From the NCBI GenBank assembly GCA_031285405.1, contig JAITWH010000015.1, positions 38,826 through 102,825 of the forward strand: a stretch of DNA of 64,000 nt, in the 5' to 3' direction. The position numbers and the translations under genes are program-made. Below are positions 1 to 64,000 of the stretch, in pieces (the first letter of the stretch is position 1; the number at the start of each line of letters is the position of its first letter). This DNA comes from Alistipes sp. (GTDB taxonomy: Bacteria > Bacteroidota > Bacteroidia > Bacteroidales > Rikenellaceae). The notes beneath the pieces were generated by a model. It worked only from the letters and a program-made list of their open reading frames with translations, was not told the DNA's origin and did no database searches.

Positions 1-502
1 CGTCCACATACACTGTGCGCGCGATGACGGCCCCCTTGTCCTTCGCCGACTGGTAGCCAAAGGTGGGCATACCGGCGGGCAGCGGAAGGTCGTTGTCGAT
101 AGTCTTGGGTACGTGGATGTTGGCCACGGGATATTTGTTGGCTTCGAGGAACGCCGCGATGCGGTTGGCGGTCGAGGCGGTGTCGTCGCCACCCACCGTC
201 ACGAGCAACTTGACGTTGTTGTCCTTGAAGAACTTGAGGTTGAAGTTCTCGTCGAAATCCTTCTGCGAGGGTTTGAAACGACTCATCTGGAGGAACGAAC
301 CGCCGCGGTTGAAGATGTCGTCGGCCAGCGGAAAGTCGATGTCGACCATGTGCGGATCGGGGTTAAACAGGCCGCTGTATCCGCCGTGGAGGCCGATCAC
401 GCGATAACCCTTCTGCAGGAAGGTCTTCGAAACGCTCCCGACGACTGTGTTCATTCCGGGGGCCGGGCCGCCGCCCGTCAGGATTGCAATAGCTTCTTTC
501 AT
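1..502 (-). CDS. pfkA: 6-phosphofructokinase, N-terminal part (gene runs off the left edge of the window)
   Basis: Reverse-strand translation MKEAIAILTGGGPAPGMNTVVGSVSKTFLQKGYRVIGLHGGYSGLF...LLVTVGGDDTASTANRIA...NIHVPKTIDNDLPLP; typical PFK GGGPAPGMN and PKTIDND motifs. Confidence 0.88.
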   Translation of the reverse strand, partial: MKEAIAILTGGGPAPGMNTVVGSVSKTFLQKGYRVIGLHGGYSGLFNPDPHMVDIDFPLADDIFNRGGSFLQMSRFKPSQKDFDENFNLKFFKDNNVKLLVTVGGDDTASTANRIAAFLEANKYPVANIHVPKTIDNDLPLPAGMPTFGYQSAKDKGAVIARTVYVD

Positions 503-642
503 AGTGGTATCAATGTTGTTAGTGTGATTACGCGGCTCCGTTTCGCGCCTTTTCACGCGACTTTAACGGCAGCAAAGATATTAATAATTTTTAAAAAATA
601 GGCAGGATATTAAAACTGACTCCAATTCGTTATATTTGCAGA

Positions 643-1302
643 GTGAATAAGTTTATTCTCATAGTGCTCGCTGTGTTGTCTGTTTCGGGTGTCGCCGCGC
701 AGAGAAACACGCGGAGTGCCGCACGGAATGCTGCGCAGAGTGTCGCACAGGAGCAGGAGCCCCTAAGGCGCCGCGCCGTGAGTCGCGACGTGTCGCACTA
801 CGAGGTGCTGCGCGACGAGCGGGGCGACACCGTCGGCGTTGACATCTACCTGAATCGGGTCTATTGCTTCGCGCGGCCGATGGACATGTCGAAGTACCGC
901 AAACTCGTGCGCGACTTCCGCGTGGTCTATCCGCTCGCCGAGGTTGCGCGCAACACCATGGCGGGGTTCGAGGAGGAGCTGCTGTCGCTGCCCACCCGCA
1001 AGGAGCAACGCGAATTTTCGAAACGCACCGAGAGGGAGCTCGTCGCGCAGTACACCCCCACCATGCGCCGCATGACGGTGTCGCAGGGGCGGATCCTCGT
1101 GCGCCTCATCGACCGCGAGACCGACCAGACGTCGTACGATATCGTGCGCGAATTTCGCGGCGGATTCGTTGCGGGATTTTGGCAGGGCGTCGCCCGCATC
1201 TTCGGCCACAACCTGAAGGACGAGTACGACCCCGCCGAACGCGACCGAATGATAGAGCAATGCATTCTAATGTACAACGCCGGCCTCCTTCCCGAGTACT
1301 AA
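643..1302 (+). CDS. DUF4294-like secreted protein (GTG start)
   Basis: 219 aa ORF with signal peptide; YEVLRDERGDTVGVDIYLNRVYCF...VYPLAEVARNTM resembles the Bacteroidota DUF4294 family; TATATTTG-like promoter just upstream. Confidence 0.7.
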   Translation: MNKFILIVLAVLSVSGVAAQRNTRSAARNAAQSVAQEQEPLRRRAVSRDVSHYEVLRDERGDTVGVDIYLNRVYCFARPMDMSKYRKLVRDFRVVYPLAEVARNTMAGFEEELLSLPTRKEQREFSKRTERELVAQYTPTMRRMTVSQGRILVRLIDRETDQTSYDIVREFRGGFVAGFWQGVARIFGHNLKDEYDPAERDRMIEQCILMYNAGLLPEY

Positions 1303-1465
1303 GAAGTTGTTTAAAATTCCCTACTTTCGCGCTTTTCGTCTCCGAGTCGGCGCTTTTCCCGTCCGTCTCGCTCGCCGTAGGAACCCCTACGCCTCGTTCG
1401 ACGGGCGAAAAAATCGCTCGACCGGAGACAAAAGTCGCTTCGGTCGGGACATTTAAACAACTTCT
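1302..1465. repeat. MITE-like palindromic element with 14-bp terminal inverted repeats (agaagttgtttaaa / tttaaacaacttct)
   Basis: Perfect inverted repeat 1302-1315 / 1452-1465; inner arms GTCTCCGAGTCGGCGCTTTT vs AAAATCGCTCGACCGGAGAC; central GTAGG-AACC-CCTAC hairpin. Confidence 0.65.
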
Positions 1466-1467
1466 AA

Positions 1468-1504
1468 GCGGCAACGGCCGCGGCGAATTTAGCTACGCAA
1501 AAAA
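1468..1504 (+). repeat. Dispersed AACG-loop hairpin element (copy A), stem GCGGC/GCCGC
   Basis: GCGGC-AACG-GCCGC followed by GGCGAATTTAGCTACGCAAAAAA, matching the consensus of other copies in the window. Confidence 0.65.
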
Positions 1505-1507
1505 CAG

Positions 1508-2998
1508 CTAAAGCAACGGACTAAGAAGCCGCGCAAGAGACTCCACCCCCCCAACCCAGTTGGAGCGAGAGGCCCATTCGTCCAAAGTAACGAGTCGCGA
1601 GTTGCGAAGGTCGGCCTCATATCCCGCTTCGAGTCGTGCCGCCACGGCGCGGTCGTAGATCAGCGCCGACACCTCGAAGTTGTCCTCAAAGCTGCGCATG
1701 TCGATGTTCGCCGACCCCACCGAGCAGAAGTCGCCGTCGATGATCACAAGCTTCGAGTGGTTGAACCCCCCCTGAAACATGTAGACCTTGATGCCCGCCT
1801 CCAGCAGCTCCTGGACATACGAGCGCGTCGCCCACCACGCCACCTTCGAGTCCGACCGCCCGGGGATGAGCAGCCGCACGTCGATGCCGCTCAGCGCCGC
1901 AACTTTCATGGCTGTCAGCAGCGCCGCATTTGGCGTGAAGTACGGGGTCGAGATAAATATCCGTTCGCGCGCCTTCATGATTGCCGAGAAGAATGCCTGC
2001 ATGATGGCCGACCAGTCGGAGTCGGGGCCCGAGACGGCGATCTGCATGGGGCACACCTCGGCGACGCTGCTCTTGCCGAAGTAGTCGTCGGGTCGCAGCA
2101 GCTCCGACGGGCACACAAAGTGCCAATCGGTGATGAATACCGACTGCAACAGGTTCACCGCCTCGCCCTCGATTCGCAGATGGATGTCGCGCCACTTGCC
2201 CAACCGGCGGGTGCCGACCAGGTAGCGCTCGGCCACGTTGATGCCTCCGGTGTAGGCCACGCGCCCGTCGATCACAGCAATTTTGCGATGGTTGCGATAG
2301 TTCACACGACTCGTGAGCCACGGAAAGACCACCGGCATGAAACACTCGACCCGAACCCCCGCGCGCCGCAGCCGGCGAAAGATGCTCCCCTCAGTCCACA
2401 GCGTCCCCACACCGTCGTAGATCAGCCTCACCTCGACCCCCGCACGCGCCTTTTTCGTCAGGATCTTCTCGACCTGCCGGCCGATGCGGTCGTTCTCAAA
2501 TATGTAGTACTCAAGGTGTATCGAGCGCGTCGCCCCCTTCAGCGCCTCGTAGAGCGACGAGAATGTCGCCTTGCCGTTTTGCAGCACCTCCACCCGATTG
2601 TGCAGCGCCAGCAGCGCGCGACTGTTGCCCAACATCAGACGAATCGTGTCGCGGTTGTTCTCAATCTCGGGCGTGGCGGCGATCGCGGGGTCGGTGATCG
2701 CGGGGTCCGAAAGCGCGGGATCGGAGAGGCTCGAAAACTGCCGACGCGAGACATTCTCGATCCACTCCTCGTCGAGTATCCCCTTGCGGCTGAACATCTT
2801 GCGCTTGCGCCAGTTGCGCCCAAACAGCAGATACACCACCATGCCCAACACCGGCACCAGAGCGATCATCGCGATCCACGCCAGCGACTTCACTGGGTCG
2901 CGCTTCTCGCTGATGATACCCGTGACGGCAACCAGCACCGCCAGCAAATAGATCGCCAGCAGCGTCGTTTGAACCCAACCCCAGCCTGTTAAAATCAT
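1508..2998 (-). CDS. cls: Cardiolipin synthase (phospholipase D family)
   Basis: 496 aa; two N-terminal TM segments; HxK motifs NHRKIAVIDGRVAYTGG and NHSKLVIIDGDFCSVGSAN. Confidence 0.93.
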   Translation of the reverse strand: MILTGWGWVQTTLLAIYLLAVLVAVTGIISEKRDPVKSLAWIAMIALVPVLGMVVYLLFGRNWRKRKMFSRKGILDEEWIENVSRRQFSSLSDPALSDPAITDPAIAATPEIENNRDTIRLMLGNSRALLALHNRVEVLQNGKATFSSLYEALKGATRSIHLEYYIFENDRIGRQVEKILTKKARAGVEVRLIYDGVGTLWTEGSIFRRLRRAGVRVECFMPVVFPWLTSRVNYRNHRKIAVIDGRVAYTGGINVAERYLVGTRRLGKWRDIHLRIEGEAVNLLQSVFITDWHFVCPSELLRPDDYFGKSSVAEVCPMQIAVSGPDSDWSAIMQAFFSAIMKARERIFISTPYFTPNAALLTAMKVAALSGIDVRLLIPGRSDSKVAWWATRSYVQELLEAGIKVYMFQGGFNHSKLVIIDGDFCSVGSANIDMRSFEDNFEVSALIYDRAVAARLEAGYEADLRNSRLVTLDEWASRSNWVGGVESLARLLSPLL

Positions 2999-3064
2999 AG
3001 TTTCAGGGCTGCCGGTTGCTCGCCGGTCAGCTATTTTTTTTGCGCAGAGCCCCGTGCCTGCCCT

Positions 3065-3952
3065 TTAAAAATACGTAATCTCCCGCCCCTCGACAGCCGA
3101 GAGCAGCGAGTTGGCAAGCCCGCTCGCCCCAATGCGAAACAGCGCCGGCGTGAGCCACTCTGGCCCCAAAATCCGCTCGACGATAGTGTAGTAAAGCGCC
3201 GCGTCTGCAGCCGAACGCACTCCGCCGGCAACCTTGAACCCGACCCGCCGACCCGTCGCACGATGAAAATCGCGAATCGCCGTACACATCACGATTGCCG
3301 CCTCGGGCGTCGCGGCGATGTCGATCTTGCCCGTCGAGGTCTTCACAAAATCGGCCCCGGCCAACATCGCCAACAGCGAAGCGTCGCGAATCAGCTGCGG
3401 AGTCCCGAGCGCGCCCGACTCGACAATCACCTTCAGCGTCGCGTCCCCCGCCTCGCCCCTCAGCAGTTCGAGCGTGCCAGCCATGCGGTCGTACTCGCCA
3501 TCCATCATCTCGCCCAGCGTCAGCACAATGTCAATCTCGTCGGCACCGCTCTCGATCGCCATAGCAATCTCCAACATCTTCACCTCGATGAAGGTCTGCG
3601 ACGACGGGAATCCCCCCGCCACACTCGTGACGGCGATGCGCGAGTTGCCCAACGCCAGCCCAGCCGTGTCGACAAACGACGGCCACACACACACACTCGC
3701 CGGCAGCGGCAGGTGCGGAAAATCTATCGCCAACCGCGCGGCCCGTCCGGCAAACTCGGCAACCGAGCTCTCCGAATCGGTCACCCCCAACGAAGTAAGG
3801 TCGATCGCCCCGAGGCACGCCCTCCACACCTCCGCGGTCTCGTTCTGCACAGCCGCCTCACGCATCCGCGCCACCTCCGCCTTCACTCCCGCCTCGTCCG
3901 CCGCGGGGGCGAAGGCCTTCAGCCGTTCACTATAACTTGTCTCCATAAGCAA
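3065..3952 (-). CDS. deoC: Deoxyribose-phosphate aldolase
   Basis: 295 aa; IDLTSLGVTDSE..., KVIVESGAL, ADFVKTSTGKI, GFKVAGGVRS motifs. Confidence 0.93.
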   Translation of the reverse strand: MLMETSYSERLKAFAPAADEAGVKAEVARMREAAVQNETAEVWRACLGAIDLTSLGVTDSESSVAEFAGRAARLAIDFPHLPLPASVCVWPSFVDTAGLALGNSRIAVTSVAGGFPSSQTFIEVKMLEIAMAIESGADEIDIVLTLGEMMDGEYDRMAGTLELLRGEAGDATLKVIVESGALGTPQLIRDASLLAMLAGADFVKTSTGKIDIAATPEAAIVMCTAIRDFHRATGRRVGFKVAGGVRSAADAALYYTIVERILGPEWLTPALFRIGASGLANSLLSAVEGREITYF

Positions 3953-4586
3953 GGTCGCCCGCGTCGCCCAGACCCGGGATGATGTAAGATTTCACTGTCA
4001 GCTCCTCGTCCACCGCGCCGCACCAGATCGTCGTCTCGCGGTCGGGCAGATGCTCGCGCACGTATGCCACCCCCTCCTCCGACGCCACGATCGACGCGAT
4101 GTGGGTGTGTCGCGGCACGCCCCCCTTCTCCAACAGCGCCTGATATGTCAGCACCGTCGAAGTACCCGTCGCCAACATCGGGTCGACCAGAATCAGCGTC
4201 TTGCCCTCCAGGCTGCCGCACGACACATACTCCACCTTCACCTTGAACGTGCCATCCTTGCTGTACTTGCGAAACGCCGACACGAACGCGTTCGACGCGC
4301 CGTCGAAATAGTTGAGGAAGCCCTGATGGTAGGGTATGCCCGCCCGCAGAATCGTCGCGATCACGATCTGGTCGTCGGAGAGCTGCGTGGTCGCCTCGCC
4401 CAACGGCGTCTCGACTGTTTGCAGACTGTATATCAGCCTCTTACTGATTTCGTAGGCGGTAACTTCGCCGCACCGTTCGAGGTTGCGGCGGAAACGCATG
4501 CGGTCGCCCTGAACCCGCACATCGCGCAACTCGGCGATGAAACGGTTCAACACGGTGTTGAGGTTCGAGAGAATTTGGACTTCCAT
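3930..4586 (-). CDS. upp: Uracil phosphoribosyltransferase
   Basis: 218 aa; ATILRAGIPYHQGFLNYFD, GKTLILVDPMLATGTS, IPGLGDAGDLAYGDKL. Confidence 0.93.
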   Translation of the reverse strand: MEVQILSNLNTVLNRFIAELRDVRVQGDRMRFRRNLERCGEVTAYEISKRLIYSLQTVETPLGEATTQLSDDQIVIATILRAGIPYHQGFLNYFDGASNAFVSAFRKYSKDGTFKVKVEYVSCGSLEGKTLILVDPMLATGTSTVLTYQALLEKGGVPRHTHIASIVASEEGVAYVREHLPDRETTIWCGAVDEELTVKSYIIPGLGDAGDLAYGDKL

Positions 4587-4622
4587 ATCTGTTGTTTGAT
4601 TTGCGTAAAGATAAGGATAATA

Positions 4623-4653
4623 ATTGAAAGTGGAAAATTGAAAATTGAAAGTG
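4623..4653. repeat. Heptanucleotide tandem repeat (ATTGAAA)n followed by GCTACGCAAA
   Basis: attgaaa gtggaaa attgaaa attgaaa gtg, then ggGCTACGCAAA. Confidence 0.8.
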
Positions 4654-4666
4654 GGCTACGCAAATC

Positions 4667-5959
4667 TCAGTACAAAAAATTATTGAACGGGTAGCGTCCC
4701 GAATGAATCTCGCGAACCATGTGATAGAGGTCTGCGCGCAGTCGGTCGAGCCCGATGCGTTCGCGCGCCGAGATGAAGATCGACGGTGCGTTCTCACGCG
4801 ACATCCAAGTCTGCCGCAGGTCGTCCAACGACAGGTTCTCGCGCGTGGCGGGGGTCAGGTCGTCCTCCTCCTTCTTTATATAGGTAAAGGCGTCGATCTT
4901 GTTGAAGATCATGAAGACCGGCTTCGTCCCCGCGCCGATGTCGGTGAGGGTCTGGCGCACCACCTTGATCTGATCCTCGAACCCCGGGTGCGAGATGTCG
5001 ACCACGTGCAGCAGCAGGTCGGCCTCCCTCACCTCGTCGAGGGTCGACTTGAACGACTCGACCAACTGCGTCGGCAGCTTGCGAATGAAGCCCACCGTGT
5101 CGGAGAGCAGAAACGGCAGATTCTCCAACACCACCTTGCGCACAGTCGTGTCGAGTGTCGCGAAGAGTTTGTTCTCGGCAAACACGTCGCTCTTGGCCAC
5201 AAGGTTCATCAGCGTCGACTTGCCCACATTGGTGTAGCCCACCAGCGCCACCCTCACCAACTGCCCGCGCCCCGAACGTTGGGTCGCCATCTGGCGGTCG
5301 ATCTTTTTTAGCTCCTCCTTGAGGTGGGTGATTCGGCCTCGAATCTGCCGGCGGTCGGTCTCGATCTCGCGTTCGCCCGCTCCGCCGCGCGTTCCCGTGC
5401 CGCCGCGCTGACGTTCAAGGTGGGTCCACATGCCGGTCAGGCGCGGCAGCAGATATTCGTACTGCGCCAACTGCACCTGCGTCTTGGCGTAGGCGGTGCG
5501 CGCGCGCGACATGAAGATGTCGAGTATCAGGCGCGTGCGGTCGAGCACTCGGCACGGCACGATTTTCTCGATGTTGCGGGTCTGCGTCGGCGAGAGCTCG
5601 TCGTCGAAGATCACCACGTCGATTCGATTTTCGGCGCACCACGTGGCGACCTCCTGCAGCTTGCCAGTGCCCATGTAGATGCGCGACGAGGGGGTGGTGA
5701 GCCTCTGCGTGAAGCGCCTTACCGTCTCGATGCCGGCGGTGTGGGCCAGAAACTCCAACTCGTCCAGATATTCGCGAGTCTGGGTTTCGGATCCGCGGTC
5801 GGTGATTACCGACACGAGGACTGCCCGCTCGGGGGCTTCGGGATTGCGTTCGAGTGTTGTCTCCGTGTTGCGTTCGGGGTTGATTCCGGCCTCTGCCGGG
5901 GATATATTTTCGTTGTGTTGTTGCATAAAAAAATTCTTTTTTCGTTGTACTTTCGACAC
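4667..5959 (-). CDS. hflX: GTPase HflX
   Basis: 430 aa; GTGKLQEV, VQLAQYEYLLPRLTGMWTHLERQRGGTGTRGGAGE, GYTNVGKSTLMN, DTVGFIRKLPTQLVESFKSTLDE. Confidence 0.95.
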   Translation of the reverse strand: MSKVQRKKNFFMQQHNENISPAEAGINPERNTETTLERNPEAPERAVLVSVITDRGSETQTREYLDELEFLAHTAGIETVRRFTQRLTTPSSRIYMGTGKLQEVATWCAENRIDVVIFDDELSPTQTRNIEKIVPCRVLDRTRLILDIFMSRARTAYAKTQVQLAQYEYLLPRLTGMWTHLERQRGGTGTRGGAGEREIETDRRQIRGRITHLKEELKKIDRQMATQRSGRGQLVRVALVGYTNVGKSTLMNLVAKSDVFAENKLFATLDTTVRKVVLENLPFLLSDTVGFIRKLPTQLVESFKSTLDEVREADLLLHVVDISHPGFEDQIKVVRQTLTDIGAGTKPVFMIFNKIDAFTYIKKEEDDLTPATRENLSLDDLRQTWMSRENAPSIFISARERIGLDRLRADLYHMVREIHSGRYPFNNFLY

Positions 5960-5962
5960 CTA

Positions 5963-6047
5963 TAACTAAGACTTTAGTTATATAACTAAATCTTTAGTTA
6001 AAGAGTTGTAACTAAAAGATCACACAATAGAACTAAAAACTTAGTTA
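5963..6047. repeat. TAACTAA-N4-TTAGTTA palindrome array (two 18-nt units at 20-bp period plus a degenerate third)
   Basis: TAACTAAGACTTTAGTTA 5963-5980, TAACTAAATCTTTAGTTA 5983-6000, then taactaaaa...actaaaaacttagtta. Confidence 0.75.
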
Positions 6048-6249
6048 TAGCGTTTTCGGCACTTCATTACTGTTGCCGCCTCGCCAAAAAAAGGGCACTC
6101 CTTCGCAGGAATACCCCATTTTAAAATTTGTTGTCCTCTGTCCCGAACGGCTCTTTCGCATCTCGGGCATCGGCCCTAACATCACGCGGCCCCAACTTCA
6201 TGCCGACCCGCTCCCACTTCGACAGCCCCCCTATCTCGGGAGGTGGTGC

Positions 6250-6936
6250 CTAATTGTTCTGCAGGCGGAACTGTACCGGCAGGATGTACATTACGCGCAC
6301 AGGTTTGTTGCGCTGCTTGCCGGGGGTCCACTTGGGCGAGGTCTTCAGCACTCGGATCGCCTCTTCTAAGAGCGAGCGGTCGGGCGACTGAATCTCTTCG
6401 ATGTTGGTGAGCGAGCCGTCGCGTTCGATGACGAACTTGAGGGTCACTGTGCCCTGGATGTTGTTCTCAGAAGCGACGGCCGGATAGACCATGTTGCTCT
6501 GAACCCAGTTGCGGAAGGTGTTGAGGTCGCCGCCCTGGAAGGTGGGCATCTCCTCGGCGCTGAAGATGGGGATATCTTCGACCGCCTCTTCCTCGGTAAC
6601 TTCCATCGTCGGAACTTCGATCACGAAGTCCTCCGAGAACTCTTCGAAACTGTAATTGGTCTCGATCTGGGTCTCGTTGCGGACGACGTCGATGAACTCG
6701 GAGAGCACCTGGTTGACCTGCGGCCTAACCTCGGGCTGGCGTACCTCCTGCTCGGTATTGACGATCACCTCCTCTTCGATCGGAGCGACGACTTCGGTCA
6801 TCGCCTGAACGACCTTTTCGGACTGACCCCACGAGAACGCGCCCACGACAAACGCGAGTGCGATGACGAGACCGATCTCGATGAACAGCATCCTGCGGTT
6901 CTGGAGATCTGCTCTGTGTGTTTTTTTGGCTTCCAT
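6250..6936 (-). CDS. Energy transducer TonB family protein
   Basis: 228 aa; N-terminal TM, C-terminal VASENNIQGTVTLKFVIERDGSLTNIEEIQSPDRSLLEEAIRVLKTSPKWTPGKQRNKPVRVMYILPVQFRL. Confidence 0.93.
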   Translation of the reverse strand: MEAKKTHRADLQNRRMLFIEIGLVIALAFVVGAFSWGQSEKVVQAMTEVVAPIEEEVIVNTEQEVRQPEVRPQVNQVLSEFIDVVRNETQIETNYSFEEFSEDFVIEVPTMEVTEEEAVEDIPIFSAEEMPTFQGGDLNTFRNWVQSNMVYPAVASENNIQGTVTLKFVIERDGSLTNIEEIQSPDRSLLEEAIRVLKTSPKWTPGKQRNKPVRVMYILPVQFRLQNN

Positions 6937-7089
6937 GTATAATCTGGTTTTATAGTTTTTGTTTGCTTCGGTTGTTACGATGCGGTCTGCAAATGTAAGA
7001 ACTATTTTTGAAAAAAAAGAGGGCGCGGTGAAATTTTCGCAAAAATCGAGGCCGATTTACTACTTTTGTGACGGAATGAATGTGACGGA

Positions 7090-8154
7090 ATGAAGGAGAC
7101 ACTTTTCGGAAAGACCCTCGACGAGCTGAGGGAGGTGGCGGCGACGCTCGGCATGCCGAGGCACGCGGCGGGACAGATGGCGGCGTGGATATATCGCCGC
7201 GGGGTGAGGGAGATCGGCGCGATGACCGATATCTCGGCGGTGCGGCGAGAAGCACTCGCTGAGAGATTCGACGTGGGGCTGTCGGCACCCCTGCGCGAGG
7301 CGGTGTCGGTCGACGGGACTAAGAAATATCTGTTTTCCACTGCCGAGGGGGGGCGTGTCGAGTCGGCTATGATTCCCGATCGCGGACGAAGTTCTGTTGA
7401 GGGTGAGGGCTCGGGTGAGGGCTCCGGCGAGCGGGCGACGCTGTGTGTCTCGTCGCAGGCGGGGTGTCGCATGGGGTGCGCGTTTTGTGCAACGGGTCGG
7501 CAGGGGCTGGCTCACAATCTTACCGCCGGCGACATATTAAATCAGTTTGCCTCGTTACCTGAGCGGGAGGCGCTAACCAACATTGTGTATATGGGGATGG
7601 GCGAGCCGCTGGACAATCCCGACGCCGTGATGCGGTCGCTGGAGATTCTGACCGCCGAGTGGGGGTATGGTTGGAGTCCGACGCGCGTGACTCTCTCGAC
7701 CGCGGGGGTGATTCCCGCGATGGAGCGTTTTTTGAGTGATAGTCGTGTGCATCTGGCCGTCAGTCTGCACAACCCTTTTGCCGACGAGCGGGCCGCCATC
7801 ATGCCGATCGAGCGGGCGTACCCAATCGAGCGGGTGGTCGAGGCGATCAGGCGGCACGACTTTTCGGGGCAGCGGCGAGTGAGCTTCGAGTATATTGTGA
7901 TGAGCGGCATCAACGACTCGTCGCGACACATCGCGGGGCTCACCAAGTTGCTCAACGGGCTGTCGTGTCGCGTCAATCTGATTCGGTTTCACAAAATTCC
8001 CGACTCGCCCTACTTCAGCCCGCCGATGGAGAAGATGGAGTGGTTTCGCGACGCGCTCTCTCGCAAGGGGGTTCGCACGACTATTCGTGCGTCTCGGGGG
8101 GAGGATATTGCTGCGGCCTGTGGGCTGCTTTCGACTTCACAAATTGAAAATTGA
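7090..8154 (+). CDS. rlmN: 23S rRNA (adenine2503-C2)-methyltransferase (radical SAM)
   Basis: 354 aa; CRMGCAFCATG cluster, NIVYMGMGEPLDN, RVTLSTAGVIP, NLIRFHKIP. Confidence 0.95.
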   Translation: MKETLFGKTLDELREVAATLGMPRHAAGQMAAWIYRRGVREIGAMTDISAVRREALAERFDVGLSAPLREAVSVDGTKKYLFSTAEGGRVESAMIPDRGRSSVEGEGSGEGSGERATLCVSSQAGCRMGCAFCATGRQGLAHNLTAGDILNQFASLPEREALTNIVYMGMGEPLDNPDAVMRSLEILTAEWGYGWSPTRVTLSTAGVIPAMERFLSDSRVHLAVSLHNPFADERAAIMPIERAYPIERVVEAIRRHDFSGQRRVSFEYIVMSGINDSSRHIAGLTKLLNGLSCRVNLIRFHKIPDSPYFSPPMEKMEWFRDALSRKGVRTTIRASRGEDIAAACGLLSTSQIEN

Positions 8155-8170
8155 AAGTTGAAAATTGAAA
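8141..8170. repeat. Heptanucleotide tandem repeat (AAATTGA)n, overlaps rlmN stop codon
   Basis: aaattga aaattga aagttga aaattga; RlmN C-terminus QIEN* is encoded by it. Confidence 0.85.
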
Positions 8171-8194
8171 ATGTGGGGGCTTTTTCCTTCACAA

Positions 8195-8226
8195 ATTCAT
8201 GATTCATGACTCATGATTCATGATTC
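8195..8226. repeat. Heptanucleotide tandem repeat (ATTCATG)n
   Basis: attcatg attcatg actcatg attcatg attctga. Confidence 0.85.
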
Positions 8227-8244
8227 TGAACTATCTTTGTAACC

Positions 8245-9138
8245 ATGAAAAGAACAATCCTACTAATCATCGCCGCCGTGACTGTTGCGGCAGCCGCCGC
8301 GCAAGATCGCGGAAACCTCCACGAAACGCCCCGCATCAAGATCGGGCTCAACTACTACTCGTTCAACACCCCCCTCACGCAGGGCGACGAGACAATCGAG
8401 GGTGTGATCGACTACGCCGCCGACCTCGGGTTCGAGGGGGTCGACATCACCGGCTACTATTTTCCGGGATATCCCGCCGTGCCCTCCGACCAATACATCC
8501 TGCAGGTGAAGAGCCACGCGTTTCATCAGGGGATGACTATCTGCGGAACGGGTGTGAGGAACGACTTCACGCTGGCCGACCCCGTGGCTCGTGCCGCGCA
8601 GGTTCAGTTGGTTAAGGATTGGGTGGTGGTGGCGTCGAAGTTGGGCGCTTCGACGATTCGTGTCTTCGCCGGTCCCGGGACGCCCGAGGGTTACACTTGG
8701 GAGCAGACGGCGGTGTGGCTCGCCGCGGCGGTCGACGAGTGCGCCGAGTTTGCCAAGCCCTACGGGGTGGTGATCGCGCTGCAGAACCACGACGACTTTC
8801 TGAAGACGGGCGACGATGTGGAGAAGATTTTCAAACTCATACGCTCCGACAACGCGGGGCTGATGCTCGACGTGGGGTGCTATCACACCGATCCCTATCG
8901 CGAGATCGAGCAGACGATTAAGCATGCCGTCACGTGGCAGATCAAGGAGAATGTGTTCATCAACGACGTCGAGACGCCGACCGACATTCCGCGCATCATG
9001 GAGATCATTGCGCGCAACGGCTACCGCGGGTTTGTGCCCATCGAGATACTGCGCGCCGGAGGGGAGCGTGAACGCACCGCCGCGATGTTCGAAAAGGTAC
9101 GCGCGGCGAGAGAGACTGAAATGGCGAAATTAAAATAA
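8245..9138 (+). CDS. Sugar phosphate isomerase/epimerase family protein, exported
   Basis: 297 aa; signal peptide; LGFEGVDITGYYF, GLMLDVGCYHTDPYREIEQT, NGYRGFVPIEIL; AP-endonuclease-2-type TIM barrel. Confidence 0.85.
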   Translation: MKRTILLIIAAVTVAAAAAQDRGNLHETPRIKIGLNYYSFNTPLTQGDETIEGVIDYAADLGFEGVDITGYYFPGYPAVPSDQYILQVKSHAFHQGMTICGTGVRNDFTLADPVARAAQVQLVKDWVVVASKLGASTIRVFAGPGTPEGYTWEQTAVWLAAAVDECAEFAKPYGVVIALQNHDDFLKTGDDVEKIFKLIRSDNAGLMLDVGCYHTDPYREIEQTIKHAVTWQIKENVFINDVETPTDIPRIMEIIARNGYRGFVPIEILRAGGERERTAAMFEKVRAARETEMAKLK

Positions 9139-9141
9139 TTT

Positions 9142-9756
9142 ATGAGATTGAAACGCAAACACATAGCGCTGCTGATCGTCGCGCTGTTGGTGGTTGATCA
9201 GGTGGTGAAGGTGTTCATCAAGACCCACATGACGCTGGGCGAGAGCATCCACGTATTCGGCAGCTGGTTCCAGATATATTTTATCGAAAACGAGGGGGCG
9301 GCGTTCGGAATGTCGCTCGGCGGGGAGTATGGCAAGCTGACCCTCAGTCTGTTCCGCATCGTGGCGGTGGGGGCGATCGGGTGGTTCATCGACCATCTGT
9401 GGAGGCGGCAGGCGCCCGTGGGGGTGATTGTCGGCATGGCGCTCATCATGGCGGGGGCCATGGGCAACATCATCGACAGCGCGGTGTATGGCCTCGTCTT
9501 CTCGGAGAGCACATTTTCGTCGGTGGCCACGGCGTTTCCCGAGGGAGGCGGCTACGCGGGATTCCTGCATGGCAAGGTGGTCGACATGCTCCACTTTCCG
9601 CTATTCACCATCGAGGAGATGCCCTCGTGGTTGGGATGGCTGAGCGGTGCGGATGGCGACTTTACCTTCTTTGCTCCGGTGTTTAACATTGCCGATAGTT
9701 ATATCTCTATTGCGGTTATCTATTTTATACTGTTCCAATGGAAGTACTTTAAATAG
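9142..9756 (+). CDS. lspA: Lipoprotein signal peptidase
   Basis: 204 aa; LVVDQVVKVFIK, FIENEGAAFGM, GAMGNIIDSAVYG, FNIADSYISIAV. Confidence 0.93.
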   Translation: MRLKRKHIALLIVALLVVDQVVKVFIKTHMTLGESIHVFGSWFQIYFIENEGAAFGMSLGGEYGKLTLSLFRIVAVGAIGWFIDHLWRRQAPVGVIVGMALIMAGAMGNIIDSAVYGLVFSESTFSSVATAFPEGGGYAGFLHGKVVDMLHFPLFTIEEMPSWLGWLSGADGDFTFFAPVFNIADSYISIAVIYFILFQWKYFK

Positions 9757-9790
9757 CCGGAACGCCGGCAGCGAGTTGTGCTACGCAAAA
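9754..9790 (+). repeat. Dispersed AACG-loop hairpin element (copy B), stem GCCGG/CCGGC
   Basis: TAGCCGGAACGCCGGCAGCGAGTTGTGCTACGCAAAA; first TAG is the lspA stop codon. Confidence 0.75.
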
Positions 9791-9803
9791 TAAATTTTTA
9801 GTT

Positions 9804-10541
9804 ATGAGAAAAATTCTGGTTATTATGGCTGCATTGTTTTGCACGCAGGTGGGCGCGCAGGCGCAGACCCACGCCTCGGATGTGGTGGCGGCCGCCGACG
9901 GGGGCGAGCTGCGGATCGTCTTTTTGGGGCACGGAAGTGTCGCGTTTGAGTACGACGGGCGGCATGTTTATGTCGACCCCGTGGCCGAGTATGCCGACTT
10001 CGGGCGGATGCCCAAGGCCGATCTGATACTCGTCACCCATGAGCATGGCGACCACTTGGACGCGGGAGCGATCGAGGCGCTGTGGCAGGAGGAGTTGGTC
10101 GGTTTCGGGAGTGCGACTGCGGTCGAGGCGTTCGGCGCGGGCGAGGTGCTGCGGCATGGCGAGAGGCGCGAGTTGGGCTACGTCACCGTCGAGGCGGTGC
10201 CGGCGTACAACGTCTCGCCCGAGAGGCAGAATTTCCATCCGAAGGCGCGCCTGCATAATGGATACATTTTGACCTTTGGCGGCACGCGAGTGTACGTTGC
10301 CGGCGACAGCGAGGATACCCCCGAGATGTTGGCGTTGCGCGATGTCGACATCGCTTTTCTGCCTGTCAACCTGCCCTACACCATGACCGAGGAGCAGGCA
10401 GCGCGGGCGGTGCGGGCGATGAGGCCCACGATTTTTTACCCATACCACTACGGCGGCACCGACCACACGACCGACCTTGCGAAGCTCGCGAAGTTGATCG
10501 AGGGGTCGGGCGCGGAGATGCGGATCAGGCCGCTGGAGTAG
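9804..10541 (+). CDS. MBL-fold (UlaG-like) metal-dependent hydrolase
   Basis: 245 aa; signal peptide; VTHEHGDHLDAGAI, VYVAGDSEDTPEM, PYHYGGTDH. Confidence 0.88.
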   Translation: MRKILVIMAALFCTQVGAQAQTHASDVVAAADGGELRIVFLGHGSVAFEYDGRHVYVDPVAEYADFGRMPKADLILVTHEHGDHLDAGAIEALWQEELVGFGSATAVEAFGAGEVLRHGERRELGYVTVEAVPAYNVSPERQNFHPKARLHNGYILTFGGTRVYVAGDSEDTPEMLALRDVDIAFLPVNLPYTMTEEQAARAVRAMRPTIFYPYHYGGTDHTTDLAKLAKLIEGSGAEMRIRPLE

Positions 10542-10572
10542 TCGTCGTGTCAGCTATTTAGCGGGGCGAGCT

Positions 10573-10998
10573 TTAGTGACGCGGGCGGCGGCGCCTTTCG
10601 GGGTGGCTGTCACGTGTGATTCCGAGTGCGCTCAGTAGCGGCCGGATCACCGCGAAGAGAGGTTGGGCTGTCGCGAAAATCGTTTGCGCCGTCGAGATGA
10701 GCGTTTGTGCTGTCGAGATGCCCGCGCCGAGGCCGTCGATCACCCTGCCGGCGAACGAGTCGGCGGGGGCGAGCGCCGAGAGCAGGTGTCGCGGATGTAA
10801 CACCCGGGCGGCGTTATCTTCCAGGCGGCGTGCGGCGTACCACTCGCGGAGGCGCAGTTCGCGGCGTGCGTCGCGCAGCTCGGCCAGCGTGCGGATCTCG
10901 CTCGGGTGGCGGGGAGCTCTGCCCGCGGCGCGTCTGCTTGCGATGCGGCTGTTTGAGACGGGGCCTCCGGTTGCGTCGTGCCTATTTTCGTGCGTCAT
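10573..10998 (-). CDS. Hypothetical protein with internal 7-residue repeats
   Basis: 141 aa ORF overlapping the upstream holin-like gene; ISTAQTL ISTAQTI FATAQPL FAVIRPL. Confidence 0.5.
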   Translation of the reverse strand: MTHENRHDATGGPVSNSRIASRRAAGRAPRHPSEIRTLAELRDARRELRLREWYAARRLEDNAARVLHPRHLLSALAPADSFAGRVIDGLGAGISTAQTLISTAQTIFATAQPLFAVIRPLLSALGITRDSHPERRRRPRH

Positions 10999-11362
10999 GG
11001 CGGTAGGTGTTGTCGATGAAAAATAGCTCCACGAAGTATCTCACCGTGCGGCCGGCGAACATCCGGCGGCCCAACAGGTGTACCACCACGCCCGCCACGA
11101 GCAGCACGCCCCCCGAAATCAGGAAGCCCAGCGACAGGTGGCCCGTCAGTTCACCGAGCCACAGCGCCAGCGCGAACATCATGAACATCAGCGCGCCGAG
11201 GAGAAGGGTGAGCGCGAGGATGCAGCCCAACGCGCGCGAGGCGGCGCACGAGAGGCGATCGACCGCCTCTAAACGAAGCGAGTCCCAGCGAAGGCGCACG
11301 TAGTCGAGGGCGTCGTCGCGCAGGTCGAGGAGCTCGTCCCGCAGTTCGTCCATGCCGCTCAT
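10982..11362 (-). CDS. Phage holin family (superfamily III-like) membrane protein
   Basis: 126 aa; LRDDALDYVRLRWDSLRLEAVDRLS then two TM segments; next to YtxH gene. Confidence 0.7.
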   Translation of the reverse strand: MSGMDELRDELLDLRDDALDYVRLRWDSLRLEAVDRLSCAASRALGCILALTLLLGALMFMMFALALWLGELTGHLSLGFLISGGVLLVAGVVVHLLGRRMFAGRTVRYFVELFFIDNTYRHDARK

Positions 11363-11799
11363 TTTTGTGTGGTCTTGGCGGCGGCGCGGGTGGCGTGTTC
11401 GGCGCGGTCAGCGTTGCGGGAGGCTCGGCTCTTGCCTCGGGCGGAGGTTTTGCCGAGGGAGGTTTTTTCGCCCACGGCCTCTTCGGCGCGATCGAGTGCT
11501 TCGTCGACACGATCGTGCGCATGATCGACGCGCTCGCGGGCAGCCACCATGGCCTCTTCCACGGTGCGGCGGGCGCGGCGACGGAGGCGGTCGACCTCGT
11601 CGTCGACACGGTCTCGGGCGGCGTTGGCCTTGTCTCGGGCCATCTCTTTCAGCATGTCGAGCTCGTCGTCGACGTAGTCGCGGATCATTTCGCGCGTCTC
11701 GACGCCCGAACGCGGGGCGAAGAGCAACGCCAGGGCACCGCCGATCAGGGCGCCGCCGATGAATGCCCCTAACACGGAGCCGGTGTGGTGATGTCTCAT
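11359..11799 (-). CDS. YtxH domain-containing protein
   Basis: 146 aa; GSVLGAFIGGALIGGALALLFAPRSGVETREMIRDYVDDELDML then charged helical tail. Confidence 0.8.
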   Translation of the reverse strand: MRHHHTGSVLGAFIGGALIGGALALLFAPRSGVETREMIRDYVDDELDMLKEMARDKANAARDRVDDEVDRLRRRARRTVEEAMVAARERVDHAHDRVDEALDRAEEAVGEKTSLGKTSARGKSRASRNADRAEHATRAAAKTTQK

Positions 11800-11908
11800 A
11801 ATGGGGAGGTTTTTGATGTTATGGTTTTTAGAAATTTGAACAACTTCTTAGGGTCGCAAAATGTGTTCCAAAAATGGGAGGATGTTGTTTTTTTCGTAAT
11901 TTGGTTTT

Positions 11909-12478
11909 ATGATTTGGGGTAAAGATATTGTCGTCTGCTTTTCCGGGCACAGATACTATGCTGCTGCGGCGGCGGACGAGGGGCGTTTGGCTGCTGCCGT
12001 CGAACAGGCGGTGGGCGACGGTTATCGCGTGTTTGTCTCCGGCATGGCGCCCGGGTTCGACCTTGCGGCGGCCGAGGCGGTGGTGCGGTGCAGGTCTGAA
12101 CGTGTGCGCGGTGCCGATTTTTCGGGCGGTGCCTCGGGCGGCGGGCACTCTTCGGATATTCGCCTCGTTGCCGCGGTGCCCTTCGCGCGTCAGGCTGCCG
12201 GCTACTCCGATGTCGACCGTGCGCGCTACGAGGCGTTGCTGGCCGCCGCCGACGAGGTGTGCGTGCTGGCCGAGGGGTATTCGCATGGCTGCTACTTTCG
12301 GCGCGACGAGTGGATGGTCGAACGGGCCTCGCGACTCATTTGTTGGTACGACGGCGGGGCTGGCGGCTCGCGTGCTTCTGGTGCTTCGGGCAGCGGCACG
12401 CGCTACACGGTGCGGCGGGCGTTGGCGGCGGGGCTCGATATCGTCAATGTTTTCCGCGACCCCGACACACTGTTCTGA
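11909..12478 (+). CDS. SLOG-family (DUF1273/YpsA-like) Rossmann protein
   Basis: 189 aa; VCFSGHRYY...GYRVFVSGMAPGFDLAAAEAV...AAVPFARQA...CYFRRDEWMVERASRLICWYDG. Confidence 0.75.
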   Translation: MIWGKDIVVCFSGHRYYAAAAADEGRLAAAVEQAVGDGYRVFVSGMAPGFDLAAAEAVVRCRSERVRGADFSGGASGGGHSSDIRLVAAVPFARQAAGYSDVDRARYEALLAAADEVCVLAEGYSHGCYFRRDEWMVERASRLICWYDGGAGGSRASGASGSGTRYTVRRALAAGLDIVNVFRDPDTLF

Positions 12479-12489
12479 CTCCCAATGTT

Positions 12490-12990
12490 TTATAGCCTCC
12501 ACAGATATCGCCGCAGCAGCGCGCGCATGATGATTTTGTGGAACGGCTTGACGGGCAGAAAGTAGACGCGGCCCCACACGTTGTTGAAGTGGACGACGGT
12601 CGTGAGCGCGATCGTGTCCGCCGACGGGTCGCGGAGGATCGAGGCGCGGAAGTTCAAATGGGTGTCGCCGACCCCCGACACCACCTCCGTGTCGGTCTCG
12701 GAGATGCGCGGGAAAGAGGTGTCGGAGCTGTCCGCCTTCAGGCCGAAAATCCCGACTATCGCGTTGCGCAACTTGAAGAGCGCGGTCGCCCATGCCGGCA
12801 GGCGCATCAGCTCTCGGGCGATCTCGGTGGCGGGTTTGTCTGTCCGTGCCGCGATTTGGTAGGTGTCGCGGAAATGCACCTCGCCGAAGCCTTCGAGGAC
12901 GGTCGAGCCCTTGGGAATGTCGGCGAGTTTCGTTACTCTTTTTGTCACCCTCTTCGTAGCCGTTTTCACGTTTTTCGTCACGTTTCTCAT
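12490..12990 (-). CDS. DUF2867-like protein
   Basis: 166 aa; DTYQIAARTDKPATEIARELMRLPAWATALFKLRNAIVGIFGLK; C-terminal FHKIIMRALLRRYL. Confidence 0.65.
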   Translation of the reverse strand: MRNVTKNVKTATKRVTKRVTKLADIPKGSTVLEGFGEVHFRDTYQIAARTDKPATEIARELMRLPAWATALFKLRNAIVGIFGLKADSSDTSFPRISETDTEVVSGVGDTHLNFRASILRDPSADTIALTTVVHFNNVWGRVYFLPVKPFHKIIMRALLRRYLWRL

Positions 12991-14642
12991 AACGGTAAAA
13001 TTTCTCCTAACAGCACCCGCGCCTGTCGAAGGGCTGCATCGGTGACGGCGCTGCCGGAGAGCATGCTCGCGATCTCGGTCACGCGCTCGGCGGCTGCGAG
13101 GGGGCGGATGCGCGTCGAGCCATCCTGTTTGTAGACCAGAAAATGGGTGGCGGGCTTGGCGGCGATCTGCGGCAGGTGGGTGATGTTGAGCACCTGGCAG
13201 TGGCTGCCCAGCTCGGCGATGATGTCGCCCATCGCATCGGCCACGCGGCCCGAGACCCCGGCGTCGATCTCGTCGAAAACCACCGTGGGGCGGCTCGCCG
13301 AACGTGCCGAAAGGGTCTTCAGAGCCAACATCACGCGCGAGATTTCGCCACCCGACGCGATCTTCTCGACCGGCCGCGGCGACATCGAACCGTTGGCCGT
13401 GAAGAGGAACCGCACCTCGTCGGCGCCGTTTGCGCGCGGCTCGGGGGTCGGCGTGATCTCGACGACGAACCGCGCCTCGGGAATTCCCAGCCGCCGGAGC
13501 ATCCCCTCGACGCTGCTCTCGACCTCGGTGGCGGCGGTGTGGCGGCCGGCGGATATCTGTGCGGCGAGGTTTTTCACTGTTTTTTCGGCGGCTTGCAGGG
13601 CCGCTTCGAGGGCTGCCAACTGCTCGTCGGAGTGCTCGATCGCGCCCAATCGCTCCTCGAACCCCGCCTGCAACTCCAAAAGCTCCTCGACCGTCGACAC
13701 GCGGTGCTTCTGCTGAAGGGCATAGATCGCGTCCAAACGCGCCACCACCGCTGCCAGACGCTCGGGGTTGCCCTCGACCCGCTCCAACTCGGCGGCGATT
13801 TCGCGCTCCAAGTCCTGCATGTCTAAGTGGGCCGAGGCCAGACGCTCCGAAAATCCGGCAGCTCCGGAGTGGATCGCACCCATGCGGTCGACCGCGCCGC
13901 GCAGAGCCCTCAGGCGTGCCACGATGCCCGTCTCGTCGGCTCCCAACTCGCTGACGGCCAGCCCGAACGCCTCGCGCAGTTCGTCACTGTGCGACAGTTC
14001 GCGCTGCTCGGCTTCGAGGTCTGTCTGCTCGCCCGCCGAGAGGCGCAACGCCGCGAGTTCGTCTGCCTGATGTCGCAGCCACTCCTCGTCGCGCCGCGCA
14101 TCCTCCGCTGCCGCTCGCGCCGCCGACAACTGTCGCCCGAGCCCTCGCCACTCGCCGAACGCCTCGGCGTAGCTTTTGACGACCGCACCGTGACCCGCCA
14201 CCCCGTCGAGTATCGAAACTCGGAAACCGTCGTCGCGCAGCAGCAGGTTCTCGTGCTGCGAGTGTATGTCTATCAATCTGTCACCCAGCGCCTTCAGCGT
14301 CGTCAGACTCACCGGCAGGTCGTTGACGTAGGCGCGACTCTTGCCCGAGGCGGAGATCACGCGCCGCACCGTGCCCGTCGCCTCGAAGTCGAGGTCGTTC
14401 TCCGCGAAGAACTCCTCCAGCCCGAGGCCGTCGAACGCGAAAACACCCTCCACCACGCAGGCACGCGACGGATCCCTCTGAACCCCCGCCTCGCCGCGAG
14501 TGCCCAGCAGCAGCCCCAACGCCCCCAACAGGATCGACTTGCCCGCGCCCGTCTCGCCCGTGACGATGTTGAGCCCCGCCCCGAGCGTCATGTCGAGGCG
14601 CTCTATGAGCGCGTAATTTTCAACCGACAGCGACTTTAGCAT
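12987..14642 (-). CDS. recN: DNA repair protein RecN
   Basis: MLKSLSVENYALIERLDMTLGAGLNIVTGETGAGKSILLGALGLLLG...; FDEIDAGVSGRVADAMG; start chosen at the internal Met of the 591-aa ORF. Confidence 0.95.
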   Translation of the reverse strand: MLKSLSVENYALIERLDMTLGAGLNIVTGETGAGKSILLGALGLLLGTRGEAGVQRDPSRACVVEGVFAFDGLGLEEFFAENDLDFEATGTVRRVISASGKSRAYVNDLPVSLTTLKALGDRLIDIHSQHENLLLRDDGFRVSILDGVAGHGAVVKSYAEAFGEWRGLGRQLSAARAAAEDARRDEEWLRHQADELAALRLSAGEQTDLEAEQRELSHSDELREAFGLAVSELGADETGIVARLRALRGAVDRMGAIHSGAAGFSERLASAHLDMQDLEREIAAELERVEGNPERLAAVVARLDAIYALQQKHRVSTVEELLELQAGFEERLGAIEHSDEQLAALEAALQAAEKTVKNLAAQISAGRHTAATEVESSVEGMLRRLGIPEARFVVEITPTPEPRANGADEVRFLFTANGSMSPRPVEKIASGGEISRVMLALKTLSARSASRPTVVFDEIDAGVSGRVADAMGDIIAELGSHCQVLNITHLPQIAAKPATHFLVYKQDGSTRIRPLAAAERVTEIASMLSGSAVTDAALRQARVLLGEILPL

Positions 14643-15139
14643 GATTGCGAAGTGATTAAAACGACAGCCTCGGCGGCGACCCCCTCCTCGCGACCGACGA
14701 ACCCGAGGCGTTCGGTGGTGGTAGCCTTGACCGACACCTGCCCGACGTCGACGCCGAGGCATGAGGCCAACTCGCGGCGCATAGCATCTATATAAGGACG
14801 GATGCGCGGCGCCTGCAACATCACCGTGCAGTCGACGTTGCCGACCCGCCAGCCCGTGTCACTCAGCAGCCCGACGGTGCGTCGCAGCAGTTCGCGCGAG
14901 TCGATGCCGCGAAACTCGCCCGAGGAGTCGGGAAAGTGCAGCCCGATGTCGCCCAACGCCGCCGCACCCAACAGCGCGTCGCACAGCGCGTGGATCAGCG
15001 CGTCGCCGTCGGAGTGAGCCACGAGGCCCTTCGTGTGAGGCACCGTCACCCCGCCGAGGCGCAGGGCCAACTTTTCGCCACCCGTGCCGACTTCGGCCAA
15101 GCGATGCACATCGTATCCGTGTCCGATTCTGAAATTCAT
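14636..15139 (-). CDS. ispF: 2-C-methyl-D-erythritol 2,4-cyclodiphosphate synthase
   Basis: MNFRIGHGYDVHRL...LVAHSDGDALIHALCDALLGAAALGDIGLHFPD. Confidence 0.95.
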   Translation of the reverse strand: MNFRIGHGYDVHRLAEVGTGGEKLALRLGGVTVPHTKGLVAHSDGDALIHALCDALLGAAALGDIGLHFPDSSGEFRGIDSRELLRRTVGLLSDTGWRVGNVDCTVMLQAPRIRPYIDAMRRELASCLGVDVGQVSVKATTTERLGFVGREEGVAAEAVVLITSQSC

Positions 15140-15189
15140 ACACGCAAAAATAGGTAAAAATTTCATATCTTTGTAAAAACAACACATCT

Positions 15190-15717
15190 ATGGAACTGAC
15201 CGACATATTGAAAAAACGCCGGAGCGTGCGCCGCTTCGAGTCGCGACCCGTGCCGCGCGAACTGATCGAGAGCTTGTTGAGGCTCACCCTCACCGCCCCG
15301 TCGTCCAAAAACACGCGCTCGACGCGATTCATGGTGGTCGGCGATCCCGAGACGCTCGGTCGCATCGCGCGGATGAGAGATTTCGGCTCGGCGTTTCTGG
15401 CCGACGTGCCTTGTGCCGTGGTCGTTGCCGGCGACAACCAGACCGATCTGTGGGTCGACAACGCCGCCATCTCGGCGACGATTCTGCAACTTGCGGCCGA
15501 GGAAGCGGGGTTGGGTTCGTGCTGGGTACACGTCAACGGCCGGCCTCAAAGGCGCGAGGAGCCCGACGGCCCCACGGCGACGGAGCACCTGCGGGAGTTC
15601 CTGCCCCTGCCCGCCGAGTGGAATCCGTTGTGCGTCGTCGCGCTGGGCTACCCCGCCGACTCGCCCAAGCCGCACTCCGAAAAGGATGACTCCGACAAAA
15701 TTATCTGGCTCGACTAA
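15190..15717 (+). CDS. Nitroreductase family protein
   Basis: 175 aa; ILKKRRSVRRFESRPVPRELIESLLRLTLTAPSSKNTRSTRFMVV; GLGSCWVH; promoter-like TATCTTTG upstream. Confidence 0.9.
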   Translation: MELTDILKKRRSVRRFESRPVPRELIESLLRLTLTAPSSKNTRSTRFMVVGDPETLGRIARMRDFGSAFLADVPCAVVVAGDNQTDLWVDNAAISATILQLAAEEAGLGSCWVHVNGRPQRREEPDGPTATEHLREFLPLPAEWNPLCVVALGYPADSPKPHSEKDDSDKIIWLD

Positions 15718-16529
15718 TAAAAAACAGGCGATGCGTAGGGAGTAGTGCGCCAGCTGCGAGTGAACGGGTCGTACTCGCGCATCACGCCCCCCTCGATGCC
15801 GAAGCTGTCGGTAATCTTCACCTCGACCGTGCCGCCGAACGATGTCGTCGGGTAGAGGCCGGGCGGGAGTTGCTGAGCGGCCACGCCGCTGCGTAGCGAG
15901 TAGGTGCCGTAGCCGTTGAGCCACACGCGATCCTCCACGACCTGCATCCGCACGCGGCCCGACACGCCGAAGTCGCGAAAGCGCGACAGGTGGTGCATGT
16001 TGTCGGTGACGAAGGCGTTGCCGTAGAGGGTGATTCCGTCCGTCGGCGCCCAGGCGTAACCCAACGACAGTGAACTCGAAAATCCCATCGAGGGGTAGAG
16101 TTGGCTCGAACCGGTCAGTCCCAGCGCGCCGTTGTGCCTCTGCATGAGGGGCATGTAGCCCCCGACAGCTCCTCGGAGCATGCGCGAACTCGTGCTGCTC
16201 GCCGCCGGAACGACTATGCCGCGCTGTTGCAGCAGCAGGTTTTGCTGTATGAAGAGCGTGCGGTCGGCGACGGTCGGCATCGCGAAATCCATTCGCGGAA
16301 GGGTGGTCGGCACGAAGGGCTCAAAGGGTGTGAAGAGTTTCGGCCCGCCTGACTGGGGAATTCGCAGGGGGGCGAAGGTCGGTTCGGGTAGCAGGTCGCC
16401 GGGCAGCAGACCTTCGAGGTTCAGCGACTCCTCGGGGCCGCCTGTCGGCACGGGCAACTCGCCATGGTTCTGGGCTGCCGCGCCAAGGCCCGACAGCAAA
16501 AACATCAATATAGCGAATATCCGTTTCAT
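15714..16529 (-). CDS. Hypothetical exported protein
   Basis: 271 aa with signal peptide; beta-rich C-terminus (SLSLGYAWAPTDGITLYGNAFVTDN). Confidence 0.6.
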   Translation of the reverse strand: MKRIFAILMFLLSGLGAAAQNHGELPVPTGGPEESLNLEGLLPGDLLPEPTFAPLRIPQSGGPKLFTPFEPFVPTTLPRMDFAMPTVADRTLFIQQNLLLQQRGIVVPAASSTSSRMLRGAVGGYMPLMQRHNGALGLTGSSQLYPSMGFSSSLSLGYAWAPTDGITLYGNAFVTDNMHHLSRFRDFGVSGRVRMQVVEDRVWLNGYGTYSLRSGVAAQQLPPGLYPTTSFGGTVEVKITDSFGIEGGVMREYDPFTRSWRTTPYASPVFY

Positions 16530-16544
16530 GATAGTAACTAATTC

Positions 16545-16602
16545 TGCGTTAGCTTAAATCGCCGCCGGCGTTCTGGCCTAAATCGCCGCCGCCGTTGCGG
16601 CC
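16545..16602 (-). repeat. Two adjacent AACG-loop hairpin elements (copies C1, C2)
   Basis: Reverse strand: GGCCGCAACGGCGGCGGCGATTTA then GGCCAGAACGCCGGCGGCGATTTAAGCTAACGCA. Confidence 0.75.
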
Positions 16603-17273
16603 TCTAACCTCCAAACGAACTGCACCCCCGAAGGAATATCGGTTGTGGTAAGTGTGCGTTGGTCGTAAGGCACGCCGTAGCGCTCGATGTAGATGTTCCA
16701 ACCCCTCACGAACGACGCCTCGTAGCGGAACGACGGCCTCTCGTCCGGGCGCGACAGATTCTCGCCCGACAGCTCGAACGGTCGGTCGGCGTAGTGCATG
16801 TGGACGTATCGCGAGTTGAGGCGGTCGGTCTGCACCGCGCCGTCCCAGTCGGAGAGGAACACCCGACCCACGCGCTCGTCGCCCCTGTAAGCGAATATGT
16901 CGCCCAGACCCGCCACCCTCGCCGCGCGGTCGCTCACACCCTTGGCCGGCCAGAAACCCTCGTAGTCTCGATAGTCGTCGCGCGCCACCTTGCACAGCTC
17001 CTCGGCCGGCAGCTCGTCGGGCAGGTCGAGCACGATCACCCCGCCCGCCACCTGCGACTCCACGGTGCGAATCACGCTCCAGTCGACCCCCTTGATCTCG
17101 ACCTCCAGACGATCGAAAACATCCTCCGGAGCCACCGCCACGACACCCGCCAACCCCTCGACCGAGATGGCGATCTCCGCAAGGGCGGGCGTGTAGGTGC
17201 CGGTGCGAGTGCAGCCCGCAAGACCCGCAACCGCCGCCAAACCGATAACCGCTATGTGAAAAGCACGCCTCAT
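16578..17273 (-). CDS. Putative lipoprotein, C-terminus encoded by repeat
   Basis: 231 aa; lipobox LAGC; C-terminal EAATAAAI* lies in hairpin copy C2. Confidence 0.6.
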
Positions 17274-19027
17274 TCCGGCCGAACGATTCTCAGGTTAAGT
17301 TCCTCCAACTGCTCCGGCGCAATGCTACTCGGAGCGTCGATCATCACGTCGCGCCCCGAGTTGTTCTTCGGAAACGCGATGTAGTCGCGGATCGAGTCGG
17401 CGCCGCCAAACAACGAACAGAATCGGTCGAACCCGAACGCGATGCCGCCATGCGGAGGTGCGCCGAACCGGAAGGCGTTCATCAGGAATCCGAACTGCTC
17501 CTGGGCCGACTCGGGGGTGAAGCCCAGCAGCTCGAACATGCGCGCCTGAAGGTCGGGTTCAAAAATTCGTATCGAGCCGCCGCCCACCTCCACGCCGTTG
17601 ACCACAAAGTCGTAGGCGTTGGCACGCACAGCCCCCGGGTCGCTCTCCAACAACGGAATGTCCTCCGGCTTGGGCGAGGTGAAGGGGTGGTGCATGGCGT
17701 AGAAGCGCGCCGTCTCGTCGTCCCACTCCAGCAGCGGAAAGTCGACCACCCACAGCGGGGCGAACCGACTCTTGTCGCGCAGACCGAGTCGCGAACCCAA
17801 TTCGAGCCGCAGCTCCGAAAGCACCGTCAGCGAACGCCGCCGCTCGCCGCTCACCACAAAAATCAGGTCGCCGTTTTGCGCCCCCATCGCCACCGCCCAC
17901 TCGCGCAGCACCTCGGGGGTGTAGAACTTGTCGACGGAAGATTTTATCTCGCCGCCCTCGTCGAGGCGAATCCACACCAACCCCTTCGCACCGATCTGCG
18001 GACGCTTCACATATTCGGTCAGCTCGTCGATCTGCTTGCGGGTGAAGCCGGCGCAACCCGTCGCGACAATCCCGCCGATGTACTCCGCGTCGTCGAACAC
18101 GCCGAATCCGTGCCCCTTTGCCTGCGCCGTCAGCTCGTTGATCTCCATGCCGAAACGCAGGTCGGGCTTGTCGTTGCCGTAGCGCGCCATCGCCTCGGCC
18201 CACGACATGCGACGGAAGGGCTCGGTGCCGAACTCCACACCAATGGTCTCGCTGAACATGAATCGAGCCATCCGTTCGAAGGTCTCCAACACATCCTCCT
18301 GATCGACGAACGACATCTCGCAGTCGATCTGTGTGAACTCGGGTTGGCGGTCGGCCCTCAGGTCTTCGTCGCGGAAGCAGCGCACGATCTGGAAATATCT
18401 GTCGTAACCCGCCACCATCAGCAGCTGCTTGAAGGTCTGCGGACTCTGCGGCAGGGCGTAGAACTGACCGGCGCTCATCCTCGACGGCACCACGAAGTCG
18501 CGCGCCCCCTCGGGTGTCGAGCTGATGAGGAACGGGGTCTCGATCTCAAGGAACCCCTCGCGGTCGAGAAAGCCGCGCGCGCTCTGGGCCATGCGGTGGC
18601 GCAGCATCATGTTGCGTTGCAGCGGCCCGCGGCGCAGGTCGAGGTAGCGATACTTCATGCGCAGGTCGTCGCCGCCGTCGGAGTTCTCCTCGATGGTGAA
18701 CGGGGGTGTGTCGGCGCGCGACAACACCTTAAGTTCTGTGAGCGCGATCTCGATCTCGCCCGTCGCCATCTTGGGGTTCTTGGCCGAACGCTCCACGACC
18801 GTGCCCGTCGCGCGGATCACGAACTCGCGACCGAGGGTGTCGACAATCTCCCGCACGGCGGCCGGCGAGTTCTCGTTGACAGCCAGCTGTGTGACGCCGT
18901 AGCGGTCTCTCAGGTCAATGAATGCCATTGCGCCGAGATTGCGCACCTTGCCCACCCAGCCGGCGAGCGTCACCTCGGTATTGATGTCGGCGGCGCGAAG
19001 TTCGCCGCATGTGTGTGTTCTATACAT
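17270..19027 (-). CDS. aspS: Aspartate--tRNA ligase
   Basis: [48 protein letters not shown]...[41 protein letters not shown]; start at internal Met. Confidence 0.96.
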
Positions 19028-19031
19028 GGTA

Positions 19032-19060
19032 GTTGAAAATTGAAAGTTGAAAATTGAAAG
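19032..19060. repeat. Heptanucleotide tandem repeat (GTTGAAA/ATTGAAA)n just upstream of aspS
   Basis: gttgaaa attgaaa gttgaaa attgaaa gtg. Confidence 0.85.
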
Positions 19061-19100
19061 TGTTGTGTAACTTTGCAACGCACAAAAATAGCTTATAATA

Positions 19101-19550
19101 ATGGAAATCAACTCTCGCGGAGACGAATTTTTTATGCGCGAGGCTCTCAAGGAGGCCCGCGCGGCGCTCGAAAGGAACGAGGTGCCCATCGGGGCGGTGG
19201 TTGTGGGCGGAGGAATGATTATCGGTCGCGGCCACAACTTGGTCGAGACCCTCACCGACGCCACGGCCCACGCCGAGATGCAGGCGATCACCGCGGCAAG
19301 CGCTGCGCTGGGGGGCAAATACCTGAACGACTGCACACTATACGTCACCGTCGAGCCATGCGTGATGTGCGCCGGAGCCATGGCGTGGGCGCAGTTAGGC
19401 AGGCTGGTCTACGGCGCGCCCGATCCGGCGAGGGGCTATCTGCGACACGGCGAGGGCCTGCTCCATCCGCGCACCGAGGTCACTACGGGGGTGCTCGCCG
19501 AGGAGTGCTCGGCACTCGTAACAGATTTTTTCAAGAAATTACGAGGATAG
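19101..19550 (+). CDS. tadA: tRNA-specific adenosine deaminase (nucleoside deaminase)
   Basis: 149 aa; [32 protein letters not shown]. Confidence 0.92.
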
Positions 19551-19653
19551 GAGTTTGATATTTTGTAGAAAAAAATATATTTTTGCATCCGAGCGTTTTA
19601 ATTTTAGCAAGACAAAACTAATAATCCGTAATCAAATAAAAAAGATCAAAACC

Positions 19654-20622
19654 ATGAACAGACTTAAAATCGCGCTCGCCGCAATCGCCATCGTAGCGGC
19701 GGGCACCGTAGCCGCACAGGACCTCACATCGGTGAACGCAAAGTACGCCGAAGCCGCCGCCGCCATCCAGGCCAAGAACTTCGCCGCCGCCGTACCCCTC
19801 TTCGAGCAGGTCATCAGCGAGGGTGCCGACATCGAGGGCGCCGAGGCGATGGTCACGGGCGCCAAACAGAACCTGCCCGTCGCCACCTACCAGATGGGCG
19901 GAAGCGCGTTTCAGGGAGGCAGGCTCGATGAGGCCCTCGCGTCGTTCACCAAGGCCGCCGAGGTGGCCGAGCTCTACGGCAACGCCGCCGTGCTGAACAA
20001 CGCCCGCACGTGGATCGGTCGCACGGTGTTGCGTCAGGGCGCCGACGCCTTCAACGCCAAGGACTACGCCGCCGCCGCCGCGATTTTCCAGAAGGGCTAC
20101 GAGGGCAACCCCAACGACACCGCCGTCGCCATGAACTTAGCAATGAGCTACATCGGCATGGGCGACTACGAAAAGGGTAACGAAATTTACCGCGCCGTGA
20201 TAGCGCTGGGCGGAACCGACAGCCGTTTCGCCGAAGCCGCCGCCAAGGCCTCCGAACAGTTCACGTCCGACAACCTCGTGAGGGCATCCGAGGCCGCCAA
20301 GGCGCAGGACTTCGACGGGGCCATCGCCGCCACCGACGAGATCATCGCCTCCGTGCCCGCCGCCGCACTCGCACACCTGACCCGTCTGCAGGCCTACAAC
20401 AGCCAGAAGAACTACGCCAAGGTGATCGAAACGGGCGAAGCCGCCGCCGCTGCCCAGACCACCGACGAAGATCGCTCGGCAGTCAACTTCCTCGTGGGTG
20501 CCGCCTATCAGAACACCGAGGCCTATCCCGCCGCCATCGAGGCCTATCGCAAGGTGACCGCCGGCCCCAACGCCGCCGCCGCCAGAGCGCAGATCACCGA
20601 GCTTCAGAAAGTCGTTAAGTAA
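19654..20622 (+). CDS. Tetratricopeptide-repeat exported protein
   Basis: Start at MNRLKIALAAIAIVAAG; signal peptide and multiple TPR-like units. Confidence 0.8.
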   Translation: MNRLKIALAAIAIVAAGTVAAQDLTSVNAKYAEAAAAIQAKNFAAAVPLFEQVISEGADIEGAEAMVTGAKQNLPVATYQMGGSAFQGGRLDEALASFTKAAEVAELYGNAAVLNNARTWIGRTVLRQGADAFNAKDYAAAAAIFQKGYEGNPNDTAVAMNLAMSYIGMGDYEKGNEIYRAVIALGGTDSRFAEAAAKASEQFTSDNLVRASEAAKAQDFDGAIAATDEIIASVPAAALAHLTRLQAYNSQKNYAKVIETGEAAAAAQTTDEDRSAVNFLVGAAYQNTEAYPAAIEAYRKVTAGPNAAAARAQITELQKVVK

Positions 20623-22563
20623 TTGAATAATCGAAAGATAGAACTTCTTGCACCGGCACGCGACCTCGAAACGGGTCGCGTTGCTGTTGACTGCGGGGCC
20701 GACGCCGTCTACATCGGTGGCCCGGGCTTCGGAGCGAGGCAGGCTGCCGGCAACTCGCCGCAGGATATCGCCGCGCTGGTCGACTACGCGCGTCCGTTCG
20801 GCGTGCGGGTCTACGCGACGTTGAACACGCTGCTGTTCGACGACGAGCTGGACGAGGCCCGCAACCTTGTACGCGCGCTGATCGAAGCGGGCGTCGACGC
20901 ACTGATAGTGCAGGACATGGCATGGGTGCGCCTCGTGGCCGATTTGGGTTTCGCAGACAAAATAGAGCTGCACGCCTCGACCCAGACCTCGAACATGCGC
21001 CCCGATGATGTCGCCTTTCTGGGACGGGCGGGGTTCCGGCGCGTGATACTGGAGCGCGCGATGTCGCTCGACGAGATCCGTGCCGTGCGCGCCGCGTGTC
21101 CCGAAAGTGTTGAGATCGAGGCCTTTGTGCACGGCGCGATCTGCGTGGCATACAGCGGCCGATGCTTCTTCAGCCGCTCCACCGGCGACGGCTCGCGAAG
21201 TGGCAACCGCGGCGACTGCAGCCAGCCGTGCCGCCTGGAGTACGACCTCGTGGGGGGCGACGGCGAGGTGATCGTCAAGGGGCGCCACCTGCTGTCGGTG
21301 CGCGACCTCGACCTCTCGGCACGCCTCGGCGAGCTGTTGGACGCAGGCGTGAGCTCGTTAAAAATCGAGGGACGACTCAAGGACGCCGCCTACGTGCGCA
21401 ACATCGTGAGCCACTACCGACGCCTGATAGACAACGAGTTGGCCACTCGCCAGCACCTGCGACGAGCGTCCGTCGGAGTGTCGACGCCCGACTTCGTGCC
21501 CGATCCGGCAAAGAGCTTCACCCGCGGCGGCACCGACTACTTCCTCGACGGCCCGACCGGCGGCGTCGCCTCGATTGACACCCCCAAGGCGATGGGCGAA
21601 CCCGTCGGCCGAGTCGACAGAACGGGGTGCGAACGTACCGGAAACAGGTTCTTCACACTCACCGGCCCGCCGAACTGTGGGCAGCGCGGCGCGTCCGGCG
21701 GCAGCGAATCGCGCGGCAACTCCACCCCCCCCCTCGCGACAGGCAAATCGCCCCTCGCGACAGGCGACGGCATCTGCTTCTTCGCCGACGGACGCCTGCG
21801 CGGCACCAGCGTAAATCGCGTCGAGGGGCCGCGCATCTACCCCAACCGCATCGACGGCATCGCCCCTGGCACCGAACTGTTTCGCAATCTCGACCGCGCC
21901 TTCGTGCGCGCGCTGGCCGGCAGTCGCATGAGGCGGCGCATCGGCGTTTCGGCGCGAGTGGCTATGAGCGAGTCGCGCGTCGAAGTCGGATTTACGGACG
22001 AAACAGGACTGACAGTCACTGTGTTACGCGAGGGCGAGTTCCCCGAAGCACGCGACACGACGAAGATGCTATCCGTCGTGCGCGAACAACTCTCCCGCAG
22101 CGGCGACACGATATTCGATGTCGGCGAGGTAAGTTTTGAAGGCGGCATCAGATTCGTACCTGTATCGCTGTTGGCCGCCATGCGTCGCGAGGGTCTGTCG
22201 CAGCTGTTGGAGGCACGGCGGCAGATCGCCCCGCTGCGAAATCCGGCGACCGAGGATCCCGCGGCACAGTTCCCACGCACCCGCATCGAGGCCACCGAAA
22301 ACGTCACCAACCGCATCGCGGAGAGCTTCTATCGCGCACACGGAGTCACGGAGATCGCCCCCGCGATGGAGCTGCACGGCGCAACCGAGGGCGAGGAGGT
22401 GATGCGCACGCGCTACTGCATCCGCCGCGAGACGGGCGAGTGCCTCAGGCGTCAGGGGCGGCACAACAGCCTGCCCGCCGACCTGTTTTTGGTGCGCGGG
22501 CGCGAGCGATGGCGCCTCGAATTCGACTGCGAACGGTGCGAAATGAGCGTAATAAAAGCTTGA
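20623..22563 (+). CDS. U32 family peptidase / collagenase-like (RlhA-type) protein (TTG start)
   Basis: 646 aa; ELLAPARDLETGRVAVDCGADAVYIGGPGFGARQAAGN; AFVHGAICVAYSGRCFFS; NRGDCSQPCRL; SLKIEGRLKDAAYV. Confidence 0.92.
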   Translation: MNNRKIELLAPARDLETGRVAVDCGADAVYIGGPGFGARQAAGNSPQDIAALVDYARPFGVRVYATLNTLLFDDELDEARNLVRALIEAGVDALIVQDMAWVRLVADLGFADKIELHASTQTSNMRPDDVAFLGRAGFRRVILERAMSLDEIRAVRAACPESVEIEAFVHGAICVAYSGRCFFSRSTGDGSRSGNRGDCSQPCRLEYDLVGGDGEVIVKGRHLLSVRDLDLSARLGELLDAGVSSLKIEGRLKDAAYVRNIVSHYRRLIDNELATRQHLRRASVGVSTPDFVPDPAKSFTRGGTDYFLDGPTGGVASIDTPKAMGEPVGRVDRTGCERTGNRFFTLTGPPNCGQRGASGGSESRGNSTPPLATGKSPLATGDGICFFADGRLRGTSVNRVEGPRIYPNRIDGIAPGTELFRNLDRAFVRALAGSRMRRRIGVSARVAMSESRVEVGFTDETGLTVTVLREGEFPEARDTTKMLSVVREQLSRSGDTIFDVGEVSFEGGIRFVPVSLLAAMRREGLSQLLEARRQIAPLRNPATEDPAAQFPRTRIEATENVTNRIAESFYRAHGVTEIAPAMELHGATEGEEVMRTRYCIRRETGECLRRQGRHNSLPADLFLVRGRERWRLEFDCERCEMSVIKA

Positions 22564-22565
22564 TA

Positions 22566-23525
22566 ATGAACGGATTGGAATTGATTGAGCCGGCGTTGGC
22601 CGACTACGAACTGATCGACTGCGGCGGCGGGGCCAAGTTGGAGCGTTTCGGCGACCGCGTCGTGGCGCGTCCCGAGCCTCAGGCCTTGTGGCAGAGGAGT
22701 TTACCCGACGAGGAGTGGGCTCGAATGTCCGACGCCACGTTTCGGCGTGACGGCGGACGCGACGGCGGCAGCGCGCGCGGAGGCGAGGAGCGCGGGCAGT
22801 GGATGCGTCGCGACGGCGCGCCCGAGAGGTGGACAATGCGCTACGACCACGGCGCCATGCACCTGCGTATGAGGCTGGCACTCACTGGCTTCAAGCACGT
22901 GGGTATCTTCCCAGAGCAGGCCGCCAACTGGGATTTCATCTACGACACCTTGCGCGAAATGTCGAGCGCCAACGCGAGCAGCGGCAAAATCAGCGAGTCG
23001 AACAGCGCGACCGAAAACCAACCCCTCCGAGTACTAAACCTCTTCGCCTACACGGGAGGAGCAACGCTCGCCGCCCGAAGCGCCGGCGCCGACGTCACGC
23101 ACGTCGACTCTGTGCGCCAAACCGTCACCTGGGCGCGCGACAACGCCGAACTGAGCGAGCTCGGCGACTCCATCCGCTGGGTGGTCGACGACGCAATGAA
23201 GTTCGTGCGGCGAGAGGTGCGCCGCGGCAGCCTCTACGACGGTATCGTGCTCGATCCGCCGGCCTACGGGCGCGGGCCCGACGGCGAAAAATGGGTGCTC
23301 GCCGAGGGACTCGATGAGATGTTGACGCTGTGTGCCAGCCTGTTACGACCCCACGGATTCCTCGTGCTCAACCTCTACTCGATGGGGCTGTCGGCCTTAG
23401 TCGCGCGCACGGCGGTGCACACCCGTTTCGGCGTGCCGCCACGCGAACAGTTCGGCGAGCTATGCTTCTCCGACCGCGCCGGCAAGCAGCTCCCGCTGGG
23501 GGTCTACTATCGGTTCAGCCGATGA
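22566..23525 (+). CDS. Class I SAM-dependent methyltransferase (RlmI-like)
   Basis: Start MNGLELIEPALADYELIDCGGGAKLERFG; VLNLFAYTGGATLAARSAGADVTHVDSV; ILDPPAYGRGPDG. Confidence 0.88.
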   Translation: MNGLELIEPALADYELIDCGGGAKLERFGDRVVARPEPQALWQRSLPDEEWARMSDATFRRDGGRDGGSARGGEERGQWMRRDGAPERWTMRYDHGAMHLRMRLALTGFKHVGIFPEQAANWDFIYDTLREMSSANASSGKISESNSATENQPLRVLNLFAYTGGATLAARSAGADVTHVDSVRQTVTWARDNAELSELGDSIRWVVDDAMKFVRREVRRGSLYDGIVLDPPAYGRGPDGEKWVLAEGLDEMLTLCASLLRPHGFLVLNLYSMGLSALVARTAVHTRFGVPPREQFGELCFSDRAGKQLPLGVYYRFSR

Positions 23526-23527
23526 AA

Positions 23528-23890
23528 TTACTGCCTGCCGAGCCTGCGATTCGCCGCGATGATGACGACTGCCTGCGGAACAAAGAGCCAAAATCCCGAC
23601 GTCGGATAGACGGCGCAACCGACCGCCGCGAAGATTAACAGGCTCACCCCGAACCTCATAGGCGCAGGCCGCTCGGTGACACGGATGTAGTGTTGCAGCA
23701 GCGGCCCGAACATCATCAGCAGCGGCCCCAACAGCAGAAACCAGAACCCGGGCCCCTCGCTGCCCGTGTTGACAAGCCCCGCCCGGAGCATCGCCCAATA
23801 GCTGCCGCCAAACATCGCCAGCGCGTACGCCGTGTGAATAACGCCCGTCCAGGTCAGGTACGAGCCGCTGTGTTTCCATAGATTTTTCAT
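23528..23890 (-). CDS. DUF6463-like integral membrane protein
   Basis: About 120 aa, four predicted TM helices; MKNLWKHSGSYLTWTGVIHTAYALAMF. Confidence 0.6.
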   Translation of the reverse strand: MKNLWKHSGSYLTWTGVIHTAYALAMFGGSYWAMLRAGLVNTGSEGPGFWFLLLGPLLMMFGPLLQHYIRVTERPAPMRFGVSLLIFAAVGCAVYPTSGFWLFVPQAVVIIAANRRLGRQ

Positions 23891-24029
23891 TTTTTTCGGT
23901 TTTTTTACGCCGTCCCATAAAGCAGCGGGAGACGAGGCGAAGATATCACTGTTATTCAAATAACACAAGTGGTATTTATACCCATTTTTTTGGGAAAGGT
24001 GAGTGTCTCCTATGCGACAGTCAATGCCC

Positions 24030-24168
24030 CCCCCGTCATTGCGAAGGCATTCGCCTGAAGCAATCCAGGTCGGAACGCCGACAGCGATTTATTTTGTGCT
24101 AATTATCCACCTTCGCAATGCCCCTCCACGTCATTGCGAGCCGTAGGCGAAGCAATCCAGATCGACAC
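24030..24168. repeat. Two GTCATTGCGA...GAAGCAATCC repeats flanking an AACG-loop hairpin (copy D, 24069-24082)
   Basis: gtcattgcgaaggcattcgcctgaagcaatcc and gtcattgcgagccgtaggcgaagcaatcc; between them GTCGGAACGCCGACAGCGATTT. Confidence 0.75.
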
Positions 24169-24194
24169 GCTGTTGCTGACTTTTAGATTGATTA

Positions 24195-25685
24195 TCAGCG
24201 CAATATCTCTTTAAGCGTAACCTGCCAAAGCTTACCCGCTGCCTTAGTAAAGGCAATCCGCGGACTGCCGCTTTTCGCACCTTTAGCACTGATACTCTCA
24301 GCGTTGACGCTTTTCGCACCACTGTTTTTCGCCCCGCCCCCCTTGCCACCCGCGGAACCCTCACGAATGCCAAGCCCCCGAGCAATCTCGACGGCCGAAA
24401 GCGGAAAATTATGCCTCATCACCTCGACACTCCTCACGCCGCCAACCTTCAAACGACGCCTGAGAACCTTCGGATCGAATGGCTCAACACTCTCAATTTC
24501 AAAGACTTTACCAAGCACCGCCCCACCGTTCCCGCCACTGTCCGCCCCGCCATCCGCCCTGCCAATCTCACCGCCAATCTCACCGCCAATCCCGCCGCCA
24601 CCGACCTCCCCAACCGAGAAACCATAACCATTGTCGGAGTCGATCCACACCCCGCGCTCCAAGAGGTAGCGACGCGCAACGCGCGCCTTTTGCAGCGCAA
24701 CGTCTGGAACGATCAAATAGCGATACTCATCGGGCGTAAACTCCTGAGCCAATGTACGTTGACTCGCTACCGCAGCCCGATTTTCAGAAGCCTGAGAATC
24801 GTCACCACGCGCATACTCAACCTCCCCCAAACCAATCGCCACCGCCCGTATTCTCGCCTCCGCACGAGCATCCGAACCTTCCGCACCGCCCCCAACGCCC
24901 GCGCCTGCCCCCACTTCCGCACAAGCCCCCATCACGACATCGGCAATAATCTCTTTGCACTCACCCCCAAGCGACACAACCTCCACACACACAGTCGTTT
25001 GACAATCGCCACCACCCAAAAAACCGCCACCCCAACCACCACTCCGACCAAAAATCCGAAACACCTCATCCACATCGAACAGCGGCGAAAGTTTAACCAC
25101 AAGCCGCGAAGCAACACGCTGAATGTCAGGCAAAAGAGTAACAATATCGGGCGAACAATCCTCCATCCGCACCATCTTCTTACCGCTCGCACTCCGACGA
25201 TCCGGATCGGCATACACAAGATCGGCCCGCCCAATAGCCCGCCCGCCATCCAACAAAAACTCCTCCGCCGAAGCTCTGATTACCTGAATGTTAAGCGCCC
25301 CGAGCCGCCGAAAATTCTCCCGAGCGACGGCCGCCAAAAACTCATCGCGCTCGACGGCGATCACCCGCTCGAACCGCTTCGACAGCCAAAACGAGTCGAC
25401 CCCCAACCCGCAAGTCAGGTCGATCGCCAACCCGCCCGAATAGTTTTTTCGCGCCGCCGTCTCCTCGCTCGACGACTGCTCGAAAGCCACCGGCGGCAAG
25501 ACACAACGCGCTGAATAATAAGAAGGTAACTTGCGCTCGGCACGCCGCAAATACTTCACCTGCGAGGCAACCGCCGCGGCATGCGGAAGCCGCCTGTCGA
25601 GCGCAATCGACATCGGATCGCGCCCGAGATTCTCCTCCACCGAACGGCCGAACTCGTCGCCCAAAAGTATATCTAAATCAGTCAT
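24195..25685 (-). CDS. Class I SAM-dependent methyltransferase with C-terminal THUMP-like region and Gly-rich inserts
   Basis: 496 aa; YSGGLAIDLTCGLGVDSFWLSKRFERVIAVERD; VYADPDRRSASGKKM; Gly-rich tracts. Confidence 0.75.
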   Translation of the reverse strand: MTDLDILLGDEFGRSVEENLGRDPMSIALDRRLPHAAAVASQVKYLRRAERKLPSYYSARCVLPPVAFEQSSSEETAARKNYSGGLAIDLTCGLGVDSFWLSKRFERVIAVERDEFLAAVARENFRRLGALNIQVIRASAEEFLLDGGRAIGRADLVYADPDRRSASGKKMVRMEDCSPDIVTLLPDIQRVASRLVVKLSPLFDVDEVFRIFGRSGGWGGGFLGGGDCQTTVCVEVVSLGGECKEIIADVVMGACAEVGAGAGVGGGAEGSDARAEARIRAVAIGLGEVEYARGDDSQASENRAAVASQRTLAQEFTPDEYRYLIVPDVALQKARVARRYLLERGVWIDSDNGYGFSVGEVGGGGIGGEIGGEIGRADGGADSGGNGGAVLGKVFEIESVEPFDPKVLRRRLKVGGVRSVEVMRHNFPLSAVEIARGLGIREGSAGGKGGGAKNSGAKSVNAESISAKGAKSGSPRIAFTKAAGKLWQVTLKEILR

Positions 25686-25696
25686 TTACAATCGTT

Positions 25697-27370
25697 TCAC
25701 CGCGGCAGCACAAACGGTTCCTCCTCGCGCGGACGGCCCGCGAGCCACGCCGTAAAGATAATCATTGTCGCGTAAATCGCGAAAACCGCCCACAGCGGCA
25801 GTGTGTACTCGATCGCCGCCTCGGGAACCGCGCTGGAGGCCTCCACGACCCGATTTTGCAGCCACGCCGGCGCTCCCACGAGCCACCGGAAGAGCGGCTC
25901 CAGTGCCGCCACAGGTGCGATGATCCAGACGAGCGAGAAGATCACAATGAGGTGCGCCGTGGTGATTATCAGCGGGTTAAGTACAATGCCCACTGGCGAA
26001 AAAACGCCGAACGTGTGCGACACTAAGGGCATGGTCGCGAGCGACGCCACGAAGCCCACCAACAGCGTCGCCCACAGCGCGTTGAGAATCCGGAAGCGAC
26101 TTCGCACGAGTCGATAAAGCGGTGAGAACCAGGCAAGTATCGCAGCCACGGCGATGAACGACAGCTGAAAACTGATGTCGAAAAGCAGGCCCGGCCGCAC
26201 CGCGAGCATCACCATCGCCGTGCCGCACATGACGTTGGTCGTGCTGCGATGGCGCGACGTCGCAAACCCCACCTGCGCGCCCGTGAACATGAATGCCGCG
26301 CGCGTCGCCGACGGCGAAAGACCCGTGAGCGCCGCGTAACACCAGATCGCCACGATGGCGACTAAGTTCTTGATTATATGGCCTCTCGGGAAGAACGGCA
26401 GCAGGTACAACAGCACATTTACGATCACGAAAACGATGCCGACATGCAGCCCCGACACAGCCAGCAGGTGCGACGCCCCGATTCGCGAGTAGGCCTCTCT
26501 GAGCTCGGGCGCGATTGCCGTTCGGTCGCCCGTGGTCATCGCCGTCGCTATTGCGAATTCGTCAGGCGTAACAAGCAGTCTGTTAAGTCGTTGCGTCGCG
26601 ACGGTTTGCAATTTCGTAATGGCCGTTTTTACGTTTTTGCGAGCTTCATACGAAATGTCAGGGTGCGAAAACTGCGAAATATAGGTTCGGCCGGTGTAGC
26701 CGCGCGCCTTCATCAAGCGGCTGTAACTCTCTGTGTCGGAGCTGTTTAGCGTGTCGATACCTGCGGCTGACGTGCTGCCGCCGATTGGATTGACGTAGCC
26801 GCGAAAAACGACCCGCTGGCCAGCCTCGAAACGGTACATTGTGTCGAACGAAACCAACAGTCGTTCGCCGGCTGAAAACCACTCCAGAGTGTGTTCTGGA
26901 GCGGAAATACTGTTTTTATTTGCAACACCTCCTGCCCCCGTTTCGCCAATTCTATCCGGTCGCCAACGAATCGCGATTCCGGAGGTGGAGGCACTGCGTC
27001 TGTCGGGGCGATGTGTCGGATTATCAGTGATTTGCAGCTCCATCCACACCCTCTCTCCCTGCGGAATTATGGGCCTCGGAGTGTGGGCGCAGGCCAATGC
27101 AGCTCCGAAAAACAGGATTGTTAGTGAGATGTAAATAGTTGTGATACTGCTACTTACGTCATGCGCGCGCCGCCTGCCATCCCCATTTCGACAACTCCGA
27201 GAGGCCAACGCGAGCCATGCCATGACGAAGCACACCGCGGCGGCTATCGTCCAGATATACAGCGAGATATCGACGTAAGAACCGCAGACGATTCCGACGA
27301 TCATCGGGACGAGGGCGCGCATCAGAGGCACGGCGTGCAGTTTTTCGTGGAGGGTCAGTCGCTCTTGCAT
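25697..27370 (-). CDS. comEC: ComEC/Rec2 family competence protein
   Basis: 557 aa; RLLVSFDTMYRFEAGQRVVFRGYV; YSRIGASHLLAVSGLHVGIVF; GLSPSATRAAFMF; multiple TM segments. Confidence 0.88.
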   Translation of the reverse strand: MQERLTLHEKLHAVPLMRALVPMIVGIVCGSYVDISLYIWTIAAAVCFVMAWLALASRSCRNGDGRRRAHDVSSSITTIYISLTILFFGAALACAHTPRPIIPQGERVWMELQITDNPTHRPDRRSASTSGIAIRWRPDRIGETGAGGVANKNSISAPEHTLEWFSAGERLLVSFDTMYRFEAGQRVVFRGYVNPIGGSTSAAGIDTLNSSDTESYSRLMKARGYTGRTYISQFSHPDISYEARKNVKTAITKLQTVATQRLNRLLVTPDEFAIATAMTTGDRTAIAPELREAYSRIGASHLLAVSGLHVGIVFVIVNVLLYLLPFFPRGHIIKNLVAIVAIWCYAALTGLSPSATRAAFMFTGAQVGFATSRHRSTTNVMCGTAMVMLAVRPGLLFDISFQLSFIAVAAILAWFSPLYRLVRSRFRILNALWATLLVGFVASLATMPLVSHTFGVFSPVGIVLNPLIITTAHLIVIFSLVWIIAPVAALEPLFRWLVGAPAWLQNRVVEASSAVPEAAIEYTLPLWAVFAIYATMIIFTAWLAGRPREEEPFVLPR

Positions 27371-27401
27371 TGGCGAATAACATTAACGCAGGTGTAAAAA
27401 A

Positions 27402-27518
27402 GTGTTACGGATGTAACGCTTTAAAAACGGCAAGTGTTACCGATGTAACGCTTAAAAATGGGCATGTGTTACCAATGTAACACTTGAAAACGGGCAAGTG
27501 TTACCAATGTAACACTTT
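27402..27518. repeat. Tandem array of four AGTGTTACC(G/A)ATGTAACGCTT palindromes, 32-bp period
   Basis: Units start at 27402, 27434, 27466 and 27498; each is a near-palindrome with a 4-nt loop. Confidence 0.9.
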
Positions 27519-27603
27519 TTTTAACGCCCCCAAAACTCTCGTTCGCCACTCCAAAACTCTCGCTCTTCGCTTCCTACTTTCGTTCATCGTCCCCAACTTT
27601 CGT

Positions 27604-29205
27604 TCATCGTCCCCAACTTTCGCGATCGAGGCTGCGATAGTTGATCGCCTCGGCGATGTGGGCGGTCGTGATTTCGGACGCCTCAGTGGGAGTTTCTGTC
27701 GAGGCAGCGGCGAGGTCGGCGATCGTGCGCGCGACCTTGATGATGCGGTCGTAGGCGCGCGCCGACAGCGACAGTCGCTCCATGGCCGTCTCCAGCATGG
27801 CCGACGCCTCGCGCGAAAGCGGACAGAAGGTGCGGAGCATCTTGCTGTTCATCATCGCGTTGGTGTGCACGCCGGCGCACTCGGCGAAGCGTTGCTGCTG
27901 GATGCGTCGGGCGGCGATGACGCGTGCCCGAATGTCGGTGCTCGACTCGGCCGGGGCCTCCGACGATATCTCGGCGAGGGGCACCGGCGTGACCTCGATG
28001 TGGAGGTCGATGCGATCCATCAGCGGCCCCGAGACGCGATTGAGGTAGCGGAAAACGACCCCGCCGCCACACACGCACTCCTTGGTCGGGTGGTTGTAAT
28101 AGCCACAGGGACAGGGGTTCATGGAGGCGACGAGGGTGAAGTTGGCCGGATATTCGACGCTGTAACGTGCGCGGCTGATCGTGATCCCCTTCTCCTCCAT
28201 CGGCTGGCGCAGCACCTCCAACACCGACCGGCCGAACTCGGGCAGCTCGTCCAAAAAGAGGATGCCGTTGTGGGCCAGCGACACCTCGCCGGGTTGCGGG
28301 TTGGAGCCGCCGCCGATCAGCGCGACCTGCGACGTGAGGTGGTGCGGTGCGCGGAACGGCCTTTGGGTGAGGAGTCCTTTCTGTGAGCCTAACTTTCCCG
28401 CAACGGAGTGAACCTTAGTGGTTTCGAGTGCCTCGCCGAGTGTCATCGGGGGCATGATTCCGGGCATTCGGCGTGCGAGCATCGTCTTGCCGCTGCCCGG
28501 GGCACCTATCATTATTACGTTGTGGCCCCCTGCCGCTGCTATTTCGAGGGCTCGTTTTACGTGGGTTTGTCCTCGGACGTCGCTGAAATCTTCGGTGTAG
28601 AGGTTTTGGATGTTGCTGTTGTTTGGGTTGTCGCTGCTTTGGGAGCTGTCGTATGCGTTTTGGCCGTCGATGGAGTGGGGGGCGGGGGCGATGTCGAGTT
28701 TGCCGTCGAGGAAATCGGCTGCCTGTCGGAGGTTTTCGACGCCGATCACCTCCAAATCGGCCACCACGGCCGCCTCGGGGATGTTTTCGATGGGCACGAT
28801 CATTCCGCGGAAGCCCGCTTTTCGCGCGTCGATGGCCATCGGCAGCACTCCCTTCACCGGTTTGATCTCGCCGTCTAACGACAACTCGCCCGTGATCATG
28901 TAACTGCCTAAGTTGTCGGGTTTTATCTGCTCAGTGGCGCCGAGTATCGCGATTGCTATCGGCAGGTCGAACGCCGCCCCCTCTTTGCGCATGTCGGCCG
29001 GTGCGAGGTTGACTACCAAGCGTTTACCCGGCATTCGCAGGTTGCAGTTGGCGAACGCGGATCGGATCCTGTCCTGGCTCTCCTTGACCGCGCCGTCGGG
29101 CAGCCCCACGAGGTACATCCCGAGCCCGGGCGAGACGTTGGCCTCGACTGTGACCGTCATCGCGTCTATCCCGTAAATTGTTGCAGTGTAGGCTTTTATG
29201 AACAT
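27604..29205 (-). CDS. YifB family Mg chelatase-like AAA ATPase (ComM-like)
   Basis: MFIKAYTATIYGIDAMTVTVEANVSPGLGMYLVGLPDGAVKESQDRIRSAF; GAPGSGKTMLARRMPGIMPP; CPCGYYNHPTKECVC; start at internal Met. Confidence 0.94.
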   Translation of the reverse strand: MFIKAYTATIYGIDAMTVTVEANVSPGLGMYLVGLPDGAVKESQDRIRSAFANCNLRMPGKRLVVNLAPADMRKEGAAFDLPIAIAILGATEQIKPDNLGSYMITGELSLDGEIKPVKGVLPMAIDARKAGFRGMIVPIENIPEAAVVADLEVIGVENLRQAADFLDGKLDIAPAPHSIDGQNAYDSSQSSDNPNNSNIQNLYTEDFSDVRGQTHVKRALEIAAAGGHNVIMIGAPGSGKTMLARRMPGIMPPMTLGEALETTKVHSVAGKLGSQKGLLTQRPFRAPHHLTSQVALIGGGSNPQPGEVSLAHNGILFLDELPEFGRSVLEVLRQPMEEKGITISRARYSVEYPANFTLVASMNPCPCGYYNHPTKECVCGGGVVFRYLNRVSGPLMDRIDLHIEVTPVPLAEISSEAPAESSTDIRARVIAARRIQQQRFAECAGVHTNAMMNSKMLRTFCPLSREASAMLETAMERLSLSARAYDRIIKVARTIADLAAASTETPTEASEITTAHIAEAINYRSLDRESWGR

Positions 29206-29240
29206 TATTTCGTTGGGTTTGGGGTTTTTGTTTTTGGCGA

Positions 29241-29263
29241 AAATCGCTGTCGGCGTTCCGACC
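29241..29263 (-). repeat. AACG-loop hairpin (copy E) directly after dnaB stop codon
   Basis: Reverse strand TAAGGTCGGAACGCCGACAGCGATTTT. Confidence 0.75.
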
Positions 29264-30865
29264 TTAGAACGGGGCGTCGTCGTCGCGGCTCGATCTGGTT
29301 GGCGGATTGTAACTTTCTGTATAACCTCCCGGGCCGTCGTAGCCGGAGATGTCGCCTCCTCCAAGACCTCCGGAGCCCGAACTATATCCGCCGTCGGCGT
29401 TCCGACCGCCGTTTAGGGCGCTTTCAGTCATGTCGTAGTCGTCGCTGTCGTAGTCGAGGAAGCGCGCCTGCTCCTTGCGGAACTTGAGTCGCACGGTCTC
29501 GGTGGCGCCGTTTCGGTGCTTGGCGATGATGAACTCGGCGAGGCCCGGCGGCAGCGGAATGTTGTCCTCGTCGACCTTCATGCCGAAGTACTCGGGTCGG
29601 TGGATAAACGCCACGATGTCAGCGTCTTGCTCGATGGCGCCCGACTCGCGAAGGTCGCTCAGCTGCGGCTTTTTGCTCCCGCCGCGCAGCTCGCTCGCGC
29701 GGTTGAGCTGCGACAGCGCTATGATCGGAATGTTCAGCTCCTTGGCGATTGCCTTGAGGGTTCGCGAGATGCCCGCCACCTCCTGCTCGCGATTGCCGCG
29801 CGCGTCCTGCGATCCGGCCATAAGTTGCAGGTAGTCAATCACTATCAGCTGTATGTCGTGCTGCGTTTTGAGGCGCCGCACCTTCGACCGGAACTCGAAA
29901 ACCGACAGCGCCGGCGTGTCGTCGATGTAGAGCGGCGCGGTCTGGAACGGTTTGATCGACTCCTCAAGGTGGCGCCACTGCTCGGGGCTCAGGCGGCCGG
30001 TCTTCACATCCTTGGTGTCCAACTGCGACTCGGCGACTATGAGCCTCATCATCAGCTGGGTGGCCGACATTTCGAGCGAGAAAAAGGCCACCGGCACGTT
30101 GTGGTCGATCGCCATGTTGCGCGCCATCGAGAGCGTGAAGGCGGTCTTACCCATCGACGGTCTTGCCGCGACTATCACGAGGTCGCTCGGTTGCCACCCT
30201 AAGGTCACGCGGTCGATTCCCACGAAGCCGCTCGGCACTCCGCTGAATGCGTCGTCGCTCTTGGAGGCCTCCTCGATCGCCTCCATCGTGCGGCGCAGGA
30301 TGTCGCCCGAGCTCTGCACCGACCGCTGCATGTGCCCCTCCGACACGTGGTATATCTCGTTCTCGGCGTAGTCTATCAGGTCGGTCACGTCGGTGCTCTC
30401 GTCGTACGACCTCTTTTGAATCTCGGTCGAGGCGCGGATCAGCTCCCTCTGCACATACTTCTGGGCGATGATCTTGGAGTGGTACTCGACGTGCGCCGCC
30501 GAACCCACCCGCTGGGTCAGCTCGGCCAGAAAGGTCGCGCCGCCCACCTCCGCCAGTCGGCCGTCCTGCTTGAGCTGCTCGGTGACGGTGTAGAGGTCGA
30601 TGGGGCTGAGGTTGGACGACAGGGTCTCGATCGCGCGATAGATCGTGCGGTGCGCCTCCTTGTAGAACGCGTCGCCGGTGAGATACTCCTGCACGGCGAT
30701 GATGCTGTCGCGTTCGAGCATCAGCGCGCCGAGGATCGCCTCTTCGAGCTCGATGGCCTGGGGCGGCACGAGGCCTCCCTGTTCGAGCATCGTTTCGTAC
30801 GATTCGCGGTTTTGTTGCTGTGCACGGCCCCGTCCGGACGTGTTGTTGTTATAGGTTTTCGCCAT
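29264..30865 (-). CDS. dnaB: Replicative DNA helicase DnaB
   Basis: 533 aa; PPQAIELEEAILGALMLE; VAARPSMGKTAFTLSMARN; IVIDYLQLMAGS; LNRASELRGGSKKPQLSDLRESGAIEQDAD. Confidence 0.96.
   Translation of the reverse strand: MAKTYNNNTSGRGRAQQQNRESYETMLEQGGLVPPQAIELEEAILGALMLERDSIIAVQEYLTGDAFYKEAHRTIYRAIETLSSNLSPIDLYTVTEQLKQDGRLAEVGGATFLAELTQRVGSAAHVEYHSKIIAQKYVQRELIRASTEIQKRSYDESTDVTDLIDYAENEIYHVSEGHMQRSVQSSGDILRRTMEAIEEASKSDDAFSGVPSGFVGIDRVTLGWQPSDLVIVAARPSMGKTAFTLSMARNMAIDHNVPVAFFSLEMSATQLMMRLIVAESQLDTKDVKTGRLSPEQWRHLEESIKPFQTAPLYIDDTPALSVFEFRSKVRRLKTQHDIQLIVIDYLQLMAGSQDARGNREQEVAGISRTLKAIAKELNIPIIALSQLNRASELRGGSKKPQLSDLRESGAIEQDADIVAFIHRPEYFGMKVDEDNIPLPPGLAEFIIAKHRNGATETVRLKFRKEQARFLDYDSDDYDMTESALNGGRNADGGYSSGSGGLGGGDISGYDGPGGYTESYNPPTRSSRDDDAPF
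29387..29412 (-). repeat. In-frame AACG-loop hairpin (copy F) inside dnaB
   Basis: GTCGG-AACG-CCGAC (plus-strand 29393-29406), encodes GRNADGGYSS in the DnaB C-terminal tail. Confidence 0.75.
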
Positions 30866-30893
30866 TCTTTTTCTTGTAGGGTTGTAAAGGTAG

Positions 30894-32627
30894 TTACTTT
30901 TTTGAGAAAAAATAACTTTTTTGTCGGCGTTTGTCGTCCTGATTTCGGGCGACGTAGAGCGGTTCGCCGGTGTAGGGGTCGGTGCCGGTGTAGAACATTA
31001 CCGAGCTGAGGGTCATCGGCGTCGGGGTGAGGTCTTGCACCTGATCGGTGTGGAGGTGCAGCCGTCGCGTCTTTTCGGCGAGCCTTCGCATGTCGCCCTC
31101 GCTGCATCCCGGGTGGCTCGAAATGAAGTAGGGAATCAGCTGAGTTTTGAGCCCCTCGCGCTCGCACACGCTTCGGAAGTCGGCGTTCAGTCGCTCGAAC
31201 TCCGTCCATGCGGGTTTCCTCATCAGCCTCAGTATGTGCTCCTCGGTGTGCTCGGGGGCTACTTTTAGCCGGCCCGAGGTGTGGTTTACGATTACTTCTC
31301 TCAGATACTCGCTTTTATCCGAACTTAATCCGCCGTCGGCGTTCCGACTGAATAAATCGTACCTGATTCCGCTTCCGACGAAGGCTTTTTTGACCCCGCG
31401 CACTCCGCGCACCCGCTTGTATAGTTCCAACAGCCGCCGGTGCGAGTTGTCGAGGTTGGGGCAGGGTCGCGGCGTGAGGCACGACGGTCGGCGGCACGCG
31501 TCGCACTTTTCGGGATCGCGTCCGCTCATGCCGTACATGTTGGCCGACGGTCCGCCAAGGTCGGAGATGTAGCCCTTGAAGTAGGGCATCGCGGCGACAC
31601 GTTCGACCTCGCGCACGACCGACGCCTCGCTGCGCGACGTGATGAACTTGCCCTGATGCGCCGAGATGGTGCAGAAGCTGCAGCCGCCAAAGCAGCCGCG
31701 GTGGATGTTGACCGAATTTTTGATCATCTCCCATGCCGGAATGTCGCCTTTCGCGTTGTAGCGTGGGTGGGGCAGTCGCTCGTAGGGCAGCTCGAAACTG
31801 CGGTCGAGCGTCGCCGCGTCCATCACGGGGAGGGGCGGGTTGACTACTATGAATTTTTCTCCTGTCTGTTCTATTATTGTGCGGGTCGGGTTTAGGAGGT
31901 TGCTTTCGGTTTCGATTCGCACGAAGTTTTCGGCGAATTTTTTTCGGTCGGCCAAGCACTCCTCGAACGAGTGGAGTGTCGAGGTGTGGTCGGGATCGAG
32001 CCGCTCGACGTAGGCCCGGTCGGCGACGAAGGCCACCTGCTTCAATCGTCTGAGCAGCTTGGCGTTGAAGCCGTTGCGCAGTGCTCGCGCGATCTCGATC
32101 ATCGACACGTCGCCCATGCCGTAGGCCACGATGTCGGCGCCGCTCTCGACGAGGATCGACGGCCGCAGCGCGTCGTCCCAATAGTCGTAGTGGGCGAGCC
32201 TCCGCAGCGACGCCTCGATGCCGCCCAAGACCACCGGCACGTGGGGCCACAGCTCCTTGAGGATGCGTGTGTAGATGGTCGCCGCGCGGTCGGGTCGGAA
32301 TCCGGCTGCCCCGCCGGCGGTGTAGGCGTCGTCTGAGCGCAGCCGTTTGTTGGCCGTGTAGTGGTTGACCATCGAGTCCATGCTGCCGGCCGTGACTCCG
32401 AAGAAGAGTCTCGGTGCGCCGAGCTTTCGGAAGTCGCGCAGGTCGTCCCTCCAATTTGGTTGCGGCACGACGGCGACCCGCAGCCCCTCGGCCTCCAATA
32501 GCCGCCCGATGACCGCCGCTCCGAACGACGGGTGGTCGACGTAGGCGTCGCCCGTCACGAGGATCACATCCACGTGATCCCAACCCAGCGCGCGCACCTC
32601 CTTTACCGTCGTCGGTAGAAATCCCAT
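30894..32627 (-). CDS. YgiQ family radical SAM protein
   Basis: 577 aa; FLPTTVKEVRALGWDHVDVILVTGDAYVDHPSFG; CFGGCSFCTISAHQGKFITSRS; GRLKVAPEHTEE. Confidence 0.93.
   Translation of the reverse strand: MGFLPTTVKEVRALGWDHVDVILVTGDAYVDHPSFGAAVIGRLLEAEGLRVAVVPQPNWRDDLRDFRKLGAPRLFFGVTAGSMDSMVNHYTANKRLRSDDAYTAGGAAGFRPDRAATIYTRILKELWPHVPVVLGGIEASLRRLAHYDYWDDALRPSILVESGADIVAYGMGDVSMIEIARALRNGFNAKLLRRLKQVAFVADRAYVERLDPDHTSTLHSFEECLADRKKFAENFVRIETESNLLNPTRTIIEQTGEKFIVVNPPLPVMDAATLDRSFELPYERLPHPRYNAKGDIPAWEMIKNSVNIHRGCFGGCSFCTISAHQGKFITSRSEASVVREVERVAAMPYFKGYISDLGGPSANMYGMSGRDPEKCDACRRPSCLTPRPCPNLDNSHRRLLELYKRVRGVRGVKKAFVGSGIRYDLFSRNADGGLSSDKSEYLREVIVNHTSGRLKVAPEHTEEHILRLMRKPAWTEFERLNADFRSVCEREGLKTQLIPYFISSHPGCSEGDMRRLAEKTRRLHLHTDQVQDLTPTPMTLSSVMFYTGTDPYTGEPLYVARNQDDKRRQKSYFFSKK
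31327..31351 (-). repeat. In-frame AACG-loop hairpin (copy G) inside the YgiQ-type gene
   Basis: GTCGG-AACG-CCGAC (plus-strand 31335-31348), encodes SRNADGGLSS. Confidence 0.75.
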
Positions 32628-32700
32628 TTTTCGCTCTCTTTTAGTTTGCGAAGATAGGGAAATTTTTTGAGAGCGGGGTTGAGGGTTTTGGCGGGTGGGG

Positions 32701-34209
32701 TTAGTTTACTTGGAAACTTGAAATGGATATGTTGGTGTTAGTCGCACCGGCAACTATCGTGATTTCGCCAGATACAAGTTCCCCGTTGGGCGAAGAGAAT
32801 GAATAATCGCCATCTGTGTCGGTGTCGACGCGTATAGGGAACGGGCTATTGGAAACGAAGTTGACATCGCCAACTTTTACAGACCTGATGGTACCCGAGC
32901 CAGTCTCGCTACGACGCGCTGTTATCTTAATGGATGTTATCCCGCTGCTGTAATTGTCTTTAGTTATAGTTACCTCTGTCCCTCCTTGAATAATGCAACC
33001 AAAAGCAGGACTGAATTTATCGGTGCCGGTAATTGTGTAATCGCTGCTGCCGCTCACTAACAGCCCCGAGCTCCATGTCCCCACGAGTGGCGGTGTTTCG
33101 CCTCCGCCGTTCTCACCTCCTCCGTTTTCACCTCCTCCGCCATTTTCGCCACCTCCGTTCTCGCCGCCGCCGTTTTCGTCTTCGTCATCTTCGCCGGTTT
33201 TGGGGATATCGGAATTTCCGCTGCCCGAACTGCCCCCTTCCGTCCAGTCGTCGATGTCGTTCAGCCCGCCGTTAGCGTCGCCGAACCCGACGCTCTCCTC
33301 CTCGCGCGGCATCAGGCGAATTTCGTAGGTGTACCTCTTGCCGGGCACATAGGTGGCGTTCGTGACGGTGAAGATCGCCTTCTCGTCGCTGCCGGCAAGC
33401 TCGAAGGTCAGCGTGTAGTCGAGCCCCGCGCCCGGCAACACTATCGCCTCGACCTCGGCGCTCTCCTTCACCGCCTCGCCGTCGCCGTCATCGTCGTAAG
33501 TCGACGCCACGAGGGCCGGAAACGTCGTGATGCCACCCGCGCTGCCGCTGACGATCGTACCTGTCGCGAGGTCGAACTGCGCCGTCGTGGCGAGCCCGCT
33601 GATGGTCGCCGTCATCCCTTCGAGCGACGCGCCCTCGGTGTCGACGACGCTGAAGATGAGCTTCGAGAGGCTGTGCTTGAATTCCAGCTTAGGATTGCCC
33701 GACGCCTCGGTTTTGTCCGTCGCGTTGCCCGACCACATCAGGTCGATGTTTTTTTGCGGCGACTGCGTGGCGACGTTCACCGGATAGATGAAGTTCGCCG
33801 TGATCCCCGTCGCGCGGTAGGGATAGTAGGCCACGAAATCGACGCTCCCCTCCTCGTCGGGCCACTCGATCGCCTCGTCGCCGACTCCCGCGAATGCGAC
33901 GCCTGTGGTCGTACTGCTCTGGTTGTGGCCATACTGTGCGTTGTCGGCCAGCGGCTCGGTCTCGCTCCAGTCGGTGCTGCCCGACGCGAGCATGTATACC
34001 CCTATCCTGTCGCCCTGCTCCCACATGTCGTCGTAGGCTCGGGTCGTTGGGGAGTTTGAGTTCTGGCTTGAGGTCTTCGCGATCGAGGTCGAAAATTTTA
34101 CCTGATTGCCGCCGTTTGTGCTGAGGGTGCCCGCCGCGTCCCTGATACATCCGCACACGGAGGCAGAGAGTGCCGCCATCGCGAGGGCACCGATTAAAGA
34201 TTTTTTCAT
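32701..34209 (-). CDS. Fimbrillin family (FimA/Mfa1-like) lipoprotein
   Basis: 502 aa; lipobox VCGC; VDFVAYYPY, DLMWSGNAT, LEFKHSLSKLIFSV; GGGENGG linker. Confidence 0.85.
   Translation of the reverse strand: MKKSLIGALAMAALSASVCGCIRDAAGTLSTNGGNQVKFSTSIAKTSSQNSNSPTTRAYDDMWEQGDRIGVYMLASGSTDWSETEPLADNAQYGHNQSSTTTGVAFAGVGDEAIEWPDEEGSVDFVAYYPYRATGITANFIYPVNVATQSPQKNIDLMWSGNATDKTEASGNPKLEFKHSLSKLIFSVVDTEGASLEGMTATISGLATTAQFDLATGTIVSGSAGGITTFPALVASTYDDDGDGEAVKESAEVEAIVLPGAGLDYTLTFELAGSDEKAIFTVTNATYVPGKRYTYEIRLMPREEESVGFGDANGGLNDIDDWTEGGSSGSGNSDIPKTGEDDEDENGGGENGGGENGGGGENGGGENGGGETPPLVGTWSSGLLVSGSSDYTITGTDKFSPAFGCIIQGGTEVTITKDNYSSGITSIKITARRSETGSGTIRSVKVGDVNFVSNSPFPIRVDTDTDGDYSFSSPNGELVSGEITIVAGATNTNISISSFQVN
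33110..33190. repeat. Imperfect tandem repeat encoding (GGGEN)n linker in the fimbrillin gene
   Basis: GENGGGENGGGENGGGGENGGGENGGGE in translation. Confidence 0.85.
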
Positions 34210-34546
34210 GTCGTTGGTAATTTTTGGGTTTGGTTTTTTTGTTCTGTTTGGGGTTTTTGGTTGTGTTTTTTTGGTTTGGTTGATTTGGTTTTTTGAGGTT
34301 TCGGGTTTGGGCTCGAATTCTCGGTCTTATATCGTTTTTTTGTCTTCTTTAGTTGTCGGGTTTTAGTTTCGGGGCTGCCTAATATGTCTTACACGCCGTT
34401 CCGCACCATCACCGCATTACTTTTCAACGGCACGTTTTAAAATATCGCAACTGCACAAATTTGCCACTCTTGGAACTTTTTCGACCATGCAACGGCAAAT
34501 ATACATCAATTTTCCAAAATTGGTGCATCAAATCGAAAAAATAATT

Positions 34547-36898
34547 TTAGTTTACCCTGTTTGACTCTTCAGAACCGCCCCGCTGGCGATAGCGATCGCT
34601 GTGTTTGTTGAACAAAAATCTAACCGAAATACGCACGTGACGCCGGTCGGCGCTGGAGCGTTGCGACGTCTCGTAGAATCCGTATCGGTCGCGCCAGCCG
34701 TTACCGCCGCTTCCCGCCCCTCCGCGCAGCAGATCGTAGCCCGACAGAGAGAGCTGCAGCCGGCGGTCGAAAAGGTATTGCGTGATGCCCGCCGTCAGGT
34801 TGTTGGCCGGCTCCATCATCGTCATCAGATAGTAGCTGCGGCCGTAATACTCGAATCCACCCGTCAGGGAGGTGTTCGGCGCGATCCGCACGTCGGCGTC
34901 GATCGAGGCGTACCACGACGGCCGCCCTACGACGATCGTTTCGCCAAGGTAGGGGATCTCCGTGCGTGGGAACTCGATGCCGCCGTCGAGGGTCATCGAA
35001 AATTTCCCCCAACTGTTGTTGTATGTCGCGTCGACAAGAAAATAGCGCGAGCGCGGAACATTGAGAGGCTTGAAGACGATCGAGCCGCCATCCTCCGAGA
35101 GCTCGCCCGAGTCGATGCTCGGATCGATTTCGTAGTTGGCGCCGAGGCTCAGCGTCAGGTTGCTCCACAGCGTGGCGGCGAACTCCACATTGTGGCTGAT
35201 GGTGGAGCGAAGCAGCGGGTTGCCGTAGCTCGTGACCACGCTGTTTATGTAGCTCGCCGACGGGTTGAGCTGGCCGACCGACGGACGGGATATGCGACTG
35301 GTGTAGCTCAACGACAGGTCGACTATGCGCGACAGCTCCGACGTGTAGAACTCCAACGACGGGAAGAGGTTGTTCTCCCACCCCTCGCGCAGCGTCGCCC
35401 CGTCCACCCGCACGTTGTCGTTCATGAACTCGCCGCGCAGGCCCGCCTCCCAGCCCCATTTCGTGTACTCTCCCGCGAGTGTGGCGTAGGCTGCGGCGTT
35501 GTCGCTCTTGAGCAGGGTGGTGGTGCGCTGGTCGTCATAATCTGTCGTGTTGCGGCTGTCGATGTGGCCGTAACGCAGGCCGGTGAGCAGTTCGGCGCCG
35601 AAAAGAGGCATGCTATATTCGGCCTTGACGGAGAAGATGTCGGCCGTCGAGCGGTTGCCGATCGTGATCATATCCTCGTCTCCCGATTCGAGGTAGCGTT
35701 GCGCGATTGTCGCGTAGCTCTTCGGCATCGAGCGGGCGTAGTCGGCCGTGATGTTGAGCGTGCGCATCGAGTCGATGGAGAAGCGGTAACCTAAATTTGC
35801 CGAATGGGATTGGCGGTTGCTGTCGGAGTGGCTATCCGCATCCATCCTCCGGGTGTCGCCGGACTGAAATATGCGCTCCTGCTGCAGGCTGAGGCTGTTG
35901 CTCTTTCGGAACGTTCCCGAGTATTGCCACAAAAGTTGATGGCGCGGGGTTATGTCAAACGTGCTGCCATACAGTATGGAGTGTTGTCGGATGCGATTCG
36001 TGTCGTCGGAGTAGATGCTGTCCGCGATCGGCGCCTCGGGCAGGTGTATCGCCTCTGTGTCCCAGGTGTAGTAGTGGGAGTTCGAATCGGAGTACTGGTA
36101 CGAAAAATAGTTGATCCACTTTTCACTCGCGACCTGCAGCTGCGCCCCCGTCGAGTTGGAGAACCGGCGGCCGAAATATGAACCGTTGGATATCTGCCCC
36201 GATGTAACACCCTGCGCGCGGGTGGAGCGCACACGAACCACCGAGGCGTAAGAGGCGTCGTAGCGCGCCGAGGGGTTACGGTCGATCTCTATCGAGACTA
36301 TCTGCGATGGCTGCAGCAACAGCAACTCCTCGTAGCTGCTCTCGCGGCCGTCGAGCCACACCTGCGGCGTGCCCTTGCCGAAGACGGTCAGCCCGCCGCC
36401 GTCGACCTGCATCCCGGGAGCGCGGCGCAGGATATCCTGCACGTCGGGCAGGTGCTGCAAAGTCGAACCCGCCACCCGTACCACCGTCTTGCCCCGCGAG
36501 GTGCTCACCGCCGGCACACGACCCGAGACCACCACCGCGTCGACGCTTATCACCGCCGTCTTCATGACGATGGTGTCGGCGGCGGCCTCGGATGCCCTCG
36601 CCGACGGGTGCGAAAAATCCTCGACATAGATGTGATCCTCGTAACCCAGACACTGGATCTGCACGAGCTTCCGCCCCTCGAACGCGCGCTGCAGCTCCAG
36701 CCTCCCGTTCAGGCCGATCTCTCCGCTCACGTAGGTCGAGTCGGGCAGATCCCTCACGACGACGTTGAAGTAGTCCAGCGGCCGACCCTCGGAGTCGACC
36801 ACCGTGCGCCGGTAAGCATCCCGACTCTGCGCGAAACCCGCGAGTGAACCCGCCAGCGAACCCAATATGAGCGCGGCGATCAATACGATTTTCTTCAT
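34547..36898 (-). CDS. TonB-dependent receptor-like outer-membrane beta-barrel family protein
   Basis: Start MKKIVLIAALILGSLAGSLAGFAQ; carboxypeptidase-like N-domain, plug-like ILRRAPGMQVDGGGLTVFGKGTPQVWLDGRES, long beta-barrel. Confidence 0.88.
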   Translation of the reverse strand: MKKIVLIAALILGSLAGSLAGFAQSRDAYRRTVVDSEGRPLDYFNVVVRDLPDSTYVSGEIGLNGRLELQRAFEGRKLVQIQCLGYEDHIYVEDFSHPSARASEAAADTIVMKTAVISVDAVVVSGRVPAVSTSRGKTVVRVAGSTLQHLPDVQDILRRAPGMQVDGGGLTVFGKGTPQVWLDGRESSYEELLLLQPSQIVSIEIDRNPSARYDASYASVVRVRSTRAQGVTSGQISNGSYFGRRFSNSTGAQLQVASEKWINYFSYQYSDSNSHYYTWDTEAIHLPEAPIADSIYSDDTNRIRQHSILYGSTFDITPRHQLLWQYSGTFRKSNSLSLQQERIFQSGDTRRMDADSHSDSNRQSHSANLGYRFSIDSMRTLNITADYARSMPKSYATIAQRYLESGDEDMITIGNRSTADIFSVKAEYSMPLFGAELLTGLRYGHIDSRNTTDYDDQRTTTLLKSDNAAAYATLAGEYTKWGWEAGLRGEFMNDNVRVDGATLREGWENNLFPSLEFYTSELSRIVDLSLSYTSRISRPSVGQLNPSASYINSVVTSYGNPLLRSTISHNVEFAATLWSNLTLSLGANYEIDPSIDSGELSEDGGSIVFKPLNVPRSRYFLVDATYNNSWGKFSMTLDGGIEFPRTEIPYLGETIVVGRPSWYASIDADVRIAPNTSLTGGFEYYGRSYYLMTMMEPANNLTAGITQYLFDRRLQLSLSGYDLLRGGAGSGGNGWRDRYGFYETSQRSSADRRHVRISVRFLFNKHSDRYRQRGGSEESNRVN

Positions 36899-36965
36899 AA
36901 AGTTTGAGGCATCAGAACATGCAGTGGCAAATATAGCTATTTTTGTGGCTCGATAAGAGTAGAAG

Positions 36966-37895
36966 ATGCGCTTCACGGAGAAAAATTATCGCGGTCATCT
37001 GTTGATGGTGATTGCCTACACGGTGTTCGGGCTCAACATTCCGGCCGTCAAATATGTGATCGGCGAGGCCGGCATCACGGGGCTGTCGGTGACATTCTAC
37101 CGCATGGCCGGCGCGGCGGCGCTCTTTTGGTTTGCCTCGCTGTTCGTGCGGGCTCAGCGGGTGCCGCCGCGCGACTTGGGGGCTATCTTTGTGGCGTCGC
37201 TGTTCTGCATACTGCTCAACCAGATGCCGTTCATAGTCGGGGTGTCGCTCACCTCGCCCATCGACGCGTCGGTCATCACGACGATCGGGCCGATGATCAC
37301 GATGGTGCTGGCGGCGGCGTTTCTGCACGAACCGATCTCGTGGCTCAAGGCGGGCGGAGTTGTAGTGGGGGCGTCGGGGGCTCTGATGCTGGTGCTGGGG
37401 GGCGGGGCGTTGGAGGGCAGAGGCGGCGCGAGCGTCGTGGGCGACCTGTTGTGCGTGGCCAGCAGCCTCTCGTTTGCGATCTATCTGACGGCTTTCAAAC
37501 GTCTCTTCACGACCTACTCGCCGGTGACGCTCATGCGGTGGATGTTTCTATTTTCGGCCGTGCTGTCGGCGCCGGTGTGTTGGCACGACGTGGCGACGGT
37601 CGACTACGTGTCGCTCGGATGGGATGTGTGGGCAACCATCTTTTTTATCGTCGCCGGCGCGACGTTTCTGACATTTTTTCTGCTCCCCATCGGCCAACGA
37701 TATCTGCGCCCGACGGTGCTCAGCATGTACAACTATCTGCAGCCGACGGTCGCGGCGTTGGTGGCCGTGGCGGCGGGGATGGATACTTTCGGACTCACTA
37801 AGGGGTTGGCGACCGTGCTGGTATTCGCCGGAGTGTGGATGGTGACTCGCAGCAAGTCGCGGGCCTCGGTTAGTGGCGCGCAATTACCTGAGTAG
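36966..37895 (+). CDS. EamA/DMT family transporter
   Basis: 309 aa, about 10 TM; two internal EamA-like halves. Confidence 0.9.
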   Translation: MRFTEKNYRGHLLMVIAYTVFGLNIPAVKYVIGEAGITGLSVTFYRMAGAAALFWFASLFVRAQRVPPRDLGAIFVASLFCILLNQMPFIVGVSLTSPIDASVITTIGPMITMVLAAAFLHEPISWLKAGGVVVGASGALMLVLGGGALEGRGGASVVGDLLCVASSLSFAIYLTAFKRLFTTYSPVTLMRWMFLFSAVLSAPVCWHDVATVDYVSLGWDVWATIFFIVAGATFLTFFLLPIGQRYLRPTVLSMYNYLQPTVAALVAVAAGMDTFGLTKGLATVLVFAGVWMVTRSKSRASVSGAQLPE

Positions 37896-39137
37896 CAGTG
37901 AGCTGTCGCCGTAGCTTAGGAACCGGAAGTCGTGTGCGAGGGCGTAATCGTAGATTTTTTTCCAACTGTCGCCTCCGCCGGTGAAGCCGGCTATGAGCAG
38001 CAGCAGCGTGCTTCGCGGCTGATGAAAGTTGGTGACGATGCCCTCCACGATGCGAAAACGAAATCCCGCGGGGGTGATCATTATCTGCGTCGCGCCTTTC
38101 AATGTGCCGAGGCCGCGTCCCCTCATCCAATCGACGAGGGTGGTGAGCGCCGTCCATCCGTCGAACTCCTCCGGAATGTCGTAGAGCTCGAACTGGCCCA
38201 CGGGCTTTGCGAGTTCGAGGTCGCCGTTCCGACGAATGCGCCATGCGAGTGCCGAGAGCGATTCGAGGGTGCGCACCGAGGTCGTCCCGACGGCTATGAT
38301 TTTTCCTGACTTGACAAGCAGTTGTTCGATGGCGGCGAGCGTCACCTCGAAATGTTCGGTGTGCATGGTGTGTTCGAGCGCGTTCTCGACCTTGACGGGC
38401 AGGAAAGTTCCCGCGCCGACGTGCAGCGTGACCTCCTGGAAACCGACGCCCTTGTCCCTGAGCCGCCCAATCAGCTCGGGCGTGAAGTGGAGCCCCGCCG
38501 TGGGTGCCGCCACCGACCCCTCGACGCGCGCGTAGACTGTCTGGTAGCGGGCGTTGTCGACCTCTTCGCTGTCGCGCCCCAGATAGGGCGGGATCGGCAC
38601 GCGCCCCAACAGCTCCAACAGCTGACCGAAGGTCAGGTCGGAGTCCCACTCGAAGCGAATGATCTGTTCGGCCCCGCGCTGGTCGGGGTGTTTGCGACGA
38701 GCTCGCAACAGCACAGTGCCGTTGTTGTCCCTTATATATATAGGTATACCCTGTTGAGCGCTGCTCGAATCGCCGCGGGCGTTCCCGCTCCACCTCTTGG
38801 AGTTGCCCACCATGCAGAGCCATTCGCAACTTTCGCGCGCGGCAAACGCACGCTCGTAGTCGGCGGGCTCGGCGGGTTCGAGACACAGAATCTCTATTCG
38901 CGCTCCGAGGGTAGTTTGAGTTCCCGCCTTGTGCATCACGAGTCGCGCCCTCACGACCCGAGTGTTGTTGAAAACGAGCAGACTTTCGGGCGGCAAAACA
39001 GAGGCGATATCACTGAAGCGGTTTTCAGTGATATCGCCTTGCCGCCACACCAACAACTTCGACGCGTCGCGGTTGGCCGGCGGAAACTTCGCGATCCGCC
39101 CGTCCGGCAGATCGTAATCGAAATCGGAAATGTTCAT
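37884..39137 (-). CDS. queA: S-adenosylmethionine:tRNA ribosyltransferase-isomerase
   Basis: 417 aa; FDYDLPDGRIAKFPPANRDASKLLV; GSVAAPTAGLHFTPEL; HVGAGTFLPVK; NFHQPRSTLLLLIAGF. Confidence 0.95.
   Translation of the reverse strand: MNISDFDYDLPDGRIAKFPPANRDASKLLVWRQGDITENRFSDIASVLPPESLLVFNNTRVVRARLVMHKAGTQTTLGARIEILCLEPAEPADYERAFAARESCEWLCMVGNSKRWSGNARGDSSSAQQGIPIYIRDNNGTVLLRARRKHPDQRGAEQIIRFEWDSDLTFGQLLELLGRVPIPPYLGRDSEEVDNARYQTVYARVEGSVAAPTAGLHFTPELIGRLRDKGVGFQEVTLHVGAGTFLPVKVENALEHTMHTEHFEVTLAAIEQLLVKSGKIIAVGTTSVRTLESLSALAWRIRRNGDLELAKPVGQFELYDIPEEFDGWTALTTLVDWMRGRGLGTLKGATQIMITPAGFRFRIVEGIVTNFHQPRSTLLLLIAGFTGGGDSWKKIYDYALAHDFRFLSYGDSSLLLR
38766..38788 (-). repeat. In-frame AACG-loop hairpin (copy J) inside queA, stem GCGGG/CCCGC
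   Basis: GCGGG-CGTT-CCCGC preceded by AATCGCC on the plus strand; encodes SGNARGDSS. Confidence 0.65.
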
Positions 39138-39157
39138 GATAACCCACTGTGTTTAAC

Positions 39158-39225
39158 GATTAGTGATTGGTTGACCACGCAGACTTTCGCGTCAGCACTA
39201 ACCACTGATCACTAACCACTAATTA
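39158..39225. repeat. Heptanucleotide repeats (CACTAAC/CACTGAT/CACTAAT)n and an inverted partner; overlaps infC stop
   Basis: cgattagtgattgg ... cactaac cactgat cactaac cactaat ta. Confidence 0.8.
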
Positions 39226-39822
39226 CCGTTTGGGTTTGGGGGCGAGCATCATGGTCATGCGCTTGCCCTCCAACTTGGGCATCATCTCGACCTTTGCCAA
39301 CTCCTCCAAATCGGTGGCGAAACGCAGCAGCAGGATCTCGCCCTGCTCCTTGAACACGATCGAGCGGCCGCGGAAAAAGACATAGGCCTTCACCTTGGAG
39401 CCCTCCTTGAGAAAGTTCTCGGCGTGCTTCAACTTGAAGTTGTAGTCGTGGTCGTCGGTCTGCGGTCCGAACCGGATCTCCTTGATCACCACCTTGATGG
39501 CGTTGGCTTTGATCTCCTTCGCCTTCTTTTTCTGCTGGTAGAGGAACTTGGAGTAGTCGACGATTCGCACTACGGGCGGGTCGGCGTTGGGGGAGATTTC
39601 GACCAGGTCGAGCTCCATCTCGTCGGCCTTGCGCAGAGCGTCGCGCGTGGACATCACGGTCGAACCCTCGACCTCGTCGCCCACCAATCTGACCTGCGGG
39701 GCGGTGATGTGTTCGTTGATCCTGTGCAGCGCCTCCTTCAGAGGCATTCTGCGACCCCGATCCCTGCCGCCGCCTGCTGGACGGGGCTTGGGGGCTACAT
39801 AAGGTTTTTTTACCGGTGGCAA
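39223..39822 (-). CDS. infC: Translation initiation factor IF-3 (TTG start as called)
   Basis: 199 aa; [77 protein letters not shown]. Confidence 0.96.
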
Positions 39823-39830
39823 ATTCTATT

Positions 39831-39859
39831 GATTAAGAATTAAAAATTATGAATTAAGA
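39831..39859. repeat. Heptanucleotide tandem repeat (AATTAAG/AATTAAA/AATTATG)n between thrS and infC
   Basis: gattaag aattaaa aattatg aattaag. Confidence 0.7.
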
Positions 39860-39868
39860 GTCTTTTTT

Positions 39869-41830
39869 TCAGCTGTTGATCGGCTCGGTCTCCTTGGCGA
39901 CGGCGTCGGTGACGAAGGCGGCGAACTCCGCCGGTGTCATTTGGCCCTTGTCCCCCTCTCCCTGCACCCTCACGCTTACCACCCCTTCGGCCTCCTCCTT
40001 CTCGCCGACGATCAGCATAAACGGAATTCTCTTCAGCTCGTTGTCGCGTATCTTGCGTCCTATCTTCTCGTTGCGGGTGTCGGTGATGGTGCGAATATCG
40101 GAATTATTTAGCAATTTCGCTACATTTTCGGCGTAATCGTTAAATTTTTCGCTGATCGGCAGCACCACGGCCTGCTCCGGCGTGAGCCACAGCGGGAACT
40201 TTCCGGCGGTGTGCTCCAACAGCACGGCCACGAACCTCTCCATCGAACCGAACGGCGCGCGGTGGATCATGATGGGGCGGTGCTCCTTGTCGTCGGCCCC
40301 TTTGTAGGTGAGGTCGAATCTCTCGGGCAGGTTGTAGTCGACCTGAATCGTGCCCAACTGCCACCTCCGGCCGATGGCGTCCTTCACCATGAAGTCTAAC
40401 TTGGGGCCATAGAACGCGGCCTCGCCATACTCGACCGTCGCGTCAAGACCCTTGTTTTGCACCGACTGCACGATGGCGCTCTCGGCCTTCTCCCAATTCT
40501 CGTCGCTGCCGATGTACTTCTCGCGGTTCACCGGATCGCGCAACGATATCTGCGCCGTGAAGTTCTCGAACTTCAGCGTCTTGAAGATATAGAGCACGAT
40601 GTCGATCACCTTTTCGAACTCATCCTGCAACTGGTCGGGCCTCACGAAGAGGTGGGCGTCGTCCTGCGTGAATCCGCGAACGCGCGTCAGTCCGTGCAGC
40701 TCGCCGCTCATCTCGTAGCGATAGACCGTGCCGAACTCGGCGAACCTCACCGGTAGGTCTTTGTACGACCGCGGCTTGAGGCGATAGATCTCGCAGTGGT
40801 GCGGACAGTTCATCGGCTTGAGCAGGAACTCCTCGCCCTCGTCGGGTGTGCGGATCGGTTGGAACGAGTCCTTGCCATATTTCGCGTAGTGGCCGCTGGT
40901 GACGTACAAGTCCTTCATGCCGATGTGCGGCGTGATGACCTGCTCGTAGCCATACTGCTGCTGAATGTTGCGCAAGAAATTTTCGAGCCTGTTCCGCAGC
41001 GCGGCGCCTTTCGGCAGCCACAGCGGCAGACCCTGACCGACCCTCTGCGAGAAGGCGAACAGCTCCAACTCCTTGCCCAACTTGCGATGATCCCTTTTGC
41101 GCGCCTCTTCGAGCATTGCAAGGTGTTCGTCGAGCATGCTCTTCTTGGGGAAGGCCACGCCGTAGATTCGGGTGAGCATCTTGCGCTTCTCGTCGCCGCG
41201 CCAATAGGCCCCCGCTATGCTTGTCAGCTTCAGCGCCTTGATGTGGCTCGTGTCGGGCAGGTGGGGCCCGCGGCACAGGTCGGTGAAGCAGCCGTTGGTG
41301 TAGAACGTTATCGTGCCGTCGGCCAAGTCTTGTATCAGCTCCAACTTATACTCGTCGCCCTTCTCTGTGAATGTCTTCAGCGCCTCGGCCTTCGACACCT
41401 CGTTGCGCACTAACGGCGCCTTGACCCTCGCCAGCTCCATCATCTTCGCCTCGATGGCGGGCAGGTCGGCCTCGGTGATTGGGGTGGGGGAGTCGATGTC
41501 GTAGTAGAACCCCGTCTCGATGCTCGGCCCGATGCCGAACTTGATGCCCGGGTACAACGACTCCAACGCCTCGGCCAACAGGTGCGACGATGTGTGCCAA
41601 AAGACACTCTTGGCCTCGTCGTCGTCCCACTTCAGCAACTTCACGGTGCTGTCCTCGGCGATGGGAATTTGCAGATCCTGCACCCGTTCGCCGTTCGAGT
41701 CTTTCACTTTCGCGGCGAGCACTTCGCCCGCCAGCCTCGGCGAGATGCTCTCGGCGATCTGCATCGCCGTCACCCCCGCCTCGTATTCCCGCACACTTCC
41801 GTCCGGAAAGGTTATCTTAATGTTTTTCAT
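39869..41830 (-). CDS. thrS: Threonine--tRNA ligase
   Basis: 653 aa; [66 protein letters not shown]. Confidence 0.97.
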
Positions 41831-41863
41831 ATACTTGCGTAGCTATGTTCTGCCGCGGCCGCT

Positions 41864-42832
41864 TTATATCTCGTTCTTCGACAGGTCTATTGTGCGTTCG
41901 TCGCCCTTTTCGCGCTCGTAGTGCTTCAGCGGATTTTTCGACATCTCGGCGTAGGCGGCGCGATTCCGGAAGATGTCGATCGCGGTGTAGATCGCGTTGC
42001 GCATCGAGTCGGGGTTCGCCTCGCCCCTGCCCGCGATGTCGAACGCCGTGCCGTGGTCGGGACTCGTGCGCACCACCGGCAGCCCCGCCGTGAAGTTCAC
42101 CCCGTCGGGCGCGATCGCCTTGAACGGCGCAAGTCCCTGGTCGTGATACATCGCCAGCAGCGCGTCGTACTTGGTGTGGCCGCCCGACAGAAACAGTCCG
42201 TCCGCCGCCATGGGGCCGAACGCGAGGATACCCTCCGCCCATGCCTCCTCGACCGCGGGCCTGATGACCTCGATCTCGTCGGTGCCCATCATTCCGCCCT
42301 CGCCCGCGTGGGGGTTGAGCGCCAACACCGCTATGCGCGGAGCCACGATGCCGAAGTCGCGAGTGAGCGTGCGGCTCAGCGTGCGCAGCTTCTCGACGAT
42401 CTTCTCCTTCGAGATCGCTCCCGGGACATCCGCCAACGCCATGTGGGCCGTCACCAACGCCACCCGAAGAGAGTCGCTGCACATAATCATGACGGGCGCA
42501 GACTCTTTGCCGCCGAACTCGGCAGCCAGCCACTCCGTGTGTCCGCCGTAAGTCCAGCTATCCGAACGCGCGTTCTCCTTGCTGATGGGGGCGGTGACCA
42601 ACACGTCGATCTTGCCGGCGTGCAGATCGGCCGCCGCGTCGCGAAGCATCTTGACCGCCGCCGCGCCGCTCTCGGGTGTGGGAACCCCGGGCTCGAACTC
42701 TCCGGAGTACTTATACACCACGGGGGTGCACAGCTCGGCCATGCGCGGGTCGTCCAAAATCATCGCGACGATCTCGGGCCCGATGCCCGCCGGATCGCCC
42801 TGCGTTATCCCTACTTTTATTTTGTTTGCCAT
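41864..42832 (-). CDS. pdxA: 4-hydroxythreonine-4-phosphate dehydrogenase
   Basis: 322 aa; VGITQGDPAGIGPEI; SWTYGGHTEWLA; DALLAMYHDQGLAPFK; TSPDHGTAFDIAG. Confidence 0.95.
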   Translation of the reverse strand: MANKIKVGITQGDPAGIGPEIVAMILDDPRMAELCTPVVYKYSGEFEPGVPTPESGAAAVKMLRDAAADLHAGKIDVLVTAPISKENARSDSWTYGGHTEWLAAEFGGKESAPVMIMCSDSLRVALVTAHMALADVPGAISKEKIVEKLRTLSRTLTRDFGIVAPRIAVLALNPHAGEGGMMGTDEIEVIRPAVEEAWAEGILAFGPMAADGLFLSGGHTKYDALLAMYHDQGLAPFKAIAPDGVNFTAGLPVVRTSPDHGTAFDIAGRGEANPDSMRNAIYTAIDIFRNRAAYAEMSKNPLKHYEREKGDERTIDLSKNEI

Positions 42833-42880
42833 AATACGCTATCTCTTCTAACCCACAAAGTTAGAAAAAACTTTCGGTAA

Positions 42881-44329
42881 TCACAGCGAATCGCCGAAAT
42901 CCTTGCGGAATTTCTCCATCAACCGGTGCGGCCAGTCGGTGGTGGGCTCCATCTTGCCCATGAAGAATCGCAGCACGCGCGGCTCGTAGGTCCACCTCAG
43001 TCCGCCGATCAGCTTGCGGTTGTCGTAGAGCCATTCGAGGCGGTCGATCACATAGTTGATCTGCGACAGAGTGAACACCCGTCGCGGCACCGCCAACCTC
43101 AGCAGCTCGACATCGGAGAGTACCTCCACCCCGTTTTCGTCCCTCACACTCGACATCGTGCCGCGCTCCATGCCGCGAATGCCGCCCGCCAGGAAGAGCG
43201 CCGAGGCTAAGGCCGCCGCCGGATATTGACTCTGCTTGAGGTGGTCGCAAAACTCCATCGCGTTGACGTGGGCGCCCAACACACCCGGAGGCGTCACCAT
43301 CGGAATGCCCTTCGATTCGGCAGTCTCCACCAGATACTTTATGAAGGTGGGACTCTGCGAGATCATCGTCTCGTCCAACGTTTCGTACAACCCGACTGCG
43401 ATCGCCTCGACCTCCCTCACCGACATGCCGCCGTAGGTCAGGAACCCCTCGAACAGCGGGATCATCACCTCCATCTTTTGGTACAGCTCGTGGCGGTTGG
43501 TGCAGATGCCGCCCCCGCGCGACGACGAGAGCTTGCGCGCCGAGAAGTAGACTATGTCGGCCAGCCCGGTCATCATCCTCAAAATGTCGCCCATCGAGTT
43601 CTCCATCCACTCCTTCTCGCGCTGCTTCACGAGGTATGCGTTCTCGCCGAGAAGGCTCGCGTCGAGCACCAGCATGATGCCGTACTTGTCGGCCACGCGC
43701 CTCACATCCATCATGTTGGAGATCGAGAATGGCTGCCCGCCGATCAGGTTGGTCGACGCCTCCATGCGGATGAAGGGAATTTTGTCGACCCCCGTCGCCT
43801 CGATGAAGGCGGTGAGCTTGTCGATATCCATGTTGCCCTTGAACGGGTTGTCGGACTTGAGCTCCAGCGCGTCGTCCTTCAGCAGCTCGACGATGCTTCC
43901 GCCCACCTCGGTGATGTGGGCCAACGTTGTGGTGAAGTGGTAGTTCATCGGCACGATCATGCCCGGCTTGACGAAGGTGCGCGCCAACACATTCTCCGCA
44001 GCGCGACCCTGATGTACGGGCAGCAGATATTTCTTGCCCAGCACATCTTCGACAGCCTTCTGCATCCTCACGAACGACTGCGAACCGGCGTAGGCGTCGT
44101 CGGCCCTCATCATTGCGGCCAACTGGTTGTCGCTCATCGCGTTGACGCCGCTGTCGGTGATCATGTCGAGGAACACGTCGGAGGTGCTCAACCCGAAAGT
44201 ATTGAAGCCCGCCTCCTTGAGCGCGTCCAGTCGACGTTCGACGGGAACCAGGTGCAGTTTCTGAACTATGCGAACCTTGTGGAGCTCCAGCGGGAGATCC
44301 TCGTTTTTGTAAAATTTGACGGTTGCCAT
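42881..44329 (-). CDS. Tryptophanase / tyrosine phenol-lyase-fold beta-eliminating lyase
   Basis: 482 aa; DVFLDMITDSGVNAMSDNQLAAMMRADDAYAGSQSF; LPVHQGRAAEN; GGQPFSISNM; LRLAVPRRVFT; LRWTYEPRVLRFF. Confidence 0.85.
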   Translation of the reverse strand: MATVKFYKNEDLPLELHKVRIVQKLHLVPVERRLDALKEAGFNTFGLSTSDVFLDMITDSGVNAMSDNQLAAMMRADDAYAGSQSFVRMQKAVEDVLGKKYLLPVHQGRAAENVLARTFVKPGMIVPMNYHFTTTLAHITEVGGSIVELLKDDALELKSDNPFKGNMDIDKLTAFIEATGVDKIPFIRMEASTNLIGGQPFSISNMMDVRRVADKYGIMLVLDASLLGENAYLVKQREKEWMENSMGDILRMMTGLADIVYFSARKLSSSRGGGICTNRHELYQKMEVMIPLFEGFLTYGGMSVREVEAIAVGLYETLDETMISQSPTFIKYLVETAESKGIPMVTPPGVLGAHVNAMEFCDHLKQSQYPAAALASALFLAGGIRGMERGTMSSVRDENGVEVLSDVELLRLAVPRRVFTLSQINYVIDRLEWLYDNRKLIGGLRWTYEPRVLRFFMGKMEPTTDWPHRLMEKFRKDFGDSL

Positions 44330-44338
44330 TTTATTTAA

Positions 44339-44424
44339 GTGATTAGTGATCAGTGGTTAGTGGTTAGTGGTTAGTGCTACGCGAGTGTTACCTATGTAAC
44401 TAAATCCGCCGCCGGCGTTCCGGC
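44339..44424. repeat. Composite repeat: (GTGATTA/GTGGTTA)n heptamers + GCTACGC + AGTGTTACCTATGTAACT palindrome + AACG-loop hairpin (copy H)
   Basis: Heptamers 44339-44375, GCTACGC 44376-44382, palindrome 44384-44401, hairpin GCCGG-CGTT-CCGGC 44411-44424. Confidence 0.85.
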
Positions 44425-45135
44425 CCGTCGGAATTCAGAGCAGACTATCGCCGCGGCGACGGCGACGTTGAGCGACTCCGCCCCCGCACTCTCCGTGGGG
44501 TAGGGCGGAATGAATAGCCGTCGCGTCACCTGCTCCGCCACCCCGTCCGAGATGCCGCGCCCTTCGCTGCCCAGCACGATGATCCCCTCGTTCGAGAGCT
44601 TCGCGCCGTAGAGGTTCTCGCCCTCCAGAAAAGTCCCGAAAACGGGAGTTCCGATCTGCGGAATCAGCGTCGTCAAGTCACCATAGTGTACCCTCACCCT
44701 CACCAGCGCCCCCATCGTGGCCTGCACGACCTTGGGGTTGAAGCAGTCGGCCGAGTCGTCGCTGCACACCACGTCGCCGATGCCGAACCAGTCGGCCAGC
44801 CTGATGATCGTGCCCATGTTGCCCGGGTTTTGCACCCCGTCCAGAGCGAGCACCAAGCGCCCTCGCAAAGCCGTCGGGTCGAACTCGTGGCGCGGAATCT
44901 CCACCAACGCCAGACAGTCGGTCGGCGTCTTCAGGTGGCTCGCCCGCTCCATCTCCTTGGCCGTCGCCTGCTCGCCAGCTAACTCGCCGCCCCGCGAGAA
45001 TATCTTTCGCACCCGAAGCCCCGAAACCAACAGCTCGCCGACAAGTTTCGCCCCCTCGGCCACGAACAGCCCCGCCTCCAGGCGAGCCTGTTTGTCGCCC
45101 AACGAGCGTATCAGTTGTATCTCGGCCTTCGTCAT
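44392..45135 (-). CDS. TrmH/SpoU family RNA methyltransferase
   Basis: Start MTKAEIQLIRSLGDKQARLEAGLFVAEGAKLVGELL; LALDGVQNPGNMGTIIRLADWFGI; IIVLGSEGRGIS; internal Met of the 377-aa ORF. Confidence 0.93.
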   Translation of the reverse strand: MTKAEIQLIRSLGDKQARLEAGLFVAEGAKLVGELLVSGLRVRKIFSRGGELAGEQATAKEMERASHLKTPTDCLALVEIPRHEFDPTALRGRLVLALDGVQNPGNMGTIIRLADWFGIGDVVCSDDSADCFNPKVVQATMGALVRVRVHYGDLTTLIPQIGTPVFGTFLEGENLYGAKLSNEGIIVLGSEGRGISDGVAEQVTRRLFIPPYPTESAGAESLNVAVAAAIVCSEFRRAGTPAADLVT

Positions 45136-46019
45136 GTCGTTCTTTTTTCGGCAAGCCACAATCCTCCCGCGATCAGCACGAGTCCGCACACCGCGATCCA
45201 GGTTATCCGCTCGCTCAGCACGAGCGCCGCCGCCGCCATCGTGAACACGGGGTTGAGGTAGATGTAGTTCGACGACGACACCACCCCGATCTCCTTCATC
45301 ACCCTGTTCCACACCGCGAAGCAGGCGAACGACGCGACGAGCCCCAAAAACAGCAGGTTGCTCCACACCGCCGGTTGCGTCAACACCGCCGGATGGTAGC
45401 CTGTGCCCGGCAGAACCAAAAATGGCAGCAGCGTCACGAGTCCCCAGAAAAAGACCTTTCGTGTGATGAACATCGTCGAGTAGCGTTCGCCCAGACCCCG
45501 CATCAGCACGCTGTACACCGCCCACGACAGCGCCGCGGCGATCGACAGAATGTCACCAACGGGGCTCAGCTCCAACACGAAGCTGCCGTTGAAGATTACC
45601 AACGCACTCCCCGCCAACGCCGCCGAGGTGCCCAACCAGAGCCTGCCGCCGACCCTCTCCCGCGGCCAGATAGCCCGCGACAGCAGCATCGTCCACACCG
45701 GCGCCGTGCACACCAACAGCGACACGTTGCTCGCCAGAGTCGTCTCCAGCGCGGTGTTCTCGGTGATGAAGTAGAGCGACCCCCCGGTGAACCCCACCGC
45801 CGCCATCAGCAGTTCGTCCTTCAGCGAGTCGGCCCACAGCTTGCGCCGCGGCGAGAATATCCAGATGGCGATGTAGGCCAGAATGAACCTGTACGTAAAT
45901 ATCTCAGCCGGCGAGAGCCCGCTCTGTATCAACACCTTGGTCGACACGAACGTTGTTCCCCACACGGCGATCGTCGCCACGGCGGCCACATGCCACCAGT
46001 ATTTGGCCGAGCGTACCAA
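45132..46019 (-). CDS. EamA/DMT family transporter
   Basis: 295 aa, about 10 TM; WGTTFVSTKVLIQSGLSPAEIFTYRF. Confidence 0.92.
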   Translation of the reverse strand: MVRSAKYWWHVAAVATIAVWGTTFVSTKVLIQSGLSPAEIFTYRFILAYIAIWIFSPRRKLWADSLKDELLMAAVGFTGGSLYFITENTALETTLASNVSLLVCTAPVWTMLLSRAIWPRERVGGRLWLGTSAALAGSALVIFNGSFVLELSPVGDILSIAAALSWAVYSVLMRGLGERYSTMFITRKVFFWGLVTLLPFLVLPGTGYHPAVLTQPAVWSNLLFLGLVASFACFAVWNRVMKEIGVVSSSNYIYLNPVFTMAAAALVLSERITWIAVCGLVLIAGGLWLAEKRTT

Positions 46020-46072
46020 AAACTTTGCGATACCTTGAATAAAGGGCTCCCTTATAAATAAAGGTTACCCAT

Positions 46073-47014
46073 CTAAAATATAAATTGCGAGCTGATCTCG
46101 CGATAGCTGTACACCCTGTCGATCGTGTCGGCAAAGATGTCGGCCACACTCAACACGGTGAACTTGCTGTGATCCTCGCCCTGCTTCAGCGGAATGGTGT
46201 CGGTCACGATAACCTCCGACAGTGGGCTGGCGTTGATTCGGTCGTAGGCCGGGCCCGACAATACGGGATGGGTCGCCGCCGCGCGCACGCTCGCCGCACC
46301 CTTGTCCATCAACATTCGCGCGGCGAGGGTCAGCGTGCCTGCGGTGTCGATCAGGTCGTCGATGATCACCACGTTGCGCCCCTCGACGTCGCCGATGGCG
46401 GTGATTTTTGCAACCTCGTTGGGCTTCTCGCGCTGCTTGTGGCTGATGATCATCGGGGCCATCAGATGCTTCGAGTAGGCGCTGGCACGTTTCGCGCCAC
46501 CCATGTCCGGAGCGGCGATCGACAGATTCTCGATGCCGAGCGTCTCAAGATAGGGCACAAAAATTTTGCTGGCGTAGAGGTGGTCGACCGGAATGTCGAA
46601 AAATCCCTGAATCTGGTCGGCGTGCAGGTCGAGCGTCATCACCCTGTCTACCCCCGCCGCCTTGAGCAGGTTGGCCACAAGCTTGGCGCCGATCGACACC
46701 CTCGGGCGATCCTTGCGATCCTGCCTTGCCCAACCGAAGTAGGGGATCACCGCCACCACACGGTGGGCGCTTGCCCGTCGCGCGGCGTCGATCATGAGCA
46801 GCAGCTCCATCAGGTTGTCAGCCGGCGGCACGGTCGACTGAACGATGAACACGGTGCAACCGCGGATCGTCTCGTTGAAGGCCGGCTGGTATTCGCCGTC
46901 GTTGAAGCTGATGCAGGCCGACTCGCCCAACGTCGTGCGATACGACGCGGCGATCTTTTCGGCCAGAGGCCAGGAGTTTCTGCAAGAGAAAATTTTAAGA
47001 GTATGGTGTCCCAT
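46073..47014 (-). CDS. prs: Ribose-phosphate pyrophosphokinase
   Basis: 313 aa; FNDGEYQPAF; IPYFGWARQDRKDRPRVSIGAKLVANLL; DLHADQIQGFFDIPVDHLYAS; VVIIDDLIDTAGTL. Confidence 0.96.
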   Translation of the reverse strand: MGHHTLKIFSCRNSWPLAEKIAASYRTTLGESACISFNDGEYQPAFNETIRGCTVFIVQSTVPPADNLMELLLMIDAARRASAHRVVAVIPYFGWARQDRKDRPRVSIGAKLVANLLKAAGVDRVMTLDLHADQIQGFFDIPVDHLYASKIFVPYLETLGIENLSIAAPDMGGAKRASAYSKHLMAPMIISHKQREKPNEVAKITAIGDVEGRNVVIIDDLIDTAGTLTLAARMLMDKGAASVRAAATHPVLSGPAYDRINASPLSEVIVTDTIPLKQGEDHSKFTVLSVADIFADTIDRVYSYREISSQFIF

Positions 47015-47018
47015 TCTG

Positions 47019-47657
47019 TTATGTTAAGTGTTGTTCAATAAAATCCAATATCTCGTCGCGGCCGCTCCGCTGCTCCGACGACGTCACGAACATGGGCGGC
47101 AACTCGTCCCACTGCTTCAGCAGCGCCTCGCGGTAGTTCGCGATGTTTGTCGACAGGGCGTTCGTGCCCAACTTGTCGGCCTTGGTGAAGACCACCCCGA
47201 AGGGTACCCCCTCCTCGCCCAGCATCGTCATGAACTCCATGTCGACCCTCTGCGGCTCGTGGCGCACGTCGACCAACACGAACAGAAACCAGAGCCCCTC
47301 GGCCTTGGTCACATAGTCCGTGATCAGCTTGTCGAACCCCGCGCGCACAGCCTTCGACGCGCGCGCGTAGCCGTAGCCCGGCAGGTCGACCAAGTACCAT
47401 GGCGACTCGCCCGTCTGTTTCGCACCCCCTCCGCTCGCCTGTTTCGGCCCGCCTCCCACTAAAAAGTGGTTGATCAGGCGCGTCTTGCCGGGCGTGCCGG
47501 AGACCTTCGCGAGTCCTTTCTGGCCGGTGAGCATGTTGATGAGCGACGATTTGCCCACGTTGCTGCGCCCGATGAAGGCGAACTCGCGCAGCCCTTCGCG
47601 CGGAATCTGCGAGAGCTTCTGCGAACTGAATGCAAACTTTGCCGACGATATATTCAT
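47019..47657 (-). CDS. engB: Ribosome biogenesis GTP-binding protein EngB/YsxC
   Basis: MNISSAKFAFSSQKLSQIPREGLREFAFIGRSNVGKSSLINMLTGQKGLAKVSGTPGKTRLINHF...YLVDLPGYGYARA; start at internal Met. Confidence 0.95.
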   Translation of the reverse strand: MNISSAKFAFSSQKLSQIPREGLREFAFIGRSNVGKSSLINMLTGQKGLAKVSGTPGKTRLINHFLVGGGPKQASGGGAKQTGESPWYLVDLPGYGYARASKAVRAGFDKLITDYVTKAEGLWFLFVLVDVRHEPQRVDMEFMTMLGEEGVPFGVVFTKADKLGTNALSTNIANYREALLKQWDELPPMFVTSSEQRSGRDEILDFIEQHLT

Positions 47658-47695
47658 ATTCGCCGGCAAAGGTACGAAATTATCCCGCGTTCCGA

Positions 47696-47857
47696 CTACT
47701 CGGTGGGCGAGAAATCGCTCTTCGATGCGCCGCACACAGGGCACGACCAGTCGTCGGGAATATCCTCGAAAGCGGTTCCGGCGGCCACGCCGCTGTCGGG
47801 GTCTCCCACGGCGGGATCGTACTCCCAGCCGCAAACGTCACATTTGTACTTTGCCAT
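47696..47857 (-). CDS. Rubredoxin (missed by the supplied ORF track)
   Basis: Reverse-strand translation [53 protein letters not shown], two CxxCG motifs, 53 aa. Confidence 0.96.
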
Positions 47858-47889
47858 AATCGTTGAGTTTTAAATAACTTCTTATCGTA

Positions 47890-47927
47890 TAACTATAAAT
47901 TTAGTTATATAACTAAGTTCTTAGTTG
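47890..47927. repeat. TAACTAA-N4-TTAGTTA palindromes, 20-bp period
   Basis: TAACTATAAATTTAGTTA 47890-47907 and TAACTAAGTTCTTAGTTG 47910-47927. Confidence 0.75.
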
Positions 47928-47942
47928 AAGCCTCCGGCCCCT

Positions 47943-49292
47943 CTAAAACATCATCCCCGTGTAGGTGCGGGGCGAGAGTGCGCGGAGCTCCTCCTTCACC
48001 CGTTCGCTCACGTCGAGTCCCTCGATGAACTCGGCCATCGCCTCGCGCGTGATCGGTTTGCCGGTGCGCGTCAACGCCTTCAGCGCCTCGTAGGGCGAGG
48101 GGTACATCTCGCGCCGCAGGATCGTCTGAATGCCCTCGGCGATCACAGCCCAGTTGCCGTCGAGGTCGCGGTCGATGGCGTCGACGTTGAGCACAAGTTT
48201 GCCCAACCCCTTGAGGATCGAGCGGAACGCGATCACAGTGTGGGCCAGCGGCACTCCCGTGTTGCGCAGCACCGTCGAGTCGGTGAGGTCGCGTTGCAGA
48301 CGAGAGACCGGCAGCTTGGCCGACAGATGTTCGAATATCGCATTTGCCATGCCAAGATTTCCCTCAGCGTTCTCGAAGTCGATCGGATTGACCTTGTGCG
48401 GCATGGCCGACGAACCCACCTCGCCCGCCACGACCCGCTGCTTGAAGTAGTCCATCGAGATGTAGGTCCACACGTCGCGGCAGAAGTCTACAAGGATCGT
48501 GTTGATGCGTTTGAAGGTGTCGAAGATGGCGGCGATGTTGTCGTAGTGCTCGATCTGGGTCGTGTAGCGGCTGCGTGTCAAATGTAACACTTCGCTCACG
48601 AAACGGTCGGCGAACGCCACCCAGTCGATCGACGGATAGGCGGCGTAGTGGGCGTTGAAGTTGCCCGTCGCACCGCCGAACTTGGCCGGCGCAGGGACGT
48701 CGCGCAACATCTGAATCTGCTTTTCCAACCTCTCGACGTAGACCATCATCTCCTTGCCCAGACGTGTTGGGGAGGCGGGCTGGCCGTGAGTGCGCGCCAA
48801 CAGCGGCACGTTCTCCCACTCGCGGGCCATGCCGCGCAGACGCTCCAGCAGCTCGCCGATCAGCGGATAGTAGACGCCGTGGGCCGCCTCGCGAATCGAG
48901 TAGGGGGTGGCGGTGTTGTTGATATCCTGCGAGGTGAGGCCGAAGTGGACGAACTCCTTGTAGTCGCCCAGCCCCAGCTCGTCCATCTTCTCCTTGATGA
49001 GGTACTCCACTGCCTTGACGTCGTGGTTGGTCGTGCGCTCGATCTCCTTGACTCTCAGCGCGTCCTTGATCTCGAAGTTCTGGTAGATCGCCCTCAGGTC
49101 GGCGAAGTTCTTCTCCCTGATGTGTGCCAGCTGGGGCAGCGGGATTCCGCACAGGGCGATGAAGTATTCGACCTCGACCAGCACGCGGTAGCGAATCAGC
49201 GCGTACTCCGAGAAGTAGTCGTCTAAAGGTAACGATGCGTCGCGGTACCGGCCGTCGATGGGCGATATCGCTGTGATTTTTGTCAGTTCCAT
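47943..49292 (-). CDS. purB: Adenylosuccinate lyase
   Basis: Start MELTKITAISPIDGRYRDASLPLDDYFSEYALIRYRVLVEVEYF; HFGLTSQDINNTATP; LARTHGQPASPTRLGKEM; SSAMPHKVNPIDFENAEGNL. Confidence 0.96.
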   Translation of the reverse strand: MELTKITAISPIDGRYRDASLPLDDYFSEYALIRYRVLVEVEYFIALCGIPLPQLAHIREKNFADLRAIYQNFEIKDALRVKEIERTTNHDVKAVEYLIKEKMDELGLGDYKEFVHFGLTSQDINNTATPYSIREAAHGVYYPLIGELLERLRGMAREWENVPLLARTHGQPASPTRLGKEMMVYVERLEKQIQMLRDVPAPAKFGGATGNFNAHYAAYPSIDWVAFADRFVSEVLHLTRSRYTTQIEHYDNIAAIFDTFKRINTILVDFCRDVWTYISMDYFKQRVVAGEVGSSAMPHKVNPIDFENAEGNLGMANAIFEHLSAKLPVSRLQRDLTDSTVLRNTGVPLAHTVIAFRSILKGLGKLVLNVDAIDRDLDGNWAVIAEGIQTILRREMYPSPYEALKALTRTGKPITREAMAEFIEGLDVSERVKEELRALSPRTYTGMMF

Positions 49293-49350
49293 TTCGCGAA
49301 GATAGTGAATTTTTTTGTATCTTTGCAGCATACCTAAAACATAACCGATT

Positions 49351-50049
49351 ATGAAACGATTACTGTTACTCTCGGTATTTGCGGCTTTGATCTTTTCCGC
49401 CGCGGCGCAGCAACGCAATCTCAAACTGATGGTTAGGAACGCTCGCGGGCGAGTGATGCGCAACGTGGAGATGGCGACCCAGGTCAAGGGGGCCGACCGG
49501 ATGGAGCCGCTCGACAGATTTGGCAACAAGTTCTTCAGCGTGACCGACGCCGACACGCTCGTGCTGATGGCGGGGGCGTCGATCTACGAGTTTCCCGTGT
49601 CGGGCTACGACTCGATGGTGGTCGTGTTTCGCAACAGTCGCAAGATCGCCGGCGTGATGTCGCGCGAGGGTAGCGGCGAGGTGATCGACACAGGCTACGG
49701 CACATTTTCGCGTCGCGCCGCCACCTCGGCCGTCAGCTCGATCGACATGGAGGATGCCTACTCATACTCGACCCTGAGGGAGTATATCGAGGGGCGGGTG
49801 TCGGGGGTGTCGTTCAACTCCAACGGCGAGATCGTCATCCGCGGCGGCATCAACTCGCTGTCGGGCGGCAGCAACGAACCCCTTGTGGTTGTCGACGGGA
49901 CGCCCACCTCGTTTGCCGTGGCCAACGAGTCGATCCATCCCAACAGCGTCACCTCGATATCTGTACTGAAGGATGCCTCCTCGGCGGCGATATATGGCAC
50001 TCGCGGGGGTAACGGAGTGGTGGTCATTACCACTCGGGGGCGGGAGTGA
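49351..50049 (+). CDS. Standalone TonB-receptor plug-domain-like exported protein
   Basis: 232 aa; signal peptide; ATSAVSSIDMEDAYSYSTLREYIEGRVSGVSFNSNGEIVIRGGINSL...PLVVVDGTPT...VLKDASSAAIYGTRGGNGVVVITTRGRE; ends before any barrel. Confidence 0.8.
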   Translation: MKRLLLLSVFAALIFSAAAQQRNLKLMVRNARGRVMRNVEMATQVKGADRMEPLDRFGNKFFSVTDADTLVLMAGASIYEFPVSGYDSMVVVFRNSRKIAGVMSREGSGEVIDTGYGTFSRRAATSAVSSIDMEDAYSYSTLREYIEGRVSGVSFNSNGEIVIRGGINSLSGGSNEPLVVVDGTPTSFAVANESIHPNSVTSISVLKDASSAAIYGTRGGNGVVVITTRGRE

Positions 50050-50082
50050 TTTTTTCTTTTAACCCTTTAAAATGTTGCTGCG

Positions 50083-50820
50083 ATGAGGAGTGTTTTTTTA
50101 TCTCTGTTTGTGGTTGTGCTTTTGTGTCTGGCTGAGACTTCGCAGGCGCAGAGGCGTCCGCGGGTTCGGGCTTCGGAGTCGCGGGAACTGAAGATCATGG
50201 TGCGCGACACACTGGATGTGCCGCTTCGCGGGGTGGCGATGTCGGCGTCTGTCAAGGGCAGGCCGGGCACCCTCGACGCGAGGATGGACGAGTCGGGCAA
50301 TCGCTACTATCGGGTGAGCGACGGCGACACTCTCAATCTGTTCGTCTTGGACAACATCTATGAACTGCCGGTGGCCGATTTCGACTCGCTGTTGGTGGCG
50401 ATCCGTCTGCCCGCGGGAGGGCTCAACTCTCTGAACTACATCGACTCAGTGAGCGTCACGGCGCAGCGACCGGAGATGGTCGACATTGGTTATGGCAGGA
50501 TCTCGCCTGAAAACTTCATGGGTTTCGGGAAGATCGTAGATATGAATCGGTCGGATAACTATACCAATCTGATGGAATTTCTTCGGAGTCGACTCGGAGC
50601 TGGAGTTCGTATGGTGGGCCCCCAAGCGTACGTTGTGGGTGCGTTTGCAGGCCCGATGCTGATCGTTGTCGATGGTATGCCTGCGGAGGATATTGAGGCT
50701 GCCGACAATATGGTCGCGTTGCCAAATGTGGCCTCGGTAGTGGTTCTTAAGAGTGCGCCGATCTATGGTGTGCGTGGTGCCGGCGGGGCGATTATCATCA
50801 CCTCTAAGAGTAGCTGGTAA
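50083..50820 (+). CDS. Second standalone TonB-receptor plug-domain-like exported protein (tandem paralogue)
   Basis: 245 aa; MLIVVDGMPAEDIEAADNMVALPNVASVVVLKSAPIYGVRGAGGAIIITSKSSW; N-terminal half parallels the upstream gene. Confidence 0.78.
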   Translation: MRSVFLSLFVVVLLCLAETSQAQRRPRVRASESRELKIMVRDTLDVPLRGVAMSASVKGRPGTLDARMDESGNRYYRVSDGDTLNLFVLDNIYELPVADFDSLLVAIRLPAGGLNSLNYIDSVSVTAQRPEMVDIGYGRISPENFMGFGKIVDMNRSDNYTNLMEFLRSRLGAGVRMVGPQAYVVGAFAGPMLIVVDGMPAEDIEAADNMVALPNVASVVVLKSAPIYGVRGAGGAIIITSKSSW

Positions 50821-50839
50821 CGGCGAGACGGAGGGGTAG

Positions 50840-52873
50840 TTAGAGGATTAGGCGGGAGAGGCGTTTGGCGATGTTGTTGCGTTCGCGGTCGAGGGCGGTT
50901 ATTCGGCGTAGGATGTTGGCGGCCTCCTCTTCGGAGAGTCCCGCGCCCGAGTCGGAGCCCGACTTCTCGGAGTCGCGGAGGCGGGCGCGTAGCTCGGCCG
51001 AGAGCTCCTCGATCACCTTCGACTTGTAGAGTATCACCGCGCGCGGCAACGCCTCCGACAATCGTTCGCGCTCGCTTGCCACCGAGAAATCGTGACGCTT
51101 CCAGAGCTTGCTCGGCGTGTAGTTGTCGTCAGCCGTCAGCAGGTCGACCGCCGCGTTGCACACCTCGCTGTCGGGGTGGGTGATGAAGTTGTGGGCGGGC
51201 ACCTCGACCCCCTTGCCAAGCTCGCCGTAGAGAGTCAGATAGGTGTCGAACAGCGCCCTGTAACGCGGATTGCGCAGCGTGAGGCCGTTGGTCTGCAGCT
51301 CGCCGATGATGGTCTCGGCAACGTTGAGGGGGGTTGTCGTGCGCCCGTCGCGGAAGTCGAACTCCTCGTGGCCGTACTTGATCAGATATTTCACCAACTC
51401 CTTTTCCAGCTCCTCGATGTTGCTGCCGGCGGCGACTCCTCCTCGACCTCCGGACGCTCCGGCGGAGCTCGTCGGGCCTGTTCGGGCAAAGGTTCGCGCG
51501 GCGCTCTCGGCACGAACTGCGGCCTGCTGTCGGCGAATGAATTCGCGCCCCTCGTCGTCGGAGGCCACTCCCGACAGCCGCTTTTTCGCAACCTCGGAGA
51601 TCAGCAGCCCCTCGTCGATCTCCATCGTGCGGGCGCACTCGGTGATGTACATCGCGCGGCGAATGGCGTCGGGAATCTCGGCGATCGAGGCGACCATCTC
51701 GCCCACCACTCCCGCTCGTTTTATCACGTCGCCCCTCGCGTCGCGCATCAGCAGGCGCGATTTGAAATTGATGAAATCCTCCTCGTTGGCGCGAATGAAC
51801 TCCTGCAGCTCGGTGGCGTTGTGGGCGCGGGCGAACGAGTCTGGGTCCTCGCCGTCGGGCAGCAGCACTATGCGCACGTTGAGACCCTCGCGCAGGATCA
51901 TGTCGATGCCTCGCAACGAGGCGTTGATGCCCGCCGAGTCGCCGTCGTAGATCACCGTGATGTTCTCCGTGAACCTTCGCAGCAGCTTGATCTGCTCGGT
52001 GGTGAGCGACGTGCCGCTCGACGCGACGACATTTTCGACCCCCGCCTGGTGCATCGAGATGACGTCGGTGTAGCCCTCGACTAAAATTGCGTTGTGCTGC
52101 TGGGCGATCGCCTTCTTGGCGAAGAAAATTCCGTACAGCGTCTGCTTCTTGGAGTAGACCTCGCTCTCGGGCGAGTTGAGATATTTGGCGACGTTCTTGT
52201 CGGTGCGCAGTGTGCGGCCGCCGAACGCCATCACTCGTCCGCTCATCGAGTGGATCGGAAACATCACCCGCTCCGAAAATCGGTCGTACCAACCGCCGCT
52301 CTCGCGCTTGATGCTGAGGCCCGTGCCGGTCAGGAACTCCTCTTTATATCCCGCCGCCAGAGCCGCCTGAGTGAACCTGTCGCCGCCCGAGGGGCAGAAG
52401 CCCAGCTGGAAACGCTCGATGATGGCGTCGGTGAAGCCCCTGTGGCGAAAGTAGGTCATGCCCACGCTGCGTCCCTCGGGAGAGTCGTGCAGCGCGCTTT
52501 TGAACCACTCGGCGCTCCAGCTGTTGAGCACCATCATGCTCTCGCGGTCGTCGTTGCGGCGGCTCTCCTCCTCGGTCAGCTCGCGCTCGGCGACCTCGAT
52601 TCCGTACTTCTTCGCAACGTACTTGAGCGCCTCGACGTAGCCCATCCCCTCGTGTTCCATCACGAAAGTGACCGCGTTGCCACCCTTGCCGCAGCCGAAA
52701 CATTTGAACAGTCCCTTGGTCGGCGAGACGACGAACGAAGGGGTCTTCTCGTTGTGGAACGGGCAACAGGCCTGATAGTTGACCCCCTTTTTGCGCAGCG
52801 ACACGAAGTCGCCCACCACCTCCACGATATCCGCGGCGGAGTATATTCGGTCGATGGTGGCTTTGTCGATCAC
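50840..52873 (-). CDS. dnaG: DNA primase (GTG start)
   Basis: IDKATIDRIYSAADIVEVVGDFVSLRKKGVNYQACCPFHNEKTPSFVVSPTKGLFKCFGCGKGGNAVTFVM; VEGYTDVISMHQAGVENVVASSGTSLT. Confidence 0.96.
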   Translation of the reverse strand: MIDKATIDRIYSAADIVEVVGDFVSLRKKGVNYQACCPFHNEKTPSFVVSPTKGLFKCFGCGKGGNAVTFVMEHEGMGYVEALKYVAKKYGIEVAERELTEEESRRNDDRESMMVLNSWSAEWFKSALHDSPEGRSVGMTYFRHRGFTDAIIERFQLGFCPSGGDRFTQAALAAGYKEEFLTGTGLSIKRESGGWYDRFSERVMFPIHSMSGRVMAFGGRTLRTDKNVAKYLNSPESEVYSKKQTLYGIFFAKKAIAQQHNAILVEGYTDVISMHQAGVENVVASSGTSLTTEQIKLLRRFTENITVIYDGDSAGINASLRGIDMILREGLNVRIVLLPDGEDPDSFARAHNATELQEFIRANEEDFINFKSRLLMRDARGDVIKRAGVVGEMVASIAEIPDAIRRAMYITECARTMEIDEGLLISEVAKKRLSGVASDDEGREFIRRQQAAVRAESAARTFARTGPTSSAGASGGRGGVAAGSNIEELEKELVKYLIKYGHEEFDFRDGRTTTPLNVAETIIGELQTNGLTLRNPRYRALFDTYLTLYGELGKGVEVPAHNFITHPDSEVCNAAVDLLTADDNYTPSKLWKRHDFSVASERERLSEALPRAVILYKSKVIEELSAELRARLRDSEKSGSDSGAGLSEEEAANILRRITALDRERNNIAKRLSRLIL

Positions 52874-52941
52874 AAAAAATAATTGTATATTTGCGGATGG
52901 ATTATTGCATAATCTCAGGGGAGCGGGGCCGGTCACCCGAC

Positions 52942-52982
52942 AGGGGAGACGATAACTCGGCGGGCCGAGTCATCGCACCCCT
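52942..52982. other. Long interrupted stem-loop between tRNA-Arg and dnaG
   Basis: AGGGG-aga-CGAT-a-ACTCGGC-gg-GCCGAGT-c-ATCG-ca-CCCCT. Confidence 0.6.
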
Positions 52983-52989
52983 CGTCTCG

Positions 52990-53061
52990 TGATCCCGACA
53001 GGAATCGAACCTGTACCGTCAGAACCGGAATCTGATATTCTATCCATTGAACTACGGGACC
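52990..53061 (-). tRNA. tRNA-Arg(CCG)
   Basis: Cloverleaf read by hand: acceptor GGTCCCG/CGGGATC, D-arm GTTC..GAAT, anticodon arm TCAGA-TTCCGGT-TCTGA, T-arm ACAGG-TTCGATT-CCTGT; discriminator A; CCA not encoded. Confidence 0.93.
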
Positions 53062-53112
53062 CTTTTTACGGAGACGCAAAGGTAGTCTAAAATTTTTAAA
53101 CGAACAACCAGG

Positions 53113-53736
53113 GTGCTGAACAATTGGCAGCGAATAGAACGCGTGGTGCGATGGACCGGACTGTCGGTCAACTCGTTCGCCCTGTCTGTGGGCCTCTCTC
53201 GCGGTGAGAATCTGTACCAGATCAAGCGCGGAAACAACGGCGTTAGCCGCGAACTTGCCGCGATGATCGCCGCGAAGTATCCCCAGATATCGCGCGCGTG
53301 GCTGCTCACAGGCGAGGGCGACATGTTTACCGACGAGTCGGCCAAGCGTGTCTCGATACCATTTTTCGACGTCGACGTCGAGAAGTATGTCGCCTCGCCG
53401 GCGCGCTTCGCGAGTCGAGGCTACATCTCGCTGCCGACGGTCGAGGATGCCGAGTTCGGGGCGATGTACAACGGACGGGCGATGGGCGGTGAGATTCCCG
53501 CGGGGTCGATGGTGCTGATGAAGCGGGTGGGGATCGAGGGGCTCATCCCGGGGGGCGACTACGTGGTTGTGGGCGAGGAGTTCACGATGTTGCGGCGGGT
53601 GAGGCGCGAGGCCGATTCGCAGGTGCTGAGGCTGCTGCCGCTCGATGCCGACAACTTCGACGAGGTGCGCATCTCCGTGTCGGACGTCAAAGAGTTGTAT
53701 TCGGTGTGCGCGATTGTCATTAACAAAACGATATAA
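53113..53736 (+). CDS. S24/LexA-like peptidase with N-terminal HTH
   Basis: 207 aa; SVNSFALSVGLSRGENLYQIKRGNNGVSRELAAMIAAKYPQISRAWLLTGEGDMF; C-terminal GGEIPAGSMVLMKRVGIEGLIPGGDYVVVGEE. Confidence 0.8.
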   Translation: MLNNWQRIERVVRWTGLSVNSFALSVGLSRGENLYQIKRGNNGVSRELAAMIAAKYPQISRAWLLTGEGDMFTDESAKRVSIPFFDVDVEKYVASPARFASRGYISLPTVEDAEFGAMYNGRAMGGEIPAGSMVLMKRVGIEGLIPGGDYVVVGEEFTMLRRVRREADSQVLRLLPLDADNFDEVRISVSDVKELYSVCAIVINKTI

Positions 53737-53739
53737 AAA

Positions 53740-54342
53740 ATGTTTTCAGGAATAGTGGAAAGAATGGGGCGGGTCACCGAGATTCGCACCGAGCAGCAGA
53801 ACAGACACTTCACCCTCGCCGCCGACTTCACGGGCGAGCTGAAGATCGACCAGAGCGTCTCCCACAACGGGGTGTGCCTAACGGTAGTGGAGCTCACCGA
53901 GGAGACATACACCGTCACCGCCATGCACGAAACGCTCCTCAAGAGCAACTTGGGCACGCTGCGGGTGGGCGACCACGTGAACCTCGAACGCAGCATGAGG
54001 CCCGACGCGCTGTTGGACGGCCACATCGTGCAGGGCCACGTCGACCGCACCGCCATCTGCACTGCTGTCGAGGAGGCGGGCGGCAGCTGGTACTACACAT
54101 TCGAGTACGACCCCGCCGGCGCGGACGAGGGGATGCTGACTGTCGAAAAGGGGTCGGTGGCGGTCAACGGCGTCAGCCTCACCGTGGTCGACTCGCGCGA
54201 GGGGCGGTTCCGAGTCGCCATAATTCCCTACACCCACGACAACACCAACTTCCGGTACATCGAGGTGGGCAGTGTGGTGAATCTGGAGTTCGACATCGTC
54301 GGCAAGTACATCGCGCGACTCATGAAGAGCCACATCAAGTAG
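53740..54342 (+). CDS. ribE: Riboflavin synthase, alpha subunit
   Basis: 200 aa; MFSGIVERMGRVTEI; SVSHNGVCLTVVEL; DGHIVQGHVD; KGSVAVNGVSLTVVD. Confidence 0.95.
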   Translation: MFSGIVERMGRVTEIRTEQQNRHFTLAADFTGELKIDQSVSHNGVCLTVVELTEETYTVTAMHETLLKSNLGTLRVGDHVNLERSMRPDALLDGHIVQGHVDRTAICTAVEEAGGSWYYTFEYDPAGADEGMLTVEKGSVAVNGVSLTVVDSREGRFRVAIIPYTHDNTNFRYIEVGSVVNLEFDIVGKYIARLMKSHIK

Positions 54343-54372
54343 GTCGGCAACGGCAAGATAGCAAGATAGAGG

Positions 54373-55470
54373 ATGGCAAGGGTTACCATACGAAAATATC
54401 TCGAAGACAAGCAGATCCTGCGCATCCGCTCGATCGACTACGCGGCGCTGTTGATCGCGCTGCTCGTGACGCTGGTGGTGATCGTGTCGGGCGGCATCGT
54501 GGTCTACGCCTACGGATTTTTTCTGTGGGGGCTGGCGGTGATCTGCGCCGCGACCTTCGTGGTGACCTATCTCTTCTCGCGTTTTGTGTTGAAAAAGTTT
54601 GTGATCTACAAGATGAAGCCCATCTACCAGATCGTGTTCGATCGCAACCTGCGCACGCGCGACATGGAGAATGTGTACCTCAAAAAGGAGAACCTGTTGG
54701 AAACCGTCACCGCCGAGATCACCGACTGGGCCGAGAGCAACAGACAGGAGATCGAACGGCTGGAGGAGATGGAGCAGTTCCGCCGCGAGTACTTGGGCAA
54801 CTTCGCCCACGAGATCAAGACCCCCGTCTTCAACATCCAGGGCTATCTGTCGACCCTGTTGGACGGCGCGCTGCACGACGAGAGCGTCAACCGACTATAC
54901 CTCGATCGCGCCGAAAAGAGCATCGGGCGAATAGTCGACATCATCACATACTTGGAGGAGATTTCGCACCTTGAGTCGGGTCAGCCACACTTCGAGTACA
55001 CGCGATTCGACGTGGTGGAGTTGGCGCGCGAGATTGTCGACGCGTTCGAGATGGAGGCGCACTCGCGCGGAATCAGGGTGAAGCTGCGGGCCGCTGCGGG
55101 CAAAAAAAGTCAGGAGAGCCTCTTCGTCGTCGCCGACCGGAAGTACATCGCGCAGGTCTTCGCCAATCTCATCTCCAACTCGATACGCTACGGCACCGCG
55201 GGCGGATGGACGCACATCTCGCTGATCGACATGTTCGACAAGGTGATGGTCGAGGTGGCCGACAACGGCGAGGGGATCGAAAAAGAGGATGTGGCGCGGC
55301 TGTTCGAACGCTTTTTCCGCACCGACGCCAGCCGCTCGCGCGAAAAAGGGGGCACCGGACTGGGGCTCGCCATAGTCAAACACATCATCGAGGCGCACGG
55401 CGAGACAGTCTCCGTGCGCAGCGAACTCGGCGTCGGCACCACTTTTTCGTTCACACTGAGCAAAATATAA
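54373..55470 (+). CDS. Sensor histidine kinase
   Basis: 365 aa; two [69 protein letters not shown]. Confidence 0.94.
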
Positions 55471-55519
55471 ATTTTTTATATGTATCTTTGCTGATTAGAA
55501 AACCAATTTTTGTGGTGCG

Positions 55520-56374
55520 ATGATAAATTTCTTGGCGGTAACGTGGGACATGAACCCTGTCTTTTTCAGGATGGGGAGTTTCGAGGTGATGTGGTACGGG
55601 CTGTGCTGGATGACTGCGATCGGCTTGGGTGTCATCTACTTCGGCGACTTCACCAAGCGCGAAAAGCTCTCCCCGAAACTCGACAACATATTTTGGTGGG
55701 GAGCCCTCGCGACGATCATCGGCGCAAGGCTGGGCCACTGCTTGTTCTACGCTCCGGAGTACTACCTTGCACACCCGATCGAGATGCTCTACATTCGCGA
55801 GGGGGGCATGGCGAGTCACGGCGCGGCGGTGGGGCTGCTGCTGGGGCTGTGGGGATTTTCGAGGCAACACAAACTACCCTACATCTGGGCTCTCGACAGG
55901 GTGATGATACCCGTCACGGTGGGGGGCGCGGTGGTGCGCATCGGCAACCTGATCAACTCCGAGATCTACGGCCACGCGACCGACCTGCCGTGGGGATTCA
56001 TCTTCACGAGGGTGGGCGAGACCGAACCCATGCACCCGACGCAGATCTACGAGGCGTTGTGCTATCTCGTTACCTTCGCCGTGCTGGTGTTCCTATATTA
56101 CAGGAGGGACGCGGGGGTCAGGCGCCCGGGCATGCTTTTCGGCGTGGGGCTGGTCGGGGTGTTTCTCACGCGCTTCCTCATCGAGTATATCAAGAACGTG
56201 CAGGAGGCCAAAGAGATAGAGATGATCGCCACGATCGGCATGAATATCGGACAACTTTTGAGCATTCCGTTCATTTTGGCAGGCATATTGATGATTGTGT
56301 GGCCGTACACAGGGTTCAAACTGACGCCCGACGCAAACAGATGGTCGGGATTGCGTAAACAAAAGGCAGCATGA
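55520..56374 (+). CDS. lgt: Prolipoprotein diacylglyceryl transferase
   Basis: 284 aa; ARLGHCLFYAPEYY, IREGGMASHGAAVG, GNLINSEIYG, HPTQIYEALCYL. Confidence 0.95.
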   Translation: MINFLAVTWDMNPVFFRMGSFEVMWYGLCWMTAIGLGVIYFGDFTKREKLSPKLDNIFWWGALATIIGARLGHCLFYAPEYYLAHPIEMLYIREGGMASHGAAVGLLLGLWGFSRQHKLPYIWALDRVMIPVTVGGAVVRIGNLINSEIYGHATDLPWGFIFTRVGETEPMHPTQIYEALCYLVTFAVLVFLYYRRDAGVRRPGMLFGVGLVGVFLTRFLIEYIKNVQEAKEIEMIATIGMNIGQLLSIPFILAGILMIVWPYTGFKLTPDANRWSGLRKQKAA

Positions 56375-57237
56375 ACAGTATCGACAGATTGATATACGAC
56401 GCGCTGGCCATGCGCCGGAGCGTCCTCCTCGAAGGGGTCGGAACCCTCGAAGTTAGGCGGCGGGGGGCCAAAAGAATCTCCGACACCCAGATCATCCCGC
56501 CGCAAAACGTGGTGCTATTCTCGCCCGACGAGGACGAAGGGGCGGTCGACGTGACGCTGCTCGTGGCCGACGCCAACGGAGTGACGGAGTCGGAGGCCAC
56601 GGCGATCTACCAATCGTGGCTCGAAGAGCATCGCACCGACGCGGGCGTCGCCATCGACGGCGTGGGCGAGGTGAGGGACGGCCGTTTCGTCGTCGCCGAG
56701 AGCATGCACATTACGCTTAATCCAACAAATGAAGAGATAGTCACTATGGAAACAGAAAGAAATTCCGCCCCGACGTGGGCCTGGTTAGTTATCGGTATCC
56801 TCGCGGCGGTGCTGCTGCTGGGGCTGGCGTGGAACTGGAAGAACGGGTCGTTCATGGGGCGCGGTTCGGAAACGGTGGAGATCGCCACCGCCGTCGCCGA
56901 AGCTACCGTCGCTGCCCAGGCCGCCTTTGCCGCCGAGGCAGAGATCGCCGCCGCTTCCGCTTCGTCCGCCGCTTCGACTGAGACTGAGGCTGTTGAGGCT
57001 GCCGGACCGAGGTACCACGTCATCGCCGGTGCCTTCTCCGTCGAGAGCAACGCCGACAACTTCATGGCGCGCATCAAACGCGAGCACCCCGAGCTGACTG
57101 TCGAAAAACTCACGAACCCCTCCAACGGATACAGCATGGTGAGCATCTTCCAGTCGCCCGAAGAGGGGGTGGCTGTCAACCGCATGAACCTCTACTGGGA
57201 CATCGACCTCTTCCTGTGGGTCTATCGCGAAAGATAA
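56371..57237 (+). CDS. HU-CCDC81-like N-terminus with C-terminal SPOR domain
   Basis: 288 aa; internal TM (AWLVIGILAAVLLLGLAW), Ala/Glu-rich linker, YHVIAGAFSVESNADNFMARIKREHPELTVEKLTNPSNGYSMVSI. Confidence 0.8.
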   Translation: MNSIDRLIYDALAMRRSVLLEGVGTLEVRRRGAKRISDTQIIPPQNVVLFSPDEDEGAVDVTLLVADANGVTESEATAIYQSWLEEHRTDAGVAIDGVGEVRDGRFVVAESMHITLNPTNEEIVTMETERNSAPTWAWLVIGILAAVLLLGLAWNWKNGSFMGRGSETVEIATAVAEATVAAQAAFAAEAEIAAASASSAASTETEAVEAAGPRYHVIAGAFSVESNADNFMARIKREHPELTVEKLTNPSNGYSMVSIFQSPEEGVAVNRMNLYWDIDLFLWVYRER

Positions 57238-57257
57238 TTCGCAAAATAGTTCTGCGT

Positions 57258-57300
57258 AGTAAAAACTGCGTAGCCAAAATCGCCGTCGGCGTTCCGACTA
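57258..57300 (-). repeat. AACG-loop hairpin (copy I) fused to GtrA stop codon, with GCTACGCA tail
   Basis: Reverse strand TAGTCGGAACGCCGACGGCGATTTTGGCTACGCAGTTTTTACTACGCA. Confidence 0.8.
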
Positions 57301-57786
57301 ATCTCGCGACGAGCCTCGGAAGGTGAAGTGCCTCTGCACCGCGAAGCCGACGACGGCCGTGGTGAGGTAGATAATCGTGAACGCCACCGTGGGGTAGATG
57401 TGGCAGACTCGGACGAACAGATTCTCAAGTTGCCACGAGATGAGGAGGGTGGCGACGGCACTCAGAAAATAACGAAACAGTTGGGTATGCCCCCTCAGCG
57501 GTGAGCTCCGGAAGCTGATATTCTTCTGCATCCAGAACCCCAACAGCACGGAGAGCAGCCAAGCGATCGCAAGCGCCGCGGTGTGCGCCGCCACCACCGT
57601 CGGCCCGAGGTCGACGTCCCGCTTCGCGAAGACGAAGTTGAACGCTACCCAAAAACAGACCGTCGTCGCAACCCAATTGATCCCCCCGCACGCGACGTAC
57701 CTGAACGCCTGCCGCGACACCAATCCGTGGAACGGCCTCCAGTAGAAGCTGTCTATGAAGGAGGTAAGTCGCTGGGTCGTAGTCAT
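57298..57786 (-). CDS. GtrA family membrane protein
   Basis: 162 aa; FRYVACGGINWVATTVCFWVAFNFVF; NISFRSSP; VGFAVQRHFTFR. Confidence 0.85.
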   Translation of the reverse strand: MTTTQRLTSFIDSFYWRPFHGLVSRQAFRYVACGGINWVATTVCFWVAFNFVFAKRDVDLGPTVVAAHTAALAIAWLLSVLLGFWMQKNISFRSSPLRGHTQLFRYFLSAVATLLISWQLENLFVRVCHIYPTVAFTIIYLTTAVVGFAVQRHFTFRGSSRD

Positions 57787-59810
57787 TTTGTTGTGCGTTT
57801 TTCCTGAAGCGCGTACATGAGATTGCGATATCGGGCGGCGGCGGCAAAGTCGAGTTCGCGCGCGGCGGCCTCCATCTTTCGGCGCGCGTCGGCAATCTCC
57901 CTCTCCAACTCCGATGCTGAGTAGACAACCCCGACGTCGGCGGCGATCCTCATGCCCGAAGCGCCGTGCTCCCCTGCAAAATCATAAGCAAAATCACTCT
58001 CCGCCTCCCCCGCACTCTTAATAAGTATGTTGCCGCGCGAACTCTTGCGAGCGGCAAGCGGCACGATGCGATTGCGCATGTTGTAGGCGATCTGCTTCTC
58101 GCGTCGGCGGTTGCTCTCGGCGATGGCTTCGCGAATCGAGTCGGTGCGCCGCTCGGCGTAGAGGATCACGTTGCCTCCGGCGTGCCGCGCCGCGCGTCCG
58201 GCTATCTGCGTGATTGAACGTGTGTTGCGCAGAAATCCCTCCTTGTCGGCATCCATCACGGCGACCAACGACACCTCGGGCAGGTCGAGCCCCTCGCGCA
58301 GCAGATTAACCCCGATCAGCACGTCGAACGAACCCGCCCTCAGATCCTCCAGAATGCGAATGCGGTCTAAAGTCTCCACCTCCGAGTGTATGTATCGGTT
58401 GCGTATGCCGATGCGGTCGAAGTATTTCGACAGCTCCTCGGCCATACGTTTCGTGAGCGTCGCGACCAGCACCCTCTCCTCGACGGCGGCGCGAGCCTGA
58501 ATCTCCTCGATCAGGTCGTCGATCTGGTTGTCGGTGATGCGCACCTGTATCGGCGGGTCGACCACCCCCGTGGGGCGCACCACCTGCTCGACCACCATCC
58601 CCTCCGACTTCATCAGCTCGTAGTCGGCCGGCGTGGCGCTCACATATATAGAGGTGCCGGCCAGCGCCTCGAACTCGTCGAACTTCAGCGGGCGGTTGTC
58701 CTTGGCGGCGGGTAGTCGAAATCCGAACTCGACCAAGTTCTCTTTTCGCGCCCTGTCGCCGCCATACATCGCCCTCACCTGCGGCAGCGTCACGTGACTC
58801 TCGTCGATCACCATCAGGTAGTCGTCCGGAAAGTAGTTGAGCAGACAGAACGGCGGCATGCCCGGCTGGCGACCGTCGAAGTAGCGCGAGTAGTTCTCGA
58901 TGCCGCTGCAGTAGCCCAGCTCCTTGATCATTTCGAGGTCGAACTCGGTGCGCTGCTTTATCCGCTGCGCCTCGGCGTGGCGACCCTGACTCTCGAAAAA
59001 GGCTATCTGCTCGCCGAGGTCGCGCTGGATCTGGGCGATGGCGGCGATGGTTCGCTCCCTCGTGGTGACGAAGAGGTTGGCGGGCGAGATGCGAATCGAG
59101 TCGAGTTTTTCAAGCCTCTGCCCCGTCAGCGGGTCGATGCGGGATATGCTCTCGATCTCGTCGTCGAAAAAATCCAAACGCACCGCCGTCTCGCCGTATG
59201 CCAGCATCACATCCACCGCCTCGCCGGCCACGCGAAAAGTAGCCGGAGTGAGGTCGCGCTCGGAGCGGGTGTAGAGTATGTCGACCAGATCGTAGAGCAG
59301 CTTCTTGCGGCTGACTGTCTGGCCGGCGTGCAGCTCCACCATGCTCGCCTCGAAGTCCTCGGGGTTGCCGATGCCGTAGATGCACGACACCGAAGCGACA
59401 ACTATCACATCCCGCCGCCCCGACATGAGCGACGCCGTGGCGCGCAGCCTCAGCTTGTCGATCTCGTCGTTGATCTGCAAATCCTTCTCTATATAGGTAT
59501 CGGACTGCGGCAGGTAGGCCTCGGGCTGATAGTAGTCGTAGTACGACACGAAGTACTCGACGCTGTTCTCGGGAAAAAATCCCCGGAACTCTGTGTAGAG
59601 CTGTGCCGCGAGGGTCTTGTTGTGGCTCAGCACTATGGTGGGTCGGTTGAGCTCGGCTATGGTGTTGGCCACGGTGAAGGTCTTGCCCGAACCCGTCACC
59701 CCCAGCAACGTCGAGTGGCGCGCGCCGCCCCGAATGGCGCGCACCAACCCGTCGATCGCCTCCGGCTGATCACCGGTGGGCTTGTATTCCGACACCAACT
59801 TGAAATCCAT
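57783..59810 (-). CDS. uvrB: Excinuclease ABC subunit B
   Basis: 675 aa; GVTGSGKTFTVANTIAELNRPTIVLSHNKTLAAQLYTEFR; YYDYYQPEAY; IGVNLLREGLDLPEVSLVAVMDADKEGFLRN. Confidence 0.97.
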   Translation of the reverse strand: MDFKLVSEYKPTGDQPEAIDGLVRAIRGGARHSTLLGVTGSGKTFTVANTIAELNRPTIVLSHNKTLAAQLYTEFRGFFPENSVEYFVSYYDYYQPEAYLPQSDTYIEKDLQINDEIDKLRLRATASLMSGRRDVIVVASVSCIYGIGNPEDFEASMVELHAGQTVSRKKLLYDLVDILYTRSERDLTPATFRVAGEAVDVMLAYGETAVRLDFFDDEIESISRIDPLTGQRLEKLDSIRISPANLFVTTRERTIAAIAQIQRDLGEQIAFFESQGRHAEAQRIKQRTEFDLEMIKELGYCSGIENYSRYFDGRQPGMPPFCLLNYFPDDYLMVIDESHVTLPQVRAMYGGDRARKENLVEFGFRLPAAKDNRPLKFDEFEALAGTSIYVSATPADYELMKSEGMVVEQVVRPTGVVDPPIQVRITDNQIDDLIEEIQARAAVEERVLVATLTKRMAEELSKYFDRIGIRNRYIHSEVETLDRIRILEDLRAGSFDVLIGVNLLREGLDLPEVSLVAVMDADKEGFLRNTRSITQIAGRAARHAGGNVILYAERRTDSIREAIAESNRRREKQIAYNMRNRIVPLAARKSSRGNILIKSAGEAESDFAYDFAGEHGASGMRIAADVGVVYSASELEREIADARRKMEAAARELDFAAAARYRNLMYALQEKRTTK

Positions 59811-59832
59811 CGTTCAAAGATAGTGAAAAAAT

Positions 59833-60023
59833 AGTGGTTAGTTATTAGTGGTTAGTTGTTAGTGCTAACGCGGCGCAAAAATCAGTGGTTAGTTATTAGT
59901 GGTTAGTGCTAACGCGGCGCAGTGCTACGCAAAAAATCTGCGTTAGCTAATTATCAATTATCAATTATCAATTATCAATTGAACCGCGTAGCACTAACCA
60001 CTAATCACTAACAACTAACCACT
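59833..60023. repeat. Large heptamer-repeat complex: two GTGGTTA-type arrays, an ATTATCA x4 array, and an inverted CACTAAC-type array
   Basis: 59833-59877 and 59883-59921 direct copies ending GTGCTAACGCGGCGCA; (attatca)4 about 59950-59977; inverted copy about 59985-60023. Confidence 0.85.
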
Positions 60024-60034
60024 TAAACTCCGAC

Positions 60035-62446
60035 TTAGTCAAGAAAAAGTTCCGCAACCAACCCCATAGTCTTGGCCGAGGTAAGCATCCATATCTCTTT
60101 GTATGTGGCGTTGCTTTGTGTCGGCCAGTAGGGCTCGTCGTCGTTTTCGAAGGTCTCGATACCCACGGGCACCGCACCCACCACATCGCCGGCGTAGGCT
60201 CCGTAGAGTGGGTGGTAGTCGTAACCCTCGCCGAATATGGTGCTCGCGGCAAAGGGGTTGAATCCGACCACATACTCCAGCTGGCGCGTTGCGATGTCGC
60301 GAAGCTCCGTGTCATCCAACAGGCGCGACAGTATCACCGCCGCCTTGGCCTTGCTCAGCAGTATGGCGTGGAAGCCGCGGAACTGATAGGCGACGGGGAA
60401 CTTCCGCAGGTAGTGCGTCTTGGAGAGCTTGATGCCGTTGCGCACCTGCGCGTTGTACTCCTCCATCGTGGGCGCACCCTGACTCCTGTCGCCCTCGTGC
60501 GAGAAGTTCGAGTAGTCTGTGTTGCCCACCTCGTAGATCGCGGCGGGAAGAATCCCGTAGGGCTCCATCACTCCGGATACCTCTTTAATATAGTCGCTGT
60601 ACGCGCGGCACGACTCCATCCACCTCGCGGCGTCTCGGTGGTCGGGTGCGTCGGTGAGCAGCATCGCCAACCCCTGCATCATCAACTGCTCCTCGCTGCG
60701 GTGATAGTAGGATATGGCGCGCTCCTTCTTGGCACTCTCCCAGAAAAATCCCCTCAGCGGCATCGACCAGTCGGTGCGACGCTCCAACTGCTGACAATCT
60801 ATCATGCGCGAGGCGTAGTTGGCCGCCCAGTCGAGATACTTCTGCTCGTCGGTCAGACGATAGAGGTGCATGGCGGTCGTGACCACGAGTCCGGCCATGT
60901 CGACATCCTTGTACTTTCTGCCCCACGGGCGCCCCAGCAGCTCGGCCGCGAAATCGAAATCCTCGACCGCGCACACCCTGCACCAGCGTGCGAAGACCGG
61001 ATCCGACTCCTCGAAGAACGGAGCTGCCATTGCGCAGAAGGCGGCGCCGATGAGGTTGTCCGGAGCTGAGTTGCCCGCCTGGTTCTGCATGTCGTCCTTG
61101 TCGCCGCGAATGTTCTTTGTCCAGATGCTCACTACCATTCCGCCGTGACGGTATCCGTCGCCGAAACGTGTGCGCATCGTCCAGTTCAGCCCCCAGCGAG
61201 CCTCCTCCAAGAGACGTTCGTAGAGCTCCCTGTCTTTGTCTTTCACCGCCGCCGCCATTTCGAGAATCGCGATGCCTGCCTCGGCGGTGTTGCCCACCCC
61301 CTGCGTGAGGTCGGCGGCGTCGTGCCAACCCCCCGCCACGCTTATCGTGCGACCGTCGGGGTGTACGCTGAACACATCCTGATGACACTCGATGTGGATG
61401 CCGGGCTGATGCCAGCCGCAACGCTCGGCGTAGAAAAAGTTGAGGGTCTTCCACGCGAGGGCAAGATAGGCCGTGTCGCCTATCGCGAAGGGCTTCGAGG
61501 CGATGTTGCCCACCGCGATGGTGTAGCGTCCCGGGGTGTCGAGGTCCGAAAAGTCGAGAACAACGAAGCCATCCCTCATCCTCTCGCCGTTGCCTTCGTA
61601 CGCAACCGCGCCCGTCGCTTCGTTGTACAGTTTGAATGCTGTGTCGTCCACGTTCTGCACTATCGCCTGTTTGCGCGCTCCCGTTTTGTAGCCGCTGTGG
61701 CTATACGCGATCGCGTTCTTGCGCAGGTCGAACCCGCGGGTGTTGTCGGCCTCGACCTGCTCTATGCGCATGTCGTCGACGTAAAAACTCATGCGTTCGG
61801 CGGCACCGGCCGGAGAGCCCGACAGCATGAAGTTCACCGAAAAACCGGTCACCTTGTCGCGATACAGATCGGGAATCTCCCACACGATGCGCTGCCACTT
61901 ACCCGGGTATACCGTCTCGAAGCTCTGCCCCTCGAATCGCCCGGGGGCGGGCATTATCTGTTCGCCCTCGTTGTAGAGGGTGAAGCCTGCGAAGAGCGTG
62001 TACACCCCGGGGGCGTCGGCGTAGACCCACACCGAGAAACGGTTGTAATCTTCCAGGTTCTCGCCATTCAACGGACGAATAACTTCGGCGAGTGCGTAGT
62101 TGCGGTTGGTGGGATTTTTGATGCCGAGCGAGGTGGGGGTTTCGAGCCTCACGCTCCCTTCGCCCGAGACCGACATGTCGGGTGCGAGGCTCAGCATGCC
62201 CGGGCCGCTCACCCTCAGCGATTCGAAATCTGAAGCGAGAGGAAGCGAACGACTCTTGAGAACCTCTTTCCCGTACCAGCGGGTGAGGGCGGCGTCGGCC
62301 GCGTCGGGCTTCATGGTGAAACGCAGCATGCGGCTCTCTTCGAGTTGCGAGGCGAGTTTCGCATCGGGTTCGAGCGCCTGCCCGAAGGCCGCTGTCGAGA
62401 TTGCGATGAAGAGTGCGGTGAGTAGAAACGATGGTAGGTAACGCAT
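60035..62446 (-). CDS. Glycoside hydrolase family 9 protein (cellulase-like, N-terminal Ig-like domain)
   Basis: 803 aa; signal peptide; FFYAERCGWHQPGIHIECHQD, VAGGWHDAADLTQGVGNTAEAGIAILE, VGFNPFAASTIFGEGYDYHPLYG. Confidence 0.85.
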   Translation of the reverse strand: MRYLPSFLLTALFIAISTAAFGQALEPDAKLASQLEESRMLRFTMKPDAADAALTRWYGKEVLKSRSLPLASDFESLRVSGPGMLSLAPDMSVSGEGSVRLETPTSLGIKNPTNRNYALAEVIRPLNGENLEDYNRFSVWVYADAPGVYTLFAGFTLYNEGEQIMPAPGRFEGQSFETVYPGKWQRIVWEIPDLYRDKVTGFSVNFMLSGSPAGAAERMSFYVDDMRIEQVEADNTRGFDLRKNAIAYSHSGYKTGARKQAIVQNVDDTAFKLYNEATGAVAYEGNGERMRDGFVVLDFSDLDTPGRYTIAVGNIASKPFAIGDTAYLALAWKTLNFFYAERCGWHQPGIHIECHQDVFSVHPDGRTISVAGGWHDAADLTQGVGNTAEAGIAILEMAAAVKDKDRELYERLLEEARWGLNWTMRTRFGDGYRHGGMVVSIWTKNIRGDKDDMQNQAGNSAPDNLIGAAFCAMAAPFFEESDPVFARWCRVCAVEDFDFAAELLGRPWGRKYKDVDMAGLVVTTAMHLYRLTDEQKYLDWAANYASRMIDCQQLERRTDWSMPLRGFFWESAKKERAISYYHRSEEQLMMQGLAMLLTDAPDHRDAARWMESCRAYSDYIKEVSGVMEPYGILPAAIYEVGNTDYSNFSHEGDRSQGAPTMEEYNAQVRNGIKLSKTHYLRKFPVAYQFRGFHAILLSKAKAAVILSRLLDDTELRDIATRQLEYVVGFNPFAASTIFGEGYDYHPLYGAYAGDVVGAVPVGIETFENDDEPYWPTQSNATYKEIWMLTSAKTMGLVAELFLD

Positions 62447-62564
62447 ATTAAAAAACGATATTAGAATTTAAGCTCGGTTCAGCCGAAAGGTTCAAAGATA
62501 ATACTTAAATGGGAAAAGTCGCGATGCGCAGCCTGTTTTTTTGTCTCTCAAATTTTCGGGGGTG

Positions 62565-62780
62565 CGCAAAAAAGAACCGGAGAGAATCATCACGATCGTC
62601 TCCGGTGCCGAGGGATTTAGACATCCCCAAAACTACTAACCCAAACTTAAATAAATGAAGAAACCTTTTTTCTGTTTTCTGATATTTACTTTTGCAACAT
62701 CCGTGCCAAAAATCGGCGCGCCGCAAAAAAGTTTAGGTAAAAAAGTATATTTTTTTGCGAAAAATTATTTCGTGCGATAA
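62565..62780 (+). pseudogene. Possible orphan 5' remnant (leader plus signal peptide) of a SusC/RagA-type gene
   Basis: Hairpin ACCGGAGA...TCTCCGGT, leader CTACTAACCCAAACTTAAATAA, then ATGAAGAAACC: MKKPFFCFLIFTFATSVPKIGAPQKSLGKKVYFFAKNYFVR* (41 aa). Confidence 0.4.
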
Positions 62781-63310
62781 GCCGCCTTGTACTTACCCTT
62801 TGAGAATCCGGCCAACTTGCTCTTGATCAGCGTGCGGCGCAGGGGCGACAGCAGGTCTGTAAATACCTTACCCTCAAGATGATCGTACTCGTGTTGGATG
62901 ACGCGCGCCGGCCGGCCGGTGAACTCCTCGTCGTGGGGCTCGAAGTTCTCGTCCAAGTAGCGCATGCGAATAGTCACGGGGCGCGAAACATCCTCGTGCA
63001 GATTGGGCAGCGACAGACACCCCTCGTTGTAGAGGCTCTCCTCGTCGGAGCTCCAGTGGATCACGGGGTTGATGAAGGCGCGGCGGAAGTCGGCCAGCTC
63101 GGGCTCCTCGTCGGCCCATGGCGTGACGTCGACAACGAACAGCCGCACGTTGCGGCCAACCTGCGGCGCGGCGAGACCAACACCCTCGGCGGCGTACATC
63201 GTGGCGAACATGTCGGCGATCAATTTCTTTGTGTCGGGGTGGTTCGCGTCGATCTCCGCGTTTTCGCTCCGCAGAACCGGCGAGCCGTACACTACTATCG
63301 GAAGTATCAT
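62765..63310 (-). CDS. def: Peptide deformylase
   Basis: 181 aa; EGVGLAAPQVG, EGCLSLP, QHEYDHLEGKVFTD. Confidence 0.96.
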   Translation of the reverse strand: MILPIVVYGSPVLRSENAEIDANHPDTKKLIADMFATMYAAEGVGLAAPQVGRNVRLFVVDVTPWADEEPELADFRRAFINPVIHWSSDEESLYNEGCLSLPNLHEDVSRPVTIRMRYLDENFEPHDEEFTGRPARVIQHEYDHLEGKVFTDLLSPLRRTLIKSKLAGFSKGKYKAAYRTK

Positions 63311-63738
63311 AGAGTCAAGTCTTTATATTCGCGACTTTCGAGAAAGCTTTCGAGAATTATCGTTGCGCTGATGGTGTCGATGAGCCCCTTGTTGCGCCGC
63401 GCCATCTTGGGCACGCCGCCGGCGATGAGCGACCGCTGGGCCATGCGCGAGGTGAACCGTTCGTCCCACCACACCACCTGCTTGTCGGGATATTTCGCGC
63501 GCAGCCGCTCGACGAAGGGTTCGATGTGCGTCATCGACTCCGAGGGGGTACCGTCCATGCGTAACGCCTTGCCTATCACGATGATATCGACCTGCTGGGC
63601 GGCGAAATATCTTTCGAACCACGCGGGCAAAGTGTGTGTCGGCACGGTTTCGAGACCTCCGGCGATGATGCGCAGAGGGTCGGTGACCGCAAGTCCCGTA
63701 CGTTTTGTTCCGTAATCTATCGCTAAAATCCTTCCCAT
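63307..63738 (-). CDS. ruvX: Holliday junction resolvase RuvX/YqgF
   Basis: MGRILAIDYGTKRTGLAVTDPLRIIAGGLETV; VVWWDERFTSRMAQ; IDTISATIILESFL. Confidence 0.93.
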   Translation of the reverse strand: MGRILAIDYGTKRTGLAVTDPLRIIAGGLETVPTHTLPAWFERYFAAQQVDIIVIGKALRMDGTPSESMTHIEPFVERLRAKYPDKQVVWWDERFTSRMAQRSLIAGGVPKMARRNKGLIDTISATIILESFLESREYKDLTL

Positions 63739-63804
63739 TTTTCGTCGCAAAGATAGCTAAAATCGGGGTAACTTGATTTTTTTTCGGGAGGGGGCAATTA
63801 AAAA

Positions 63805-63884
63805 AGCGTTACATCGGTAACGCTTTTTTTTTGGCCGAGTGTTACCTATGTAACGCCTAAAAAAGGGCGAGTGTTACCGATGTG
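63805..63884. repeat. Second array of AGTGTTACC-NATG-TAACGCTT palindromes, about 32-bp period
   Basis: Units at 63805, 63838 and 63870 (last one partial); first unit followed by a T-run. Confidence 0.85.
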
Positions 63885-63897
63885 TAAAAACCGCGTA

Positions 63898-63990
63898 AAA
63901 TTGACCCTTTGCGCCGGCGCAAATTGACCCCTCTGGAGAGTGATTTTAGAGCGGATGAAATTGACCCCCGAAAACGGAGCAAATTGACCC
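63898..63990. repeat. Four AAATTGACCC repeats at the right window edge, possible IS21-type terminus
   Basis: AAATTGACCC at 63898, 63921, 63958 and 63981 (spacings 23, 37, 23). Confidence 0.6.
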
Positions 63991-64000
63991 CCTAAAAGTG

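Follow-up and report, generated by a model that had tools for sequence, protein, structure and literature searches.

Composite of repeat modules between tnaA and a SpoU-family methylase gene

The window analysed here is a 64-kb stretch of a 1.90-Mb MAG, 82% complete, from an uncultured relative of Alistipes in the Rikenellaceae; by tryptophanase, its closest named records are Alistipes sp. UBA936 and UBA934. Within it, an 86-bp composite of repeat modules (44339–44424) is located between a tryptophanase-like gene (tnaA) and the gene for a SpoU-family RNA methylase (Table 1). Read on the forward strand, the composite consists of the heptamers AGTGATT AGTGATC AGTGGTT AGTGGTT AGTGGTT with a terminal AGT, then GCTACGC (hereafter the joint), a single G, AGTGTTACCTATGTAACT, and finally TAAATCCGCC with GCCGG-CGTT-CCGGC, the last of these at 44411–44424. 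This layout of heptamers, GCTACGC, palindrome and hairpin, proposed in a first-pass annotation of the DNA, matches the sequence base for base. The palindrome claimed for the middle of the composite is indeed present at 44384–44401, but it is imperfect, with full pairing only for GTTAC/GTAAC.

At its outer end the heptamer arm comes to within 8 bp of the start codon of tnaA. At the opposite end, the methylase reading frame crosses the hairpin module and terminates in the palindrome, with the C-terminus AGTPAADLVT translated from module sequence. A hairpin module of this type usually has a joint after it; here it is fused to the palindrome instead. The composite has one arm only, and its fold is no better than those of shuffled sequences (z = −0.66). 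It is a partial, incomplete copy of the larger structures described below, which we call hairpin islands.

The palindrome of the composite, AGTGTTACCTATGTAACT, is also found at 27399–27513, as four copies with a 32-bp period, and at 63836–63886. In the same two regions the palindrome AAGTGTTACCNATGTAACACTT is present as four tandem copies with a 32-bp period (27399–27518) and as inverted or paired copies near 63.8 kb (63803–63890). Elsewhere, relatives of AAGTGTTACCNATGTAACACTT precede a T run and have a terminator-like look.

Table 1. Positions of the composite, its neighbours and related features (window coordinates unless another locus is named)
Feature	Position	Strand	Basis
Tryptophanase-like gene (Beta_elim_lyase), downstream neighbour	42881..44329	−	ORF/domain
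Heptamer arm, five AGTGRTY units + AGT	44338..44375	+	Sequence; tandem-repeat scan (5.6 copies)
Joint GCTACGC, inner end of arm	44376..44382	+	Sequence; intergenic enrichment
Imperfect palindrome AGTGTTACCTATGTAACT	44384..44401	.	Repeat family D4
SpoU methylase stop codon, now within palindrome	44392..44394	−	Reading frame
Hairpin module, minus-strand reading GCCGG-AACG-CCGGC-GGCGGATTTA	44401..44424	−	Repeat families D2, D7
AATTGAA arm + joint GCTACGC	4622..4661	+	Joint search, tandem-repeat scan
AGTGGTT arm + variant joint GCTGACGC	39194..39226	−	Tandem-repeat scan, repeat families
Hairpin module + joint GCTACGC	57268..57298	−	Joint search, repeat families
Larger island; inward AGTGGTT arms 59832–59863, 59884–59911, 59992–60023, several joints	59832..60023	.	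Repeat families I1, I13, I23
IS1595-family insertion sequence, 227-aa transposase	L293 1254–1993 (G000:C18 near 46.1–46.5 kb)		

The joint is concentrated between genes and closes several kinds of module

Over the window as a whole GCTACGC is not enriched, with 14 sites against 9.8 expected and at least 14 in 11 of 100 shuffles. What stands out is where the sites lie: eight of the 14 are intergenic, where about one was expected from an intergenic share of 5,065 of the 64,000 bases (8%). The density of GCTACGC in a 456-kb sample of the genome was 2.66 per kb in intergenic and 0.15 per kb in coding DNA (∼17-fold), and that of GCTAACGC was 1.66 and 0.03 per kb (∼50-fold), individual gene ends being approximate as genes in the samples were called by a simple codon-usage script. 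When 616 kb were considered, GCTACGC was the top intergenic-enriched heptamer, count-weighted, of the 1,333 in its GC class, at 17.6-fold. Over the whole genome, GCTAACGC occurs 281 times, compared with 105 for the reversed control pattern.

Listing and classifying the flanks revealed that the joint, as GCTA(A)CGC, closes the inner side of five kinds of array (AGTGGTT, AATTGAA, AATTAAG, AATCATG and AATTGAT), and that it also ends two GC-rich hairpins, CCGGAACGCCGG-GCGATTTTA and GCGGCAACGGCCGC-GCGATTTTA. Classification of 291 intergenic joints showed these arrays and hairpins to be combined in numerous ways. Since the same joint closes all seven kinds and the islands are dispersed copies, the earlier suggestion of a single modular system, as opposed to independent noise, is supported; the other joint sites it had named, at 4655, at 59.9 kb and at the ends of hairpin copies, likewise carry GCTACGC. 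The joint is mostly followed by RR-N-R-Y, or else by further joints or other palindromes. Chains of the type array-J-hairpin-J-array-J (where J is the joint) are present, the spacers between tandem joints are 8–10 nt, and modules may be stacked before a joint that is unchanged in other respects (L031 near 10187 versus L045 near 10572). The larger island of the window contains a nested AATTGAT array at 59949–59980. Many joints sit outside complete islands.

Heptamer arrays are the arms of inverted-repeat islands

The full plan of an island is a heptamer arm of ∼32 nt, GCTA(A)CGC, a core, GCGT(T)AGC and an arm of the same kind in inverted orientation. Islands are ∼100–130 bp in size, sometimes with nested or extra modules, and the five complete islands tested had folding energies of −47 to −86 kcal/mol (z −8 to −15). 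Array lengths are stepped near 25, 32 and 39 bp, and the heptamer units are position-specific within the arms, those of AGTGGTT type included, a pattern that copying from a master arm would produce. Neighbouring arrays face inward in 76 cases, 58 of them of the same type, and outward in one, with no outward pair of the same type. The near-fixed lengths, the position-specific units and the inward facing together identify the arrays as arms of inverted-repeat islands; the heptamers are not a separate, free tandem-repeat family. The arms show no sign of concerted evolution within islands, their similarity being 0.885 within and 0.887 between islands.

Each arm unit has a stop codon in the inward direction and, as the unit length of 7 is not divisible by 3, the repeat places a stop in all three frames, so that an arm terminates translation in any frame. 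In 56 cases an array contains, or starts within, the stop codon of the gene upstream. A T precedes 52 of 76 AGTGGTT arms, compared with a 20% background; for the other arms the counts are 33/73 (AATTGAA), 27/51 (AATCATG) and 2/21 (AATTAAG).

Orthologous junctions in congeners are empty

In two congeners (G004 and G008) almost nothing separates the methylase stop from the tnaA start. More generally, over 180 conserved junctions, the median length of joint-bearing gaps is 163 bp in the source genome and 6 bp in congeners. Of the 139 co-directional junctions whose congener gap does not exceed 30 bp, 52 are at least 60 bp in the source genome, and several of the expanded junctions are 4-bp gene overlaps in the congener. 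More than one-third of the tight operon junctions examined have been opened by islands, in essentially one species, a clear example of operon junctions remodelled recently and on a massive scale. GCTACGC had been raised as a possible recombination or insertion junction, but as a genomic target this is not supported: at 86 conserved gene junctions there are 83 joints in the source genome and four at the orthologous congener junctions, which indicates that the joint arrives with the modules and is not a pre-existing target.

The AGTGGTT arm with its joint (GTTAGTGCTAACGCR) has 93 sites in the source genome, whereas 119 relatives, among them ten congeners, have none, and the longer arm and joint form GTGGTTAGTGCTAACGCG had no match in the GTDB species contig collection with the source genome excluded. 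Heptamer arrays number two in ∼1.08 Mb of sampled congeners and 145 in 456 kb of the source genome. From these genome comparisons, the island swarm appears to be nearly private to one species. The joint is not wholly so, as the congener G007 has 16 tandem joints against two for the control pattern (C3:55065, C7:4930, C13:6541, C22:12877, C23:7264 and C28:17793 among them), with a spacer near RACGCCCAA judging from match counts and positions. Since G007 is without the AGTGGTT arm, the joint may predate the arms. AATTATG-type arrays are found in 46 of 394 Bacteroidales genomes, the examples read being mostly solitary and of variable length.

No relatives of the islands were matched in phage and plasmid records, the 19 scattered single matches of a 15-mer in viral contigs are within chance expectation, and an Rfam scan matched tRNA alone. 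A literature search for the string GTCATTGCGAG gave nothing relevant, and the open-licence literature yielded no account of heptamer arms that end in a common joint. As a separate observation, mixed heptamers (TGAATTG/CGAACTG) make up a single array of 108 bp in the congener G002, at L120 10211–10318.

Origin of the islands

The islands are short, non-coding, dispersed and intergenic, are bounded by terminal inverted repeats and have an empty site in relatives, properties that they share with MITEs; the 86-bp copy itself, having a single arm, is without the terminal inverted repeat. The composite is probably a partial copy in a species-specific swarm of non-autonomous palindromic elements, MITE/BIME-like hairpin islands that number in the hundreds and whose parts end alike in GCTACGC or GCTAACGC. 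We favour their assignment as a variant of known MITE/BIME-type elements and claim membership of no named family. An island sits in the gap of a few bases that separates adjacent genes; if transcribed, it would fold into a long hairpin. Copies would be moved in trans by an enzyme, landing probably at TA-containing sites such as TAA or TAG stop codons. As an arm stops translation in any frame, it could replace the stop codon of a gene with little harm; heptamer arms as frame-independent stop signals that permit landing on a stop codon constitute a testable model. The islands may then have grown and mixed by addition or exchange of modules beside a joint, via insertion or template switching, and the chains of modules may stem from template switching at the joint. 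At 44339–44424, the pieces joined are a single arm and its joint, a short palindrome and a hairpin module, and the methylase now ends within them.

A search of the 82%-complete genome for a mobilising enzyme found no match to Y1_Tnp (RAYT), DDE_Tnp_1 or RVT_1. The one match to IS630 DDE_3 is below the cut-off and lies in an ORF unlike a transposase, and the IS1595-family element is a single copy whose own ends, AGGTTCAAGATAACTTTA, are unrelated to the island arms; none of these five families thus supplied a transposase with ends matching the islands. There was no excess of flanking duplications of 2–9 bp, a TA duplication being indistinguishable from TA element ends.

Several other explanations were weighed. 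Local growth by template switching or hairpin-templated repair at microhomologies (TTAG/GCTACGC), without transposition, would account for module chains in which each module is closed by a joint, for the 8–10-nt spacers and for the stacking seen at L031 and L045. On its own it does not explain why whole islands that share arm and core are dispersed over many junctions, and we regard it as unlikely. Slightly less likely still is that the islands are host-owned RNA regulatory hairpins (attenuators, processing sites or mRNA stabilisers) under selection. Placement at operon junctions and very stable folds are consistent with such a role, and ERIC and Correia hairpins alter mRNA decay (PMC2229807, PMC10969869), but the islands are absent at orthologous congener junctions, adjoin many unrelated genes and have arms that are no more alike within an island than between islands. 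Co-option of some copies as regulators is possible.

Heptanucleotide SSRs of the LSSR/STRR type, generated by polymerase slippage and lying by chance near unrelated hairpins, are a very improbable source. PMC4679880, citing Mrazek 2007, gives heptamers as a favoured repeat length, and the solitary AATTATG arrays of other Bacteroidales would suit slippage. The arrays here do share the 7-nt tandem unit, but their near-fixed lengths, position-specific units, inward facing and common joint on every array type are at odds with free copy number and interchangeable units, and for this genome slippage is largely refuted. Movement of REP/BIME elements by a RAYT transposase seems extremely improbable. 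GCGTAGC does place a GTAG upstream of the hairpin module, and BIMEs are composite mosaics of palindromes (PMC3733652, PMC2817692), but Y1_Tnp is missing from the 82%-complete genome, the common form GCGTTAGC is without GTAG and about equally frequent between genes (83 versus 133 in the 456-kb sample), and most islands are built on heptamer arms and not on a REP hairpin.

Comparison with known repeat systems

Like ERIC (127 bp), Correia/NEMIS and RUP elements, the islands are intergenic sequences of ∼100–200 bp with terminal inverted repeats, predicted long transcript hairpins and TA-like ends, adjoining gene ends (PMC2229807, PMC10969869). They differ in that their arms consist of 7-nt units, that one joint is common to several types of arm and core, which combine into mosaics, and that neither target duplication nor cognate transposase was found in the 82%-complete genome. 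With REP/BIME elements (GTAG and CGTC REPs; PMC3733652, PMC2817692) they have in common high-copy intergenic palindromes in composite mosaics, and CGTC-type sequences seem to be present inside islands (PMC3733652); unlike them, the islands come with no RAYT/Y1 gene that we could find, do not conserve GTAG, and have heptamer arms, which are not part of REPs.

The TAACTGA heptamer repeats of Beggiatoaceae, Cyanobacteria and some Bacteroidetes also form short intergenic sets of 7-nt units near start or stop codons, and a related unit, AGTTATC, occurs in island arms; those repeats were described, however, as direct, upstream of start codons and almost never inverted (PMC4679880), whereas the arms of islands form inward-facing pairs on either side of a core that bears the joint. 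BrickBuilt of Porphyromonas gingivalis (PMC4596501) is a Bacteroidales MITE with tandem repeats, as here, but its minisatellite lies inside the MITE and the heptamer arrays of islands are terminal arms instead. For bacterial heptamer arrays there are long-standing catalogues but no mechanism; in the present genome such arrays form the inverted arms of insertion-like islands.

Spacers of tandem joints and further palindromes

The source genome has 34 tandem joints with 9-nt spacers, which give an extended joint, GCTACGC-RRYRYYYAR. Spacer positions 1, 2, 4, 5, 6 and 9 are 91–100% conserved as purine or pyrimidine, with A/G or C/T mixed at most of these positions. Pairwise comparison of the spacers gave 1427 transitions and 658 transversions, an excess that shared ancestry and the usual bias towards transitions may exaggerate. 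It is conceivable, though we consider it doubtful, that unrelated modules (heptamer arms, two hairpin types and tagged palindromes) were assembled at one shared joint by an undescribed joining activity, with a recognition signal that is read as purine/pyrimidine or diversified by transitions. If the joint were such a joining or recombination signal, it would point to an undescribed mobilising activity.

Other palindromes recur alongside these modules. The double palindrome TATAACTAAANNTTTAGTTATATAACTAAANNTTTAGTTA is an intergenic module at 5961–6000 and 47888–47930, as well as at L190 near 10117 and L047 near 14940, and is also found within islands. Palindromes of the form CGTCATTGCGAG...GCAATCCAG occur within islands at L032 16509–16560, L042 16243–16330 and in many others, and resemble the REPs with a CGTC tag in PMC3733652. 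Islands make the same use of a second palindrome, GTAGATCCCTCGTCG...GGGATGAC.
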